From contig NC_049988.1 in NCBI RefSeq assembly GCF_000003815.2, forward strand, positions 184,000-247,999: DNA of 64,000 bases, in the 5' to 3' direction. Shown one piece after another: positions 1 to 64,000 of the stretch. The translations under genes were made by a program, and so were the position numbers. Numbering within the stretch: position 1 is the stretch's first letter; each line of letters begins with the position of its first letter. This stretch comes from Branchiostoma floridae (Eukaryota > Chordata > Leptocardii > Amphioxiformes > Branchiostomatidae). The notes beneath the pieces are model-generated. The model ran no database searches and was not told the origin of the DNA. It was given only the letters and a program-made list of their open reading frames with translations.

Positions 1-544
1 ATAAATTTAATAAAACAAGAATCTGAAAAGCTTCACAGCTGATTGTAGCCCTTATTCAAAAGGTGTCATCATTTCCAATTTCATGCTTTTCATACCTTTA
101 ATTGAAATAATACATAATGTATTTGCTTACATAATCTTGCTGTACAACTTATTATTAACTTTCTTTTGACTCTTTTTCCTATTTATCATTCCTGATGAGT
201 CCCTTATATTAGGTATCACTCTAACGTAAAACACTAATATTAAGCACCAGACACATATTACACATACACAGCGTTAAAATATTTCTAGGTTTAAATATAT
301 TTCTAGAATTAGACAATGTCATGTGTAACTTTGTTTCATTATGTAGTTATCGCAGACTCATATATTTTTTGTTTTGCATAATTTTTTTATATTGAAAATG
401 TGACGATGTACCATATAAGTCAGGTTAAATATATCGTTATATTCTTGATGCGGTTGTCTTGCACAGCTGGAGCCGTGTTGTTAGGTCGCAGACCAGGACT
501 GTCTCGTAGAATTGTGGCGTGAGTCCGAAAATAGTTTCGTCAGG
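1..544. other. AT-rich sequence without a recognisable gene
   Basis: AT-rich DNA with no convincing exon, repeat unit or RNA gene on either strand. Confidence 0.5.
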
Positions 545-830
545 TTTGTAGAATAGAGGATATAGGATAATTCTTTTTACACAACCAGTAGGTATTTACA
601 TTGCTTACGTTATATTCAACCGGGACGAGGGGAGATACAAGCTTAGCCACGTTTGGGAATGTTTTCTCACCGCAAAAGCGCCACCTATATCGGCTACATA
701 TAGCGGTGAGAAGCAGAACTCCAGTAAGAAGCTCTGACGAAGGTGTCTGAGAGACATCGAAGCATAAAGAATTTAAGTACCTACTGGTTGTGTAAAAAGG
801 AATTATCCTATATCCTGTGGCGTGAGTGTT
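545..830. repeat. Short inverted-repeat element
   Basis: The block around 560-600 (core TTTTTACACAACCAGTAGGT) reappears inverted around 773-820, giving a small foldback of about 285 bases. The inner part, with the string GGAGTTCTGCTTCTC on the minus strand, is shared with 32415-32600 in an intron of the VWA gene, so this is a dispersed family. The terminal organisation suggests a non-autonomous element. The family is not identified. Confidence 0.6.
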
Positions 831-1333
831 CTCATCCTCCATTCTCGATCCGACGGCTGAAAAGGGAATTGAGTTCCCTGCTGGGTTTTCTGTGGCGATC
901 TTCCCATTTACTTTATCACAACCACACCGCTTTCTTATTAATTTTCAGTCCGTCATTGTTGTGAATATTGATTTTGACGAAAGTTGAGTTGATATTAACA
1001 CAAGTTCCTATGGTTTAGGAGTACATGACGTCATTTTATCATTATGATAGTACAGTGATTAAACATCATCCAACACAAAGGTATACACGGATCAAATTTT
1101 CAGCAACCACTGTCGCCTGCTTCAGAATCAATACTGATGACCAATCACTTTAGAATGTAAACTCGTGATAGTTACGGATACGTGATCTTATTAACACGTG
1201 ATCTTGTGTATAAGTGACGTCAATAATCGGTCAAATGTGCCAGGAAGTTCACAGTCTATTTTCAGTGATGACTGGAGTCCATTATCATCATTATCATTGG
1301 CCTCCGTCCGTCTAAAGAGACGATGGGTTTTGG

Positions 1334-1536
1334 TCATGGTCGACATCTTCTTTGGTGGCTGAACAAGCCGATTCTGGAGTGACAGTCTCTGCCGCATCCT
1401 GCACATATATGAAGGTGTTTGTGATGGTAGAGGCTGTCTTCTGACGACGCTGGTCTCTGAGTTGGGATCTGGTAGCGTCAGCTTCCTTCACTCCTGCTTT
1501 TACAGTCTGTCTCCATGCTGATCGGTCAGTTGCTCT
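1334..1536 (-). pseudogene. LINE ORF2 C-terminal fragment with zinc-knuckle motif, frameshifted
   Basis: The minus strand reads an arginine/glutamine-rich segment (ATDRSAWRQTVKAG, RDQRRQK) and then a cysteine-histidine knuckle (CAGCGRDC, later FSHQRRC) ending in TGA. This matches the C-terminal tail typical of endonuclease/reverse-transcriptase LINEs. The two parts lie in different frames: an extra two bases in an ATATAT run break the ORF just before the first knuckle cysteine. It sits inside the Penelope-like relic, so the two elements are nested or recombined. Confidence 0.6.
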
Positions 1537-1639
1537 ATGATTCTTTCAAGTCTCTTTTCTTGTAGTTTCATTGCACGGAGTATACAACGCCACACTTATC
1601 TTTTCTGTAAATTTTACCCTTCGCTACCACGTGCACGAG

Positions 1640-2140
1640 AAGCTGTCGCAGTGTAGGTTGGAGGCAGGTAGAGTTTTAGCGTAAAGCATATATTCTGCGC
1701 ATGGGTTCCAAGTCCTTTAAAGCCTGTTGGATGTGTTGTTTCACTGTCTTCCTGTCATGTGGATCCGTTATGGTGGTGTCAGCTCTGTGGAACATCATCT
1801 TGACGACAACAAGCTTGTAATACAAAGGGTACTTGAATCTGAAGTTCAGATACTGGTTGATATGTGTAGGTTTATGGTAAATGCTCAGGCGTAGTAACTT
1901 GTCCTTTTAGATCGTGGTGAGAGCGTCAAGGAATTGCTTTGTTTCGAAGTCTTGATTCAGGGTCCAAAAAGGCGTTTTGTGAATCCCTGTGCGCCGGTTT
2001 TTGTGTTTGTGTTGTCGATGTACCAAGAGAGGTGGAGATAGGGTTGGAGATATGGCGAGTTGCTCTAAGTGTCCATATGGGGGACACAGCTGAACCCATA
2101 GACGCCCCATGTATCTGTCGATAGAAGTCGCTGTCGTACA
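1640..2140 (-). pseudogene. Penelope-like reverse transcriptase fragment
   Basis: Two separately framed segments are readable. One (about 2122-2075) gives YRQIHGASMGSAVSPI, the Penelope-type motif preceding the catalytic site. A second, in another frame, gives LSIYHKPTHINQYLNF and later FHRADTTITD, the post-catalytic region characteristic of the family. Between them the expected YxDD-type signature appears as YIDN, so a catalytic aspartate is lost. Several frame changes separate the parts. This is a relic without an intact ORF. Confidence 0.65.
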
Positions 2141-2330
2141 GGAACAGAGACGGTGGACTGAACAGAGACGGCGGGCGTTATAAACTTCCGGACCAATTGT
2201 TGATATCCGTATGATCACGCGGGTGTAACTCTCGCGAGTTTACATTTGAAGTGGTTGGTCATCAGTATTGATCCTGAAGAACGGTGCAGCGGTCATTAAA
2301 AAATTCTATCCATGTATACCTTTGATTTAG

Positions 2331-4550
2331 AAGAAGAAGCTTAGCATTGTAGTATGATTACATCGATGAGCTTCAATGATGACGTTATTCTATCTTTTGA
2401 TCCGACATCTTTAGTCCTGACAGAAAGTAGTTCATATTCAGCTAACGATTCACTAGCTTTCGTTTACAAAGTTTAAGCTAGTACATACGCACAACTCGAA
2501 TACGGCCAAAAAGAGACCAAAACCCCTACCACACATTCACTCTGACTAACAATCGGTTCATATTCTCTAGATACAAGGTCTCAAGTCTCTTCTTTCTGGT
2601 GGCATACAGATAGAATTGCTGCCTCAGTCCCTAGTTATATTTTCGTGCTAAAAGCTCAATATGTTTAAATTACGTCTCTGCACGCTGGCACCAAGTGCCT
2701 TACATTGATGTGCAATAAACAGCATTATAAAGACCATCAATGAATGGTCCCGATAGAACTCTACCCCACCCCAATCCCATACAATACAAAGTCAAGGTCA
2801 AATTTGATTGCACAACGATTGCATCAGGTACAATGCATGGCAAATAACACGTACACGTGTTACTAGCAATTTAAAACTAGCCACACCAGTGTACTAATCT
2901 AACATCATTAATAAATACAAAATTTAAGGGCAGAATAAGTTTCACGATTTCTCTTTTGCAAATGGATTATATACATTTTTTAAAGTTCTAGACAATGCGT
3001 CCCGATTTTCAGCCTTGTAATGCTATTGGTAAAGAATTTGTTTTGAATTGCTTGTATTGTGATTTTGCAGAACGAGTGTTGTCTAATTTTCGAATATGTT
3101 ACAAGTTTACTGAACGTCGACTATCTTCTGTCTCCAGTTGGAAAGAAATGTGTTCTTAAGTCGTTCCTTGATCTTGTTTCCAAACTATTTGGCATTGACA
3201 TTTGGGTTTAGCCAAATATATCTAAAACCATGCCTGCACAGCATTTGTCGTACATCTATAATCCAGTCTTATTATTGTACAACAGCAGTGTCGTATGCTT
3301 TTTTGTTGACAATTCTATCATTTGCCATGTTGTGTTATCTTATCCAATATTCAATCAGTTGTTTGTTTGAAAAATTTCTTGCTCGCCCATAACAGCAGAA
3401 TTAATATAATAAAATCAGATTTATTGCAAGAGTCATACCAAAGGGTTATTGCAAAGTAACAGAGTGGCGTATATAATCGTATACAAAGAATGTTAATGAA
3501 AAATAGATAAAGTCGAGTTCCACGACCCCATACCTTCCCCAAATGATTTGACCTTTACAACTGGAGTATTCATTGTCTGTCATTAGTCATGCAAATAAAA
3601 TACTTCTTTGCTTTCAGCTTAGATCCAATTAACATAATCCGTCTACACTAGGTATTAAATTTGATAGTCATTTGTATAATGCATTATGAATTGCAATTCT
3701 GCCAAAAGAAACAGACGGTCACATGTATAATGTATACTATTTTGGTAGGGAAAACCAACATTTAAAATATATTCATGCTTACAAAGCCATATCTGTATTA
3801 TCAATGAGACAAAAAAACATATAATGTATAAAAACTGAATATTTAATACAGGTTTGAGGTCTCCGAACTCTTGTTTGTTTTTAGTTTTTAATCCTAACCC
3901 AGCCAGCACACCCCTTGTAGTAGTAGAGAATTATAATGCTTGATTTCCTGCCAACAAAATTTTTAAGAATAGCAATGATATTCTCGTTAATATTCAATGT
4001 GATGATGATAATATGGAGGTTTGCCTTGTATGTAGTTCTGCTCAGTTGGGTTTAAGTTATCTTACGGTGCAAGGAATTTTCTTTCAAAACCTTGAATTTG
4101 GGGGATGGTTGTAGTCAATGCTGAAAATATTGTTTAAATCAATGGTTTAATCTTTTGAAAGTAAAAATTAGCCCAGAAGCGCTTCTGGGATATCTACCAG
4201 AACACGCTTCGATCGAAGTGCATTCCGGATTAGCCGACGTCTTTGTCAAGAAAGCGCACTTGGGGGAGGATCTTAGTGTCTTAGTAGTTACAGATTATCT
4301 TTGTTTTCCTTGCGGGTTTTCTCATATTAATTCAGCTACTGATTTTCTTTCGGACTAGTGAATCGAAGATAGTGATATTTGTGCATGTGCACGACATATA
4401 TGTAACTCTCCCAGAATGTTTATTGGGTCAAGTCATGCAATTCAAAACATCGCAAGCAAACGACAGATTTGGATACGCATTTGTTCTGTCGTCGCGTGTC
4501 AGTGATTATACTGGATATGTTAATCCATTACCCCAATCGGATAGCATCAT
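2331..4550. other. Intergenic DNA without recognised genes
   Basis: No exon with coherent splice sites, no RNA gene and no clear tandem repeat was seen. At 4165-4225 two short perfect palindromes lie close together (AGAAGCGCTTCT and CACTTCGATCGAAGTG-like), just upstream of the palindrome nest at 4551-5215. Confidence 0.5.
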
Positions 4551-5215
4551 GGATATCCAGCACGTGCGCATTCGCTCGCGACGTGTTCTGGGTATCCAGG
4601 ATGTGCTTTTAAGCCATGTACGGCTGGGACATCCGAAACACGACGCAAGCGAAGGAGCGCATTTTGGATATCCAGAAAGGGCTCCAATCGGGTCTACAAT
4701 AAAGCCCCCTTCATACGAGAGTAAAATAAACCGGAATGTCGTCAGAATAAAGATTCTTTTCTATTCCTGGCAATTTCTGGCAATTCGTAGTGTGTTCCAG
4801 AAATTCTCACTGCATTACAGCTATATGTGCCCGTTCTTTTGGCTGGCCCGAAAGTTTTTGACATATTCAAAACTGTCCAAATGCATTCGAAGTAGAGAAA
4901 TATCGAGTAACATTTTAAGTGGATTCTAAGTGTATTCTAACAATTCTAACTGCAGTATGACCGCATTCTACGGCATTGCAACATTATTCGACTCATTCTT
5001 ATCTCATTCGATGGAGAACCGAAACGGCAAGCCACTTCGAATCCTTCCAGAATGTGGCGAAAAGAATATCTGGTATGCAGTGAGAATTTCTAGAATACAC
5101 ACCGAATTCCCAGGAATAGAAAAGAATTTTCATTCTGACGGCATTCTGGCTCATTCCTTCTCGAGTGAAGGGAATATAAGGTCCAGTTGGAATTCCCACC
5201 CGAATGGCCCCGAAT
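4551..5215. repeat. Nested palindromes (two foldbacks side by side)
   Basis: An inner foldback pairs 4551-4600 (GGATATCCAGCACGTGCGCA) with the complement of 4625-4676. A larger one pairs about 4685-4830 with the complement of about 5070-5215, sharing AGATTCTTTTCTATTCCTGG-type and GAAATTCTCACTGCAT blocks. The spacer is rich in GAAT/ATTC words. It resembles a decayed foldback transposon. No transposase ORF is present. Confidence 0.7.
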
Positions 5216-5599
5216 TTCGAAAGTGGCACGAATTTTTCAAATACTTCATTCCGACTAGTTCAGCTTGATTTCGCTACTTGTAATTCGGTTTCAGTGTGAA
5301 GGCCCCATAAGCGACGTGTTTATCCAGAAATGTGGATCAGGGGGGAGGGCCTCTGGGCGGTTACTTCCTTGTTAGATTGTGATAGATCGCATATACTTAA
5401 ACCAAATCAACGTAGTTTGCACAAACCAAATAATTTTGGGGAACTCCACGGGCCGATATAAAACCTCATATAATCACACAAAATCTTGGTTAAGCGGTTG
5501 TTTTAAAGGCTGTGGAGTTCCACCACGTAGATCACGAAGTCAAATCGTGAGGTGGAACCAAATATGGAAACCTAAGCGTAAATACGCACCGTTTGTCGT

Positions 5600-5890
5600 T
5601 CTGTGTTTGTTTGTGTGAACCTTTATCTATTTTTCATGAGAAGCTCAAGTCAGCCTGCAGGCGGCTTTTCATCAAGGTCATGAGGGAGGTAAGGGTCAGA
5701 TGAAAAGAGTTACAACTGTGACATTGAGTGCTAATAAATCATCAACATATATATCAGTATGTCGGCTTTGAAAAGTGTCCTTTGACACCTGTTCCGCCAT
5801 ACCCTCTATTTGTCATTGTATTTGGAGAATCCTAATAAATAAATAAATGAATAAAATGAAATAGAATAAATCAGTATATACATATGGTGC
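5600..5890 (-). mobile_element. LINE 3'-end fragment
   Basis: Contains GAACCTTTATCTATTTTTCATGAG followed by a CCTGCAGGCGGCTTTTCAT block. The same arrangement occurs at 38335-38490, and in the opposite orientation at 53440-53575, where it ends in AATAAATAAAGG. This is the look of a 5'-truncated LINE tail with a short A-rich repeat end. Low coding content. Confidence 0.5.
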
Positions 5891-5982
5891 AAAATCATAT
5901 AATAGAGCGGTTTATAGTCAATTACCATTGACACCGCTAAAAGAGCTCCTTAGGGCCCGGGATGTCCAAGATGCGTTTCGAC

Positions 5983-8900
5983 TTAGAGGGAGGAGCGCCG
6001 TGGTGCGTCAAGTGTTCCCTGCCCTGGGATCTCCCATGGCCAGTAGGTGTTAGGCAGTGTGACGAGGGGAAGGGAGGAGCGCCGTGGTGTGTCACGTGTT
6101 CCCTGCCCTGGGACCTCCCATGGCCAGTAGGTGTTAGGCAGTGTGACGAGGGATAGGGAGGAGCGCCGTGGTGTGTCACGTGTTCCCTGTCCTGGTATCT
6201 CCCATGGCCAGTAGGTGTTAGGCAGTGTGACGAGGGATAGGGAGGAGCGCCGTGGTGTGTCACATGTTCCCTGTCCTGGTATCTCCCATGGCCAGTAGGT
6301 GTTAGGCAGTGTGACGAGGGGAAGGGAGGAGCGCCGTGGTGTGTCACGTGTTCCCTGCCCTGGGATCGCCCATGGCCAGTAGGTGTTAGGCAGTGTGACG
6401 AGGGGAAGGGAGGAGCGCTGTGGTGTGTCACGTGTTCCCTGCCCTGGGATCTCCCATGGCCAGTAGGTGTTAGGTGGTGTGACGAGGGGAAGGGAGGAGC
6501 GCCGTGGTGTGTCACGTGTTCCCTGCCCTGGGACCTCCCATGGCCAGTAGGTGTTAGGTGGTGTGACGAGGGGAAGGGAGGAGCGCCGTGGTGTGTCACG
6601 TGTTCCCTGCCCTGGGACCTCCCATGGCCAGTAGGTGTTAGGCAGTGTGACGAGGGGAAGGGAGGAGCGCCGTGGTGTGTCACGTGTTCCCTGCCCTGGG
6701 ATTTCCCATGGCCAGTAGGTGTTAGGTAGTTGGACTAGAGAAAAAGACCCATGCCGTTGTGCATTACAGGTTTTCTCCCCTGGGATCTCCCAAGGCCAGT
6801 AGGTGATAGGCAATTTGACAAGAGGTAGGGACGCCCGCTTTGGTGTGTTAGGCCATTTTGAGAGAATCCCATTCGTGACGTTAACGTAATTCCTCACAGA
6901 TTGGTTAACAGCCTGACATATCATAGCTGTCCTCTGCTGTTTTCGGGCTTTGAACCCTTGGACCTCTGGAACTTTTATGTAAAAACTGTTACACTGGGAT
7001 TTGGTCTGTTTAACGGATCCGTACGTGGGAACGGATGATCTAGACCGGCGTTTGCTATGAGCTGTAGTGTTATCCCGATAGGCTTTCTCCCAGCTTGTGA
7101 CGGCACGAAAAGAAAAATCTGCGGCATCAGTATAGCAAGGCAGGTTCCCTCTTACCCCATCATCTGGAATGGTACTGTAAGTATGCCCTGAGGCAGGCAG
7201 AGGGCGCTGTGCAGCTGCCCCGTGATCTGGAATCTCACAGGAAGTGGGCGGCAAAGTAGGCAGGGGGCGCTGTGCAGCGGCTATGTGATCTGGAATCTCC
7301 CAGTATGTATGGGGGAGAGTTGGCAGATGATACTGAGCAGCTATTTCATCTGGAATCTCGCTGTAAGCAATTTCGATGGCGTACTGGGTAGCAGGCAATG
7401 ACCTGAAGGAGGCCTCATCAACCGAAGCAACCTTACACGGGAATGCAGGGAGGGAAGCCGACCTCAGCAAGCCGGGAAGGGCAACCCCAGGTGTTAAGAT
7501 GTGGGAATCACCGTTGGCTCTCCCGGCCTCAACTTTTAACCTTGCTTGGCGAAGCTTCCAAATCAGCACGACAATGGACAACGGAACCAGACCGACCACT
7601 GCCGACACAACGGAGATAAGAACATGACTATTTTCCTGAGGGGCATCTTGCCCAAGTGTGGTACTCACCTGCGGTGTTGACATGTCTCCTGGTTGAGAAG
7701 ATGTGTTGTCTAAGTGTATCAGCCTGGTTGAATCTATTCCGTAAGTGGTTGCTGGTGCTTCTGTCTGATCTTGGACCGGAGAAACGTCGAAAAAGAACTC
7801 CGAGTGATGATCTTTAGTGATCAGAATGCAGGTGATGTTCTTTGTGTTGTCACGTGTGGCGTGTGAATGCGTGGTGTGGTTTTGACTGAATTCAGACTCA
7901 GTGGCGGTGGTGAATGTGTTTGTGTCATGTGTTTGGACAAAAGACATGGCAACACCTTTCAAGGTTGCATTCCCTTTTGCAATGTAAGCCAGTCGGAACA
8001 TCAAGGTTTCCAGCAGGCCCACTGCAACACCCTTATCGTATTCCCAAGCATGTCTACACCATTCAAGCGTGTTGAGGACCAAGATGTCCGCTAGGGAGCA
8101 GTCAGTTGCCAAGACAACTACAGGGGCCTGGATAGAGATTGTGAAAAGAGAAGGATTCAAATCGCTACACGACTTGCCAGGGTTGAACGCTGCTAGGTCA
8201 ATCTTACGAGGCTCATTGACCGAGGAATCAAACGACCACCCAAATGAAATTTTTTGACTTACCTTGCTTTGCCTGGCACAGAATAGGAACTTGGGAACAC
8301 CAACAACCAATTTTGCCAACCCTTCAATTATATTGGTTGATCTGTCCAGGCTCCACATCAGATTATATGGCTTTGTGTCACGCACAGACGACAACATGTC
8401 ACTGCTGACATGGAGATTTGAAGATGAAGACTGTCCCTGAAACACCCCTCCATCCATACATGATAGATCAGTACCTTCCAGGTCTAACCAGCGCAGCTGT
8501 AGGTCTTGGAATGACCCAGCGGAAATGCTATGGATGGGATTAAATGCCATGTTTATAATTTTAGTGCTTCTCATTCCCAAGAACCAGGCAGGGTTTACGA
8601 CCATCAGTCGATTTCTCTCTAGGTCTAGTATATGTAGGACAGTAAGGTGCACGAACCCTCTTGACTCTATATGCTTGATCTGGTTGTTGGACAAAATCAG
8701 CATCAAGAGGTTCTCCAAGCCAGTAAACCAGGCCTGCTTAACTTCTGTCAACCTGTTAGAATCTAGTGATAGTCTGTTGAGATTGGAAAATGCCACAAAG
8801 GTGTTGCTTTCTATATCAGTTATCTCTGCTTCTACCAAAGCCAAAATATTGACCACTGAATGCTCGAGGGGTGCCATGGTCTTTGCCGAGAGAAGATGGA

Positions 8901-9138
8901 ATGGGTGTCCTCTTACTGCAATGTTCTTGGCGCTTGGAAGAAAAGAAAAAGGACTAACGAATACACCATCCTCTGTTTGATTCTTGCACATGGCACATGT
9001 ACCAAAAGCCACATGCAAATTAGAGAAAGGTGATCTTGAGAGAGGCACACACACTTGCCAATCGGCTCGATGACAGTGGAGGAAACGTGAGCCACGATAG
9101 GTCGCGGAGGCAGCTACCAAGAGAAGCAAGAGTAACAC
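5983..9138 (-). CDS. Leucine-rich-repeat single-pass receptor with repetitive cytoplasmic tail
   Basis: An uninterrupted 1051-residue frame in one exon. It begins with a signal-peptide-like hydrophobic stretch (residues 1-12) and a cysteine-containing region (to about 51). Leucine-rich repeats follow at about 97-225, e.g. FSNLNRLSLDSNRL and LENLLMLILSNNQI, then an ectodomain with several N-glycosylation sites. One transmembrane helix lies at about 505-527 (VLISVVSAVVGLVPLSIVVL), followed by the basic stop KLRQARLK. The tail has degenerate IPD repeats (TYWEIPDH, TYSTIPDD; about 592-660), then ten 28-residue units around TYWPWEIPGQ and RRSSLPL up to the stop. LRR ectodomain plus TM fits a surface recognition receptor; ligand and signalling are unknown. 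No in-frame ATG opens the frame: position 9138 is GTG. An ATG at 9158 with an Arg-rich n-region is one base out of frame, so the start is a base deletion, an assembly error or a missing upstream exon. Confidence 0.85.
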   Translation of the reverse strand: MLLLLLLVAASATYRGSRFLHCHRADWQVCVPLSRSPFSNLHVAFGTCAMCKNQTEDGVFVSPFSFLPSAKNIAVRGHPFHLLSAKTMAPLEHSVVNILALVEAEITDIESNTFVAFSNLNRLSLDSNRLTEVKQAWFTGLENLLMLILSNNQIKHIESRGFVHLTVLHILDLERNRLMVVNPAWFLGMRSTKIINMAFNPIHSISAGSFQDLQLRWLDLEGTDLSCMDGGVFQGQSSSSNLHVSSDMLSSVRDTKPYNLMWSLDRSTNIIEGLAKLVVGVPKFLFCARQSKVSQKISFGWSFDSSVNEPRKIDLAAFNPGKSCSDLNPSLFTISIQAPVVVLATDCSLADILVLNTLEWCRHAWEYDKGVAVGLLETLMFRLAYIAKGNATLKGVAMSFVQTHDTNTFTTATESEFSQNHTTHSHATRDNTKNITCILITKDHHSEFFFDVSPVQDQTEAPATTYGIDSTRLIHLDNTSSQPGDMSTPQVSTTLGQDAPQENSHVLISVVSAVVGLVPLSIVVLIWKLRQARLKVEAGRANGDSHILTPGVALPGLLRSASLPAFPCKVASVDEASFRSLPATQYAIEIAYSEIPDEIAAQYHLPTLPHTYWEIPDHIAAAQRPLPTLPPTSCEIPDHGAAAQRPLPASGHTYSTIPDDGVRGNLPCYTDAADFSFRAVTSWEKAYRDNTTAHSKRRSRSSVPTYGSVKQTKSQCNSFYIKVPEVQGFKARKQQRTAMICQAVNQSVRNYVNVTNGILSKWPNTPKRASLPLVKLPITYWPWEIPGEKTCNAQRHGSFSLVQLPNTYWPWEIPGQGTRDTPRRSSLPLVTLPNTYWPWEVPGQGTRDTPRRSSLPLVTPPNTYWPWEVPGQGTRDTPRRSSLPLVTPPNTYWPWEIPGQGTRDTPQRSSLPLVTLPNTYWPWAIPGQGTRDTPRRSSLPLVTLPNTYWPWEIPGQGTCDTPRRSSLSLVTLPNTYWPWEIPGQGTRDTPRRSSLSLVTLPNTYWPWEVPGQGTRDTPRRSSLPLVTLPNTYWPWEIPGQGTLDAPRRSSL
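5984..6830 (-). repeat. 84-bp in-frame coding minisatellite (10 units)
   Basis: CCATGGCCAGTAGGTGTTAGG recurs at exact 84-base intervals from about 6034 to 6706, with a diverged tenth unit near 6790. Because 84 is divisible by three, units add 28 residues without breaking the LRR receptor frame. The outermost unit at the 3' end contains the stop codon. Units differ by only a few bases, indicating recent expansion or homogenisation. Confidence 0.95.
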
Positions 9139-9300
9139 CGCGTTCTTCTCCTTCGCATCGTCTCTTACATGCCTTCTGTCTGATGGTTTAAAGCTAAACC
9201 TTTCATTAGAAAAGACTTTGTCACTTACCTTATACTCGTGTATTTAATCCAGACACCTGTAGATCACTGTGACGAGTTGTCTTCAGAGGAGTACTTCTTT
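9139..9300 (-). promoter_or_regulatory. Putative 5' leader of the LRR receptor gene
   Basis: On the minus strand a strong splice-donor consensus, AG|GTAAGTGA, has its junction at 9229/9228. A candidate acceptor (ATGTAAG|AGACGATG) lies about 65 bases downstream, just before the ATG at 9158. A short non-coding first exon with a tiny intron is therefore possible. No TATA box or other promoter element could be assigned. Confidence 0.3.
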
Positions 9301-10049
9301 CCTTTCTCCGGACGTAACAAGCTATGCTGTGCCGTGCACTGCTTTTTTCACCAGACTTATAACATTTGAATTTTATGACTATATGTATTTATGGCACTGT
9401 AAAGGAATACAATTTAATTATTAGGGAAGAATTGCACGGAACCATGCTGTCTACTACTCGGGGTCAGACTAATCTTACATGTATCTAGCCAATGTAATAA
9501 AGGTGTTGAGAAATACATATGCTTCAGGAAAAACAGGCGACTTACGTGTGTTTTCTGATGTATACAGCCTCCTTTATCCATAGAATGCAACTGTTGCCCT
9601 CTCTCTTGCTGTTTGTTTTGTGTTGTCTGAACTATTGTTTATGGTAATTTTGGAAACATAAAATAACTTGATGATTTCTTTTTCGGATGTTTAAAAGTAG
9701 TATGCTTTTCAGAAGTGAGTGGTACTGATTCCGAAAAAAAATATAAAGGGAAACATTATCACAACGTTTAATACTCGACGTTAATTGATTTGTTCTAGAA
9801 CAGATGGCGTCTCTATGTTACAACTGGTAGGGCCGTGTCAACTTTCATGTCGCATAACGCCTGAACGACTTACGTTAGAGCCACCACATTTCTTGACTTT
9901 TACTGATATTTAGGTCCCATGGCAACGAATTTGCAAATCTAAACAAATATATTTATTTATAATATATTGCCATGGCAACCAATTTTACGGGTTGTCTTGC
10001 TACATTACTGCTATTTAATTACATGAATAAAATCTAATTTAATTCAGTA
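9301..10049. other. Intergenic DNA
   Basis: No gene recognised. A CCATGGCAAC-type word occurs twice (about 9917 and 9970), but nothing larger is repeated. Confidence 0.4.
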
Positions 10050-10156
10050 TATTGTTATTGTTATTGTTATTGTTATTGTTATTGTTATTGTTATTGTTAT
10101 TTTTATTGTTATTGTTATTGTTATTGTTATTGTTATTGTTATTGTTATTGTTATTG
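10050..10156. repeat. (ATTGTT)n microsatellite
   Basis: About 18 consecutive hexamers, with one interruption by TTATTTTTATTG near 10100. Confidence 0.95.
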
Positions 10157-10204
10157 GGGCCAACTACTCTGTCTTCACATCCAGGGGCTGAGTTGCGAGA
10201 AGCT

Positions 10205-10560
10205 TACATTGTTAGAGGCTAAATCGCAAGGGTCTGGAGCGAGCTGCCATTCGGTGCCACTCAGGTGACCTCAATACGACTGTCGCAAGAGACTGCAGCG
10301 AGCTGCCATTCGGTGCCACTCAGGTGACCTCAATACGACTGAAACAAGTGTCTGGAGCAGGCTGCTATTCGGCGCCACTCAGGTGACCTCAATACGACTG
10401 TCGCAAGTGTCTGGAGCGAGCTGCCATTCGGGGCCACTCAGGTGACCGCAATACGACTGTCGCAAGTGTCTGGAGCGAGCTGCCATTCGGGGCCACTCAG
10501 GTGACCGCAATACGACTGTCGTAAGTGTCTGGAGCGAGCTACCATTCGGCGCCTGTCGGC
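10205..10560. repeat. 59-bp minisatellite, about six copies
   Basis: The unit, containing GAGCTGCCATTCGG, CACTCAGGTGACC and AATACGACTG, recurs every 59 bases. The last two or three copies are nearly identical and the first ones more diverged. Since 59 is not divisible by three, reading frames rotate between units, which argues against coding. Confidence 0.9.
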
Positions 10561-11019
10561 ACTGCAGCGGGCCGAATGTGTGTGTTCGTGTGTTTGCCGA
10601 CAGCGGACTCGCATTTTCCTCACTGTAAGTCAGCCGAGTGGCAAGTATGTGTGCCTTTCTCAAGTAGGTCACTTTTCTCTATTTTATATCTGCATTAGAT
10701 TACAGAATGAAGGCAACTTATTTGTGGCCAAAGTTTTTTTCTTCGCACGCTCGCATCGGTTGTTGGGCTACTAGGGGATGTCCTTCATATAATCAAATTA
10801 ACAGAGAGATCAGAATCATCTTTATTGAGCCTTAGACATACAAAGACAAGTTGAAAGATTAAAATACCTAGGTCAACCCTTTTTCTGGACTTACGACGTT
10901 CAGAGGGCGCAAGGTAAGACATATTAAAAAGAACAACCGTGTGTCTTATCAAGGGAAAAATACTCCATTTAAGTAGGACTGTTTTGCAAGTACGTAGTAC
11001 AGATTTATACGTATAAAAA

Positions 11020-11960
11020 ATGCAACATTGCTCGATGAAAACATGGCTGCAGACTGCTTGAAAAACTCTTCAGTTTTATGAAATTGTAATATTAGATATA
11101 AAAGACTAAATCCATGTTTGGTCGTCTTAAAAATGACATTCAGTGATAAAACTCTCCTTCAACAAGACCACTGGCGGTTAAACTTGTATCTAATCCGAAA
11201 ACTGGCCTTCAATAATAGAAAACGGTATTACATTACAAAAAAAGCTAGTTTACCAGCAGAAAACTATAAAATGATAAAACAAGTATAAAATCAGAAGACA
11301 GATATACATTTAAAAATGTTATTCACTCAGAAAATGATCTACAATCAGAAAACTGATCAAGAGTCATAAAATTGCTGTACAGCAAAAAGAACTGGACTAA
11401 GATGAGAAAACGGTATGAAATCAGAAAACTGATATTGAGTCATAAAACTTGTTCTGTACCGCAAAATGAACTGGAATACGATGGGAAAACTGTATGAAAT
11501 CAGAAAACTGGTATTTTTTAGAAAGCTCTTACACAACCAGAAAAGTAATGTATTATTACAAAACTAGTAAGAATTTAAAAATCTATACATTCTGAAATCA
11601 GAAAACTAGTTTTTAATCAAAGGAACGCATATTAAATCAGAAAACTCTTTACTCTTTAAAAAACTTGTATACAATACAAATATTCGTATTCAATCAGAAA
11701 AGTAGTACTCAATGAGAAAACTGGTATACATACACGTCAATAAAACTGAATATAAATCACAAAGCTTGTTTAAATCACTTGTATGAAATAAATAAAACAG
11801 AAAATTGGTACTTACAAATCTAGTAAACAATGAAATGATATACATTAAAAATGCAGCTTTGCAACTGTGATTAAACTAATGATATATGAAACTAGGAAAT
11901 TGATCATGATATACAAATAAAACTGAAATCTCTATTAGTAAAAAATGGAAAAAAAGTAAC
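11020..11960. repeat. AT-rich region of degenerate short repeats
   Basis: The word ATCAGAAAACTG and variants (AGAAAACGGTAT, ATAAAACTTGT) recur every 20-50 bases across about 900 bases, far more often than expected. The spacing is irregular, suggesting an old, decayed tandem array. No ORF or splice pattern is visible. Confidence 0.55.
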
Positions 11961-12279
11961 AGCATTGCAGTAGAATTAGTTTTTACTGCGTTAGTTTCTT
12001 ACTCAACAGTTAAACAAATGGCAGTATGGAGAAACAGAAACATTATCATAATGGTGATTTGTTCCGTTCTAGAAATACTAGGTCAGCTTTTTACGGCTAG
12101 CTTTCCTGTGGATGGTATGAGAACCATTATGTGCCTGTGACCTATGGACGTCCTATAAATAGAAGGGATAGCAGAGATTACATGTAAACATATGAGTTTT
12201 GGCATGTTTTGTGGCGAAAGCTGTCTGGTAAATACACAGACAGTGTCATGTTTACTAGACAGAAGGGTTTAAGGCTTAC

Positions 12280-15200
12280 TTACGTACTTGCACGCTTACT
12301 AGAAGTGCCTGGAACAGCCTGGCATATGAAGCCAATCCGATTGTTGCATGACAAGTCATTCCACATGTCTTTTTCGGAATAATAAATGCAATCTTCATTT
12401 CCAAAAAAGTTGTTTGGCTCTCCTGGGGTCCAGAGGTTGTACGTCCCAAGTGCAGAGCCATCCACCCACTCAAAGCTTCCCTCTTTGCGCCGATCGTGCA
12501 GGCCGAACCAGAATTCCTCGTTGTCGCTCACGGACTTGTACAAGGAGATCAGAAAGTCGTTGGTATGAGGGTCCCGGGGCATGGCGAGTGTGCCGCCGTC
12601 TTCACGGCAGGTCGCAGCCGCATCGTTGAAGGTATGACGTATGCTGTAGACCATATAGCAGACTCCACGGGACATCGAGTAACCTTCGGGACAAGATGCT
12701 TGGAAAACAGCAACAGTAGGGAGATACATGGGTGATATAAACACTCGGAAACACTCGGAATTCCATCAAAAGCTAATCATCACAATTAATTTACTTAAAC
12801 ATTAATTTATACGGGCATAAAAAGTAAATGATTTGAGTCAGTATGTTACATTATAATGTACATTATCGATGAAGGATGTAAGACAATGATTAGTGTCAGA
12901 TTTAAATTTTCCATTTATACAAAAAAAATTAGGAAATATTGAAAATGTACATTATACCATTTGTGTGATTTCAGATTACTAGTGCAACAGATTTTCATTT
13001 CTTATCCCATTCTAATGATACAGTTCGACACGGTTAGCACACCTAACAATGGAAACCAACTTACCTGGTGACTTACTCAAGTCGCGAAGACGCTGCTCCA
13101 AGGCGGCGGTACGGTTGCGCTCCTTATCCAGGTCACGCTTCAAGGTGTCAACAGTGGCGAACAGTTGGCCTATGTCGTCTTGGTAACGCTTCAAGGCGTC
13201 GACAGTAGTGGACAGTTCAGAAATCTCCTACAAACGAATAAACATATTTTACATACTTCAGAATACCAAAGTAAGACAAAAAGTTGAATAAGAGTTCGGA
13301 CACCACATATCTAATAAAATATTTTGATTAACACAACTGCATAATCTATGCCTGGTTAGGTACACCTTTAACAATCCAATCATTTACGCCATGTACTTAT
13401 GACTCTTAAACATAAATTATGCACATTAGGGACGTATTTCCATTATTGGTATTTTCGAATCCTGCACCTATGACAAACTACATTTATGTAACAAATATTT
13501 GAGTCCTATAATGGAAAACACTGTATGTATGTATATATATGGACAGAGAGATGTTACCACATATGTTTTAACATATGATTGGAGCCCGCTGCGGTAAAAT
13601 GACAGTCTAGCTTTGCAACCCAGTCAAACTAAATGTTTTGCATGCAAGACTGATCAAAATCACCACAATTCGATGATTTATGTTCATTGTGAAATTTACA
13701 GATTGAACTTGAATTACATATAGTTTGAACATGTAACTTTGAAAGAAAGCTAAGTATATCATTGGGATATGGCCTGTCTGGTAGGTATAAAAAGCTAACC
13801 CCCTGTCAATAAATAGCCAGTCTAATACAAGTACTGTGCACTGAAAACTTGAAAAAGAATATGTGTTTACCTCTTTATTGATAAACGTCAGAGGGGTGAG
13901 TCCCACGGCGACAAGGCTCAGCAGAATGGCAATGCCGGCGGCGATGCAGCTGCGGTGGGAGCGGATGAGGCTACAGAGAGAACCGCGGCCGCATACGCAT
14001 GCTCCACCTTTATACACGCGATCTGTTAAGAGTCATTGCACGAGAAAACCAGGCAAAACCAGGCAGAGGCCGGAAGATGGGGGTCGGCCAAATCGACTCA
14101 AACTTTTTATGTGTGATAGGTATGTGGAACTATGAACAGCCATATAGTTAAAACCCTCCAGCTATTTTTCGTTATGGCGTTCTGGGACCCCCCTCAGGGA
14201 CCCTCTAAAATCCATCAATTTATGCCTGAAAATTACTGAAATTTCGATGGCTATTTTGAAAAATCTGATTAAGGTACGAACAAAAATCTTGCATTTTTTT
14301 AAAGCATAGGTTCTAAAGTGTTACAGACCAAAAGTTAAGAGGGTGTGCTAGGGGGTTACCTGAACCATTGAAAGCAGTAAATTTTAGTCATTTTTAAGGC
14401 GCAATAAAATCTATGCGCAGCGGGTCTGGTGAATGGTTTTAATGTTGATAGAGAGAGGAACATCTACTTATTCAAAAACAATCGTCGTCTAATTGGGCCA
14501 TACATAACGCGAGCCGTGAGAGGGGGGTCTTTATGGGGATTTTTCGGGTTTTGGTCTTTAGTAAATCGGGTGATTATATTACTCTATGGGGGGTAAGTCA
14601 TGGCGAATGTTTGCGAAGTTGTTTGTGAACCATGCATAATTGTCAAAATATCATGATTGATTGGCAATATTAATTTGGGCTCCATATGGGGGATTTGGGG
14701 ATACTATAAAAGGCATTTTGCTGATTTTATACATTTTACTGTTGCTTTCTAATGTTATTAAACTGGTATCTGTTCCTAAATTACTTTGTACATACCAGCT
14801 ATGTTGTGCACAATGAGAAGGCTCTACATGGGGGTTACCAGGACGCCACAAATGTGATACCATTTAATAGAAAGGGCACATGGATGCGGATCTACCTCAT
14901 ACATATTGAGAATCATAGAAGAAGACCACAACAAAGGTCAAGATTGATGCTTTTGGGGATAGATACGTGTACATTATACTTTTTTCATCAATACGGGTGC
15001 ACTATAGGTACTGCTATAGACAAACAGCATTACATCAGTGGTTTGTTAATATACCTGACTATTTATTCACCACTATAAGGTCATGCTGATTTGTGGAACT
15101 GATGTGAGTATACGAAAACAGAAATGACCGGAAAAAATTGCCTTTATCATGTCAATATTCAATAAGGCTATTTAAATGATGACTACATGTACATTTTACT

Positions 15201-18200
15201 TTTTTTATCAATTACGGTATACCATAGCGCACAGTTTAGGTTACAAAGTGCTGTACATTAATTGCAATTCATTCATTACCATAAGGACAAACCAAAAACA
15301 AAATCTATCTCAAAACATTTACATATCGAACCCCTTTAGTATCAAGTAAACTGTCGAGACGCAAATTCAAACGCAAAGGACAGTTTACTTTTGTTTAAGT
15401 GGTGATATAGCACTTTTGTCAAAATTACGCTATGAAAGAATAAATTAACTGTAACAAATTACAAAAATTACAGCCAAGCAGATTACAATATTGTACAAGC
15501 CTTTCAGCAGCACAGAGACAGCATGAAAGCACAGAATTTGTGGCCACTAACATGGAGTCAATAAACTAAATTTACATGGATAGAAGAGGAAGGCGAGTGG
15601 CAGGCACTGCAAACACACTATATACTAGCATTGACTACATTCATCTTTTCATGTATAAAGATGTAAACTTGAGTGAACTGGCAATAACCAGCGGCCTTGA
15701 ATCATTAAAGCTGAAGTAACTAAAACTTGTGTCAGACCATTTTCATCTGCTCGTTATAGGCTACATGACACTTCCTTTCATACAGGTATTGGAAACTATC
15801 CTAGGCACATGCACATACATGTGCCAATTGCTTTTTCATAGTTTTTTTACCAAAAATGTAAAAAAAAAGGCTTTCAAGAGATTTTGTACCCAATTGCAAT
15901 ATGTCTAGTGTTAGGTCCGACCAGAGTCTGTTAGCAATTACAGCTAAATGTTTAATCAGATTTTTAAAAATCTAATGTAGTTCTATGTAAAGGACTTTTT
16001 AGCTTGTGGTGTGCACATCAATTACAAGCTTTTTTCATTGTCAGAAAAAACGTTTAGATTTAAACCATACAGTAATTCATACAATGCAGCTACAAAATGA
16101 GCAAATATATGCCGTAGATTGCAAACACATCGGCAAACGTAAATGTGGACTAGTTACTTACAATGCCAACGTCAATTCCAAGGTCAAATGAGAAGATGTG
16201 AAAGAATGAAAATCAAGAATCTGTTGTTTGGTATATCATACTCTGTGTGTATTGTCATTTGTTCAGCTTTCTTGACCACACCACCTCACCATAATGGATG
16301 CAAATTTTTTCGGCCATTTTTTTTATTAGCCTACTCGCATCAGTTCCCTAATCAGCATGACCTTATAGTGGTGAATGTCAGGCATATTAACAAACCACTG
16401 ATGTAATGCTGTTCGTCTATAGCAGTACCTATAGTGCACCCGTATTGATGAAAAAAGTATAATGTACACGTATCTATCCCCAAAAGCATCAATCTTGACC
16501 TTTGTTGTGGTCTTGTTCTAGCTTTTGTTTAATATGCATGAAGTATATCCGCATCCATGTGCCCTTTCTATCAAATGGTATCACATTTGTGGAGTCCTGG
16601 TAACCCCCATGTAGAGCCTTCTCATTGTGCACAACATAGCTGGTATGTACAAGTAATTTAGGAACAGATACCAGTTTAATAACATTAGAAAGCAACAGTA
16701 AAAATGTATAAAATCAGCAAAATGCCTTTTATAGTATCCCCAAATCCCCCAAATTTATATTGCCAATCAATCATGATATTTTGACAATTATGTATAGTTC
16801 ACAAACAACTTCGCAAACATTCGCCATGACTTACCCCCCATAGAGTAATATAATCACCCGATTTACTAAAGACCAAAACCCGAAAAATCCCCATAAAGAC
16901 CCCCCTCTCACGGCTCGCGTTATGTATGGCCCAATTAGACGACGATTGTTTTTGAATAAGTAGATGTTCCTCTCTCTATCAACATTAAAACCATTCACCA
17001 GACCCGCTGCGCATAGATTTTATTGCGCCTTAAAAATGACTAAAATTTACAGTGACAAAAATTCTGCTTTCAATGGTTCAGGTAACCCCCTAGCACACCC
17101 TCTTAACTTTAATGCATCTTCTTCAACTTTTGGTCTGTAACACTTTAGAACCTATGCTTTAAAAAAATTCAAAACTTTTTTTTCGTACCTTAATCAGATT
17201 TTTCAGAATAGCCATCGAAATTTCAGTAATTTTCAGGCATAAATTGTTGGATTTTAGAGGGTCCCTGAGGGGGGTCCCAGAACGCCATAACGAAAAATAG
17301 CTGGAGGGTTTTAACTATATGGCTGTTCATAGTTCCACATACCTATCACACATAAAAAGTTTGAGTCGATTTGGCCGACCCCCATCTTCCGGCCTCTGCC
17401 TGGTTTTCTCGTGCAATGACTCTTAAACAAGAAATTTTTTTTTTTTTAAACTGGCAACGCAGCTTGAAATAATTGTGAGAATGAAATGGTAGGAGAAGGT
17501 ATTGAATGACTAGACACATAAGGAAAATGTCACGATTTTCCCTATCAACATCTGCTCGGAGAGTAAGCCCCCCATCTGAACTTAAGGTGTGCTGCTATGG
17601 CAACGTCAGAATTTATTCTTCCTTCTCTTTTGCTGCAAGAATATTAATAGCCATAGTATTATATTATATAGTAAACACACAAAAAAACAAGTCAGGAATA
17701 ACATACAGTGAAAAAGTACATAAAAGTAAACTATAAATTAACTGTCTAAATTAGTGACAGTGCCGAATAGTAGAGGGCCAAGATCAACATCACAGTAGAT
17801 ACAGGTAAATTAAGTCTTGCCGACATTGCTTCTTTTTAAATAAATACTGAATGACATTGTTAAGCATCTTATTTGACGTATTCGTACCAAACATATTTAT
17901 GTATACGAAATAGTCTGCCAGATGAGAAAAATATGATTTTGTTTGATGTTTACTTTCAACTTTTGCCTGTTTGTTGTACTTTGATAATGAAATATGACAT
18001 GAATTGATTGCTTTGGAAGTAAGATTCATCTGCATGGCAATCAAGTATTATGGCGACTGGTATAAGTACAAGCAGTCTCGTCGTAGATTCTCGCACGGTT
18101 TAACTGCCGTACACTTTTCAATCAGTGCGTGGCAAAACAAATTGCCTACAAGGATTTTAGACAGCAGCTTCCGTAACAAGATAAATGAAGTTTGTAACTA

Positions 18201-19749
18201 CACGAATATCTCAGTCAATCAGTTTCTGGTCACACGACAGTCGTTAAAAGTAAAGTAAAATTTATTGCAAATTCTTGCCCTTGGGCTTTTTGCAGGTAAC
18301 ATAAGAGATCGATATTCAAACAGTGTAAAAGAAAATCAAGTGTCTACTCTAGTCTAAAGCTAGTAAAAGCTAACTCTAGATCCTGGGTTATTGGGTTTGA
18401 CTCCTTTTTCGAAGACAGTGGAAGATGAAAGATCCCACCTTTTCCATTATGTAGTTATATAAAGAGCAGTTTAACATAAAATGTATTTCATACAGGAATG
18501 AGTGAGATTTTATAAATGTAACAAGACTCAAACGAGACAGGACGGCAGCAAAGCACAGACAAGACAGGAAAAAGTCTAAAGTATAAAGACAGGAGCAGGA
18601 CAAACATTGCAAAATTGCAAAATTCACCTGCTCTGGAGACGTATGAAGAGTTCGGTACAATCGCAGCTGCGTCAGCAACGTTTTGCCAATCAGGCTGCGG
18701 CTGCTGCATGGGTGTACTTATGTTGCCTGGAGAAAAGGGACAAAGTTAACCACATCCCTAATACAGAAGAAAGCATAAAACCGAGAGCAGAACAAGACGC
18801 CAAGAGCGGATTTTAAAATGTTCACCTGCTCTAGCGGCGTACATAGGGTTAGGTACCCTCGCAGCGGCGTCCGCACGTGCCTGCCAATCAGTCTGCGGCT
18901 GCTGTATGGGCGTGATGCCTGGAAAAAAATTACAAAATTAAGATGGCGCCGACGATTTTCTGGTAACACCAGTCGCTTAAAGATTTTATTGAAACAAAAT
19001 ACAACTATGGATCTATGGAACTATGGCTGGTTTTATTAGCCAAACAAAGCCGACCTGCTAAAAATTGACACTCTTTCCTTGTTATTGTAGACTAACCGAA
19101 AAAGATATGGGACTGGAGTTTTTCTGTCATGAATTAATACAATGATGACTAATGATGAAGTCGTAGTAAAAGTGGCGACTAGTCATGAAACTAAAGGCTT
19201 TGGTGGGAATATTATTTTGAGAGGAAGAAATTACAGCGCTTATTGTGTGATATTACAACGTCTCATTGCAGTTTTAAAAATATGCTCCATCTTGAGCTGC
19301 CATGCGTACCTACTCTTCACGTGCAAAGGTTTACAGACCTGAAATAACATTTACGGTTTTGCTTGATGCGTTCACAAATACTTCAACATCCTAAATGGTA
19401 GATGCCATCATCTTTGAACCAACTTTAAACCCCAATGGAGGGGTTTTCACTTGATCAAATGGCACAGAACTGGTATTGCTGAATGCTCGTGTCCTCACGG
19501 GGATATAGTTTTCTTCATAAAACGCATCTTCCACGTTCCATGCCTTGGCGTAGTGCTATGTAAACAATATGACAAGAAAAAACGCTCTACACCAAGGAAG
19601 GCACTGGTCAATCTTATATCTTATATTTATCAATACATAGACTTTACAAAAACAAACTTCATTGCCCACCGACATGTGAGGATAAATGATATCTAAAAAC
19701 AAAACTTGCCCGTGTCATCCGTTTCGGACTCCTGTTGTTCTCCAGGCAT
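12280..19749 (-). CDS. Type II membrane C-type lectin receptor (six exons, 321 aa)
   Basis: Exons, in coding order: 19749-19710, 18918-18826, 18726-18628, 14022-13871, 13227-13065, 12698-12280 (966 nt; all phases agree). The N-terminal tail is cytosolic, with two homologous 31- and 33-residue segments from a duplicated exon (PNPMY, then PNSSY). A transmembrane helix (AAGIAILLSLVAVGL) follows a Cys-rich juxtamembrane patch, then a coiled-coil stalk (KRDLDKERNRTAALEQRLRD) and a C-terminal C-type lectin domain. The CTLD has six cysteines, WFGLHDRR, the calcium/mannose-type EPN motif (GEPNNFFGNEDC) and WND (DMWNDLSC). EPN plus WND predicts calcium-dependent mannose-type sugar binding, as in the asialoglycoprotein-receptor/CD209-like arrangement. 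PNPMY fits an NPxY internalisation signal. Intron 1 has a GC donor. Intron 3 (4.6 kb) carries a 3.4-kb foldback element ending 3 bases before the exon-4 acceptor. No poly(A) signal was identified. Confidence 0.9.
14030..17422. mobile_element. 3.4-kb foldback transposon flanked by TTAA
   Basis: Two arms of about 1.1 kb, roughly 14030-15140 and 16290-17422, are inverted copies with small differences. They start with GAGTCATTGCACGAGAAAAC. The loop of about 1.1 kb has no recognisable transposase. TTAA stands at both edges (14026-14029 and 17423-17426), the target duplication typical of piggyBac and Kolobok superfamilies. It is a non-autonomous foldback within intron 3 of the lectin gene. The left end abuts the exon-4 splice acceptor. 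Confidence 0.85.
18256..18520 (-). mobile_element. 5'-truncated LINE tail
   Basis: Shares the 3' block CAAATTCTTGCCCTTGGGCT, AGGTAACAT and GACTCCTTTTTCGAAGACAG with copies at 45147-45360 and 57365-57843. The minus strand reads EIHFMLNCSLYN, a piece of the zinc-binding C-terminal tail seen more fully in the 57.7-kb copy. It lies in intron 3 of the lectin gene, in sense orientation. Confidence 0.7.
18628..18918 (-). repeat. Tandem exon duplication in the lectin tail
   Basis: Exon 2 (18918-18826) and exon 3 (18726-18628) are both symmetric 1-1 exons. They encode related peptides sharing QQPQxDWQ, ADAAA, VPN, Y and RA. Both end in GAGCAG|GTGAA. The bases after both donors also resemble each other, so the duplication included intron sequence. 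The intervening intron is 99 bases. Confidence 0.85.
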
Positions 19750-20313
19750 GGTGCGACTTGTCCGGATAATGCACAGCGAAAAATAAGCGGGCTACGTCGA
19801 CTGGGTCCGCAACACAATGTAAAACATAGTCTTCTCTGAACAAATTACAATTCAAAGATGAAAGAAATTCATAGGTAAAAAACAAAGCAGATTTTCCCCA
19901 GACAAATAGAATACACACGTAACTGTTTTCTTTCTTTTATATGCAAACACCATCATCATATTTGATTGACGTTTTTAAACATGTAGCGAAATCAACATTA
20001 AAAGACATTTATTTCTTGATCTTTTTTGGTAAGCAATCAGACTAATGCATTTACTTACATATACCCAAAAGAGAAAGAAATATTAATTCTATTATTGTAT
20101 AGTCGGTTACAACTGCCAGCTTTACACAAATCAGAAGGTGAGGGTCGACGTGGAGACTTTGAAACATTGTTAAACTTTTTGGGGCAAACTCGTAGAAATG
20201 CGATTCGACGCATGTATCAGTGCATAGATAAGCTATCATACTATTCATTTTATTCCGTTACACTTTGATATAATAATATCATATTGATAAGTGCAAAATA
20301 CCATAGTTTACGT
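19750..20313. other. Upstream region of the lectin gene
   Basis: The 5' leader and promoter should lie here on the minus strand. No TATA box or initiator could be assigned, and no other gene is visible. Confidence 0.35.
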
Positions 20314-20525
20314 TACTGTAAATGCATTTAAGTTCGCGGGGATTTAATTTCGCGGTAGCGGGCAAAAGGACTTTTGGCCGTGGTTTTAAGTTCGCAGTAG
20401 CGCCATGCATTGTAGTCTCTTACTGCCATTGAAAAATGTTCGCGGTGGTTTTAAATTCGCGGTGAAGTGGCAACCGCGAAAACCGCGAACATTAAACCAC
20501 CGCGAAAATTTTTGCATTTACAGTA
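20314..20525. mobile_element. Palindromic MITE with TACTGTAAATGCA ends
   Basis: Terminal inverted repeats TACTGTAAATGCA and TGCATTTACAGTA bound 212 bases. Internal GTTCGCGG/CCGCGAAC words make most of the element self-complementary. No ORF. TA at the edges is compatible with a TA target. Confidence 0.85.
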
Positions 20526-21538
20526 TGTTTTTTATCCAATCCTAACAACATGAAAATGCCAGTAGTTGTTATCTCATAATCTGTGCAAGTTTTATAAGTT
20601 TTATTGAAATATTAGCTAGAAACATAGAGCTAATGCAAGAAATAGCCGGTGGGGTCTCGTGAGTCTCGCCTATTGCGCCATGCGTTCTCACGGAAATTTC
20701 TGGAAGGTCGATGACCGGAGAGAGCCCACGCCTAGCATGAGCGATATGTAGGGGGGGGGGGGGGGCATTTATTACAGGTTTGCGATAATAATGTTTTTGT
20801 TGTTGGCGTCCATGGGCGCCGCCATGTTGTCTCAAGGGACTGGTGCATTATTGCATTATAGAAAAGGGTGTGGTTATCTTTATGTCGTAACGATGTGGAG
20901 AAATACCGCTATGACATCCAGAATCGTTTCGAAATGTAACGTGGGATGGGAGGCGGTCGTAATTTTGCCTTTCGAAAATAAATAAAAAGTTCTTTTCAAC
21001 ATACCACAATCCAGTATAATTTTAACAGCACAACCAACCGAAGTGAAAGGCCAATTTTTTGTCGAAAGCACTTTTTTTTGTTTCGGCCAGACAGGGGCAA
21101 TTTGCCACTGCACTCAAGCTTTAGTAATTTATCTTAATAGTGCCACATACAGAATACAGAAAGAAGGTAAAGGTAGTATTTTACCTCTGGAAACAGAGTT
21201 TTAAAGAAACTGTTATTCCTGGTAATTTAGAAGCACCAAGCACATTAGCACACAAGACAAACACCATGATTACTTCACGTAGGTTTGCGTCCCACGAACT
21301 CAAATCTACTGCTTCGAGTTGAGTCAAGTGGAAGAATCAAACCTTCAGGCGCTTGACTCAACTAAAACGTGGACTATTTTTAACACGAATATGAGAAGTA
21401 GGTTGGTTACTCAAAATAAAGGGACACAAGAAAAACATGGCTCATCATACAAAAGACGGCATCTTTCTTACTATAAGGCAGGGACATATGACTTCAGACG
21501 GCACGTTTTGATTTTTTAAGGACGAGAATAAATGAGAA
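20526..21538. other. Intergenic DNA
   Basis: No gene recognised. A run of 14 G lies at about 20752-20765. Confidence 0.4.
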
Positions 21539-21690
21539 TCACACAGTCAACTGCACCCCTAGGCCCTGTAGACACGCTACCTTTAACCTCAGGTTGTCGG
21601 CTGCTCTGTCATTATGCAGCTTGAGTGATGGTTCATGGCGGAGGTCAACGATAAATCTGTCATCTTCAGAGGAGATCCTCGATCCAGGTG
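21539..21690 (-). other. Coding-like island of unknown origin
   Basis: The minus strand has a GC-richer open stretch of about 50 codons with balanced composition (SRISSEDDRFIVDLRHEPS, then DNLRLKVACLQGLGVQ) ending in TGA, within AT-rich DNA. No acceptor or partner exon could be set with confidence. It may be a terminal exon, a processed pseudogene piece or part of a retroelement. The family was not recognised. Confidence 0.25.
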
Positions 21691-21699
21691 TTGCAATTA

Positions 21700-22604
21700 T
21701 CTATGACGTAGAGACTTGAGACTTTGAGACTTTATTGGAAAATCTAAGATATAATTTAATAATTGGCAGCCATTTTGAATATCATGTTAGATGGGGGCTT
21801 AAAGGGACTTTGGTTGCCCTGATTTAGATTATATCTCAAAAAGCTGAAATAGCAGCCAGTGAGTATAATAGGTGTGTCTGCGCAAACATAAATTGTTTGC
21901 AAGCGTATTTATTGAGGCGGAAGACTTCCTTGAGGCAGCTCGGGCAAGCGCATACCGCAGCACACACCTCACACAGGCTACGTGAACGTTTATCTGTCTA
22001 GGTGGCCACCAGAGACTCTCTTCACTCACTGTGCCTCATTTGGATATTCCTAACAGTTCTGAATTACTTTGACAGCGATCGAGAGCAGTTTGAAGAATTG
22101 TGGCCGTGCAAATACAATCATGGTATGTTGACGTATGGCATTGTATATTTTCACTGTCGCTGCTCGCGGTTTGGTTTGATAGCTTGAGCACTCTTTTTAA
22201 CTGTGATATTGTTGAAGATTCGAAATACATATAACGCTTGTTGATCTTTATCCACGGGGTAATCTATATTCGTTGTTTCTAAAGACAGCGTGATTAGGAA
22301 TGCCGACGAAAGGCAGCTTCAAACCGCAGTTTTCAAAAACATATTTTGCATACTAGTGAAAATGTTTAGATTTGAAACTACATTCCGCCCACTTGACACC
22401 TCTAAACAACTATTTTTTTCTAAAATAAGAATAACAGATATATGTTATCCCATGGAAAAAGGTGAATTAACGTTATAACGTATACTCTCGAGTTCATCTT
22501 AAGGCTATGTTGGCAATTTATGAAGTGATACCAATTTATCGATCCCGTCGTTTTTCCAACTTACTGAGTATTTTACATACCACTTATGCTGTGTGTTTAC
22601 TTAT
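21700..22604. other. Intergenic DNA with a weak dispersed repeat
   Basis: The stretch 22360-22405 (ACATTCCGCCCACTTGACACC) resembles 24760-24800 in the VWA gene's first intron, so a short decayed repeat is likely. No gene seen. Confidence 0.35.
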
Positions 22605-22609
22605 ATTAT

Positions 22610-23201
22610 ACCCCTGTCACATTGTCGACTAAGTTCGGGCGTACTTCGCGATTTCTGGAATGTCGGCCGGTTTTAAGATCGACAGAGGGTCGCGCGTATT
22701 TTTCGCGTGAAAACCGTCCCTGTCACATTGAGCGATCAATGGGGACATGTTGAAATCTGGGCCCCCCGAAACACGATTTTCTGCATTTTGAGGGGTAAAC
22801 TTTGCTAAATCTAGTAAAATTTCTGTCCGAGAAAAATATTTTTGACCATCTGAAAGGTCATTTTCTGCATTTGAGGGACACCCTACGGCCATTTTTTCCA
22901 TGGCCCTCCTCCCAGGCCAAAAACTTTTTCAATGGCGCTCCCCCGGGTAAATATCATCAAGTCCGACCCCTGTCACATTTGGGGCGAAAATCGATCGGAC
23001 GACGATTCTGCGGCAATCGCCCGAGTCTCGCTTTTAATGATAATAACTTAATTGCACAACAGTTGTACAAGGTACAAAGTATGGCTTATATGTGACAGGG
23101 ATGGTTTTCGGGTGAAAAATACGCGCAACCCTCTGTCGATCTTAAATATGGCCGATCTTTCATCGATACGCCCGAATGATCGTGGATAATGTGACAGGGG
23201 T
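22610..23201. mobile_element. MITE with ACCCCTGTCACATT termini
   Basis: Inverted ends ACCCCTGTCACATT / AATGTGACAGGGGT are flanked by the 5-base duplication ATTAT (22605-22609 and 23202-23206). The outer 120 bases pair well (GATCGACAGAGGG and CCCTCTGTCGATC). A second internal pair of CTGTCACATT words lies inside. No transposase. Confidence 0.85.
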
Positions 23202-23206
23202 ATTAT

Positions 23207-24290
23207 GCCCCCTCCCCCTCGTACCACGCAGTGATTGACGTTCCCTGCGTGCGTCGCGTGTGAGACAGCTGCAGTTAGTCAAGCCGAATCAAACGTCCGT
23301 GCACGTTCCAAATGTCATCTTAAATGGGCCACGTTAATTCTGGTGTAGTTGACAAGATAATTGCGCCGAGGGAGGCTTTGAATTTGTCGCAAACGTCACT
23401 CATCATTAGAAAGTTTGGTAGTTTTTGGCCCTGGTGAAAAACGCAAGTTGGGCATAATACACAACTGGTCTAGTTTTTAACTGATAGTTTCTGGACGATG
23501 CATGATTTTTCAAAATCTATCTTTATTTCATAAAAAAAATCACTTCAGTGGCTAAATAACTGTGGCTCATTCGTCTGTATATGTACCTACCTACCTACCT
23601 AGTCCCTTGACCTCCAGGTCGTTGGGGGGACAAGGTAGACATGAAGACAGAGAGTATGTACTCTGTATTATCTGTATCAATTCAAAAATCATTAAAATCA
23701 ATTAGACAAAATGTCCATCCGCCAAAATTGCCCTAACATTGAAGCAAGAATAGTCGATCAATTAGTGTGGTATTTTCGCTAGTACAATTCATTATGACGT
23801 TACCACTTTTCCGGTGCACACTGTCAAAAGTCTGTATCAGTTCAGAGTAATTCCAACTCATCGGACAAATAGAAACATGTATAACTCTACGTGCATATAT
23901 GCATGTATAACTTTCTCTGCCATCGGGCGGCAGATTCACCCCCATACGAGTCGGTACGGGCGACGCGTGTGCCTCGTACGGCGAGTAAGTAAACCCTACG
24001 TACGCGGTACGTGTGAGTACGGCCTGCATACGGTATCGTGGCAATCGCGCAATTAGTTTAAGTGATCGGGGAGGTAGAGAAAGTGACTTGACACACAGCG
24101 AATGTTGTAACGAACAATACATTCTTAGTTTTAGTATTTCACCTTCTCCTTTTGACTTAGAATTCACTCTGGCATTCTACCACTTTGTATGCAGTTTACG
24201 ATATTGAAATATCTGTTCATTATCCTGCTGTTTTGAACGGTTTACAGTATGGTTGATATTTTTCCAACATGTGTATTTTGATCTGTCAAG
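23207..24290. other. Upstream region of the VWA gene
   Basis: It must hold the first coding exon and promoter of the VWA-EGF-CTLD gene, or these lie further upstream. No ATG exon ending in phase 0 could be chosen with confidence. A CGTACGG-rich patch at 23930-24030 resembles repeat DNA. Confidence 0.35.
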
Positions 24291-27200
24291 GCGATCTTGG
24301 CGGCACTACAATGCGTGGCGCTCGTATCGACCATGCACGGGACTGCAGTGGCGTTTCGACCCAACAGATTGAGCGCCTTTTCAGCCCAGGACTACACCCA
24401 CGAGGACCTGACCAGAGAAGCCGTTCTGAAGGTCGTGGCCAGGTTTCTGGAGGAGAACCCAGAGCCCGGTAGGTCAGTGACCTCGGGTCAGCTCCAGAAC
24501 CTGGTGCCGCTTACAGCATCCAACATCTTCAACAGCTACTTCGGAGGTAAAATACAGTTTTGGCACAGTAGCAATATTGTAAACACATCAAGTTATCAAT
24601 TTGAAATATAAAAGATATGGTATGACTAGCAAAGCAAAATTTCTTTTCCAGGAGTCTGGTTATCACCGTAACGCTTAGCCTTTTATCGCGGGATAACCTA
24701 CTAAGTATTCAGGGGTATTAAGTGGACCACGTTGGTTTCAAATTTCAATCTTTATACAGTACGCCCACTTGATATCCCTAAATACCACGTTTTGAAAAAG
24801 GTTACCCCGTGGATATTGATGATGCAATGAAGCATTGTGATGACAACTGAATGTTTTTATTCAATGGCATCATTGATTGTGTGGTACACGTTTAGTCAAT
24901 CTCCCATGTACAGTTCCAGCGCCACAGGGGACTGTGGGTAAGGCCATAGGTTAAGACCCCACGGACAAACATACGCAGTCCGGTACTCATCTTATGTTTT
25001 AGATGTTAATTGTAGCAAAAGTCCCAAACCATAGCCAATCGCACGAGATGACTGTGCTTATGTCTTCGGAACGGTGAGATGACTGGTTGGTACAATCGAT
25101 TAGATAAAAAAAAATTCTGCAAAAGTAATAATAGTAATGACTGCATTAATGGTCATAATGAAAATCTTCATTGCAAGTTCATGCCCGAGGGCTAATTGAA
25201 GACAAAGTAAAGTAGTGGTACACATAATTGTATACTTTGCAGAGAATGAAAGTGAGATCTATTAGTAAATCAAAGGAAAATAACGTCTAAGCTAACTCTA
25301 TTTCTACTTAAGCTATTTGATGGTCATAAAACAACTTTATTCCCAGCCCCAGTTTCAGCCAGGAACTTTGATGAAGCCATAAGAAGCATCATAGCGGCCA
25401 ACGTAGACATGGACAGATTGCTGTTTCGGCCAGACCTGCATTTTAACGCCGAACAGTTCCAGGCTTGTGAGTATTGAATTATTTTGTATATCTATGGAGT
25501 TTTTTCTTAATTTTTTGGCCTACGTTCATATACAATGATCTCTATGGCCTACGTTCAGTGTTGACAAATCTACGAGGGGCATAGGGAAGCTCTCTCAGTG
25601 TATGTATTATGCAGAAAGAGATTGGACATTTTGGACAAAAATTATCGTGGATTATTGAACTAGTTTAACTGTAATATCCAGCACAAAAGTTGGACTCACC
25701 CATGTCTTCGACTGAACAGCACCAGTCTTTGTCAAGGAATGAACAATCCACTGCTGTCATGACGTCACGTTATGCAGATAGAACACGTGACTCAACCTAT
25801 GATCCACTGCTTACTGCGTCACGTGTTCTAATTGCATAACTGCATAACGTGACGTCACGGCAGTAGTGGATTGCTCATTCCTTGACAAAGACTGGCGCTG
25901 TTTATTCGAAAATTTGGATGAATGTAATTTTTGTGTTGGATATTACATATTAAACTAGTTCAATAATGACTTCTACCAACACAGTTGAACTTTCAAGTTA
26001 TGATCATGGATTGTTTTCTGCTCGTTACTACTTTCTAATATCTACTGAAAGTAACCTTTACAATTTTAAAAGCATGCAAAACACACTGTCATTATGTTTT
26101 TACCACAAATACATCATCAAATACCGCACAAATACAGCCATCGCGTTTTTACGTAATCTTCGAACGACCATTATCAACACCCTGACCCAACCCAGTGTCA
26201 GCGACAGTGATGTCAACTCCGCGCGTGGGATGATGGGAAGCTATCTTCACACCCTGCAGGCATTCTACAGCAACACTAACTGGGTAGAGATGCACGGGGC
26301 TGTTGTGTACCAGAACCTGGGTAAGTCAGAATGGATGGCAGACGTCAGAGTTGCTTTTAACATTGGCGAGCTAAAATGAAATCTTGAAAATCATCCTTTA
26401 CTTGAAAACTGGGGAAAATGGGACTACTGTAACCAATGTGTAACGTTACAACTTAAAGTCCATGCAAATCCTTCTTTTTCAATAAAAAGAAATGAAATGC
26501 TTAAAAAGTTCGGTGCGATCTGGAGACTTGTTGAATCTGAAGGAACAGGATCTAAGCTTTCTTGCTTTGGCCAAATTTTGTTCGGTCACCAGTTAAGTTG
26601 GTGTAAGAACAGGTGTGAGTTCTCGGGTCCTGCAGATGGATGAAGCAGAAAATTGGGATTAGGAGTGGGGTTTCTTTCATTAAATCAGTTTTTCTCGGGT
26701 TTGAGCTGAACAACTTGTTCGTCTGTACTGATTGTTGTAATGCAAGAAACTATTTTACCGTTTATTGTCTATAATTGTAAACTATATGCTTTAAGATGGT
26801 TGTATATTGCAGGCATACCTGATACACCATATCCGCCCGTGGCCTCTCCTGGGACAATCACTTGCAGTTCTGCTGACTGTCCGCCAGATGGCCCTGCAGG
26901 GTGGGTGCTTTGAGATTCGGCTGTAGATAGATTCCAATTCATTTTGTCATGCTATTAGGCCTAGAGACACCGACATGGAATTATATATGCACTGAATTTG
27001 TTTTATACACGCAACTGGTACTACATACCATACTATAATCTCCAAGCAGATCCTACGGTGCCATAAGATAGTATCAAAGCTGGCTACGTTAAGTTTGATA
27101 CTATACATTACTCACCGTGGATTTGGTTGGGGATTAACCATACTGCAAAATAGCTGGTTTATCTCTCTAAACGATCGTACTTAATCAGTTCCAACATTTT

Positions 27201-30200
27201 TATACTAAAACTAACTTTAGTTTCACAACCTTGTTTCGATCCTCGCAGACCTGGATTTACCTGCCAGAGCAATATTGTGGTTCCCAGTGGGGTGCTGACA
27301 AGTGGCTACCGGAGTGGACAGGACGTTACAAAGCCTCTTGGTTTGAGACGATACATTTTCCATTTCGTTTGCTGCCACCTTAGTTAACACTACCATATTT
27401 TGTGGATAATTACAACTGTCATTTCTGATAAGAAAGGTTAAAACTGGTGTATTTTCCCTTCAATACTCAGGAAATTCATTCTATCTTGCGTATAAAATCA
27501 ATGCAAGTTTCAATGATAGAGTGATTTTCGTGAGCTGGGGGTCATTATGTATCATACGTTCTTAGGGGTCATATTGACAAATACATTGACTGCTTTGATT
27601 TCATAACGACTGAATAGCCCTCCAAGCGAGAGTAGTGCGCTCCTGACTGGTCAATCCCTTTTTGAACTCGAACTTAAACTTTATTAAAGCAGGCAAGCCT
27701 GAATTCTGTTGGTGTGCACAATTCCAGCTATCCGATAGTTTGACTTAAAATCACAATTACAAATTAAAATGACAGTTGATAAAAGGTGAGTCATTGCTGG
27801 TTGAAAGTCGGAATATTGAATCTTGTGCATCTTTCTGTCACAGCGATTGATCCATTGGTTGGTAAATGTAGCCACGGTGGGACAGCGGACGTATCGCGCC
27901 ACCAGACAGCTACAGGCGGGATCAACAAGGAGTCCACCGTGTCCTCAGAGTCTCCCCATCACTACCTGCACCACACCGCAGCACAGGCGGCCGTCAGCGC
28001 TACACAACACTTTCTCTACGGAGCAGGTCTGTTTATTGGTTTTCTATTTGTTTGCTTGTTTGTTTGTTTGTTTGCTTTCTTGCTTGTTTGATTGTTTTTG
28101 CGTAATCAGTAACGAGAGAGAGAAGAAATTGTTTTTTTTTTTTTAGTTTAGTGACAATGTTTTATACTCAGGGACCGGCCTCAAGGATCAAATAGGAGCT
28201 GCAGTTTTCCGCCGACTCTTCAACCTCGCCTCCGGAAGTTCCCTCTGCTTCGTCATCGACGACACCGGAAGTATGAGTGACGATATAGCGGCAGCCCAGC
28301 AGACGTCAATCAACATCGTCAGCCAGGCGCAGTCTAACCCAATCAGCAAGCCTTTCAACTACGTCCTGGTCCCTTTCAACGACCCGAGTATGAATTTAAC
28401 TTTTGCACACGATAATCATCAAAGTCTACTTCGTAGTTCATGTCCGAAAGTTTAGCGAAAGCATGGTATAAAAAAAATAGGAGATACAAGTATACTAGTA
28501 CATGTGACAATGGACAGTGATAAGCATTGAAATAATGATAATTCTTAAAGAGACTACTCAAAGACGTAAGTGTTGGCTTTATCTAGACAGGTTCGGTTTC
28601 GCTTCTTTTCTCTTCTTTGAAGAGATAAAGACAAAAAAACATTAACTTTTCTATAACTTGTGGGTTCTGTGATTTGAAGACAAAAATGACTGTGAAAATG
28701 GGAACGTTGGGTATGTCATCTTTGATTGAACACATGTTTCATCTTCCACTGCTTTAGACGTAATAAGGAACAGCGTTCTCACCTCTAATTTATAATTACT
28801 CAGTGTGATGTCAAGGTGCGCCTCTCTTCAAACACAAAGTCCTCTGCTTTAGCATGGTTAATGTCCAATTGGGAGGGCATGCTTGATCAACGCTAGGTAT
28901 TTTTTGAGACCTGAGTCGAAAATGAACTACAAATGTAGGCGTCATTGATAAAGAACAGAACACTGAGGCCTCAAGGGATTCGAATCTAAAGCGACACTTT
29001 GTCAATTCTTTAAGATAAGACCACATTGCCACCATAACTAGGAGTATCGCGAAGCATTATGGTTTGCCATCTCAAGTTAGAAGTTAAGGAAACTTTCTAT
29101 ATTACAATTGCGTGTCCTGTTGTAGTGTCCGATGCTGGTCCCATGACGATCACCACTGATCCCAACGTGCACATCAACGCTATTAACAATCTGAACGCGC
29201 ATGGTGGCGGAGACTGTCCAGAACTGGCTATGACTGGGCTGATACTGGCTCTACAGAACACGTAAGTCAACTTTTAAACTAATGGCACAACCCGCCGTAC
29301 GCGCAATTTGTCCGTACGTTTTTTTTTTTTGGGGGGGGGGGGGGCTAGTCCACTACGTATTTCTGAAAACGTTCAGACTGTACAGGGCAGGGCAGCCCGA
29401 TGGCACACAAAGTTTTGCCTGCACGTAATGTTCTACGGCGCGTGCTCCAAAATCCGTCGGATTCCTTACGAGTTCGTACGGAGGCGGCACTTACGGGTCC
29501 CAAAAGATTTCCCACGTTTTGGTACGTAGACAGCACGTATTTGCACGTACGGCGGGTTGTGCCCTTATACTTAGCTTTAACAGGTTTCCTAAAGTTAGAT
29601 GATTCTTAAAACTCTTTTTGTGTATATGTGTCCAAATGTGTGTGTGTGAGTGTGGGCGCGCGTTTGTGTGCTTTTCTTCCTACGTCTCTGTCTGTCTCTT
29701 TACTACCTTGCGTATTCTTGTTATTACCCCATGAAAAGTGTTAAATAGAGGTGAGCATCACTATCCATAAATTACATAGAATTACAATTAGTTAGATAAT
29801 TTATGATGAAATGTAGACATAGAATTCTGCTAAAGGAAAGGACTTTTACACATAAGATATATGCAACTTTGACAGAGAATACCATCATTCAAATAGATTA
29901 TGCTAATTACGACCGCCTTATTTTCATAGTAAATGAGACAATATAAAAACGTTGCAATACATCTAAAAATGCTCTCAATATGAAATGAAAGTATGAGGTC
30001 TGTCTCTTTTGTTGAAGAGGTCCATCAGTCACGTATATATCCAGTTACTATCAAAAGGTAAATTACGTACCTCAAAATTTTCGATGTCTGACAGCACATC
30101 TTGGTCACGGAGAATGGCCTAGTCTCTATCTCGCGAGAGAACACGAGACCAGGTCAGGCTTGCGTAGATCATTTGCCCCCTTCCCCCGCCTCCTTACTTC

Positions 30201-33200
30201 TGTTTCTTTTGTTTGTACGGTAGGCTTCCCAAGTCACAGATATACCTGTTCACTGACGCGGGAGCGAAAGACGTGCACCTTTTGCCGGCCGTCATTTCTC
30301 TCATCCAGCAGAAGAAGACGAAAATCACCTTCCTCCTCACGGGTTACTGTTCTGCACGGAAACGCCGAGATATAAAAGGTAACTTGGAAGACAACATTTT
30401 ATCGAAAATATAACTAAACAGCAACAAAGTGAGCAACACTTGCAAACCTTGGACTTATTAACGACTTACCATGGACCATAGTCACCCACAGTAAGTCCAA
30501 TCGTCTGAAAAAGGACTTACTCAGGGAGGACTGAAGAGAACTTACTGCCTAAATTGGTACAAAGGCCTTACTCTGGATAATAGTCCACCAAAACTAATTA
30601 ACACCAACAGTTCTCAAACATGGCAAAATGGGGTGGACTTACTCCGGTAGTAACTCCCCCTCGGACACAAGTAATTCCTCCTTCAGTCTACATTCATCCT
30701 CTTTTAGATCCAAGGTTTACATGCGAAATAGATGCCATGAATGTAAGAATGGATACTAATTTAATGTTTCTAAAATTCCAACGTCAATTCTGAAGTTAAA
30801 GAAGATGTGAGAAAATGACGGATGTCATTCATATAATCGAAATCATCATGGCAATTCTCTTCGCAATGCAGGAAGCAAAATCAGGACCCGTCGCCAGTCT
30901 ATAGGAGACACGCCGTTTCACACGATTGCACAGGAGTCCGGCGGAAAAGTGTACGACATCAACAAGAGTGAGGTGTCTGAAGTCGTGCGAGTCATCGAAG
31001 TGGAGGTGAACAGTGCTCCAGTCACGGTCCTGTCCTACAGTGTCACCAGCTCCGGGCCCAGAGACCACGACATTCCCGTGGACGAGGCTCTGTTGGAGAT
31101 GGTCATCACCATAGAAAGTTCAGTGGAGTCGCCGTCTTGTACCCTATACACACCCTCAGGTAATAAGGGGGGTTGAAACATTTTGCATTAAAGACCCATT
31201 AAAGTTGAACTATAATTTTCAGTACAAAAAACTGTCTGCCAAACTCCAGACAAGGAGTGAGCAATCCACTCGTTTTGTGACGTCACCTTATGCAGATAGA
31301 ACACGTGACTCAGCGATTCATTAACAATGGATCATAAGTTATAGAAAGTCTATGGCGCCCCCGTCTTTGTGGAGGGATGGTTGTAATGCCTCGATGTAGA
31401 TGGCTTCTTATTCCTCTCGCAAAAAAAATGCCTGTTTCTTTGTCCAACATTCTTACTATGTCCAGTTGTGAAACTTCCTCGGCACCATAGACTTACTGCA
31501 ACTTATGATCCACTGCATATGGTGACGTCACTCAAGCAGTGCATTGGCCATTGCTTATTCCTTGACAAAAACTGGGGTTGGATAGACAAACAATTCGGTC
31601 CAAGTTTTGTGTTAGAAACTACAGTTCAACTTCGATCCAGAATGACTTCTTCCCTTTGCCAGTAAACGTATTAACGCCAACCTCCCTTAGAACGAGATAA
31701 AGGAAATTTCAAGGACTGTGTGAACAACATTTTCAAGCATTTTCTTACTACATTTGTCTGTGGTTGTATATGCTACTTAAAGGTATTTCATTTACCCCAC
31801 AGGTATCGTCGCTGACTCAGCAATTGTTGAGGTTATCCTGAACAGTGGCGGGTACAAGGTGGTGAAGGTCAGCAGCCCTGCCGCGGGACTGTGGCGACTG
31901 CACCTGAACGATGCTCAGGCCTACAGCGTAGAAGTAGCAGGGAAAAGTGTCATGGACTTCTCTGCTGAGTTCACTGACCTGAGGGCCGGCATCCCCATCG
32001 ACGGGAGACCAATAGCAGGTGCGAATAATTTCCCGACAAAAACACCCCTGCATGCTCAAGAACATTCGTTAGGGGGCCCAATGTTTTTACATCAGTGCAC
32101 CCTGAAAGGCCCGTTTATTTTTGTCCGCAATTTTTTGCTACGTTCTGTGGATCCAGAGGGTTCAAACCCCAGCTTGGGCACATTGTGAGAAGCTGCATTC
32201 ATCATGTTGGATGGTGACGTTAAACCGGTGGTGTCACGTAGGGGCGCTTTAGGCTTCAGCCACAGTATGTGTCAACCCTCAGAATATAAAAGAACCCAAC
32301 ACACTTATGGATCCATGGAGAATAGAAAGGGTGACCATACCACAATTTGCACTTTTACTAACGACGTGACAAGCATCCAAAAATAAGTTCATTATTTTGG
32401 TAGACCATAGGACACAGGAGTTTGCTTTTACACAACCAGTTTTTCTCACGTTTCGATGTCCGTCAGACATCTTCCTCAGAGCTTCTAACTGGAGTTCTGC
32501 TTCTCGCCGCTATATGTCGCTAGCCGATGTAGGTGGCGCATTTGCGGCGAGAACACTATCCCAAACATGGCTGTGTTTGTACATCTCCCCCCCCCCCTCG
32601 TCCCGGTTCATCACTGGGGTGGACTTCCTTATCAAGACTACTTCTTTAATCCAACAGATTCGTCTGTTGTCTTCTCTGTCTATCCCCCCTGAAAAAGCAT
32701 ACTTCACCTCAAATGGCTGCTTGGTCATATTGATTATGCATTTCTATATTTTTGTTATGATAGGAGTTGACTATGTGTTGGCTGTAAGAGGGACCGGTTT
32801 GGAGAATGCAGGAAGTGTGACCTCGGTAACGCTGCGAGACGTGACAGGCACGGCCCTTACAACAGTCAACCTCGCGGAAAGCTCTGGCGTGGGGGAGGCT
32901 GTCTACACCGCTACCGTTACACCTCCTAATCAAGTAAGGCTTAGGACACAATTGGCCCGGTGCCCGTCAGGGATGTAGCCCCGGCCGGGCTCTGAAGTCG
33001 GGCGGACACGTATACCGGCAGTTTACCGGCTGTTGTACGAGCGGGTTCCTGGTTCATTGTAAGTCCGACTCAAATTGAACCAGGGGCTTATCCCCCCACC
33101 CCCACCTCCACCCAAAAACAAAAATACCGGCCGCCGCGAGGTGTCCCACAGGACCACGCAGGGGTAACGCCCGAATGTGGCCAAAAAACAGCCCGTGAAC

Positions 33201-36200
33201 TGCCCGGCAGTGCCCCTTTTCCCGAATGGCAACTTAGCCTAAGAGTCCGACATGAAAGCTTGGTAACTCCGTCGAAAGTAGATATTTTATTTTGGTGTGT
33301 CTGTGCGCGTGTGTGTGTTTCTGGATACTCGTGGTCGGAGCACAGAAACATATTGCGAGTCGTAGGCTCTGAATATCCTTTGACGTTGGTAAATCGTTTG
33401 TGTTTTCAGCAATTCCGGATTTCGATTGCAGGCTTGGACAACAACGGAAACTCTTTCCAACGCCTGCTACCCACACTGATCGACACCCAGGGTGTGCGGC
33501 TGGAGCTGTCAGACGAAAGTATAGGTAAGACGTCTTTACAAGGGATACAATTCATTAGGCTACTATAATCCTGTCTATAAGAGTCGAAATTTGTACATGT
33601 TGCGTTGTAGCATTTCCAAAGTTCTACACGGTCATAGACGTTCTGTACATAGTATACCATCGATCTTTATGCTTTCGTATTTTTGAGGTGGCATCAAGCC
33701 CTCCTCAGATCTTATCGAAGCCTGAAAAGTGAAACTTTTGCATGTTTTAGAAACCGACAAACTGATGATACGGACATAATCATTACATTAATCAGTATCA
33801 AATGAGATCTCCTGGTTGTTTCATCTATCATATCAGTATTGATGATATCTTTCAATCTTTTTTGACGTGTGGTTAACAAAAATCATGTAGTCAGTAAAGA
33901 AGCAAAGCTGTCTCCTCAGACCCCCTGTATCCTGGGGAGAGCATCACTGTCGAGTTCACCGTCATCAATGAGGGTTCCGTTGACGACACCTACAGCCTGT
34001 CCGCGTCCGATGACGTTGGCTTGATGGTCGGCGTCACTCCGACGTCTGTCACTGTCTCTGGAGGCGCTAACGTCACTGGCCACGTGACGTTTTCAGCTGC
34101 AAGTGACATCTCTCCAGGCACAACCAGGTGACGCCTCTTTAAGACAGACATGGCCAATGAGGCATGCGCACTTTTAACAGTTAAAACTTCAAAACTTTTC
34201 TTCTTATCTTAAAATTAACATACAAAGGACAGTCAGAAGGTAAACATAATTTCTTTTGAAGGCAGTTTCAACTGTGTCTGGTACACAATGTTGAAAAACA
34301 TATCTCATCTACTTCCAACAGGTAATGTAATGAAAGTCATGTTAAGGGCACGACAGGAATTGAACCCAGGACCTCTGGGCCAAATACCCTGCAGTTATTA
34401 TGACACACGACCCACATAGCTTGTGGTTGTGATAGAAAAAACGCAGTAGCAAAAAAATCACATTTGAGTCCGAATTACACTATAGCCCAAAGGACCAATA
34501 AATGGCTTTCTCCAGGATGAAAATGTTATATCCACCTTCATATATTTGAACTATATATAACAAGATTTTTTATCAGCACATGTTTTGCGTTGTAAGAAAC
34601 AAATCGTTAACGTATATTTTGCACTTGAACGTACATTCTAGTTTCTGATGTTATGCCACAGTGTATAGAGGGCAGTAGAGTGCGTTTACAGGTTACTTCT
34701 AACAAATCTCTCCTCGACAGTACAACTATCCTGACTGCCGAATCCACCACATCCGGGTCTAACTTCCTTACTATTCGCGTCGTCGTGACTGAACGCATCG
34801 TAACGGTTAGTTCATCACTTTTGCCAACAAGGTTATGCGAATGACGTTATGTCACGTGACCGGTGCACGTGGTTGGCTGGCTTAGCATAAGTCCCGTGCA
34901 AATCGCATAAGGTTCGTGTGTGTCACATAGTGATTCGTGCGAATCACATAAGGTTCGTACGTTTTCGCATAGCGATTCGTGTGGTTTTCATATGGGTCGT
35001 GCGTTTTCACATAGTGATTCGTGCGTATCACAAAATGTTTGTACGAATATCATAAGGTCCGTGCAAATGCTAAGGCACCCGTGGTTTGGGTGTATGAGTG
35101 ATGGAAAAGTATTATCTTCTGACAGAGATACTGAGATATCCGTCCATAACAGTCTACATAATATTATACAGCATTGCTTTTCCCTGTTCGCAGGTGGTGG
35201 ACACGTCTCCGCCTGTCTGCACCATAGCGTCGGTCAGCGGTAATTGTACAGCTGACCTACAGGCACCGGCCGTGTGCTCAGACCAGCTGTGGTCAGTAGA
35301 GATGACCGTGCTGGACAGCGGACTGGGACTGGGCAGCCTGTATGCGGAAGCAGCCGCAGGAAGTACATTCACAAACGACCCGTTTGTAGAGGGGCTACAG
35401 GATACAGCAGTTGCTGCCACCTACAGGTAAAACTAATTTTACCTAACCAAACTGAAATTGATTGGGAATTACCCCAAATTTTCAGCCGATTCCTAGTTCA
35501 CGGAATGGACCCGTCTACTGTAGCTTCCGGACGTGACGTCAGAGACACGCGACTGCGGCAGATGGTCATAAATTCCAGATAACCTATGTCGCCTATGAAC
35601 GTCTCTGTTCAGTCCGGAAGCTAGAGTAGACGGGTCCATTCCGTGAACAAGGCTGACGAAGTCGGCTGAAAAGTTGGGGTTGATTAGGTGAAGTTTAGTT
35701 AATACATAATGTCATTAACCAACACAGAAATTTCATATAGGTAAAGTTGTGTAACTGAATGCATTGGTCACAATTGCACCAATAGCTGTGGGGCTGAAGC
35801 CCAGGCCGGGCTCCAAAGCCACACATTTGTCCCGGTAGACAGCCGGATACTGCGGGGGCATCTCTCGGTGTGCTCACGATGAGCTTACGCCGTCTATTTG
35901 TTACCGGGTCGTGGGATGTACACAGTGTCTAGCCGGGTCGTGGGATGTACACATTGCCTGGCACGATCACAAGGCCACATAGGGAAAACGCCCAAATGTG
36001 ACAAAAAAACAACAACCCATGAACTGCCCAACATAGACTCCTATTCCCATTGTGACCAAAGCATTATTGGGTATCTGGGTGAGATACATAACGTTACAAT
36101 ATAATACAATACGACCAATAAAAGCAATTACGGGAATACGGCTCATCAAAATTCCCTTTTTTTTATTAAGGTCATGTTGATTCGATTATATAGATGGCAT

Positions 36201-39200
36201 TCTGTGGGAACCCCAAAACTGATGCTAGCGTGCGAAAAAAAAAAGTTTGGCAAAAAACTTGGCTTCATGATGAAAATCTAAGTGGTCCGGAAAGTTGAAG
36301 AAATGACTAAACACGCAGCGTATGGTATAACGAATGTAGATTCTTAATTTTTTTTTAAAGATTCTTCTTGACCTTAGCATCGTACGAACTAAGTTCTGGT
36401 ATCTGGTATGTTATTGTAATTTACGACATATATTTGGTCATTTTACAGCTGCTTTGTTTTATTACAATTGGACGAAAACTGGTTTAATCGCGTGTGCGGA
36501 TGTCATACATAATTCTGTACATGGCCTAAAAGATAGATTCTTGTTGTCTTTATGCACAGTTCAACTTGCTGCAGTCCTAAAATGACGGTTACTGTGGTGG
36601 ACTTGGCTGGGTTTGTGGACCATTGTGTCGTGGACTTTTCCATTCCAGGTATGTATTATCAACACCCGGGCAGAAAAACAAGTCTAATTGTTCGGTAGTT
36701 TTGCTACTTTGTCAGACCACTACAGTCGTTACAAAGCAGAAGTCGTTTCGTTACGTAACAGAAGTCGTGTAGGCAAAAGTCGTTTCGTTACAGGGCAAAA
36801 GTCGTTTCGTTACATGGATGAAGTTGTTTCGTTATAAGGCAGAAGTCGTTTCACTACATGGCATAAGTCGTTTCGGTCTTTTCGCTACAAAGCAGAAGTC
36901 GTTTCGTTACATAGCAGAAGTCGTTTCGTTAGATGGCAGAAGTCGTTTCCCCACATGACATTTGAATGCTATCTCTTATTATATATCATATTTATTAGAA
37001 CCCGCCTCATACAAGCTTAACACGGCTAGTTTACATTGAGGTCTTTCATAAAAACAGCTGTGTAAAATGCATCATGACAAAAGAGAAACTAACTGAATCT
37101 GTTTTCGCTTTTCCAGCCTGTAACAGTAACCCATGTCTGAACGGTGGCGTCTGCAGTGAGAGGCATCCAGACGGGTACTTCTGCGCATGTCCGACTGGTT
37201 TCGTCGGCAACAACTGTGAAAGTGGTGAGTTTTATCAGCATTATGTATATATACAATACATATATTCAATACATATATTCAATACATTTGTTTTCTCAAA
37301 TTCTGTTTAAATTTTGGCATCCTCTTAGCGGTTACTGACTAAAAATAACATAAGGTGGGTTTTATCTATAGTATTTGTTCAGTTTTTACTTGTTATACAG
37401 TAAATTAGGGTAAAAGCATATTGGTTCCTTCGTTAAAACTCATGAGGAGTCTATGCACGTGTACACTGAGTCTGTGAGCGTTGAACGACTACTGGGTGAC
37501 CAGAACTTTCATTTTGGTAGTGAAATCGAATTAGATTAGTAGATAATGTACTTACAGTGCATGTGAAGTTCTGTGTACTTTGTTGTCTTTAAAATTCCAG
37601 TTTAGTTTTTCATCCTGGATCATATTCAGTTTACATGGGTGACATACAATCCCAATGTTGGTTGTTCATTCTGCATCTAACCATGTCAGTTCGCAACAAG
37701 GCAAGTCTTTCTCTGCCGCCGGGGTTGTCTTCCGCACCCGGTAATATTTCTACGCGAAAGGAGTATGATTATGTTAGGAATACGATTTTTAAAACTATTA
37801 GGCTAAAAAGATTAATAACATTCAAATGTTGCGAAACGACTTAAACCTTGTTGCGAAAATATTTGCCTTGTTGCGAACTGACGGTTGCGAACTGACATTG
37901 TCGCAAAACAACTTGTTACCAAATGTTGATAACCATTTACACCAACAATTGTCTATGTGTTACAGTTACAGCCGACTACTGCTCTTCGTTGCATCCCGAC
38001 CTTCTCCCTGGTAACTTCGGCGCTTATGAGAGCAGCTGTTTTTGGTTCTCTCCCAAGACGGGAACCCGGCGGACCTACGAATCAGCCAGACAGTTCTGTA
38101 AATCCAAAATGGCCAACAAAGGCACACTGGCCATGATAAAGGATGCCGGCACACAGGCTTTCATTACAACCTTCCTGAGGGCTACCAAGGCTGGCAAAAA
38201 GAAGTAAAGAACTAAAGAATTCCATTGGACCAAATTGCTACCGTCCAATTGAGGCCCTTGTCAGGGAATGAGCAAAGCACTGCTTCTGTGACGTAGCGTT
38301 TATTAATAATGCAGAAAGACAATGTTTGTTTTATTTTGTTTGAACCTTTATTTCTTCATGAGAAGGCAGGCCGCTTTTCATGAGGGAGATAAGGGTCAGA
38401 TAAAATATAATACAGATACAGAGTACTAATAAAATCCATCAACCTATATCACTACACATACATGGTACAAAACATATATTATAGTGGGACAAGAAGCTCA
38501 GTGTTCATAGTCCGTGTCCGTTAGTTTTGGTCATTACATTTATCTTGCAGCTCAAAAACATGTTGCCCGCCATTCAGCAGAATTTATTGTCATATCCCAA
38601 GTCAAAAATCCTCTAGTTCTGACAATCGTACATAACAATTAATGTAAAAATACAACTTGATTCAACATTTGCGAATCAACATTTCTCATATATTAAATCA
38701 TGTACATCACATAAAGATGGAGTAACGTCATGCGGTTATTACTGAGCTATGCAATACATAATATTAGGTACATTTAGATACATGCAGATAGATACTAATG
38801 ATTTCATCAATCATGCTTTATCTTGTTTTTGGCAGGCGTTATTGGATAGGCCTGGACGATCTGAACACTGAGCGCACCATGCGGTGGAATGACGGAACAG
38901 CACTTGGAGCCTTCAACAGCTTCCGACCCGGCCCCATTGCTCCTAATAAGATCAGGGACTGCGTCCTCCTGTGGAAGCAGCGGCAGTGGAACATCGTCAA
39001 GTGTGGCAAAGTGCTGCCGTACATCTGCCAGATGGGTGAGTAACACTACTCTCCAAGCAGAGGTTGGTGGCAAAAATCGTGACCTTACACTTTCATCAAT
39101 TTTTTTTTCGACCGGCATTCCCGTTCAAAGGCTATTATCACCTGATCGCTATCCTATCAAACTCCCCTTCCACGTATAGTGACTTCACTTGTGTGATTGT

Positions 39201-39661
39201 CGGTCGCAAAAAAATTGATGAAAGGAAAATGTCACGTTTTTTCCACCAACCTCTGCTTGGAGAGTAGAGTAATACGTTCCCTCACCATCCCGAGTACTCA
39301 TTTGCATTGACATGAAATTTGGGTAATGTGTCAAAAGTGAAGGCCACTGAGACATAATAATCGACCATAGCTTGTTCAGAACACAAGATATAAAAAGACA
39401 GTTCAGCTTCAGTACCAAGAAAAGCCGCTAGGGGGAACAAAATCTAATCCTTTTCAATGTTTTTCATAATCCACCAACACACCAAGTATGAAACAATCCA
39501 TCTAGCCGTTCTTGAGTTATCTTGTTCACAGAGACGCTTGTGAAAATATAACCTTATTGAATATTTCACGGAGGTAACTACGCTGAAGCCATGTTGTAAC
39601 TTTTTTTGTAAATTTTATACGTCTAACATTTTGTACTATAGATGCAGCAGTACCCAACTGA
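24291..39661 (+). CDS. Secreted VWA7-like protein with EGF and C-terminal C-type lectin domain (21 exons)
   Basis: Exons: 24291-24546, 25347-25466, 26138-26320, 26813-26900, 27249-27340, 27844-28026, 28172-28387, 29126-29261, 30224-30378, 30872-31159, 31803-32018, 32764-32933, 33410-33524, 33920-34127, 34721-34805, 35194-35426, 36560-36648, 37117-37224, 37966-38203, 38836-39035, 39642-39661: 3399 nt, all phases consistent, 1132 residues plus an unplaced first exon. Order: end of a signal peptide; FRPN...[11 protein letters not shown] as in VWA7-type proteins; a Cys-rich stretch; VWA domain at about 325-510 with MIDAS DDTGSMS; beta-sandwich-like repeats (about 575-940); an EGF domain with six Cys (945-980); a CTLD with six Cys (about 985-1130). 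The CTLD lacks EPN/QPD and WND, so calcium-dependent sugar binding is unlikely. Vertebrate VWA7 has no EGF or lectin domain, so the C-terminus is an added module. Function inferred only as extracellular adhesion or recognition. Confidence 0.88.
25651..25967. mobile_element. Foldback MITE, copy 1
   Basis: Ends ATTATTGAACTAGTTTAA / TTAAACTAGTTCAATAAT bound a near-complete palindrome with TTGTCAAGGAATGA, GTGACGTCA and CACGTGA blocks in both arms. It sits in the intron before the exon at 26138. Related copies lie at 31200-31636 and 38224-38330. Confidence 0.85.
29285..29563. mobile_element. MITE with GGGCACAACCCGCCGTACG ends, copy 1
   Basis: Inverted termini GCACAACCCGCCGTACG / CGTACGGCGGGTTGTGC enclose CGTACG-rich DNA with a long T/G run. 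It starts 24 bases after the splice donor of the exon ending at 29261. Copy 2 is at 54386-54686. Confidence 0.85.
31200..31636. mobile_element. Foldback MITE, copy 2 (with insertion)
   Basis: Carries the same GAGCAATCCACT, GTGACGTCACCTTATGCAGA and TTCCTTGACAAAAACTGG blocks as the copy at 25651. The middle is expanded and holds a second small palindrome around CTTATGATCCACT. It begins about 40 bases after the donor at 31159. Confidence 0.75.
32415..32600. repeat. Dispersed repeat related to 545-830
   Basis: TTTTACACAACCAGT, then TTCGATGTCC, TTCTAACTGGAGTTCTGCTT and the CGCCGCTATATG block follow in the same order as in the inner part of the 545-830 element. It lies in the intron before the exon at 32764. 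Confidence 0.65.
32950..33235. repeat. GC-rich dispersed repeat, copy 1
   Basis: GGCCGGGCTC, ACCGGC and the run AACGCCCGAATGTGGCCAAA followed by CAGCCCGTGAACTGCCC are shared, in order, with 35760-36050. It begins about 20 bases after the donor at 32933. Confidence 0.65.
34860..35065. repeat. Degenerate tandem repeat of about 27-30 bp
   Basis: Variants of CACATAGTGATTCGTGCG and CATAAGGTTCGT alternate about seven times in the intron between the exons at 34721 and 35194. Confidence 0.7.
35431..35700. mobile_element. Foldback element beside a splice donor
   Basis: Left arm 35431-35530 and right arm about 35600-35700 are inverted copies sharing GTTCACGGAATGGACCCGTC. The left arm starts about 5 bases after the donor of the exon ending at 35426. 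No ORF. Confidence 0.8.
35760..36050. repeat. GC-rich dispersed repeat, copy 2
   Basis: Second copy of the family at 32950-33235, with AGGCCGGGCTC, AACGCCCAAATGTGAC and CCATGAACTGCCC. A short internal duplication (GCCGGGTCGTGGGATGTACA, twice) is present only here. Confidence 0.65.
36690..36955. repeat. 22-bp tandem repeat next to an exon
   Basis: Variants of AGAAGTCGTTTCGTTACAT recur about eleven times with a period near 22, starting about 45 bases after the exon ending at 36648. Its complement words (GCGAAACGACTT, TTGCGAACTGAC) appear at 37690-37910, just before the CTLD exon. Confidence 0.85.
38224..38330. mobile_element. Foldback MITE, partial copy 3
   Basis: Only one arm of the family is left (CTTGTCAGGGAATGAGCAA, then CTGTGACGTAGCGTTTA). 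It begins about 20 bases after the donor at 38203 and runs into the LINE tail at 38335. Confidence 0.65.
38335..38490 (-). mobile_element. LINE 3'-end fragment
   Basis: GAACCTTTATTTCTTCATGA, AGGCCGCTTTTCATGAGGGA and AAGGGTCAGAT match 5600-5760 and, inverted, 53440-53575. It lies in the intron that splits the CTLD of the VWA gene. Confidence 0.6.
39047..39266. mobile_element. MITE with TACTCTCCAAGCAGAGG ends
   Basis: About 70-base inverted repeats TACTCTCCAAGCAGAGGTTG / CAACCTCTGCTTGGAGAGTA bound 220 bases, 11 bases after the donor at 39035. A decayed relative of one end (AAAATGTCACG...GCTCGGAGAGTA) is visible at 17525-17565. Confidence 0.9.
39340..39600. repeat. SINE-like dispersed repeat
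   Basis: CCGCTAGGGGGAACAAA, ACCAAGTATGAAACAATCC and GTTCTTGAGTTATC follow an order also seen around 58880-59040 and 59490-60010. Weak similarity, so the family call is tentative. Confidence 0.45.
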
Positions 39662-41120
39662 CTGCAAACCCATGACGTCACAACACGTGGATGGCTCACT
39701 ACACCTCTACCATCAGATGATAACGGAGAGAAGACGTGATTCGCATCTAGCAATAAGCCTTTACTCAACTGAACTCAATTCAACTCAACTCAACCTGAAG
39801 ATTAAGTTCCTTTGAAACCTATCTCGTCCGGCAATATTCCTGACCTGATCATTTCTGCAGCGCTATCTAGTCACTGTGGTAAAGAGATAGTCTCTACCAG
39901 ACTCCATAGGTCGATGGGAAAACGATAGAGATGAAACAAATAGAGGTAAGCCGGCTAGGGAACAGTTTGCGACCTACGGAGGTCGTAGTGAGGAAATGAT
40001 TGTTCTGGCCGTAAGTCCCCTGGTGTACTATCATGACTCTATTTGTCCAATTTCTACAATTAGACCACCGATCAACGAAGACTGGTAGAGGCTAGCAAAG
40101 ACGATCACAGAACATTCTGCTCTAAAATCAACCCATAGCTGATCAACGACAAGTTTGCAAGTCTAAAATCAACCCATAGCTGATAACGACAAGTTTGCAA
40201 ATGAGAAAGGTTGTGTCGTGTTAAACTTCAACTTCAAATGATGAACCAACGTGATGAAGCTAGTCATCTTTTTTATTTCACTCTCTCTATATATACAAAG
40301 TTACATATATTTAGCTCACAGATGTTGAAAGTAATCTTGCTATCGATGTTTAGCCATGATTGTATTGCCGGCCGATAACAGGATATTGACAGAAGAATGT
40401 AATGTTAGATCTTGGCTATTATGTTTTGTCATGGCCTCAATGCACTAACATTTTATCGCTTAAAACAAAAATGCACAGGTGAACATGTTTTTATTGGCGT
40501 ACTTGCAATATTGCTGGGAATCGTATGCCATTTTGGTGTAAGTACTAAAAAATATAATATGTTTTAAAATTCAAAAATAGATAAATCCTAGTCATCACGC
40601 ATGACTAGTTATTTCTGTGATGTCTAACATCTGCTTGAAGATTATCAGTAGGTCTATAGCTGCAGATCTTTCATGTAAAATGGTGTATAATTATTCAACG
40701 CAAAAAAATATACATACCAAAGTCCCTTCATGTCTAGGCATTTTCACATTAAGAAGCTTAGATAAACTATTTACAAAATATGATCGACCGAATTTTTTTG
40801 TTACCGAATTCGATCTTCTTTTGCCGAGTTTAACAAACAGTAGCACTCCAAAAGCACCCTGAATATAATGCAGATAAATAAGCCATGTAAGGACATATCG
40901 CATTAAAGCTAGTTGTGGGATTTCATGTGTGCTTGGATTCTTTTGTGCATCATGTTATATAAACATCAAAAAATACTTATTAGGACATATACAGCATGAG
41001 TAAAAAAACTCACTTCTCATCGGTCGTTTCATCTGGGTAAGGAGCGCTCCCGGTGCCAGCCATATTGGTCACCACAGGCCGGTCACGAGCGGCTCGTCAC
41101 GACAGGCCGACTGTACCATT
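39662..41120. other. 3' flank of the VWA gene and gene-free DNA
   Basis: It contains the 3' UTR of the VWA gene. No canonical AATAAA lies close to the stop; AATAAG occurs at about 39751. A 35-base direct repeat (CTAAAATCAACCCATAGCTG) stands at 40121-40190. No further gene. Confidence 0.4.
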
Positions 41121-41124
41121 ATAC

Positions 41125-41870
41125 GTGTTGGGCTTTTCCTAACTGGAAAAACAAATTTTCAATCAATTTTGTAATGTTTTCTATCACTACAGTACCCATT
41201 CTATGATTCTCAATCATTAGGTTTTTACAAATGAGCTTAATTACTCAAAAGAGACCCATAGGTATCAGAGAGTCTATGGTCACAAGAGGATGAAACTATG
41301 GGATTTGTCCTAACTGTGATAAACAAATTTTCTTTTAAATGTTTTCTATCACTAGGGCATCTATTCTGTATTTTCCAAACATCACTACTTAACAAAGGGC
41401 TTGAGTACTCTAAAGAGCCATATGGGTGACCACAGGACATAGGTACCAGAGGGACCATGGTCACAAGAGGCCTAAACTATAACTGGGGAAAAATTCAGTC
41501 AATTTTTGCAATGTTTTAACACTAGAGAAACTATTCTGTGATTCTCAATCATCAGTTCTTAACAAATAAACTTTATTACTCAAAAGAGACCCCTTTAAGT
41601 ATTAGAGAGGCTACAGTCACGAGAGGTCTCTTTAGGGTGATTATTTGTTAAAAACTGATGATTGAGAACCACAGACTAGATGCTCTAGTGATGGAAAATA
41701 TCTAAATAAATGGAAAATGTCTAAATAAATTTATTCTCACAGTTAGGAAAGAGCCCATAGTTTCAGTTTCTCGTGACCCTAGTCTTTCTTACCCCTAGGC
41801 TAAGGGGTCTCTTTTGAGTAATTAAGCTAATTTGTTAAGAACTGATGATTTGTGCCTCTCGTAACCATGT
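41125..41870. repeat. Tandem array of about 165-bp units ending in inverted copies
   Basis: Units carrying CCTAACTG..AAACAAATTTTC, ATGTTTTCTATCACTA, TTCTCAATCATCAG and TACTCAAAAGAGACCC occur three times directly (about 41130, 41305, 41475), then in opposite orientation from about 41630 to 41870 (e.g. GATTGAGAACCACAGA). The direct-to-inverted switch makes a large hairpin potential. Confidence 0.8.
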
Positions 41871-42164
41871 CATGTCACCACGACCTGTATTGTGTTTATA
41901 AAAGTAGAAAACATTCAAGCAATGAGCAATTTGGAGACAATTGACGGATTTCTTTACAAGTAACTCCATCATCATAAATCAAAACGTCGCTGAGCAATCT
42001 TCATTATGACAGCGCTGTATCTTCTCTAGAGACATATTCACTGTCATTTATCAGAAGCGTTGCTAAGCAATGTTTTTAAGATCTTCAGCAGTTCGTGCAA
42101 AGTTTGGAGCTAGAAATGTAACCGAGAGCACACTTAAGTTATGTCGCAAAGTCACAGTCACGTC

Positions 42165-42280
42165 TTCATGTAGAATCAAAAACTTCACTTTTTAGCGGCA
42201 CTTAAAAAATTAGATTTAAGTTTCCATAAATCTGATTTTTTAAATGCCGGTAAAAAGTGAAGTTTTTGATTCTACACGAA
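42165..42280. repeat. Near-perfect hairpin
   Basis: GTAGAATCAAAAACTTCACT and the following bases to 42218 are mirrored by the complement of 42225-42280 with only a few mismatches; the loop is under 10 bases. A transcript would form a stem of about 55 bp. It may be a small MITE. Confidence 0.85.
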
Positions 42281-42284
42281 GTTT

Positions 42285-43524
42285 TTTTTTTTTGAGAGCA
42301 ACTTATTAATCCTTAATACTATGTCTCTTCAGAGATACAAAATAGCATAGGTCGTGACGTCACAGAAATCACTCCTGGCCAAACTCATGACGTCATGACC
42401 TGTCGCCAGCTTGCCCACCAAGGATCAGAAATTAGACAATTGGTTCAATGATTACATCGATGTTTATAAGGCAAAATGAGTACGAGAATGATAGAGAAAA
42501 TTTTACATCTCTACACTTTGACTCCCACTGTTCCACTCCAACAGTCCAACAACTCCAACAATGATTGTGACTGCGGCATCTACCCCTGTGACGTAACCTG
42601 ACCCCGGATGGATATGCTTGTAGCTGCCTTCCTGGTAATCAGATGTACGCGTACGGGGTCAGTGCATAAAATGAGACATGCATTGGTAGGTCATAAAGAA
42701 CTTTCTTCGTCAGTCATTGAGCCAATCAGGGCTTCATCTTGATATAGACTTTTCTTAAGTAGTCTCGCAGTTTTTAGACCCTTGAGTTATTCACAAGTAA
42801 GCAAATTCAAGTTATTCTAAGTAAGACAATTCATTATGATAAAACAAAACAAATATTTGGTAATTTAAAAAAAAAATATTTTGCAAAAGACATTTGCCCA
42901 TTTATCAAAACAGCTGTTGGTCATACACTACAGCTCGCAATTCAGCCCCTGGCTGCAATGAGAAAGTAGTCGGCCCACTCAATAGCCAGTATCTGCTCTT
43001 GTTCTAGAGGGGAGGGCGTATGTCGTAAGCTCTAGGGAGGGGGGTTGTAGTTTTATCAATTCAGCGGAACATTTGGTCATGCATCTAACCTGGACGAGAA
43101 TCACATAGTAGCTCATAACTGTATAACAGATGGATTCAAATGTGCAATCGGTTCGACATACGAAATCTACAAAAACGATGTCAACCAGTAGTGATGGATT
43201 GATACTTATCGGGGTTAATGATGTCCTAGTTACGCATCACGATAACTGGAAGAACAGGATCTGTCTGCTAGTTACGGCAAAGGGTGGAAGAAATAGACGT
43301 AACCTGCCAATTAAGACAGGTCTGAGCAAATCCTGATTTAATGTCCAGCTGACTCGGTAAGTAGGTCAGATATTAGATCATATTAGTAAAACAATATGGT
43401 GATTGTAAAGAGAAAGTGGCATAATTCTATCTGGAATAACATATATACGTAACGCTCAAACGTCAAACACACACATGTGTGTATACACACGCGCGTGCGT
43501 CTATGTGTGAATGTTTGTGTGTAT

Positions 43525-43560
<36 letters not shown>

Positions 43561-44251
43561 TGAGTGTGTGTATGTGTCTGTGTGTGTGTGTGCGTGTGTG
43601 TGTCTGTGTGTGTGTGTGTCTGTGTGTTTGTGTTTTAGTTGTGTTGACAGAGCGTCCCTCGACGACCATTTCTGAACTACCCAGTCGGACATACAATGCT
43701 CCGACCTAGAAACCCGCTTGTTGGACATACCCTGAAGGCAAACAGACAACGCATGAATTCTGTTCACAGCTTCTGTGACAAAGATACATTCAAACAAAGT
43801 CTTTGTAGTTTTAGTTTTATATCACACCCTTACAAAATTTGCACTAAGACTTACTAGGGACTCCAATCTATTCACTTTGACCTGTACTTAGTTTGTCAGA
43901 GAGAATATACATACAAGGAAGGTCTTCGAATCCATTCATCGTTAGAATTTCAAGATAACTTTCTGTAACTAGCGATTATATCTCATAGCGTAAATTTGCT
44001 ATCATTACGGCTTTTAGCAAATACAGTGCAAAGCTTTCGACCCGTCTTGCAACGCTATAACAAAGCTTCAGTAGTGATACATACAAATACAGCATCAATG
44101 ATTATGATGTTGTATTATTTACATGTACCTGTAAAGATTTGCAAATCATTTTTAATCTTCTTCACTCACTCGGCTTTTGCAAATAGGTACATGTTTTTAA
44201 TGTTTCGAATTATCATATATGATAGGTGATTTACAGTCTATTTTACTACAG
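42285..44251. other. Gene-poor region upstream of the transporter
   Basis: It holds a (TG)n tract at 43525-43635. A possible non-coding first exon ends at the donor CTCG|GTAAGTAG (43356/43357) and could join the acceptor TACTACAG at 44251 ahead of the transporter start. No other gene is visible. Confidence 0.35.
43525..43635. repeat. (TG)n microsatellite
   Basis: Long TG tract with interruptions. ORFs read through it are low-complexity artefacts. Confidence 0.95.
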
Positions 44252-44276
44252 CGTTACACACAAGGAACTACTAAAG

Positions 44277-47200
44277 ATGAGCAGTGACACCGACAACAGC
44301 AAGGAGATGTCCAAACATCTGAGGAATGGAAACTCCGAGGACCAGGGCGGCAATTGGCGACTCTGGGCCAAGGTAAGACATCATGACATACAAGGCTTTT
44401 TTTATAAGCTTAAATTTTATCACGAATTGTTGCTACAAATTTCAACAATCTTAATGAATGAAACAAATGTACTTAAGACTTAAGGCGTCATCTTTGACCT
44501 CACGTATAAGCAGGTTAAACGGTTCACAGGCTTACAAACACTTTCTCTTTTCAAGACCTCGTGAACCGATTGATGAGTGAAATTTTTGATTGGGCATTCT
44601 ACTTCATGTAGGTAACACTTTCGAAACAATTCGGAATAATACAATCTTTTCCGACAGCTTTAAATATGATTAAAGGTCAAAGTTAATGCTTGCATGAAGA
44701 ATTGAAGCGTTCCAATGTAACAATGTAAATAGCTTATTCAGGACTAGAAATGTTTGAGATATCTGGTATATAGATACATATGAGGTTTCAATGTTTTAAA
44801 AATTTTGTTATTGACATTTAGCTTGATTTTTTCCTCTGTAAAGTAACTACAGTGGGTAAAACGTTGTTCGCATTCATAACAATTGTTATGCCATATCTTT
44901 TTTATCAAATATAATTGACTTTGATATCAACTAGACACCTTTGTTGTTAACTCTGTTTGATACATTGAGATATTACGTGGAGTCCGTGATGAAACGATTT
45001 TAGCCAGTAACATCACATTGGTGATTTCATAGCTACGCCATATTTGATCATAACGATACCACCATTTTCGGAGTGATTAGGATTTATGAGTTCATCCCTC
45101 TATGAATTAAATGATCGTGCACCAAGCCGTTAGAAATTATACTATATAAATTTTACTGCAAATTCTCGCCCGTGGGCTTTTTGCAGGTAACATGACAGAT
45201 TCAAACAGTGTAAAAACAATATCACAAGTGTCTACTAGATCCTGGGTTATTGGGTTCCACTCCTTTTTTCGAAGACAGTGGAGGACGAAAGATTCCACCT
45301 TTTCTATTATGTCTGGGTTTTGTGATGTTAGAATGAGAATTGTTTTCTTTATGTCATTATAAAGAAGGTTGGATACCCCCGCCCTACCACCCCCCCCCCC
45401 CCCCTGGTCTGGGAATCCGCAAAAGCCCAGTTTGGATAGGGTTAACAGTTCCCTTCACCAAGTTACAAGCCTCAACACTCATGGCAGCTCTCTCTCTGTG
45501 CTTCCTCAGAACCTCTCAGGTGTAGCAGCCTGCCTGGCGAGCAGTTTCTTCAAAGGCCCAGTACCAGCAACATCGCGATACGTCATAGACCGAGGATACA
45601 CACCATATCAGATGCTTTTCTTGGATGACTTGCTGATTTTCCTTGTGGCACTGAGCATCACTGTGTACCAACGCATAGACATGCTGCCAAAAGGCTGGAA
45701 ACATGGAGTCCACTTGATTTTTCTCGGATGCGCACGGTTTACCAGTGTCATTTGCCTGTTCACGGCGTTCCAGTTTATTCCACCTGCGACCGCAGAAGCC
45801 GTGTGGAACGCCAGTATGCCGGTTTTTGTGGTGACCCTGTCCTGTATCTTCCTTCAACAGGTAAATAGTGAACTAATTCTTAACCTTTACATTTCGTGAA
45901 CACTGCTAGTAATAGTTTACCAGCCGACGTGTCAATAAACTGACAATTAGACGGGCGAAACTGACTGTTTCTGCTTCAAACTGACCGTTTCTGCTTTAAA
46001 CCGACTCAGTTTCTGCTTCAAACTGACTGTTTCAAAGCGACTCAGTTTCTGCTTCAAAGTGACTGTTTCTGCTTCAAACCGACTCAGTAACTGCTTCAAA
46101 CTGACTGTTTCTGCTTCAAACTGACTGTTTCTGCTTCAAACCGACTCAGTTTCTGCTTCAAAGTGACTGTTTCTGCTTCAAACCGACTCAGTATCTGCTT
46201 CAAACTGACTGTTTCTGCTTCGATCATATAGATGGCGTCCTCGAAGGAGCTTAAATCTCCGAAGGTGTCCGAACAACATCTTACCAAAAATTTGCTTTCA
46301 TTATGAAATCTGAGCTAAAGCTTGGGGAAAGCTTTTACGAATGAAAACAGACATACATTTTGCCTGGTATTCTGTATAAGAGAGATTCCTCATTTTCCCC
46401 CCGCATCTTTGACTTCGGAATCGACTTAGACATTGTATAAAACTTATGGCCGTTTTCCAATTTATATTCGCAATTTACGTCATATGCATGCTTTGTGCGA
46501 TTTAGCATTTAATCGAATCCTTCTTGTCCGGAGAAGGAAAGAAAAAAATATGCGCGCGCTAATGTCATCCACATATTCGTATCAGCATGGCCTAATCTTA
46601 CACGTATTTTTTCATGTCAGGGGACTAAAAGTTGAGTTAAAGCTCAACTCTTGCGACAACTACAAGGCGTTTTACTGTTTTAAATTTTCTTACATTCCAG
46701 ATTCCAACTCGTGTGACCATCCTCGGCAGCATGTGGTGCGTAGCAGGTGTTGTGCTTCTGGGCTACGGTAGCTTCGTCAACATGACGTCATCAGCGGATA
46801 CCACTGACGTCACTCTTGGACAGATTCTAGCCGTAACAGGAGCGCTGATTCACTCCATGCTTGACGTTGGAGCCAAAAATATTTTAGAAACCACCCCGAG
46901 GGCAAAGGCTGTGATGTACACATACGCTATAAGTACACTCTCTGCCGGGATAGGAGCGTTTGTTACCAGTTCCACGTGGCAGCTTGAACCAGTGACTGCT
47001 ACAGTCTTAGTGCTAAGCTGTTGTAGCCATGGTGTGGGTATGATGTTCTTCTATATTGGTCTCAAGTTAGTAGAGGTTAATGCAGTTACTGCACTGATTC
47101 AGCTCAGCGCGTTTCCGGCCTATGGTGTACAGTGGGCAATGCTGGGGTTCGCTCCGACAGTTTTAGATGGCGTGGGTCTAACATGTGTACTGATAGGGGC

Positions 47201-47309
47201 GTTTTCTATTGTGATCTGGGAGACACTTGTTAGTTGGAAAGAGCAAAATCACTTGGCGTTTATTGGGCAACTTGATTTTAATGTCACGAAACCAAATAGT
47301 AAACCTTAA
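44277..47309 (+). CDS. Drug/metabolite transporter (EamA-type, SLC35G-like), three exons, 351 aa
   Basis: Exons 44277-44372, 45510-45860, 46701-47309 join in phase 0 throughout (1056 nt with stop). The first encodes a short hydrophilic cytosolic N-terminus (MSSDTDNSKEM). The second and third each encode about five hydrophobic segments, giving the ten-helix, two-EamA layout of the DMT superfamily; the length is normal. Useful landmarks are FQFIPPATAEAVWNASMPVF in the first half and LVEVNAVTALIQLSAFPAYG with TCVLIGAFSIVIWE in the second, matching the 'PxF' and closing-helix positions of SLC35G-type members. The start is the first ATG after an acceptor at 44251, implying a 5' UTR exon upstream. 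The substrate is unknown; the SLC35G label is by general resemblance. Intron 1 holds a LINE tail and intron 2 a 20/22-bp tandem repeat. Confidence 0.85.
45147..45360 (-). mobile_element. LINE 3'-end fragment in transporter intron 1
   Basis: Shares GCAAATTCTCGCCCGTGGGC, AGGTAACATGACAGATTCAA and GAAGACAGTGGAGGACGAAA with the tails at 18256 and 57365. It stops about 150 bases before exon 2 and is followed by a poly-C run. Confidence 0.7.
45957..46218. repeat. 20/22-bp tandem repeat in transporter intron 2
   Basis: Units CTGACTGTTTCTGCTTCAAA (20 bases) and a 22-base form starting CCGACTCAG mix over about 260 bases, roughly 12 copies. On the minus strand it stays open as a repeated FEAETVSLKQK peptide, which is most likely chance. 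Confidence 0.9.
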
Positions 47310-47413
47310 GTTACATGCTATATCTAAGATTGCGCTGCAGAGGGAGGGAGGAATGTTGAAAAACGTGTTATGTTTACTTTTTATGGTACAATGCTAACTT
47401 CTCTTTCAACATA

Positions 47414-47600
47414 AAGGTATACACAGATCAATTTTTCATCGACCACTGTCGCCTTCTTCAGGATCAATACTGATGACCAAAAACTTCAGAACGTAAACTC
47501 GCGAGAGTTACAAAGTTGATACATGATCTTGCCGATATGTGACGTCAGCAATTGGTCAAACGTGCAAGGAAGTTTATAACGCCCACCGTCTCTGTCCAGT
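47414..47600 (+). mobile_element. Solo terminus of the Penelope-like family
   Basis: AAGGTATACACAGATCA, CCACTGTCGCC, TTCAGGATCAATACTGATGA and AACGCCCACCGTCTCTGTCC match the ends of the 1077-2330 element. No RT remains next to it. Confidence 0.6.
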
Positions 47601-47835
47601 GATATCTTCAGTGGCCTGTCATATCTCTTATAAAGTAGTCCTGTTCAGTGTCCAGTATTCTGATATGTGGAGTTGCTCATGCATTAGAGTAAAATTTCTT
47701 TTGCATTTTTAACGTCTATAAGCGTAAAGATAAACCTTTCAAGTAAGCGCAGTAATGCCATTTCAATGTGCCAGAATTATACCTGTGGGGAAGAGCGTTG
47801 ACCTCGACACCATGTAAATTTTTTTTTTTTCAAAT

Positions 47836-48047
47836 AAATAAAAATTTAGGCCGGACGTGACGGCCGATATATTTTGTTTTGGCCCAATGTTATAGGGGCT
47901 AAGCATTAGACCGAAGTTCTCTTCGAACAACCAATCAGCGTTCAGAGATTAGAACGCTGAATCATTCTTGGCAGAGATAGAAGAAGGACAGTTTGAAATC
48001 TCCCGAGCTCCCCGTCCAAAGTGGGAAGTTAATCGCTTGTTTTTGTG
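47836..48047 (+). repeat. 212-bp direct repeat, copy 1
   Basis: Nearly base-for-base identical to 51999-52208 (one visible difference, GCATTAGACC versus GCATTAAACC). It holds the palindromic core CAGCGTTCAGAGATTAGAACGCTG. No TIR at its edges, so a MITE is not obvious. AATAAA words at its start could act as poly(A) signals for the transporter gene upstream. Confidence 0.9.
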
Positions 48048-48049
48048 AG

Positions 48050-48833
48050 TTTATCGCTTGTTTTCGTGAAATGGAAATCTTATTTCTTTTTGTGTCGTGA
48101 ATAGTCTCTTTTTGGGGATTCCCAACGATGGATTTGAACGTTGTTGCGGTAAGTGAGAGGTTCATATTTTGACATTGGTAACGCGTTAACGTTCAATTCC
48201 ACAATGAGTTTGGAAAATGTCCAGGCACATGTACACTGATGCCTCGGGTCTTTTTCGTATCCATACAAGTTTCGAGTCTTTATGTAGCCTGGGTTTATTC
48301 ACAGCTTATTTCAGTCACTAGTTCACTCATAGCAAGACGGGAATCGAAAAGCAGATGATTGATTGTGTTACAAAGAACTGTTGTCAGCGTGGGTGACGAA
48401 AAGGCCATGGAGTCTTTCACAAAACTTTTTACAGATTTACTTGACTGAAAACTGTTAAGTCAATGGTAGTTTAACCGCGATTTGGTGTTTGACCGACCGT
48501 TTTTAGTCAGGATGAAGGAGCTCATGCAGGCGTTATCAAATAGGGTTCGAATAACATTACAAAATCCCTACTGTACGTCCCCCATCTGGGGGCTGTTGGT
48601 ATCGCCAATGAGGTCCGTACTGCTTGCCTTTGGATGTGAGCACTCAAGAATAGGTGTGAAGGTACGTGCTCAGACATGATTCAAAATGGCAAGTGTTCGG
48701 ATTTCCGCTCAATCAAAGCCAGGGGCCGTACCTGAAAGAGGGACACTTCAAGACATGTTGGTTGTTTTAGATGGGTAGTTTGTAATTTTGTTACATATTT
48801 TGCTGTGATGATAAGAGTGTAACGTGACGACGT
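48050..48833. other. Gene-free DNA
   Basis: No exon, repeat unit or RNA gene recognised. Confidence 0.4.
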
Positions 48834-49558
48834 ATAGAGTCAATTCCAAGTCACCGAGATGGTTTTGAAATAATATTTGTAATAAGTTTGAACTATTTTG
48901 AGTAAAAGAACATTTGAGTCACTAAAGTTCGAAATTGTTCAAACATTTCAAAATGAAAGTTTAAACATGTTTGAACCTTTTTATATTTGTTGGAACATTT
49001 GGGAAAGTAATGATATAATTATCTCTTTATTTAGAACAATTTTCAAACATCTATGTGTTTTTGTTATTGTTCCAACATGTTCCAACATTTTGTGTCATTT
49101 TTTCCCTCCATAAAAACTTTTATTGACCCCATAAACAAAGCTGCTAAGCTTGGTTCTTTGTTTGGCGCTTGTATTTTTAGAGTTTATGTAGTATACACTG
49201 GTGAGTCTTTTGTGAGAAGGTGGCAGACAGACATAATTTCCTGCACTTGGCAGGGATGTGTGAATTGCCCTCTTCCCAGCCCACTGCCCCAGTTTCATCA
49301 TATTGTTTCCATGTTCGAACATGTGATCACAAATGATGCATCTATGTTGGAACAGTTTAGAAACTAACAAAAATAATGTATTTGATGTTAGAAATGTTTC
49401 TAAAATGTTTGAGTACTATAGAAATATTTAGAACATCACATAGATGTAATAAATAGTTCTAAACAGTTACTTATCACAGTTAGATTGTTACAAAGATTTC
49501 CAAAATGTTAGAACAAAAGGCAAGAAACACCCTCTCGGTAATATGGAATCGACTCTAG
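48834..49558. mobile_element. Element with TAGAGTCRATTCCA termini
   Basis: Left end TAGAGTCAATTCCAAGTCAC and right end (complement) TAGAGTCGATTCCATATTAC pair over about 30 bases. The interior is filled with GTTYAAACATTT / GTTGGAACATTT words in both orientations. No ORF of note. TA flanks are possible. Confidence 0.7.
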
Positions 49559-49923
49559 TATGATTTCTTGAAATAATAATTTACAAACGCTGCCCCCCTC
49601 CCACGACTTAATTTAATTAACGGCATGAAAACTTAACGGAAGGTTGATTACTGGTAACGTGTCGCTGCAACGTGTGATCTTTGTGAGCGTAAACTTGCAA
49701 GGTTTTAAGTCGTATACCTTGCTGGTTTTGTAAAACACCGAAAAGAATTTGCATAACGGAGCTTACAGTTAGTTTTGGACTGACAGAAAGCTTTGAAAAG
49801 TGTCCGAGGAAATTTGCATCCAATTCAAGTTCCGTGCCGTTACTAACATTAACTTATATATCCACAGAGTTGTTTTCAAAATTTGGACATTGTTCGCAAA
49901 TGAATCCGAGTAAATCAGATGGG
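49559..49923. other. Gene-free DNA between two elements
   Basis: No feature recognised. Confidence 0.4.
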
Positions 49924-49928
49924 GTGTA

Positions 49929-51596
49929 CAGGGCTCGAAATTAACATAGTCCCATAGTCCCGGGGCACCAAAAAATTTAGTCCGGGAACACTAAAAATCA
50001 CTTTGGGACCTTTTTTGGGACGGTAGAAAAATTATCAATATCAGAATGTAAACCAATCATACGTTTGTCAGGCGCGTGACCTAGCTTTTGGTTCCCAGAC
50101 CTAAGGCCCCCAAATTTGATATGTGACTATGCAGTTACAGTGTGCGTTTGATCGGCAAATGCACTAAATTTAACATCTATATATAGTACCATTATATTCC
50201 GCATATCGTACGATGAGCGCAGTACATCGCAAGAAAATCGTAAGCATCGCAAGCCATCGCAACGCATCGGATGGTGTTCAAAATTTTTCCAGCGTCGCAG
50301 GATTTTTCACTTGTGTCTCTTCTGTATAGCCGTCTGACCGCTTTTGTGCTTCTTTAACCAACAAAATGTGGACATAGCTGTTTAATACCTTCCTATAATA
50401 TCTTTAACTGTAAAAATAAATTTAAAAAGACCATGACAACAAGAGTATTACAAGCAAAAGTTCAAATCAAGCGTGAGTACTGGTATGATTATCTCGGCCT
50501 GCTTGCCGGCTCTACGTGTCAGGCTCTTTCGAAGATCGTCATGATCATGATATGCTATCAACAAAAAGATGCCATCATACAAAAATCAAATGATAAGAAT
50601 TATATCATATATATTTCCGACTCATAGAGCCTGCCTTTATGTTCCAGTTGTCCCCATGGTTATTACGATTATGGTAAACTGACCCAAGACCGACGAGAGC
50701 TGAGATTTGATCTAATTATAAACTCACGTGCATGAAGCGATCAAACAATTTGTCTGCATCACCTGTGCGTGGCGCGCTGTTCTCTGGTTGCGACTGTGGC
50801 AGTTGCGACTGATATATTTCCCCTTTTCGTCAATATCGACAATATCAGGGAAAACTGAAACCATCACAACATGCTAAAAAATCATAAATCTATAACCTCA
50901 TCAGTAGACAAAAATTGCCGTAATGAACTCTGCTATGGGGGCAAATAAAATCTTACGACGATAGCGAAATTTTGAACATGTTCAAAATCCATTTCAGCTC
51001 TATTTTTCGCCATACGACGCTCCCCGATTTACTATGATCCACTGCGATTGGCGCAGGCACGCTCTTATGACCTCATCGTACGATCCACTACGCGCTTTGT
51101 GACCACGGCTTTATATACTTAAACCATTGCTTCCGATTTTCTTCCGACTTACGTCGCACTGCGATTATCCTGCGCATCGGAAGGAATCGCAAGGAATCGT
51201 ATGCGCTTTGTGACCGGGGCTTAAAGGACTGTAGTCTACAGTACCAATGTTTTTACACAAAATACAAATTTTTGCACAGACAAAAAACTTAAGCTTTCTT
51301 CCCAACTTCCACTTGTTATGTTTGGTTTGTCTCAAATTTCTGGAGATATGTGGGACTGTTTGTCTAATAATAGACAAGACACGTTTGAATCTGCATTGAT
51401 TTTGAGTTTATTGTAATTGACAATTAGTTAATATAGACAGAAATATTGTACTCTGAGTCTGACTCAACTTTATTGTTGTGATACGGGACTTCCTAAAAAC
51501 CTGCTTGGGACCATCCATCCTCACTTCGGGACGATTGGAATTTATTTTTGGGAACACTTCTGGGACAATAGAGAAAACAGTTAATTTCGAGGCCTG
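49929..51596. mobile_element. 1.67-kb DNA transposon remnant with CAGGGCTCGAAATTAAC ends
   Basis: Terminal inverted repeats CAGGGCTCGAAATTAAC / GTTAATTTCGAGGCCTG (one mismatch) are flanked by the 5-base duplication GTGTA (49924-49928 and 51597-51601). GGGAC-rich blocks follow inside each end. The middle carries CATCGCAAG / CTTGCGATG-type words that look like a second nested element. No intact transposase. Confidence 0.8.
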
Positions 51597-51998
51597 GTGT
51601 ATTGTCTATTTGGTGTTCAGGAGTGCCTATTGTATGGCATTCCTTCGTGAAGAGACTAGAATTTGTTCATGAGAGAAACAGCACAGTATCGTGGAAAGGG
51701 GTATCCGATGGTCACGTTTCCAGAGAATCATTTTCTTGTTCATGCCTACCTTACTGGCCTTTCTTATCGCCTATCGGCTCGCTCTGGGGGGGTTTCGTCG
51801 CTATCGCTCCCTTGGCGGGTGGAAAAATCGTAATTGATTGTTGTTTATAATATTACAACGTTTGTTATGTTTTATGCCAGTCAATAAAATTTGCTGGTAT
51901 TCCCACCAAGAAATATTTTGTGTGGAGTGATTATGGGTTCTTTCTGGATATAATAACGGCCGAGAAGGTAGGCATAAATTCATTTTTGTGAAGCAAAA

Positions 51999-52208
51999 AT
52001 AAAAATTTAGGCCGGACGTGACGGCCGATATATTTTGTTTTGGCCCAATGTTATAGGGGCTAAGCATTAAACCGAAGTTCTCTTCGAACAACCAATCAGC
52101 GTTCAGAGATTAGAACGCTGAATCATTCTTGGCAGAGATAGAAGAAGGACAGTTTGAAATCTCCCGAGCTCCCCGTCCAAAGTGGGAAGTTAATCGCTTG
52201 TTTTTGTG
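51999..52208 (+). repeat. 212-bp direct repeat, copy 2
   Basis: Partner of 47836-48047, in the same orientation 4.16 kb away. The sequences beyond both edges differ apart from a GTGAGTTTA word. Confidence 0.9.
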
Positions 52209-52269
52209 CCCTCCCACCCAGTCCCGAGTGAGTTTAGTTTTGTTACCTGATTATTATGGATTATTTTAT

Positions 52270-52920
52270 CCTATTTCTTTTTCTTACAAATTGGAAAATT
52301 ATTTCATGCTGATACCAGGTCATGCACTTGCCTGTTTTTGGACACTAGTTTATACATCGTATTTATAGGTAGCTGAATGTTGACCCACTCTTATGTGGGT
52401 ACTTGTTTCTGTTTATCGGAAAATTATTTCTGATCAATACCAGGTCATGCTCTCGCCCGGTATGAGGCCTGGTTTATATATATCATGAAGATAATTTTGG
52501 TGTGTGGCCGTTTGGCTCACAGTTAGTATTTGGTCATGACTCACTACTGCGTGGGCAATTTTAGAATGTGTGACCACATGACTTGCGAACTATTTTCTTA
52601 TTTCATTTACCTGTGCGACTCACAGGTCATATATTTGGCTGTATGACCGTATGGCCTACAGACCATTCTTTTATTTTATCTACCTGTGCAAAAGTATGTT
52701 TCACAGTTTAAATTTGGCTGTGTGACCGCATGGCCCACAGACCATTCTCTTATGTTATTTATCTGTGCGCAAGTATGACTCACAGGTTATATTTGGCTGT
52801 GTGGCCGTATGACTCACAGACCATTCTCTTATTCTTTTTACCCGTGCGACCTGCTAGAAGGGTTACCACAGGTTATTTTGGCTGTGCAGCCGTGTGACTC
52901 ACAGACCATTCTCTTAATAA
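52270..52920. repeat. Tandem repeats of about 80 bp
   Basis: TTGGCTGTGTGACCGCATGG followed by CACAGACCATTCTCTTA recurs at about 52632, 52711, 52792 and 52878, with a more diverged start near 52497. An earlier pair (GGAAAATTATTTC..ATACCAGGTCATGC) lies at 52282 and 52420. Non-coding. Confidence 0.8.
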
Positions 52921-53439
52921 AAATCTTTTGTCCCTTGGGTAAAGCACTAAGGAAGTAGTCACTATTGTGACAAACTTTTTTCTTAGACATAGCTTTCACA
53001 CTTTTCTGTTATTTTGATAGAATATGCGATCAACTAACCATGGTATTAGTTTATGGTCATATCATGGTAATGAGAACCATAATTAATTTTACAGCGGTAA
53101 GTTGACTTTTTACATAATCAACTTTACAGTCAATAAGAAACATCACAATACGTCCCCCATGCTGTTTTTTGGTAAATGAAATTGAACTGAATTAAGTATG
53201 ACATCTTTTGAAAATGGTATGCAATGATAGTTTGAGCTAGGTTTGCTTACACAGCCTCCAAGATCAGTGATGAAGCGATCTGATCTGTCAGATAGCATGG
53301 GTAGCTTGCTTCACCTTCTGAACAACCAATCAGAGACTCTTAAAGTAATTGGAACGGCGAAAATGAACGGACTTAAATCATGTAGCAGTTCTCTCTATCA
53401 TGTATTTGGTGCCATGTAATGTATGTAAAAATTGTGTAT

Positions 53440-53575
53440 ATAGACTTATAGACTTATCAGAACTGTATCTATGTTATATACTTTGTCTGACCCTTGCCTC
53501 TTCCCTCATGGCCTCAATGAAAAGCGGCCTGCAGGCCGATTTGAGCTTTCATGAATAAATAAAGGTTCAATCAAG
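53440..53575 (+). mobile_element. LINE 3' end
   Basis: GAAAAGCGGCCTGCAGGCCG followed by TTTCATGAATAAATAAAGG is the inverted form of the tails at 5600 and 38335. It reads as the end of a plus-strand LINE with a short repeat tail. Confidence 0.6.
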
Positions 53576-53734
53576 CAAATCATGAAGTGTCTTATGGATG
53601 TGTATTTTTGCACAAGCCTTTGTACTCATGATAGTATTGGTAGTAACCATGTAGGTGTGGTCATAATCAGTGTCCGAAGACCGCTCACTGTCGTCAGCTT
53701 TGCCCCACCCGACACAGCCAGAATCTATCCCTGA

Positions 53735-54200
53735 AACTACCACTTGTACGTTTGAAATGTGGAAAGCCCAAGTTTTCAAATAGAGGTATTGTCGCATGGA
53801 ACAGTCTGCCACCATTTCTAATGATATGCGCGTCCAAATTTGCCTTTAAAACCCAATTGTAGGGCTTGGCTAGCCTGACCTCTGACCGCTCAATGACGAT
53901 ATGAAACTGACGACTATGATAGTATCCATTTGTTATCGTTTTAATAAGTTCATTACCATTATTATTCATACATGATTTGTAATATTGTTATCATTAGTGG
54001 CATTTATTTTCTATGATTATTGTTTACATCCGTTTTATTACTATTGTTATTTATTTATTTCATTATTGATTGCAATTTTCTGTTTGCATGTCACCATGCA
54101 TATGTACATGTTTCAATTTATGTAATGCAGGGCTCCACTGGAAAGCTGTGTTAACCACTAAGTTGGATTATCCCGGATAAATATGACAGAAAAAAAGTAA
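53735..54200 (+). pseudogene. LINE reverse-transcriptase C-terminus, degenerate
   Basis: The plus strand reads LVRLKCGKPKFSNRGIVAWN, then SLPPFLM and SKFAFKTQL before a stop: the terminal 'SF-R---WN-LP---FK' pattern of many LINE ORF2 proteins. The following AT-rich tail ends with GGGCTCCACTGGAAAGCTGT and AATAAATAAACAG. Confidence 0.6.
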
Positions 54201-54385
54201 ATAGATAAATAAACAGACCCTGGTAATCATGATGGCTCATAGGAAACACTCTGGTTGGTACGGATCGGTTTGTCCCTATGGGGGAGGTGCAGCCTGGATC
54301 AGTATGATCGCCATGCGTCATTAAACATGTGGATAGGTCTGTGGATGCTATTCTCGACGGGACCGGTAGATGGCGTCGGCTAAGA

Positions 54386-54686
54386 TACAACCCGCCGTGC
54401 GTGCAATTTGTCCGTACGTTTTTTTGGGGGAGGCCACGTCCGCCACGTATTTCTGAAAACGTTCAGGCTGTACAGGGCAGGTGCGTCGCCCGTACTGGCA
54501 CGTACGGGGGACGAATCCTCAGCCCGATGGCACACAAAGTTTTGCCTGCACGTAAAGTTCTATCGCGTGCTCCAAAATCCCTAGGAGTTCGTACGGAGAC
54601 GGTACTTACTACTAACGGATCCTAAAAGATTGCCCACGTTTTGGCACGTAGACAACACGTATTTACACATACGGCGGGTTGTGCCC
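54386..54686. mobile_element. MITE with ACAACCCGCCGT ends, copy 2
   Basis: Homologous to 29285-29563 over its full length (CGTATTTCTGAAAACGTTCA, AGTTTTGCCTGCACGTAA), with a short extra CGTACGGGGG block. Ends ACAACCCGCCGTGCG and ACGGCGGGTTGTGCCC. Confidence 0.85.
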
Positions 54687-54734
54687 TTAGCTTAAGGGAG
54701 AGAGAGTGGCAAATCTAATGAACACTTTGTCTGG

Positions 54735-55158
54735 AGTTACTTTAATGATGATCTTTATTTGCATGTTCCTGCCCATGTGGGCTACATGCAGCAAATCCCA
54801 TGATGGGATACTAAAGACTAAGTACTATAACATGTAGTATTACAATTGAATAAACAATACATCTGCAACTATGCTATCACTATATCTAACGTTTACATGA
54901 CTCTTCCCTTTTCTTAAAACATGTGTATACGAACTCACAGAGTTTGTGTTGCACAAAGTTGTCTGTGGTTGTCATTATATGTACAAACAGGTTGTCGTTG
55001 GTTAACTCTTTACATCGTGTATCTACATTGAGAGCACTGATAAAAGAGTTGCGCATGTCATTGTATAAAGAACACCCTGATAATAATAAAAAAGTAAAAT
55101 TCATCTGAATGTAGTAGCAAAAACAGGACAAATTACAACTGTCAAAAGAACATCGCAA
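54735..55158 (-). mobile_element. LINE 3' region with C-terminal peptide
   Basis: The 3' block TTTATTTGCATGTTCCTGCC is a diverged form of the TTTATTGCAAATTC tails elsewhere in the window. Upstream, the minus strand reads SGCSLYNDMRNSFISALN and KLCEFVYTCFKKRE, typical of the extreme C-terminus of the same LINE type. Confidence 0.6.
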
Positions 55159-55283
55159 TACATACGTAAAATATCCTTCGTATGAAATTACATGAAAAGA
55201 AAACGATTTTTAGTAAATTGCAAGTTTCACGTTTAGCACATACTATGTAGCGAAAGAAATCAATTTATATGCTCCTTAAGATC

Positions 55284-55433
55284 GTTAATGACCCGCTCCG
55301 AGGTGTATACGGTGTCATAACTCATGGCCTATTCCTATAACCACCGAATGAAGCGTCGTTTATGAGGTGGTTATAGGAATAGACCATGAATTATGGCACC
55401 GTATACACCGAAGGAAAGCGGGTAATTAACGTT
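55284..55433. mobile_element. Short hairpin MITE
   Basis: Arms GTGTATACGGTGTCATAACT...ATTCCTATAACCACC (55284-55344) and their complement (55365-55432) pair with few mismatches around a 20-base loop. Confidence 0.85.
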
Positions 55434-57143
55434 ATTATCATATAGACATTATCCGATACCTAGCCGTGACGACTCCAGAGGACGCATTCGCTTGTTACAT
55501 AATATAGTAGCCCATGGACGAGAGCCGGGTTTTGTTCGTCCGGCCGCCATTTATCTTGCTGGTTGGGTCGGATTGCTGCTCTCCCTACATTCTAAACCTC
55601 CTTACCTGTTTGGCAATAGAATCTCACCACCACTCCCTACACCTGCCGTAACGTCACTGTTTGCGATCTATCTCAATGTACAGACGCGTGTTTAAACTGC
55701 CGCCATTTTGTCCATCCGCCGTAGGTGGTGGCTCTCGTTCCCAGAGTTGTAAAATCTTCTACTCACAAATCATGGACAATACTCTGAGAACGAGACCTGT
55801 GCCCGCATTTTTGGACCAATGGGAACCCTGGAATAGGTGGGTAGTATATGGAATATTAATGACCTGGGTTATGGAGAAATTGCAGCCTTCTGATTGGTCC
55901 CCGTCTCCTGGCTATATGATAATAATTGTTTAACCATGGCTCTTATTGTTTGACCATGTGTTACATACTTTGCTATTTGTAATGGTTGACACAAGGTGGC
56001 GCTTTTGAATAGGTAGCTGTAACCTTTATCCACAGCGACAGAAGCCCCACTAGAAAGTGTTTACTTTTCATGTTTAAAATGTACATGTGCTAACAATAGA
56101 ACAAATATTACAGTGGCAGGTCTTGATATACAGGGCCTTTACAGCTACCACTTGGCACGAGTTCACCCACGTACGCGAGACCTATGTGTGTAGTTACTGT
56201 CTAACTGGATGTTTCAAACTATAAACAACACATTTTATTGTTCACTTACAACACTTTACGGTTATAGTAGGGATCAGTTACTTTTAGTCTCACACGACAT
56301 TGCAAACCAACACCAAATACGACATAAACACCCCTTATATCACTTGCAGATGTTATTTTTTCTTCCTCCTTTGTTCAAAACACTTCAAATGATTTTTATA
56401 AAGGGGCTTCCTCTTAACGTTAGGATGTAATTTAAAAGGTTGACCCATAATTTAACTTCTTTATAATACAAACAATTTTACTGTTAGCGAAAATCGTTCC
56501 CAGAAAAACGTGCTTGATATGTCACAAAAAATGAGCCGTAGTACATTACTTATATATTCTGATTTAATTTTGGATTGGACTTCATTAGCAACAGCATTAA
56601 CTACAAAGGGATGTTAGACCTTAAGTAGCAACACCATTAACTACAAAGCAATGTTATACAGTGGAACTGGATTCTTCGTTTTATATACAATAACAAATAT
56701 AACATAAGATGAACATTTGTGGCATTTCAGTAAATATTGTGACACATTTGTATTCAAAAGTCATGGATTGACAATGTAGCTAAAAGAAACATACACTGTA
56801 ATACTATATTGCTATGTAATATCAACATCGCCTTTGATTTAGTTACAATACATTTGTACATTCTTATTCCATAGCTGCAGCACATTCTTATTCCGTATAA
56901 CATAGTCCTTTTGTAAGGTAAATTCCTTTCGTACATTCGCTAATTATGTAGCAAACGTGGTCTCTTATACTATTTTGTGAAATTGATTATACAGTAACAG
57001 CAAGCCCTTTACGAAACACACTGAAGCATACTTGAAGCATCATTAAAGAGCACTTTAAAACCGTGCTTAGATCACTAATGTAATTGGAAAACATACACAT
57101 AAGAAAAACAGAGCTAATATACTGATGGTACTTCGGCGCGTAG
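55434..57143. other. Intergenic DNA
   Basis: No gene recognised. The GC-richer part at 55490-55780 has open frames but no clear splice structure or family. A 20-base word (AGCAACA-CATTAACTACAAAG) is repeated at about 56587 and 56627. Confidence 0.4.
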
Positions 57144-57149
57144 TTTATT
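57144..57149 (-). promoter_or_regulatory. Polyadenylation signal of the D8C-MAM-SRCR-LDLa gene
   Basis: AATAAA on the minus strand, 95 bases beyond the stop codon at 57244, at a normal distance for a short 3' UTR. Confidence 0.55.
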
Positions 57150-57243
57150 AAGCATACATAGTTTGCATGGTGCATTCTTTAGAATGATGCCAAGCACCAT
57201 TAACGCTGACAAAAACGTGCTAATGCCGTCAGTCTCATCAAGT

Positions 57244-60200
57244 TTAAGTGTCTGGAGATGGCTTTCTGCAACAAAAATGAATTAACTACTTTAATGTTTG
57301 AATATGTTTTGTATTCACATGGGCAATTTTACAATTCAATGTGTCAATATATCACAACAACAAAAACATAAGTTTATTGCAAATTCCTGCCCGTGGGCTA
57401 ATTGCAGGTAACATGACAGATTCAAACAGTGTAAAAAAATATCACAAGTGTCTACTCTAGTCTGAAAATAATAAAAGCTAACACTAAATCCTGGGTTGTT
57501 CGGTTCGACTCCTTTTCGAAGACAGTGGGGGACGAAAGATCCCACCTTTTCCGTTATGTGTGGGTTTTGTGATGTTAGAAGGAGAATTATTGTTTTCTTT
57601 TTGTCAGTGAATGTAAACAAGATTGGGTGGAATTTGGTGGCCTCTTCAAACAGCTCTTTTCTTTTGTGATCGTAGAAAGAGCAGTTTGACATAAAATGTA
57701 TTTCGTCTTCCATCACGATTGACGTGCATTGATTGCACGTTTTTTCACACACGGGTAGCTTCTTGTACCGCCCTCTCTCAATTTCAAGAGGGTGGGCACT
57801 ACTTCTAATGTCAACGCGATAATAACATCGTTTTTTATTCTGAAAATGTATTCAACTCACCTCTGATGTTTTGTTGTTTTGAACTTTATTATAAGGACCG
57901 TTGCGATGATTACTCCTACAACAACTACTGTTGTGGATACTGCAATGGCAATTATTGCCCCAGATGTCAAACCAGCAGGAGGAGGTGTGGGATCATCTAT
58001 ACAAAAACATAGTATGAACTATTACAAGAACCCACTCTTCGTGAATATTAAATATTGAAAATAAAACATCTATAGTCCTTAGATGTTTATCATGTATAAA
58101 CCATATTTGAACTAAATGTGGCAGGCTAAAGCAAGTAAATCATTGGATGGGTATTTATTATCGTATCTTGCTAATTCAAGTCACCAAGCCCAGAAGACGC
58201 CAAAACAAGGAAGATACATTAATTAAGTCAGATCAAATGAAACATAAGTGATACATAATAATGATACAATTAAAGTTACCCATAGGTCATAATTATGAAA
58301 AGTCTTCTGAACATATCCAGTTTTAAGAGAACACACACACACACACATACGTGCGCGCGCACACACACACACAAACACACACACATACGCACACGCACAC
58401 ACACACACACGCGCGCGGAAACATACACACGCACGCGCACACACATGCAAGCACAAACATGCACACACGCACGCGCGCGCATATTATACACAACAATTCA
58501 ATTCACAAAATGACATTTATTTACTCACCACAATCACTTTCGTCACTTCCATCCCCACAGTCGTCAGAGAAGTCACACTCGGCACTCCTGGGTAGACATG
58601 CCTGGTTAGTGCAAACAAAAGCATCTTGTCTGCACTGATGCCAGTTACCTGAGCAAATTAAGTAAAAGATTGTGTCTGTTCCCCTCTGCAATTTATATCA
58701 CCAACAGCCAGATTTAGCGGCACATATACCTTACAGAAAGTAGAAAATAGTACAAAAACTAGAGTTCCACGAAACACATACCTTCGCCAAACATTCAAGG
58801 TTCGTTATGGAGAATGCCTTTATCAATGACTTAAAGGTTTTATAGCTTCTCAAATTATGTTATCCGCACACACACTCACACACTGAGCCCGCTGCAGTAC
58901 CGATGGAAGATACCGGGCGAACCATTTTCAAACTCAACCTTTGTTTCTGCGACCGCTACTCAATACCAAGTATCATGAAGATCCATCAATCAGTTCTCCA
59001 GTTATACTGTTGACCTACATAAAGACTCACCTAACACTATGGCTTAAGCCTTAACCAAAAGTTTAATCTTCTTGGCGAAGGTAATGAAAAGGCCACAAAC
59101 CACCAAGCTTCCACTTTTCCCTGCCACATACATGTAAGCATCACCAATATAAGGCCCGGAAAAACACCCCTTGACATCAAAATGGAGAAACCCCTTTCCC
59201 ATAGTGCACAAACAAACAACATGGAACTTGCAAAGTGAGAACTAATAAACAATGTGTTAGCAACAATAACATCTATGTTTTGATGACACAAATATGTCAT
59301 GAACAACACAAATCTGCACCACAGATGTATTTAAACACTGAGCACTGACTGTCCAGAAGAAAGGTCAATTGAAGGATTTACACATTCTTCTAATTATCAT
59401 GTAAATTAAGCCCTGATTTGCATACAATACATTTCAGGATTTTAATCATTACCTAAGGTATGTACTTACCAAAAATAATGCAAATCCACCAACCACTGCT
59501 TGATTTACTCTCTTTCAAAGATAACAACAAAATCGCCCACTGCAGTTCAAAACAAGCCGCCAGGGGGCCCAAACTTACATGATTTACTCCCTACCCAAAG
59601 ACGTATCCACTAGCCAAAAATCCTCAACCTGCCACTTCAGGATAACTATAACGCCAACTTCGACGGTCCGCTGCAGTACCACAACTTGTCGCCAGGATGC
59701 CCATTATCGAACTTGACCGTCGTTTTCCAAACCCCTAAATAATTACCAAATATAATGCAAAACGATCCACAGCGTCAAAAGTTATCTTGTACGCAGATAC
59801 ACACACACACACACACTCACCCCGCTGCACTCACGACAGAAAGCGCCAACAGTACCATTTTCGTACAAAACCTTGCTATACGCAACCGCAACTCAAATAC
59901 CAAATATCGCGACATTCCATCCTCAGCTACCAAAGTTATTTGAGATTGACCTATATACTGGGACACAAAAAAATTTTCTAACCATAACATGACCTTCTTG
60001 GCGAAGGTAACAATACTTTAATTACTCACCTACACATCGTACTGACACATCCCTGGCATGGTTACAAAGTGGACTCCAGTTTTCCCATGGTTTCGTGCGA
60101 CAATCGGTGATTTTGGATTCGTTCCTGGAGTTACATATAACCTCATCTAGTAAGATGGGTGTTGAGTTCGGTGCAGGATACCTGTTGAAGTAGAAAGGCG

Positions 60201-63200
60201 AAAATTAAAATCCGATCACCATATCTCCCTCCTTGTGACCAATAAAATACATACATGAAGCTATCAGCTACAACAACAGTACCTAGAATCTGTCCAGACA
60301 GACGCCCTGTACCCCAGTTGAGCACACACCACATCAGCACTAGTCTGTGTCCAGCCGATGTTACAGATGGTTCCCCAGCGGTGGTTGTAGTAGATCTCCA
60401 CACGGCCTTCGTCGAACCTCGAACCGTCAACCAGTCGGACACTTCCGTCAACTAAAAATCAAGCGACAAATACGGTGTCTGATGATTTCACGCACTGTAG
60501 TAGTGATTAAACAAAATTTTTTTCTGTAATGAAAATATGTGCTACTTACACTTTGTTCAATGTCTTTACATTAGTTACTTTTTTACTGATTATGGTAGAA
60601 ACATTGCATTTGATGTCATACCTTCACGTACACAGTCCCAAGAGAAGGAGATGTCATCAATGGCAAGTACAGCGTCTTTTCCATTCCCTATACCACCCTG
60701 TATGATAACCTTAAGAAGAAAAGTGATTGATTATAACACCGACAACTGAGAATTAAAACGTTTTTCTTCTTCTAAATAATGCCTTAGATTCTTCCACCGA
60801 AACAGAGAGATGTATCTAACAGATGATTGTTGCATTAAGACAATCATGTTCTAAACTTGATAACACAGATGTTTGCTGTATACTTGGTGAACTTAATCCA
60901 TAGCATAATTTTATACGTACTTCAAATGCTTCCCGTTCCACAAATGTAACAGTTGCCTCCTCCCAGCTAGATGTTGTTTTATTTGAATGCCAGGCGGTTC
61001 TTTCTACCCCAGTGTTGTATAGGCGGGTCAACACATAGAGGCTTCCTGCATCTTGTCGTGGTAAGAAGTAGTGAAGCGTCATCTGTCACAAAAACATTTT
61101 ACAGCTATAGAGATATTGTAAAAATGGTTTGCACAGCTTTGTTGAATAGCCAGCTACAGGAAAGTTTAAGTGTTTGTGTGTGTTTCTATGTGAGTGCAAG
61201 TGTGTGTCTAATTGCGTGTGCGTATATGCGCCGCGTATGTGTGTATGTCTGTGTGGATATATGTCTGCCTTGTATTACCTCGTCATCAAGTTGTCAATGA
61301 GCATTTTTACTTTGTCTTCAAAAAGTCTGTTTCTTATGATTCATATTTTATATGTACGCTTATATCACTGTACTTACATTGCATGGTCTCGATATGGAAG
61401 GCACGATAACTGGGCTGATGATTCCGGCTGTGTCCAATGGCTGTATTCTGGCACCATCACCGACTGATAGGAAATGCCCTCCACCTAAAAAACGTCCATT
61501 TTGAAATAAAATTAATGTTGCATCATCTTTAACGGTTGTTAGGCTTTCCTTTGGCAAAAACAGATTTACAGCAGATTACTTGGAGGGAGATACAATTACC
61601 TTGAATTTAAAAGTAACTCCAAATACATTGACAAATGGACTCACTTTTCCCTAACGTGTTGTCAACTAAAGGTAGGTTAGGTGCTTCAGTCGCGCCGGCT
61701 GTCTGTGATGTCCAGTCGGTGTCATCACTTGTCATTTGACGCCATTCGCACGTTCCTATCGCTTCAAAGTTACAAGGTGCAGGATGACGGGTCTCTATGG
61801 TAGGAAAAAAGCTGTAATCTATTAGAAATAAAAAAATCAAACATATTTTTGACGCATCGATGAAGGTTAGGCAATGAGGCAATACGATACGCCCTCTTTT
61901 CTAATGAATCATCTTAGAATACTCTTAAACGCATTTAATCAAGAGCAGTGTAAATCCTGATATTCCTCCAGCCAATGACGAAAGACAGTAAGTGCTGTTT
62001 TTAACGTCTGACCGATTCCAACTTTTATGCAGATTGTCAAGTAAGTCTTACCTTGCGGAATACCTGTATAGAAACGCTAGAGAAAACACGGCCTCTGCCT
62101 CCCCTCCTCTCAAATACTTCGAAGTCTCATTCTTAGTATTGACATTTCAAAAACGGTCATAGAACTCACCAGAATTGACCAATGAGGACCTAAAGTAAAA
62201 ATTTTCACGTTTCTGTTGGGCTTCGTGAGACTGAAATCTAAAATGTGACCGCGGAAAGCGATCTTAGGAAAGGAGACATTGATAGAGAACGCAAGACCCC
62301 TTCCCCATTTATTTTCACGTTCTTTGTCAAGCCAATCATGTCATAGTTACAAAATATTGTTTTTTCTTTACCTACATTGATCTCTGTCAGAAATATGAAC
62401 GTTTTCGTGAAACATTTCCAAGCGTAAGCTATAATTAAGAAAATATAAGCACGCGGTGCAAACATACACGGTGCTTTTCTCACTGCAGTGCGAGTTTACA
62501 TCCCGTCAGAAATTATTGAAATCTATCTAAAATTTACAATTTTTTGGCCGATATCGATTGAACGAGTCTAAAACAATAATGTCTACTACTGGCAAACATA
62601 TACACCGACTAATTTAGCAGCGGAAGAGTACAAATTCCAAGAGAAGATGGCTCGCTATTGCTACAGGCCACTTATCGTCCCACTCGCAAGATCAAAGGGT
62701 CGGGGGGACATGGCGCCGAAGATTGTAACGTAGTCTCTTAACATTAATAACACAACTTCTAGTGTACTTTTCATGTTAATTGTAACGGTTATTATTTCGT
62801 TCTCACCTCGGCAATCGCCATTGCTCTGGTCGTATATCTCGCCATCTGGGCAAAGTCGAAGTGTTCCTAAGGTAAACGCATATTATTCCATTAATGACCT
62901 CTCTGTATATTTGTAGCATTTAAGATTTCAACACTTAGTCTTCTTACAAAGGCGTCATGAGAAATAAAGGGTATTTAGAGACTTATGTTCCTTTTGGATC
63001 TGTAGTGGTATGTAAAAACATCAGAGTCCAGGGTATTGATAGATCAAAAGAAGAAAAGACAATAGTATCAAAAACATTTGATCACCCATCTCACCTGCAC
63101 AGTAGGCCTGAGAACAGCTAGTCGTTGGCACCAACTCGTACACGTAGAAAACCCCTTGTGTATCCACACACCGTTTGACCTGGATGTTCCACGGGAAAGG

Positions 63201-63933
63201 ACAACAGTTCCCCGGTACACCGTAGTTCGGACAAACCGTTCTGTTGACTACAGTACTGTCTGTCGGTAGGGTTCCGTTCATCCATATAGGAACCTGGGTT
63301 CCACAGTGGTACGGCTCCACACAGGTTGTAGGGATCTCACCGCCGACATAACTTATGAACCGGTACCAGCCTTTTGATAGGGTGTTGTCGCAAAGGAGGT
63401 CGCTCCCCGAGTCTACCTCGGCCGCAGCGCTTCGGCGAGCCTGGTTCAGTTCTTGATAGTCCGTACAGGGGTCAGCCCAGGCCGTATGCTGCACAAACAC
63501 TAAACACAGAACATTCTACTCAGTGGTCTATCTTTACTGATGACTGAATGTACTAGTATCTAAAATACGTACGCACAGTCAGAAAGACGCTTAGATTATT
63601 AAAGCCCAAGTGTGAAAAAATAATAGGACTTAATAAAACAAGGATTCAGTATTTATTGACTTCTAGTGAAGTACGCTGATACCTTCAACACTTTACCCCC
63701 CCCCCCTCCACTGCTTTCCTCTGTTCATACACAATGTGTTCGCAATGCTCAGTAGGCAATAATAGACGTTCCGGTAACCTCACATGATTCCAGAGGGAGA
63801 TTCTAGACTGGCTTGTTTGCCGTCTTTGCCCCCCCTCCTATTAGTCAAGGTTGATACATTAATAAGTACATCACTCACCTGTTATAAACAGCAATAGGGG
63901 CACGAGTGGTTCACATCGCAACATGTATCTCAT
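57244..63933 (-). CDS. Type I membrane receptor: D8C - MAM - SRCR - LDLa - TM (12 exons, 549 aa)
   Basis: Exons in coding order: 63933-63879, 63499-63095, 62866-62807, 61818-61645, 61484-61378, 61082-60921, 60709-60622, 60451-60283, 60181-60030, 58648-58529, 57996-57861, 57265-57244; 1650 nt with stop, all junctions in phase. A signal peptide ([20 protein letters not shown], cleavage probably after AWA) leads to a uromodulin/OIT3-type D8C domain ([29 protein letters not shown]; about 30-153). Then come a short Cys linker, a MAM domain with four Cys (187-350; [17 protein letters not shown]), one SRCR domain with six Cys split over two exons (352-457; [16 protein letters not shown]), an LDLa domain (462-497; [16 protein letters not shown]), one TM helix (about 508-530) and a 15-residue tail. 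SRCR and LDLa suggest ligand binding at the surface. The short tail has no recognised signalling motif. The last 22-nt exon is the least certain part. Confidence 0.9.
57365..57843 (-). mobile_element. 5'-truncated LINE filling the last intron of the SRCR receptor gene
   Basis: The minus strand reads [20 protein letters not shown], then CNQC and [15 protein letters not shown]: a zinc-binding C-terminal tail typical of LINE ORF2. The shared 3' block (CAAATTCCTGCCCGTGGGCT) follows. The truncated 5' end lies only about 18 bases from the donor of exon 11 (57861), so this sense-strand LINE makes up most of the 595-base intron. Confidence 0.75.
58330..58485. repeat. (CA)n / (CG)n microsatellite
   Basis: ACAC tracts mixed with GCGC words; long ORFs here in three frames are artefacts. 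Confidence 0.95.
58860..60015. repeat. Cluster of three SINE-like repeats
   Basis: In the intron between the SRCR and LDLa exons, CCCGCTGCA, AATACCAA(G/A)TATC and CTTCTTGGCGAAGGTAA recur at about 58890-59085, 59490-59800 and 59815-60010. Two copies end in CTTCTTGGCGAAGGTAA. A related stretch lies at 39340-39600. Copies are diverged. Confidence 0.5.
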
Positions 63934-64000
63934 TGCGCCCTGTTCTTGTGGTTACATTCATGTAAGAAGTCTATCAAGTGTTTCATCGTTAACCGGTTTT
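63934..64000 (-). promoter_or_regulatory. 5' flank of the SRCR receptor gene
   Basis: Only 67 bases upstream of the start codon are in the window, so promoter elements cannot be judged. Confidence 0.3.

Follow-up and report, generated by a model that had tools for sequence, protein, structure and literature searches.

A foldback transposon copy adjoins the splice acceptor of a lectin-gene exon in Branchiostoma floridae and displaces the native upstream sequence

Results

Three bases separate a foldback element from lectin-gene exon 4

The window analysed here is the 64,000-nucleotide stretch C10:184000-247999 of the 513-Mb, 431-contig Branchiostoma floridae assembly. Its minus strand carries five exons of a lectin gene, whose borders were read by eye and then checked computationally. 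The exon at 18628..18726 stands just upstream of an intron split by a transposon, and the next exon upstream (18826..18918) is its duplicate, with a 69% identical peptide. Downstream of the split intron lie exon 4 (13871..14022; 152 nt), which encodes a hydrophobic segment, exon 5 (13065..13227) and the last exon (12280..12698), which encodes a C-type lectin domain (Pfam Lectin_C, 85.7 bits; cut-off 22.6). Each of the five exons is preceded by an AG acceptor and each of the first four is followed by a GT donor; joined, the five give a single open frame to the terminal stop. The hydrophobic stretch of exon 4 is a putative membrane anchor and exon 5 a probable coiled-coil stalk; the Pfam matches of exon 5 were all below cut-off. 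When exon 4 was omitted from the joined frame, a stop appeared three codons past the junction.

The split intron contains a non-autonomous foldback DNA transposon copy at 14026..17426 (no strand assigned), which measures 3,401 bp from TTAA to TTAA, both terminal TTAA included. The arm adjoining exon 4 (14026..15139, plus strand) and the arm on the upstream-intron side (16303..17426, minus strand), each about 1.1 kb, flank a loop of about 1.16 kb (15140..16302, no strand assigned), so that the long inverted arms account for about 2.2 of the 3.4 kb, as expected of a foldback element. The arms consist of inverted-repeat blocks, the longer of which span 303 nt at 99%, 249 nt at 96%, 144 nt at 98% and 122 nt at 96% identity, with shorter ones at 73-100%; arm-to-arm identity was 91.5% over 1155 columns, gaps counted. 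The target-site copies of TTAA occupy 14026..14029 and 17423..17426 (both plus strand). Read on the minus strand, the near end is CTCGTGCAATGACTCTTAACAG, followed by the exon bases ATCGCG, with the AG at 14024-14023 and the first exon base at 14022, and the near-end TTAA thus terminates three bases short of exon 4 (CAG, then AT). The arms, both TTAA sites and the phase-consistent acceptor given in the preliminary description were all found, with five exons in one open frame, and its statement that everything before TTAACAG is transposon terminus holds over 3.4 kb. We are confident that this anatomy beside exon 4 is real.

The element belongs to a TTAA-bounded family with a coding partner

The end motif GCAATGACTCTTAA had 159 genome matches (79 + 80), as against 1 + 0 for the reversed control, and is therefore not a chance motif; if most elements keep two ends, the family numbers about 80. 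A search with a 395-bp near-arm query, in which the best 40 of 284 candidates were scored, showed that TTAA starts the arm at 27 of the 28 best-scoring other loci (L003-L030; the exception is L015). The flanks of these loci, one of which (L014) was masked, were judged different by eye. The five complete copies at hand, of 3,285-3,483 bp, have TTAA at both ends without exception. TTAA bordering differing flanks, together with terminal inverted repeats, marks the family as a TTAA-targeting cut-and-paste transposon.

A 7-kb copy (C3:5482192-5489168) holds a 1193-codon open frame between two family ends. In the window, the loop retains a candidate remnant of the transposase gene's 3' end (15470..15816, plus strand; 73% identical to locus L089 over 356 blastn columns), and BLASTP aligned the loop with the C-terminus of the 1193-aa protein at 18 of 31 residues (E 3e-9), within 15720-15905. 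Since the decayed end of this gene lies in the loop, the window copy would thus be a non-autonomous element, derived by deletion from a TTAA-targeting DNA transposon.

TTAA is the target site of Sola3 and Kolobok. The family shares this target with Sola3, Kolobok and piggyBac; in contrast to these, its 1193-aa protein matched no Pfam family above cut-off, and no convincing relative was found in PDB (best E 0.68). Ends starting with GAG and the TTAA target are presumably a Sola-like resemblance, and Sola3 is our guess for the superfamily.

The acceptor AG is native and its upstream sequence has been displaced

The exon-4 peptide search yielded 150 scored matches of 311 candidates, and the 29 best-scoring loci of the 149 other exon-4 matches were taken as the paralog set. 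CAG stands in all 29 at the position of the CAG at 14023..14025 (minus strand) of the window, and none of them has this element beside the acceptor; its only match in these loci is a 116-bp, 77% identical piece of the loop, which lies roughly 1 kb from the acceptor of L051. The acceptor has the form (C/G)TAACAG in 23 of the 29, and the sequence upstream of it is the lectin family's own, for example TTTTAAAAGCTCTTGTTTTCTAACAG. When asked of the paralogs only, whether the same 40 bases upstream of the exon exist without the element was answered in the negative, as other sequence stands there in all 29. Because CAG is present in every one of these paralogs without the element, the AG is native, and the element has separated it from its own upstream tract. 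Past the element's far end, the intron matches 15 of the 29 paralog loci in blocks of 68-75% identity, which shows that one intron was split, not made.

These results support the second of the two readings offered in the preliminary description, that the element landed between the branch region and the AG, with the CAG native and the upstream tract displaced. Taken by itself, the position of TTAA next to CAG would permit the acceptor to have been created by the transposon. The 29 paralogs refute that origin, to which we attach practically no probability.

The flanks rejoined without the element read TTTAAAAAAAAAAAAATTTCTTGTTTAACAG, followed by the exon bases AT. The displaced tract, TTTCTTGTTTAACAG, may itself already have been repeat-derived. 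The element's far end is abutted by a repeat, R1 (17427..17660, minus strand), whose pyrimidine-rich terminus AACAAGAAATGC is common to seven other copies examined, with small changes in two; two of the copies, L062 and L086, are related to each other by a long duplication. Over its last 18 bases, the rejoined sequence agrees with the R1 end plus TAACAG at 16 of 18 positions for five copies, and it is on this match that the displaced tract may be taken as the R1 end. Alternatively, the tract may be native, an origin that fits the sequence TTTCTGTTTAACAG of L107, a paralog with a natural TTAACAG.

TTAA occurs naturally at this position: an exon-4-like peptide was recognized by eye at six of the seven TTTAACAG places examined, of 19 listed. 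No special event is therefore needed to explain the target, and a TTAA that arose where R1 meets native sequence is a needless assumption. The base at -7 was C in 24, G in 11 and T in none of 35 exon-4 matches (35 of 40 entries examined, the 40 being taken from 100 listed; 146 in total versus 44 in the reversed control), in a survey compared against 65 of the 149 other exon-4 matches. Acceptors with a natural TTAA at -7..-4 in other members of the lectin family are standing targets for TTAA transposons.

The present acceptor falls within the range of its paralogs

Acceptors were scored with a generic metazoan matrix, which was not trained on the amphioxus genome. With this matrix, the present acceptor scored -0.98 and the rejoined site 0.23, and the paralogs ranged from -2.65 to 5.69, with 18 of 29 at 3.1 or higher; the present site is thus within the range of the 29 paralogs, of which 6 score lower and 23 higher. 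Pyrimidines number 9 of 16 at positions -20..-5 of the present site (rejoined, 9; paralogs, 8-13) and 17 of 26 at -30..-5 (rejoined, 11; paralogs, 14-20), a content that is modest over the shorter interval and normal for the lectin family over the longer. The AG-free stretch is 74 nt at present, as compared with 31 at the rejoined site and 17-78 in the paralogs. No yTnAy branch motif was found within 100 nt of the present acceptor, nor in 6 of the 29 paralogs; the rejoined site has two, at -63 and -57. Two exon-internal AGs, at +52 (3.0) and +73 (5.77), outscore the present acceptor, and both would shift the frame; splicing at them would join 18628 to 13970 and to 13949, respectively. This argument is weak, since L056 and L044, the two paralogs checked, likewise each have an exon-internal AG that scores above the native site. 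Taken together, the acceptor numbers neither prove nor exclude use of the site.

One reading of these numbers is that the element is effectively neutral, with the conserved AG and the transposon end splicing as well as the empty allele would. The rise in pyrimidines at -30..-5 from the 11 of the rejoined site to a value within the paralog range, and the 74 nt free of AG, speak for such neutrality; however, the score falls below that of the rejoined site, the branch motif is missing within 100 nt, and the acceptor faces a long hairpin. We regard a neutral element as unlikely.

A predicted hairpin encloses the acceptor

In a single minimum-free-energy (MFE) fold of a 3,660-nt pre-mRNA, pairing with the other arm takes up 1,057 of the 1,114 bases of the near arm, and no base of 14045-14023, the CAG included, is left unpaired. 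The prediction thus places the acceptor within the foot of the stem. In one hairpin exon, inclusion is reported to have been inversely related to hairpin stability (PMC4615370); by analogy, a splice signal enclosed in a stem of this kind would probably be impaired.

The insertion could accordingly have produced a null or near-null splice allele, in which the hairpin closes the acceptor and exon 4 is skipped or the AG at +52 or +73 is used, giving a frameshifted mRNA. The completely paired acceptor region, a score below that of 23 paralogs, the missing branch motif, the early stop that follows exon-4 skipping and the published hairpin exon all point in this direction. On the other side, folding during transcription may differ from the MFE fold, and cotranscriptional folding and protein binding may leave the transposon end open; moreover, 6 of the 29 paralogs score lower than the present site and 6 of 29 have no branch motif, the splicing of these paralogs being likewise only predicted. 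We hold a null or near-null allele to be a real possibility, although the less probable outcome.

The open frame of the downstream exons says little on this matter, as decay following a recent null would not show.

The window copy has few private substitutions

Compared with the five complete copies over 2,894 ungapped columns, the window copy carries 37 private substitutions (1.28%), and it has six private deletions. Among the other complete copies, four have 0.90-1.45% private substitutions and L012 has 11.75%. The closest of the five complete copies is 94.9% identical to the window element, so that any estimate of age from the private substitutions depends on the assumption that variants common to several copies reflect older subfamilies. 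For amphioxus, PMC12500494, which covers a B. floridae family of two parents and 104 offspring, gives a heterozygosity of 3.2-4.2%. Set against this value, the low private divergence hints that the insertion may be recent, in which case alleles that lack it may exist and the site could perhaps still be polymorphic. A query of 1,200 bp of flank found no second copy of the locus among the best 40 of 1387 candidates.

Multi-copy inverted repeats are hard to assemble, and the locus comes from a single assembly, in which a foldback copy could have been misjoined at this place. An error of this kind is very improbable in view of the TTAA at both ends, the homology of the far-side intron to paralog introns, and the private substitutions and deletions that set this copy apart from the five complete ones.

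Discussion

The insertion at exon 4 would be explained as follows. A non-autonomous foldback copy would have inserted at the TTAA at -7..-4 of an existing acceptor (TTAA, then CAG, then the exon); the target duplication would have rebuilt TTAACAG, so that the AG, the exon and the frame were kept, while the branch region and the pyrimidine tract moved 3.4 kb upstream. Should exon 4 still be spliced in through the conserved AG, the transposon end TTTTCTCGTGCAATGACTCTTAA must serve for the tract and for branch-site binding, and the inverted repeat would present nearly the same end in either orientation of insertion. Most likely, splicing would stay accurate but lose strength, some transcripts skipping exon 4, which leads to the early stop, or using the downstream AGs, and the inserted allele may still segregate against an empty one. 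We consider this account as a whole, with insertion at a native TTAACAG, displacement of the tract and weakened but correct splicing, to be probable. The family, the place of insertion, the native AG, the displacement of the upstream sequence and the open frame of the downstream exons are established by the results above; use of the site, its strength and its polymorphism are inferred. The sequence just upstream of the AG is transposon, and the earlier wording that the element supplies the pyrimidine tract describes this position; as a function it is a candidate, conditional on exon 4 being spliced there.

Alu, Ds and Tc1 insertions supply splice signals in existing genes. The likeness is that the host spliceosome meets a transposon-derived tract or site; the difference is that the AG at exon 4 is still the native one and the transposon end lies three bases from the exon. 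Among published kinds, the nearest that we found with element ends or target duplications as splice sites are introners. As described in PMC9860276, some introners have terminal inverted repeats and target-site duplications, with the ends or the duplications placed at splice sites, and in some cases one splice site is carried by the element and the other recruited from the duplication. The likeness is thus an element end or target duplication at a splice site. However, introners create introns, whereas here both were present beforehand, intron and AG, and the replacement is confined to the sequence upstream of the AG: CAG stands in all 29 paralogs and the native intron continues past the element. 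Introner families also have median lengths of 30-654 nt in that source, in contrast to the 3.4 kb with 1.1-kb arms of the present element.

Galileo, Tetris and Tm1 resemble the family in their long inverted arms and non-autonomous copies; Galileo belongs to the P superfamily and Tm1 to Mutator, whereas the family here is TTAA-bounded with GAGTCATTGCACGAG ends. No similar case, in amphioxus or elsewhere, in which the end of a transposon provides the pyrimidine tract or the splice site was found in the titles and abstracts of the open-access literature.

The locus offers a natural experiment, in which the AG, the exon and the frame are unchanged while the tract and the branch region have been swapped and a long stem has been placed against the acceptor. 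In heterozygous animals, if these exist, allele-specific RNA would show how far a transposon end replaces a native acceptor, and also whether the 1.1-kb stem blocks the acceptor in vivo. A more far-reaching idea, in which we place little credence, is that the foldback end is a complete, orientation-independent donor of tract and branch site to an AG already in place, that the 1.1-kb stem switches a lectin exon through its structure, and that TTAACAG acceptors are recurrent landing places of TTAA transposons at which the coding sequence survives. If this were true, gene families would become series of natural splice-strength alleles.

As to recurrence, YAG occurs within 0-6 nt of 23 of the 159 family ends. 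Twelve of the 22 other YAG-flanked ends were read by eye and gave no convincing exon start, with L098 undecided; among the ends examined, the one at exon 4 is the only family end shown to abut an exon.

Repeats within and beside the foldback element

The partner copy of the foldback family at locus L089 (C3:5483600-5487800) carries an open frame of 1193 aa. A Pfam profile search of this frame returned zero families above the cut-off, and a PDB comparison gave no convincing relative. Within the loop of the foldback element, a 116-bp piece (16159-16278) occurs a second time at 77% identity inside an unrelated lectin intron, in one of the exon-4 paralog loci (L051:342-455), and 51 bp of it are present again in the window at 30771-30818. 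On these sequence matches, the piece is a repeat nested in the loop.

The far end of the element is adjoined by the repeat R1 (17427-17660), for which seven other copies were examined; one terminus was common to all. A 19-base stretch at this terminus also matched the ends of paralog introns (BLAST E 0.001), and 1 of 500 shuffles scored equally high. A repeat of ~200 bp, with three window copies at 18254-18452 (in intron 3), 45147-45349 and 57370-57596, accounted for many of the genome matches of the 1,200-bp flank, at 87-90% identity (40 scored of 1387 candidates). A 212-bp direct repeat was found at 47836-48047 and 51997-52208, 100% identical and spaced by 4161 bp; the two copies may be the termini of an element that inserted recently. 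The window also contains a tandem repeat of an 84-bp unit (5903-6874; 9 registers, 77-100% identity to the reference).

Further lectin-type sequences

A second C-type lectin domain lies in pieces on the plus strand at 38067-39031, the piece at 38840-39031 scoring E 8.7e-11 and that at 38067-38183 only E 0.12. Among the 150 scored matches to the exon-4 peptide (of 311 candidates), a dense cluster lies at 17.5-23.8 Mb on C10, the contig that holds the window; these are related genes of lectin type, which make up a large family.
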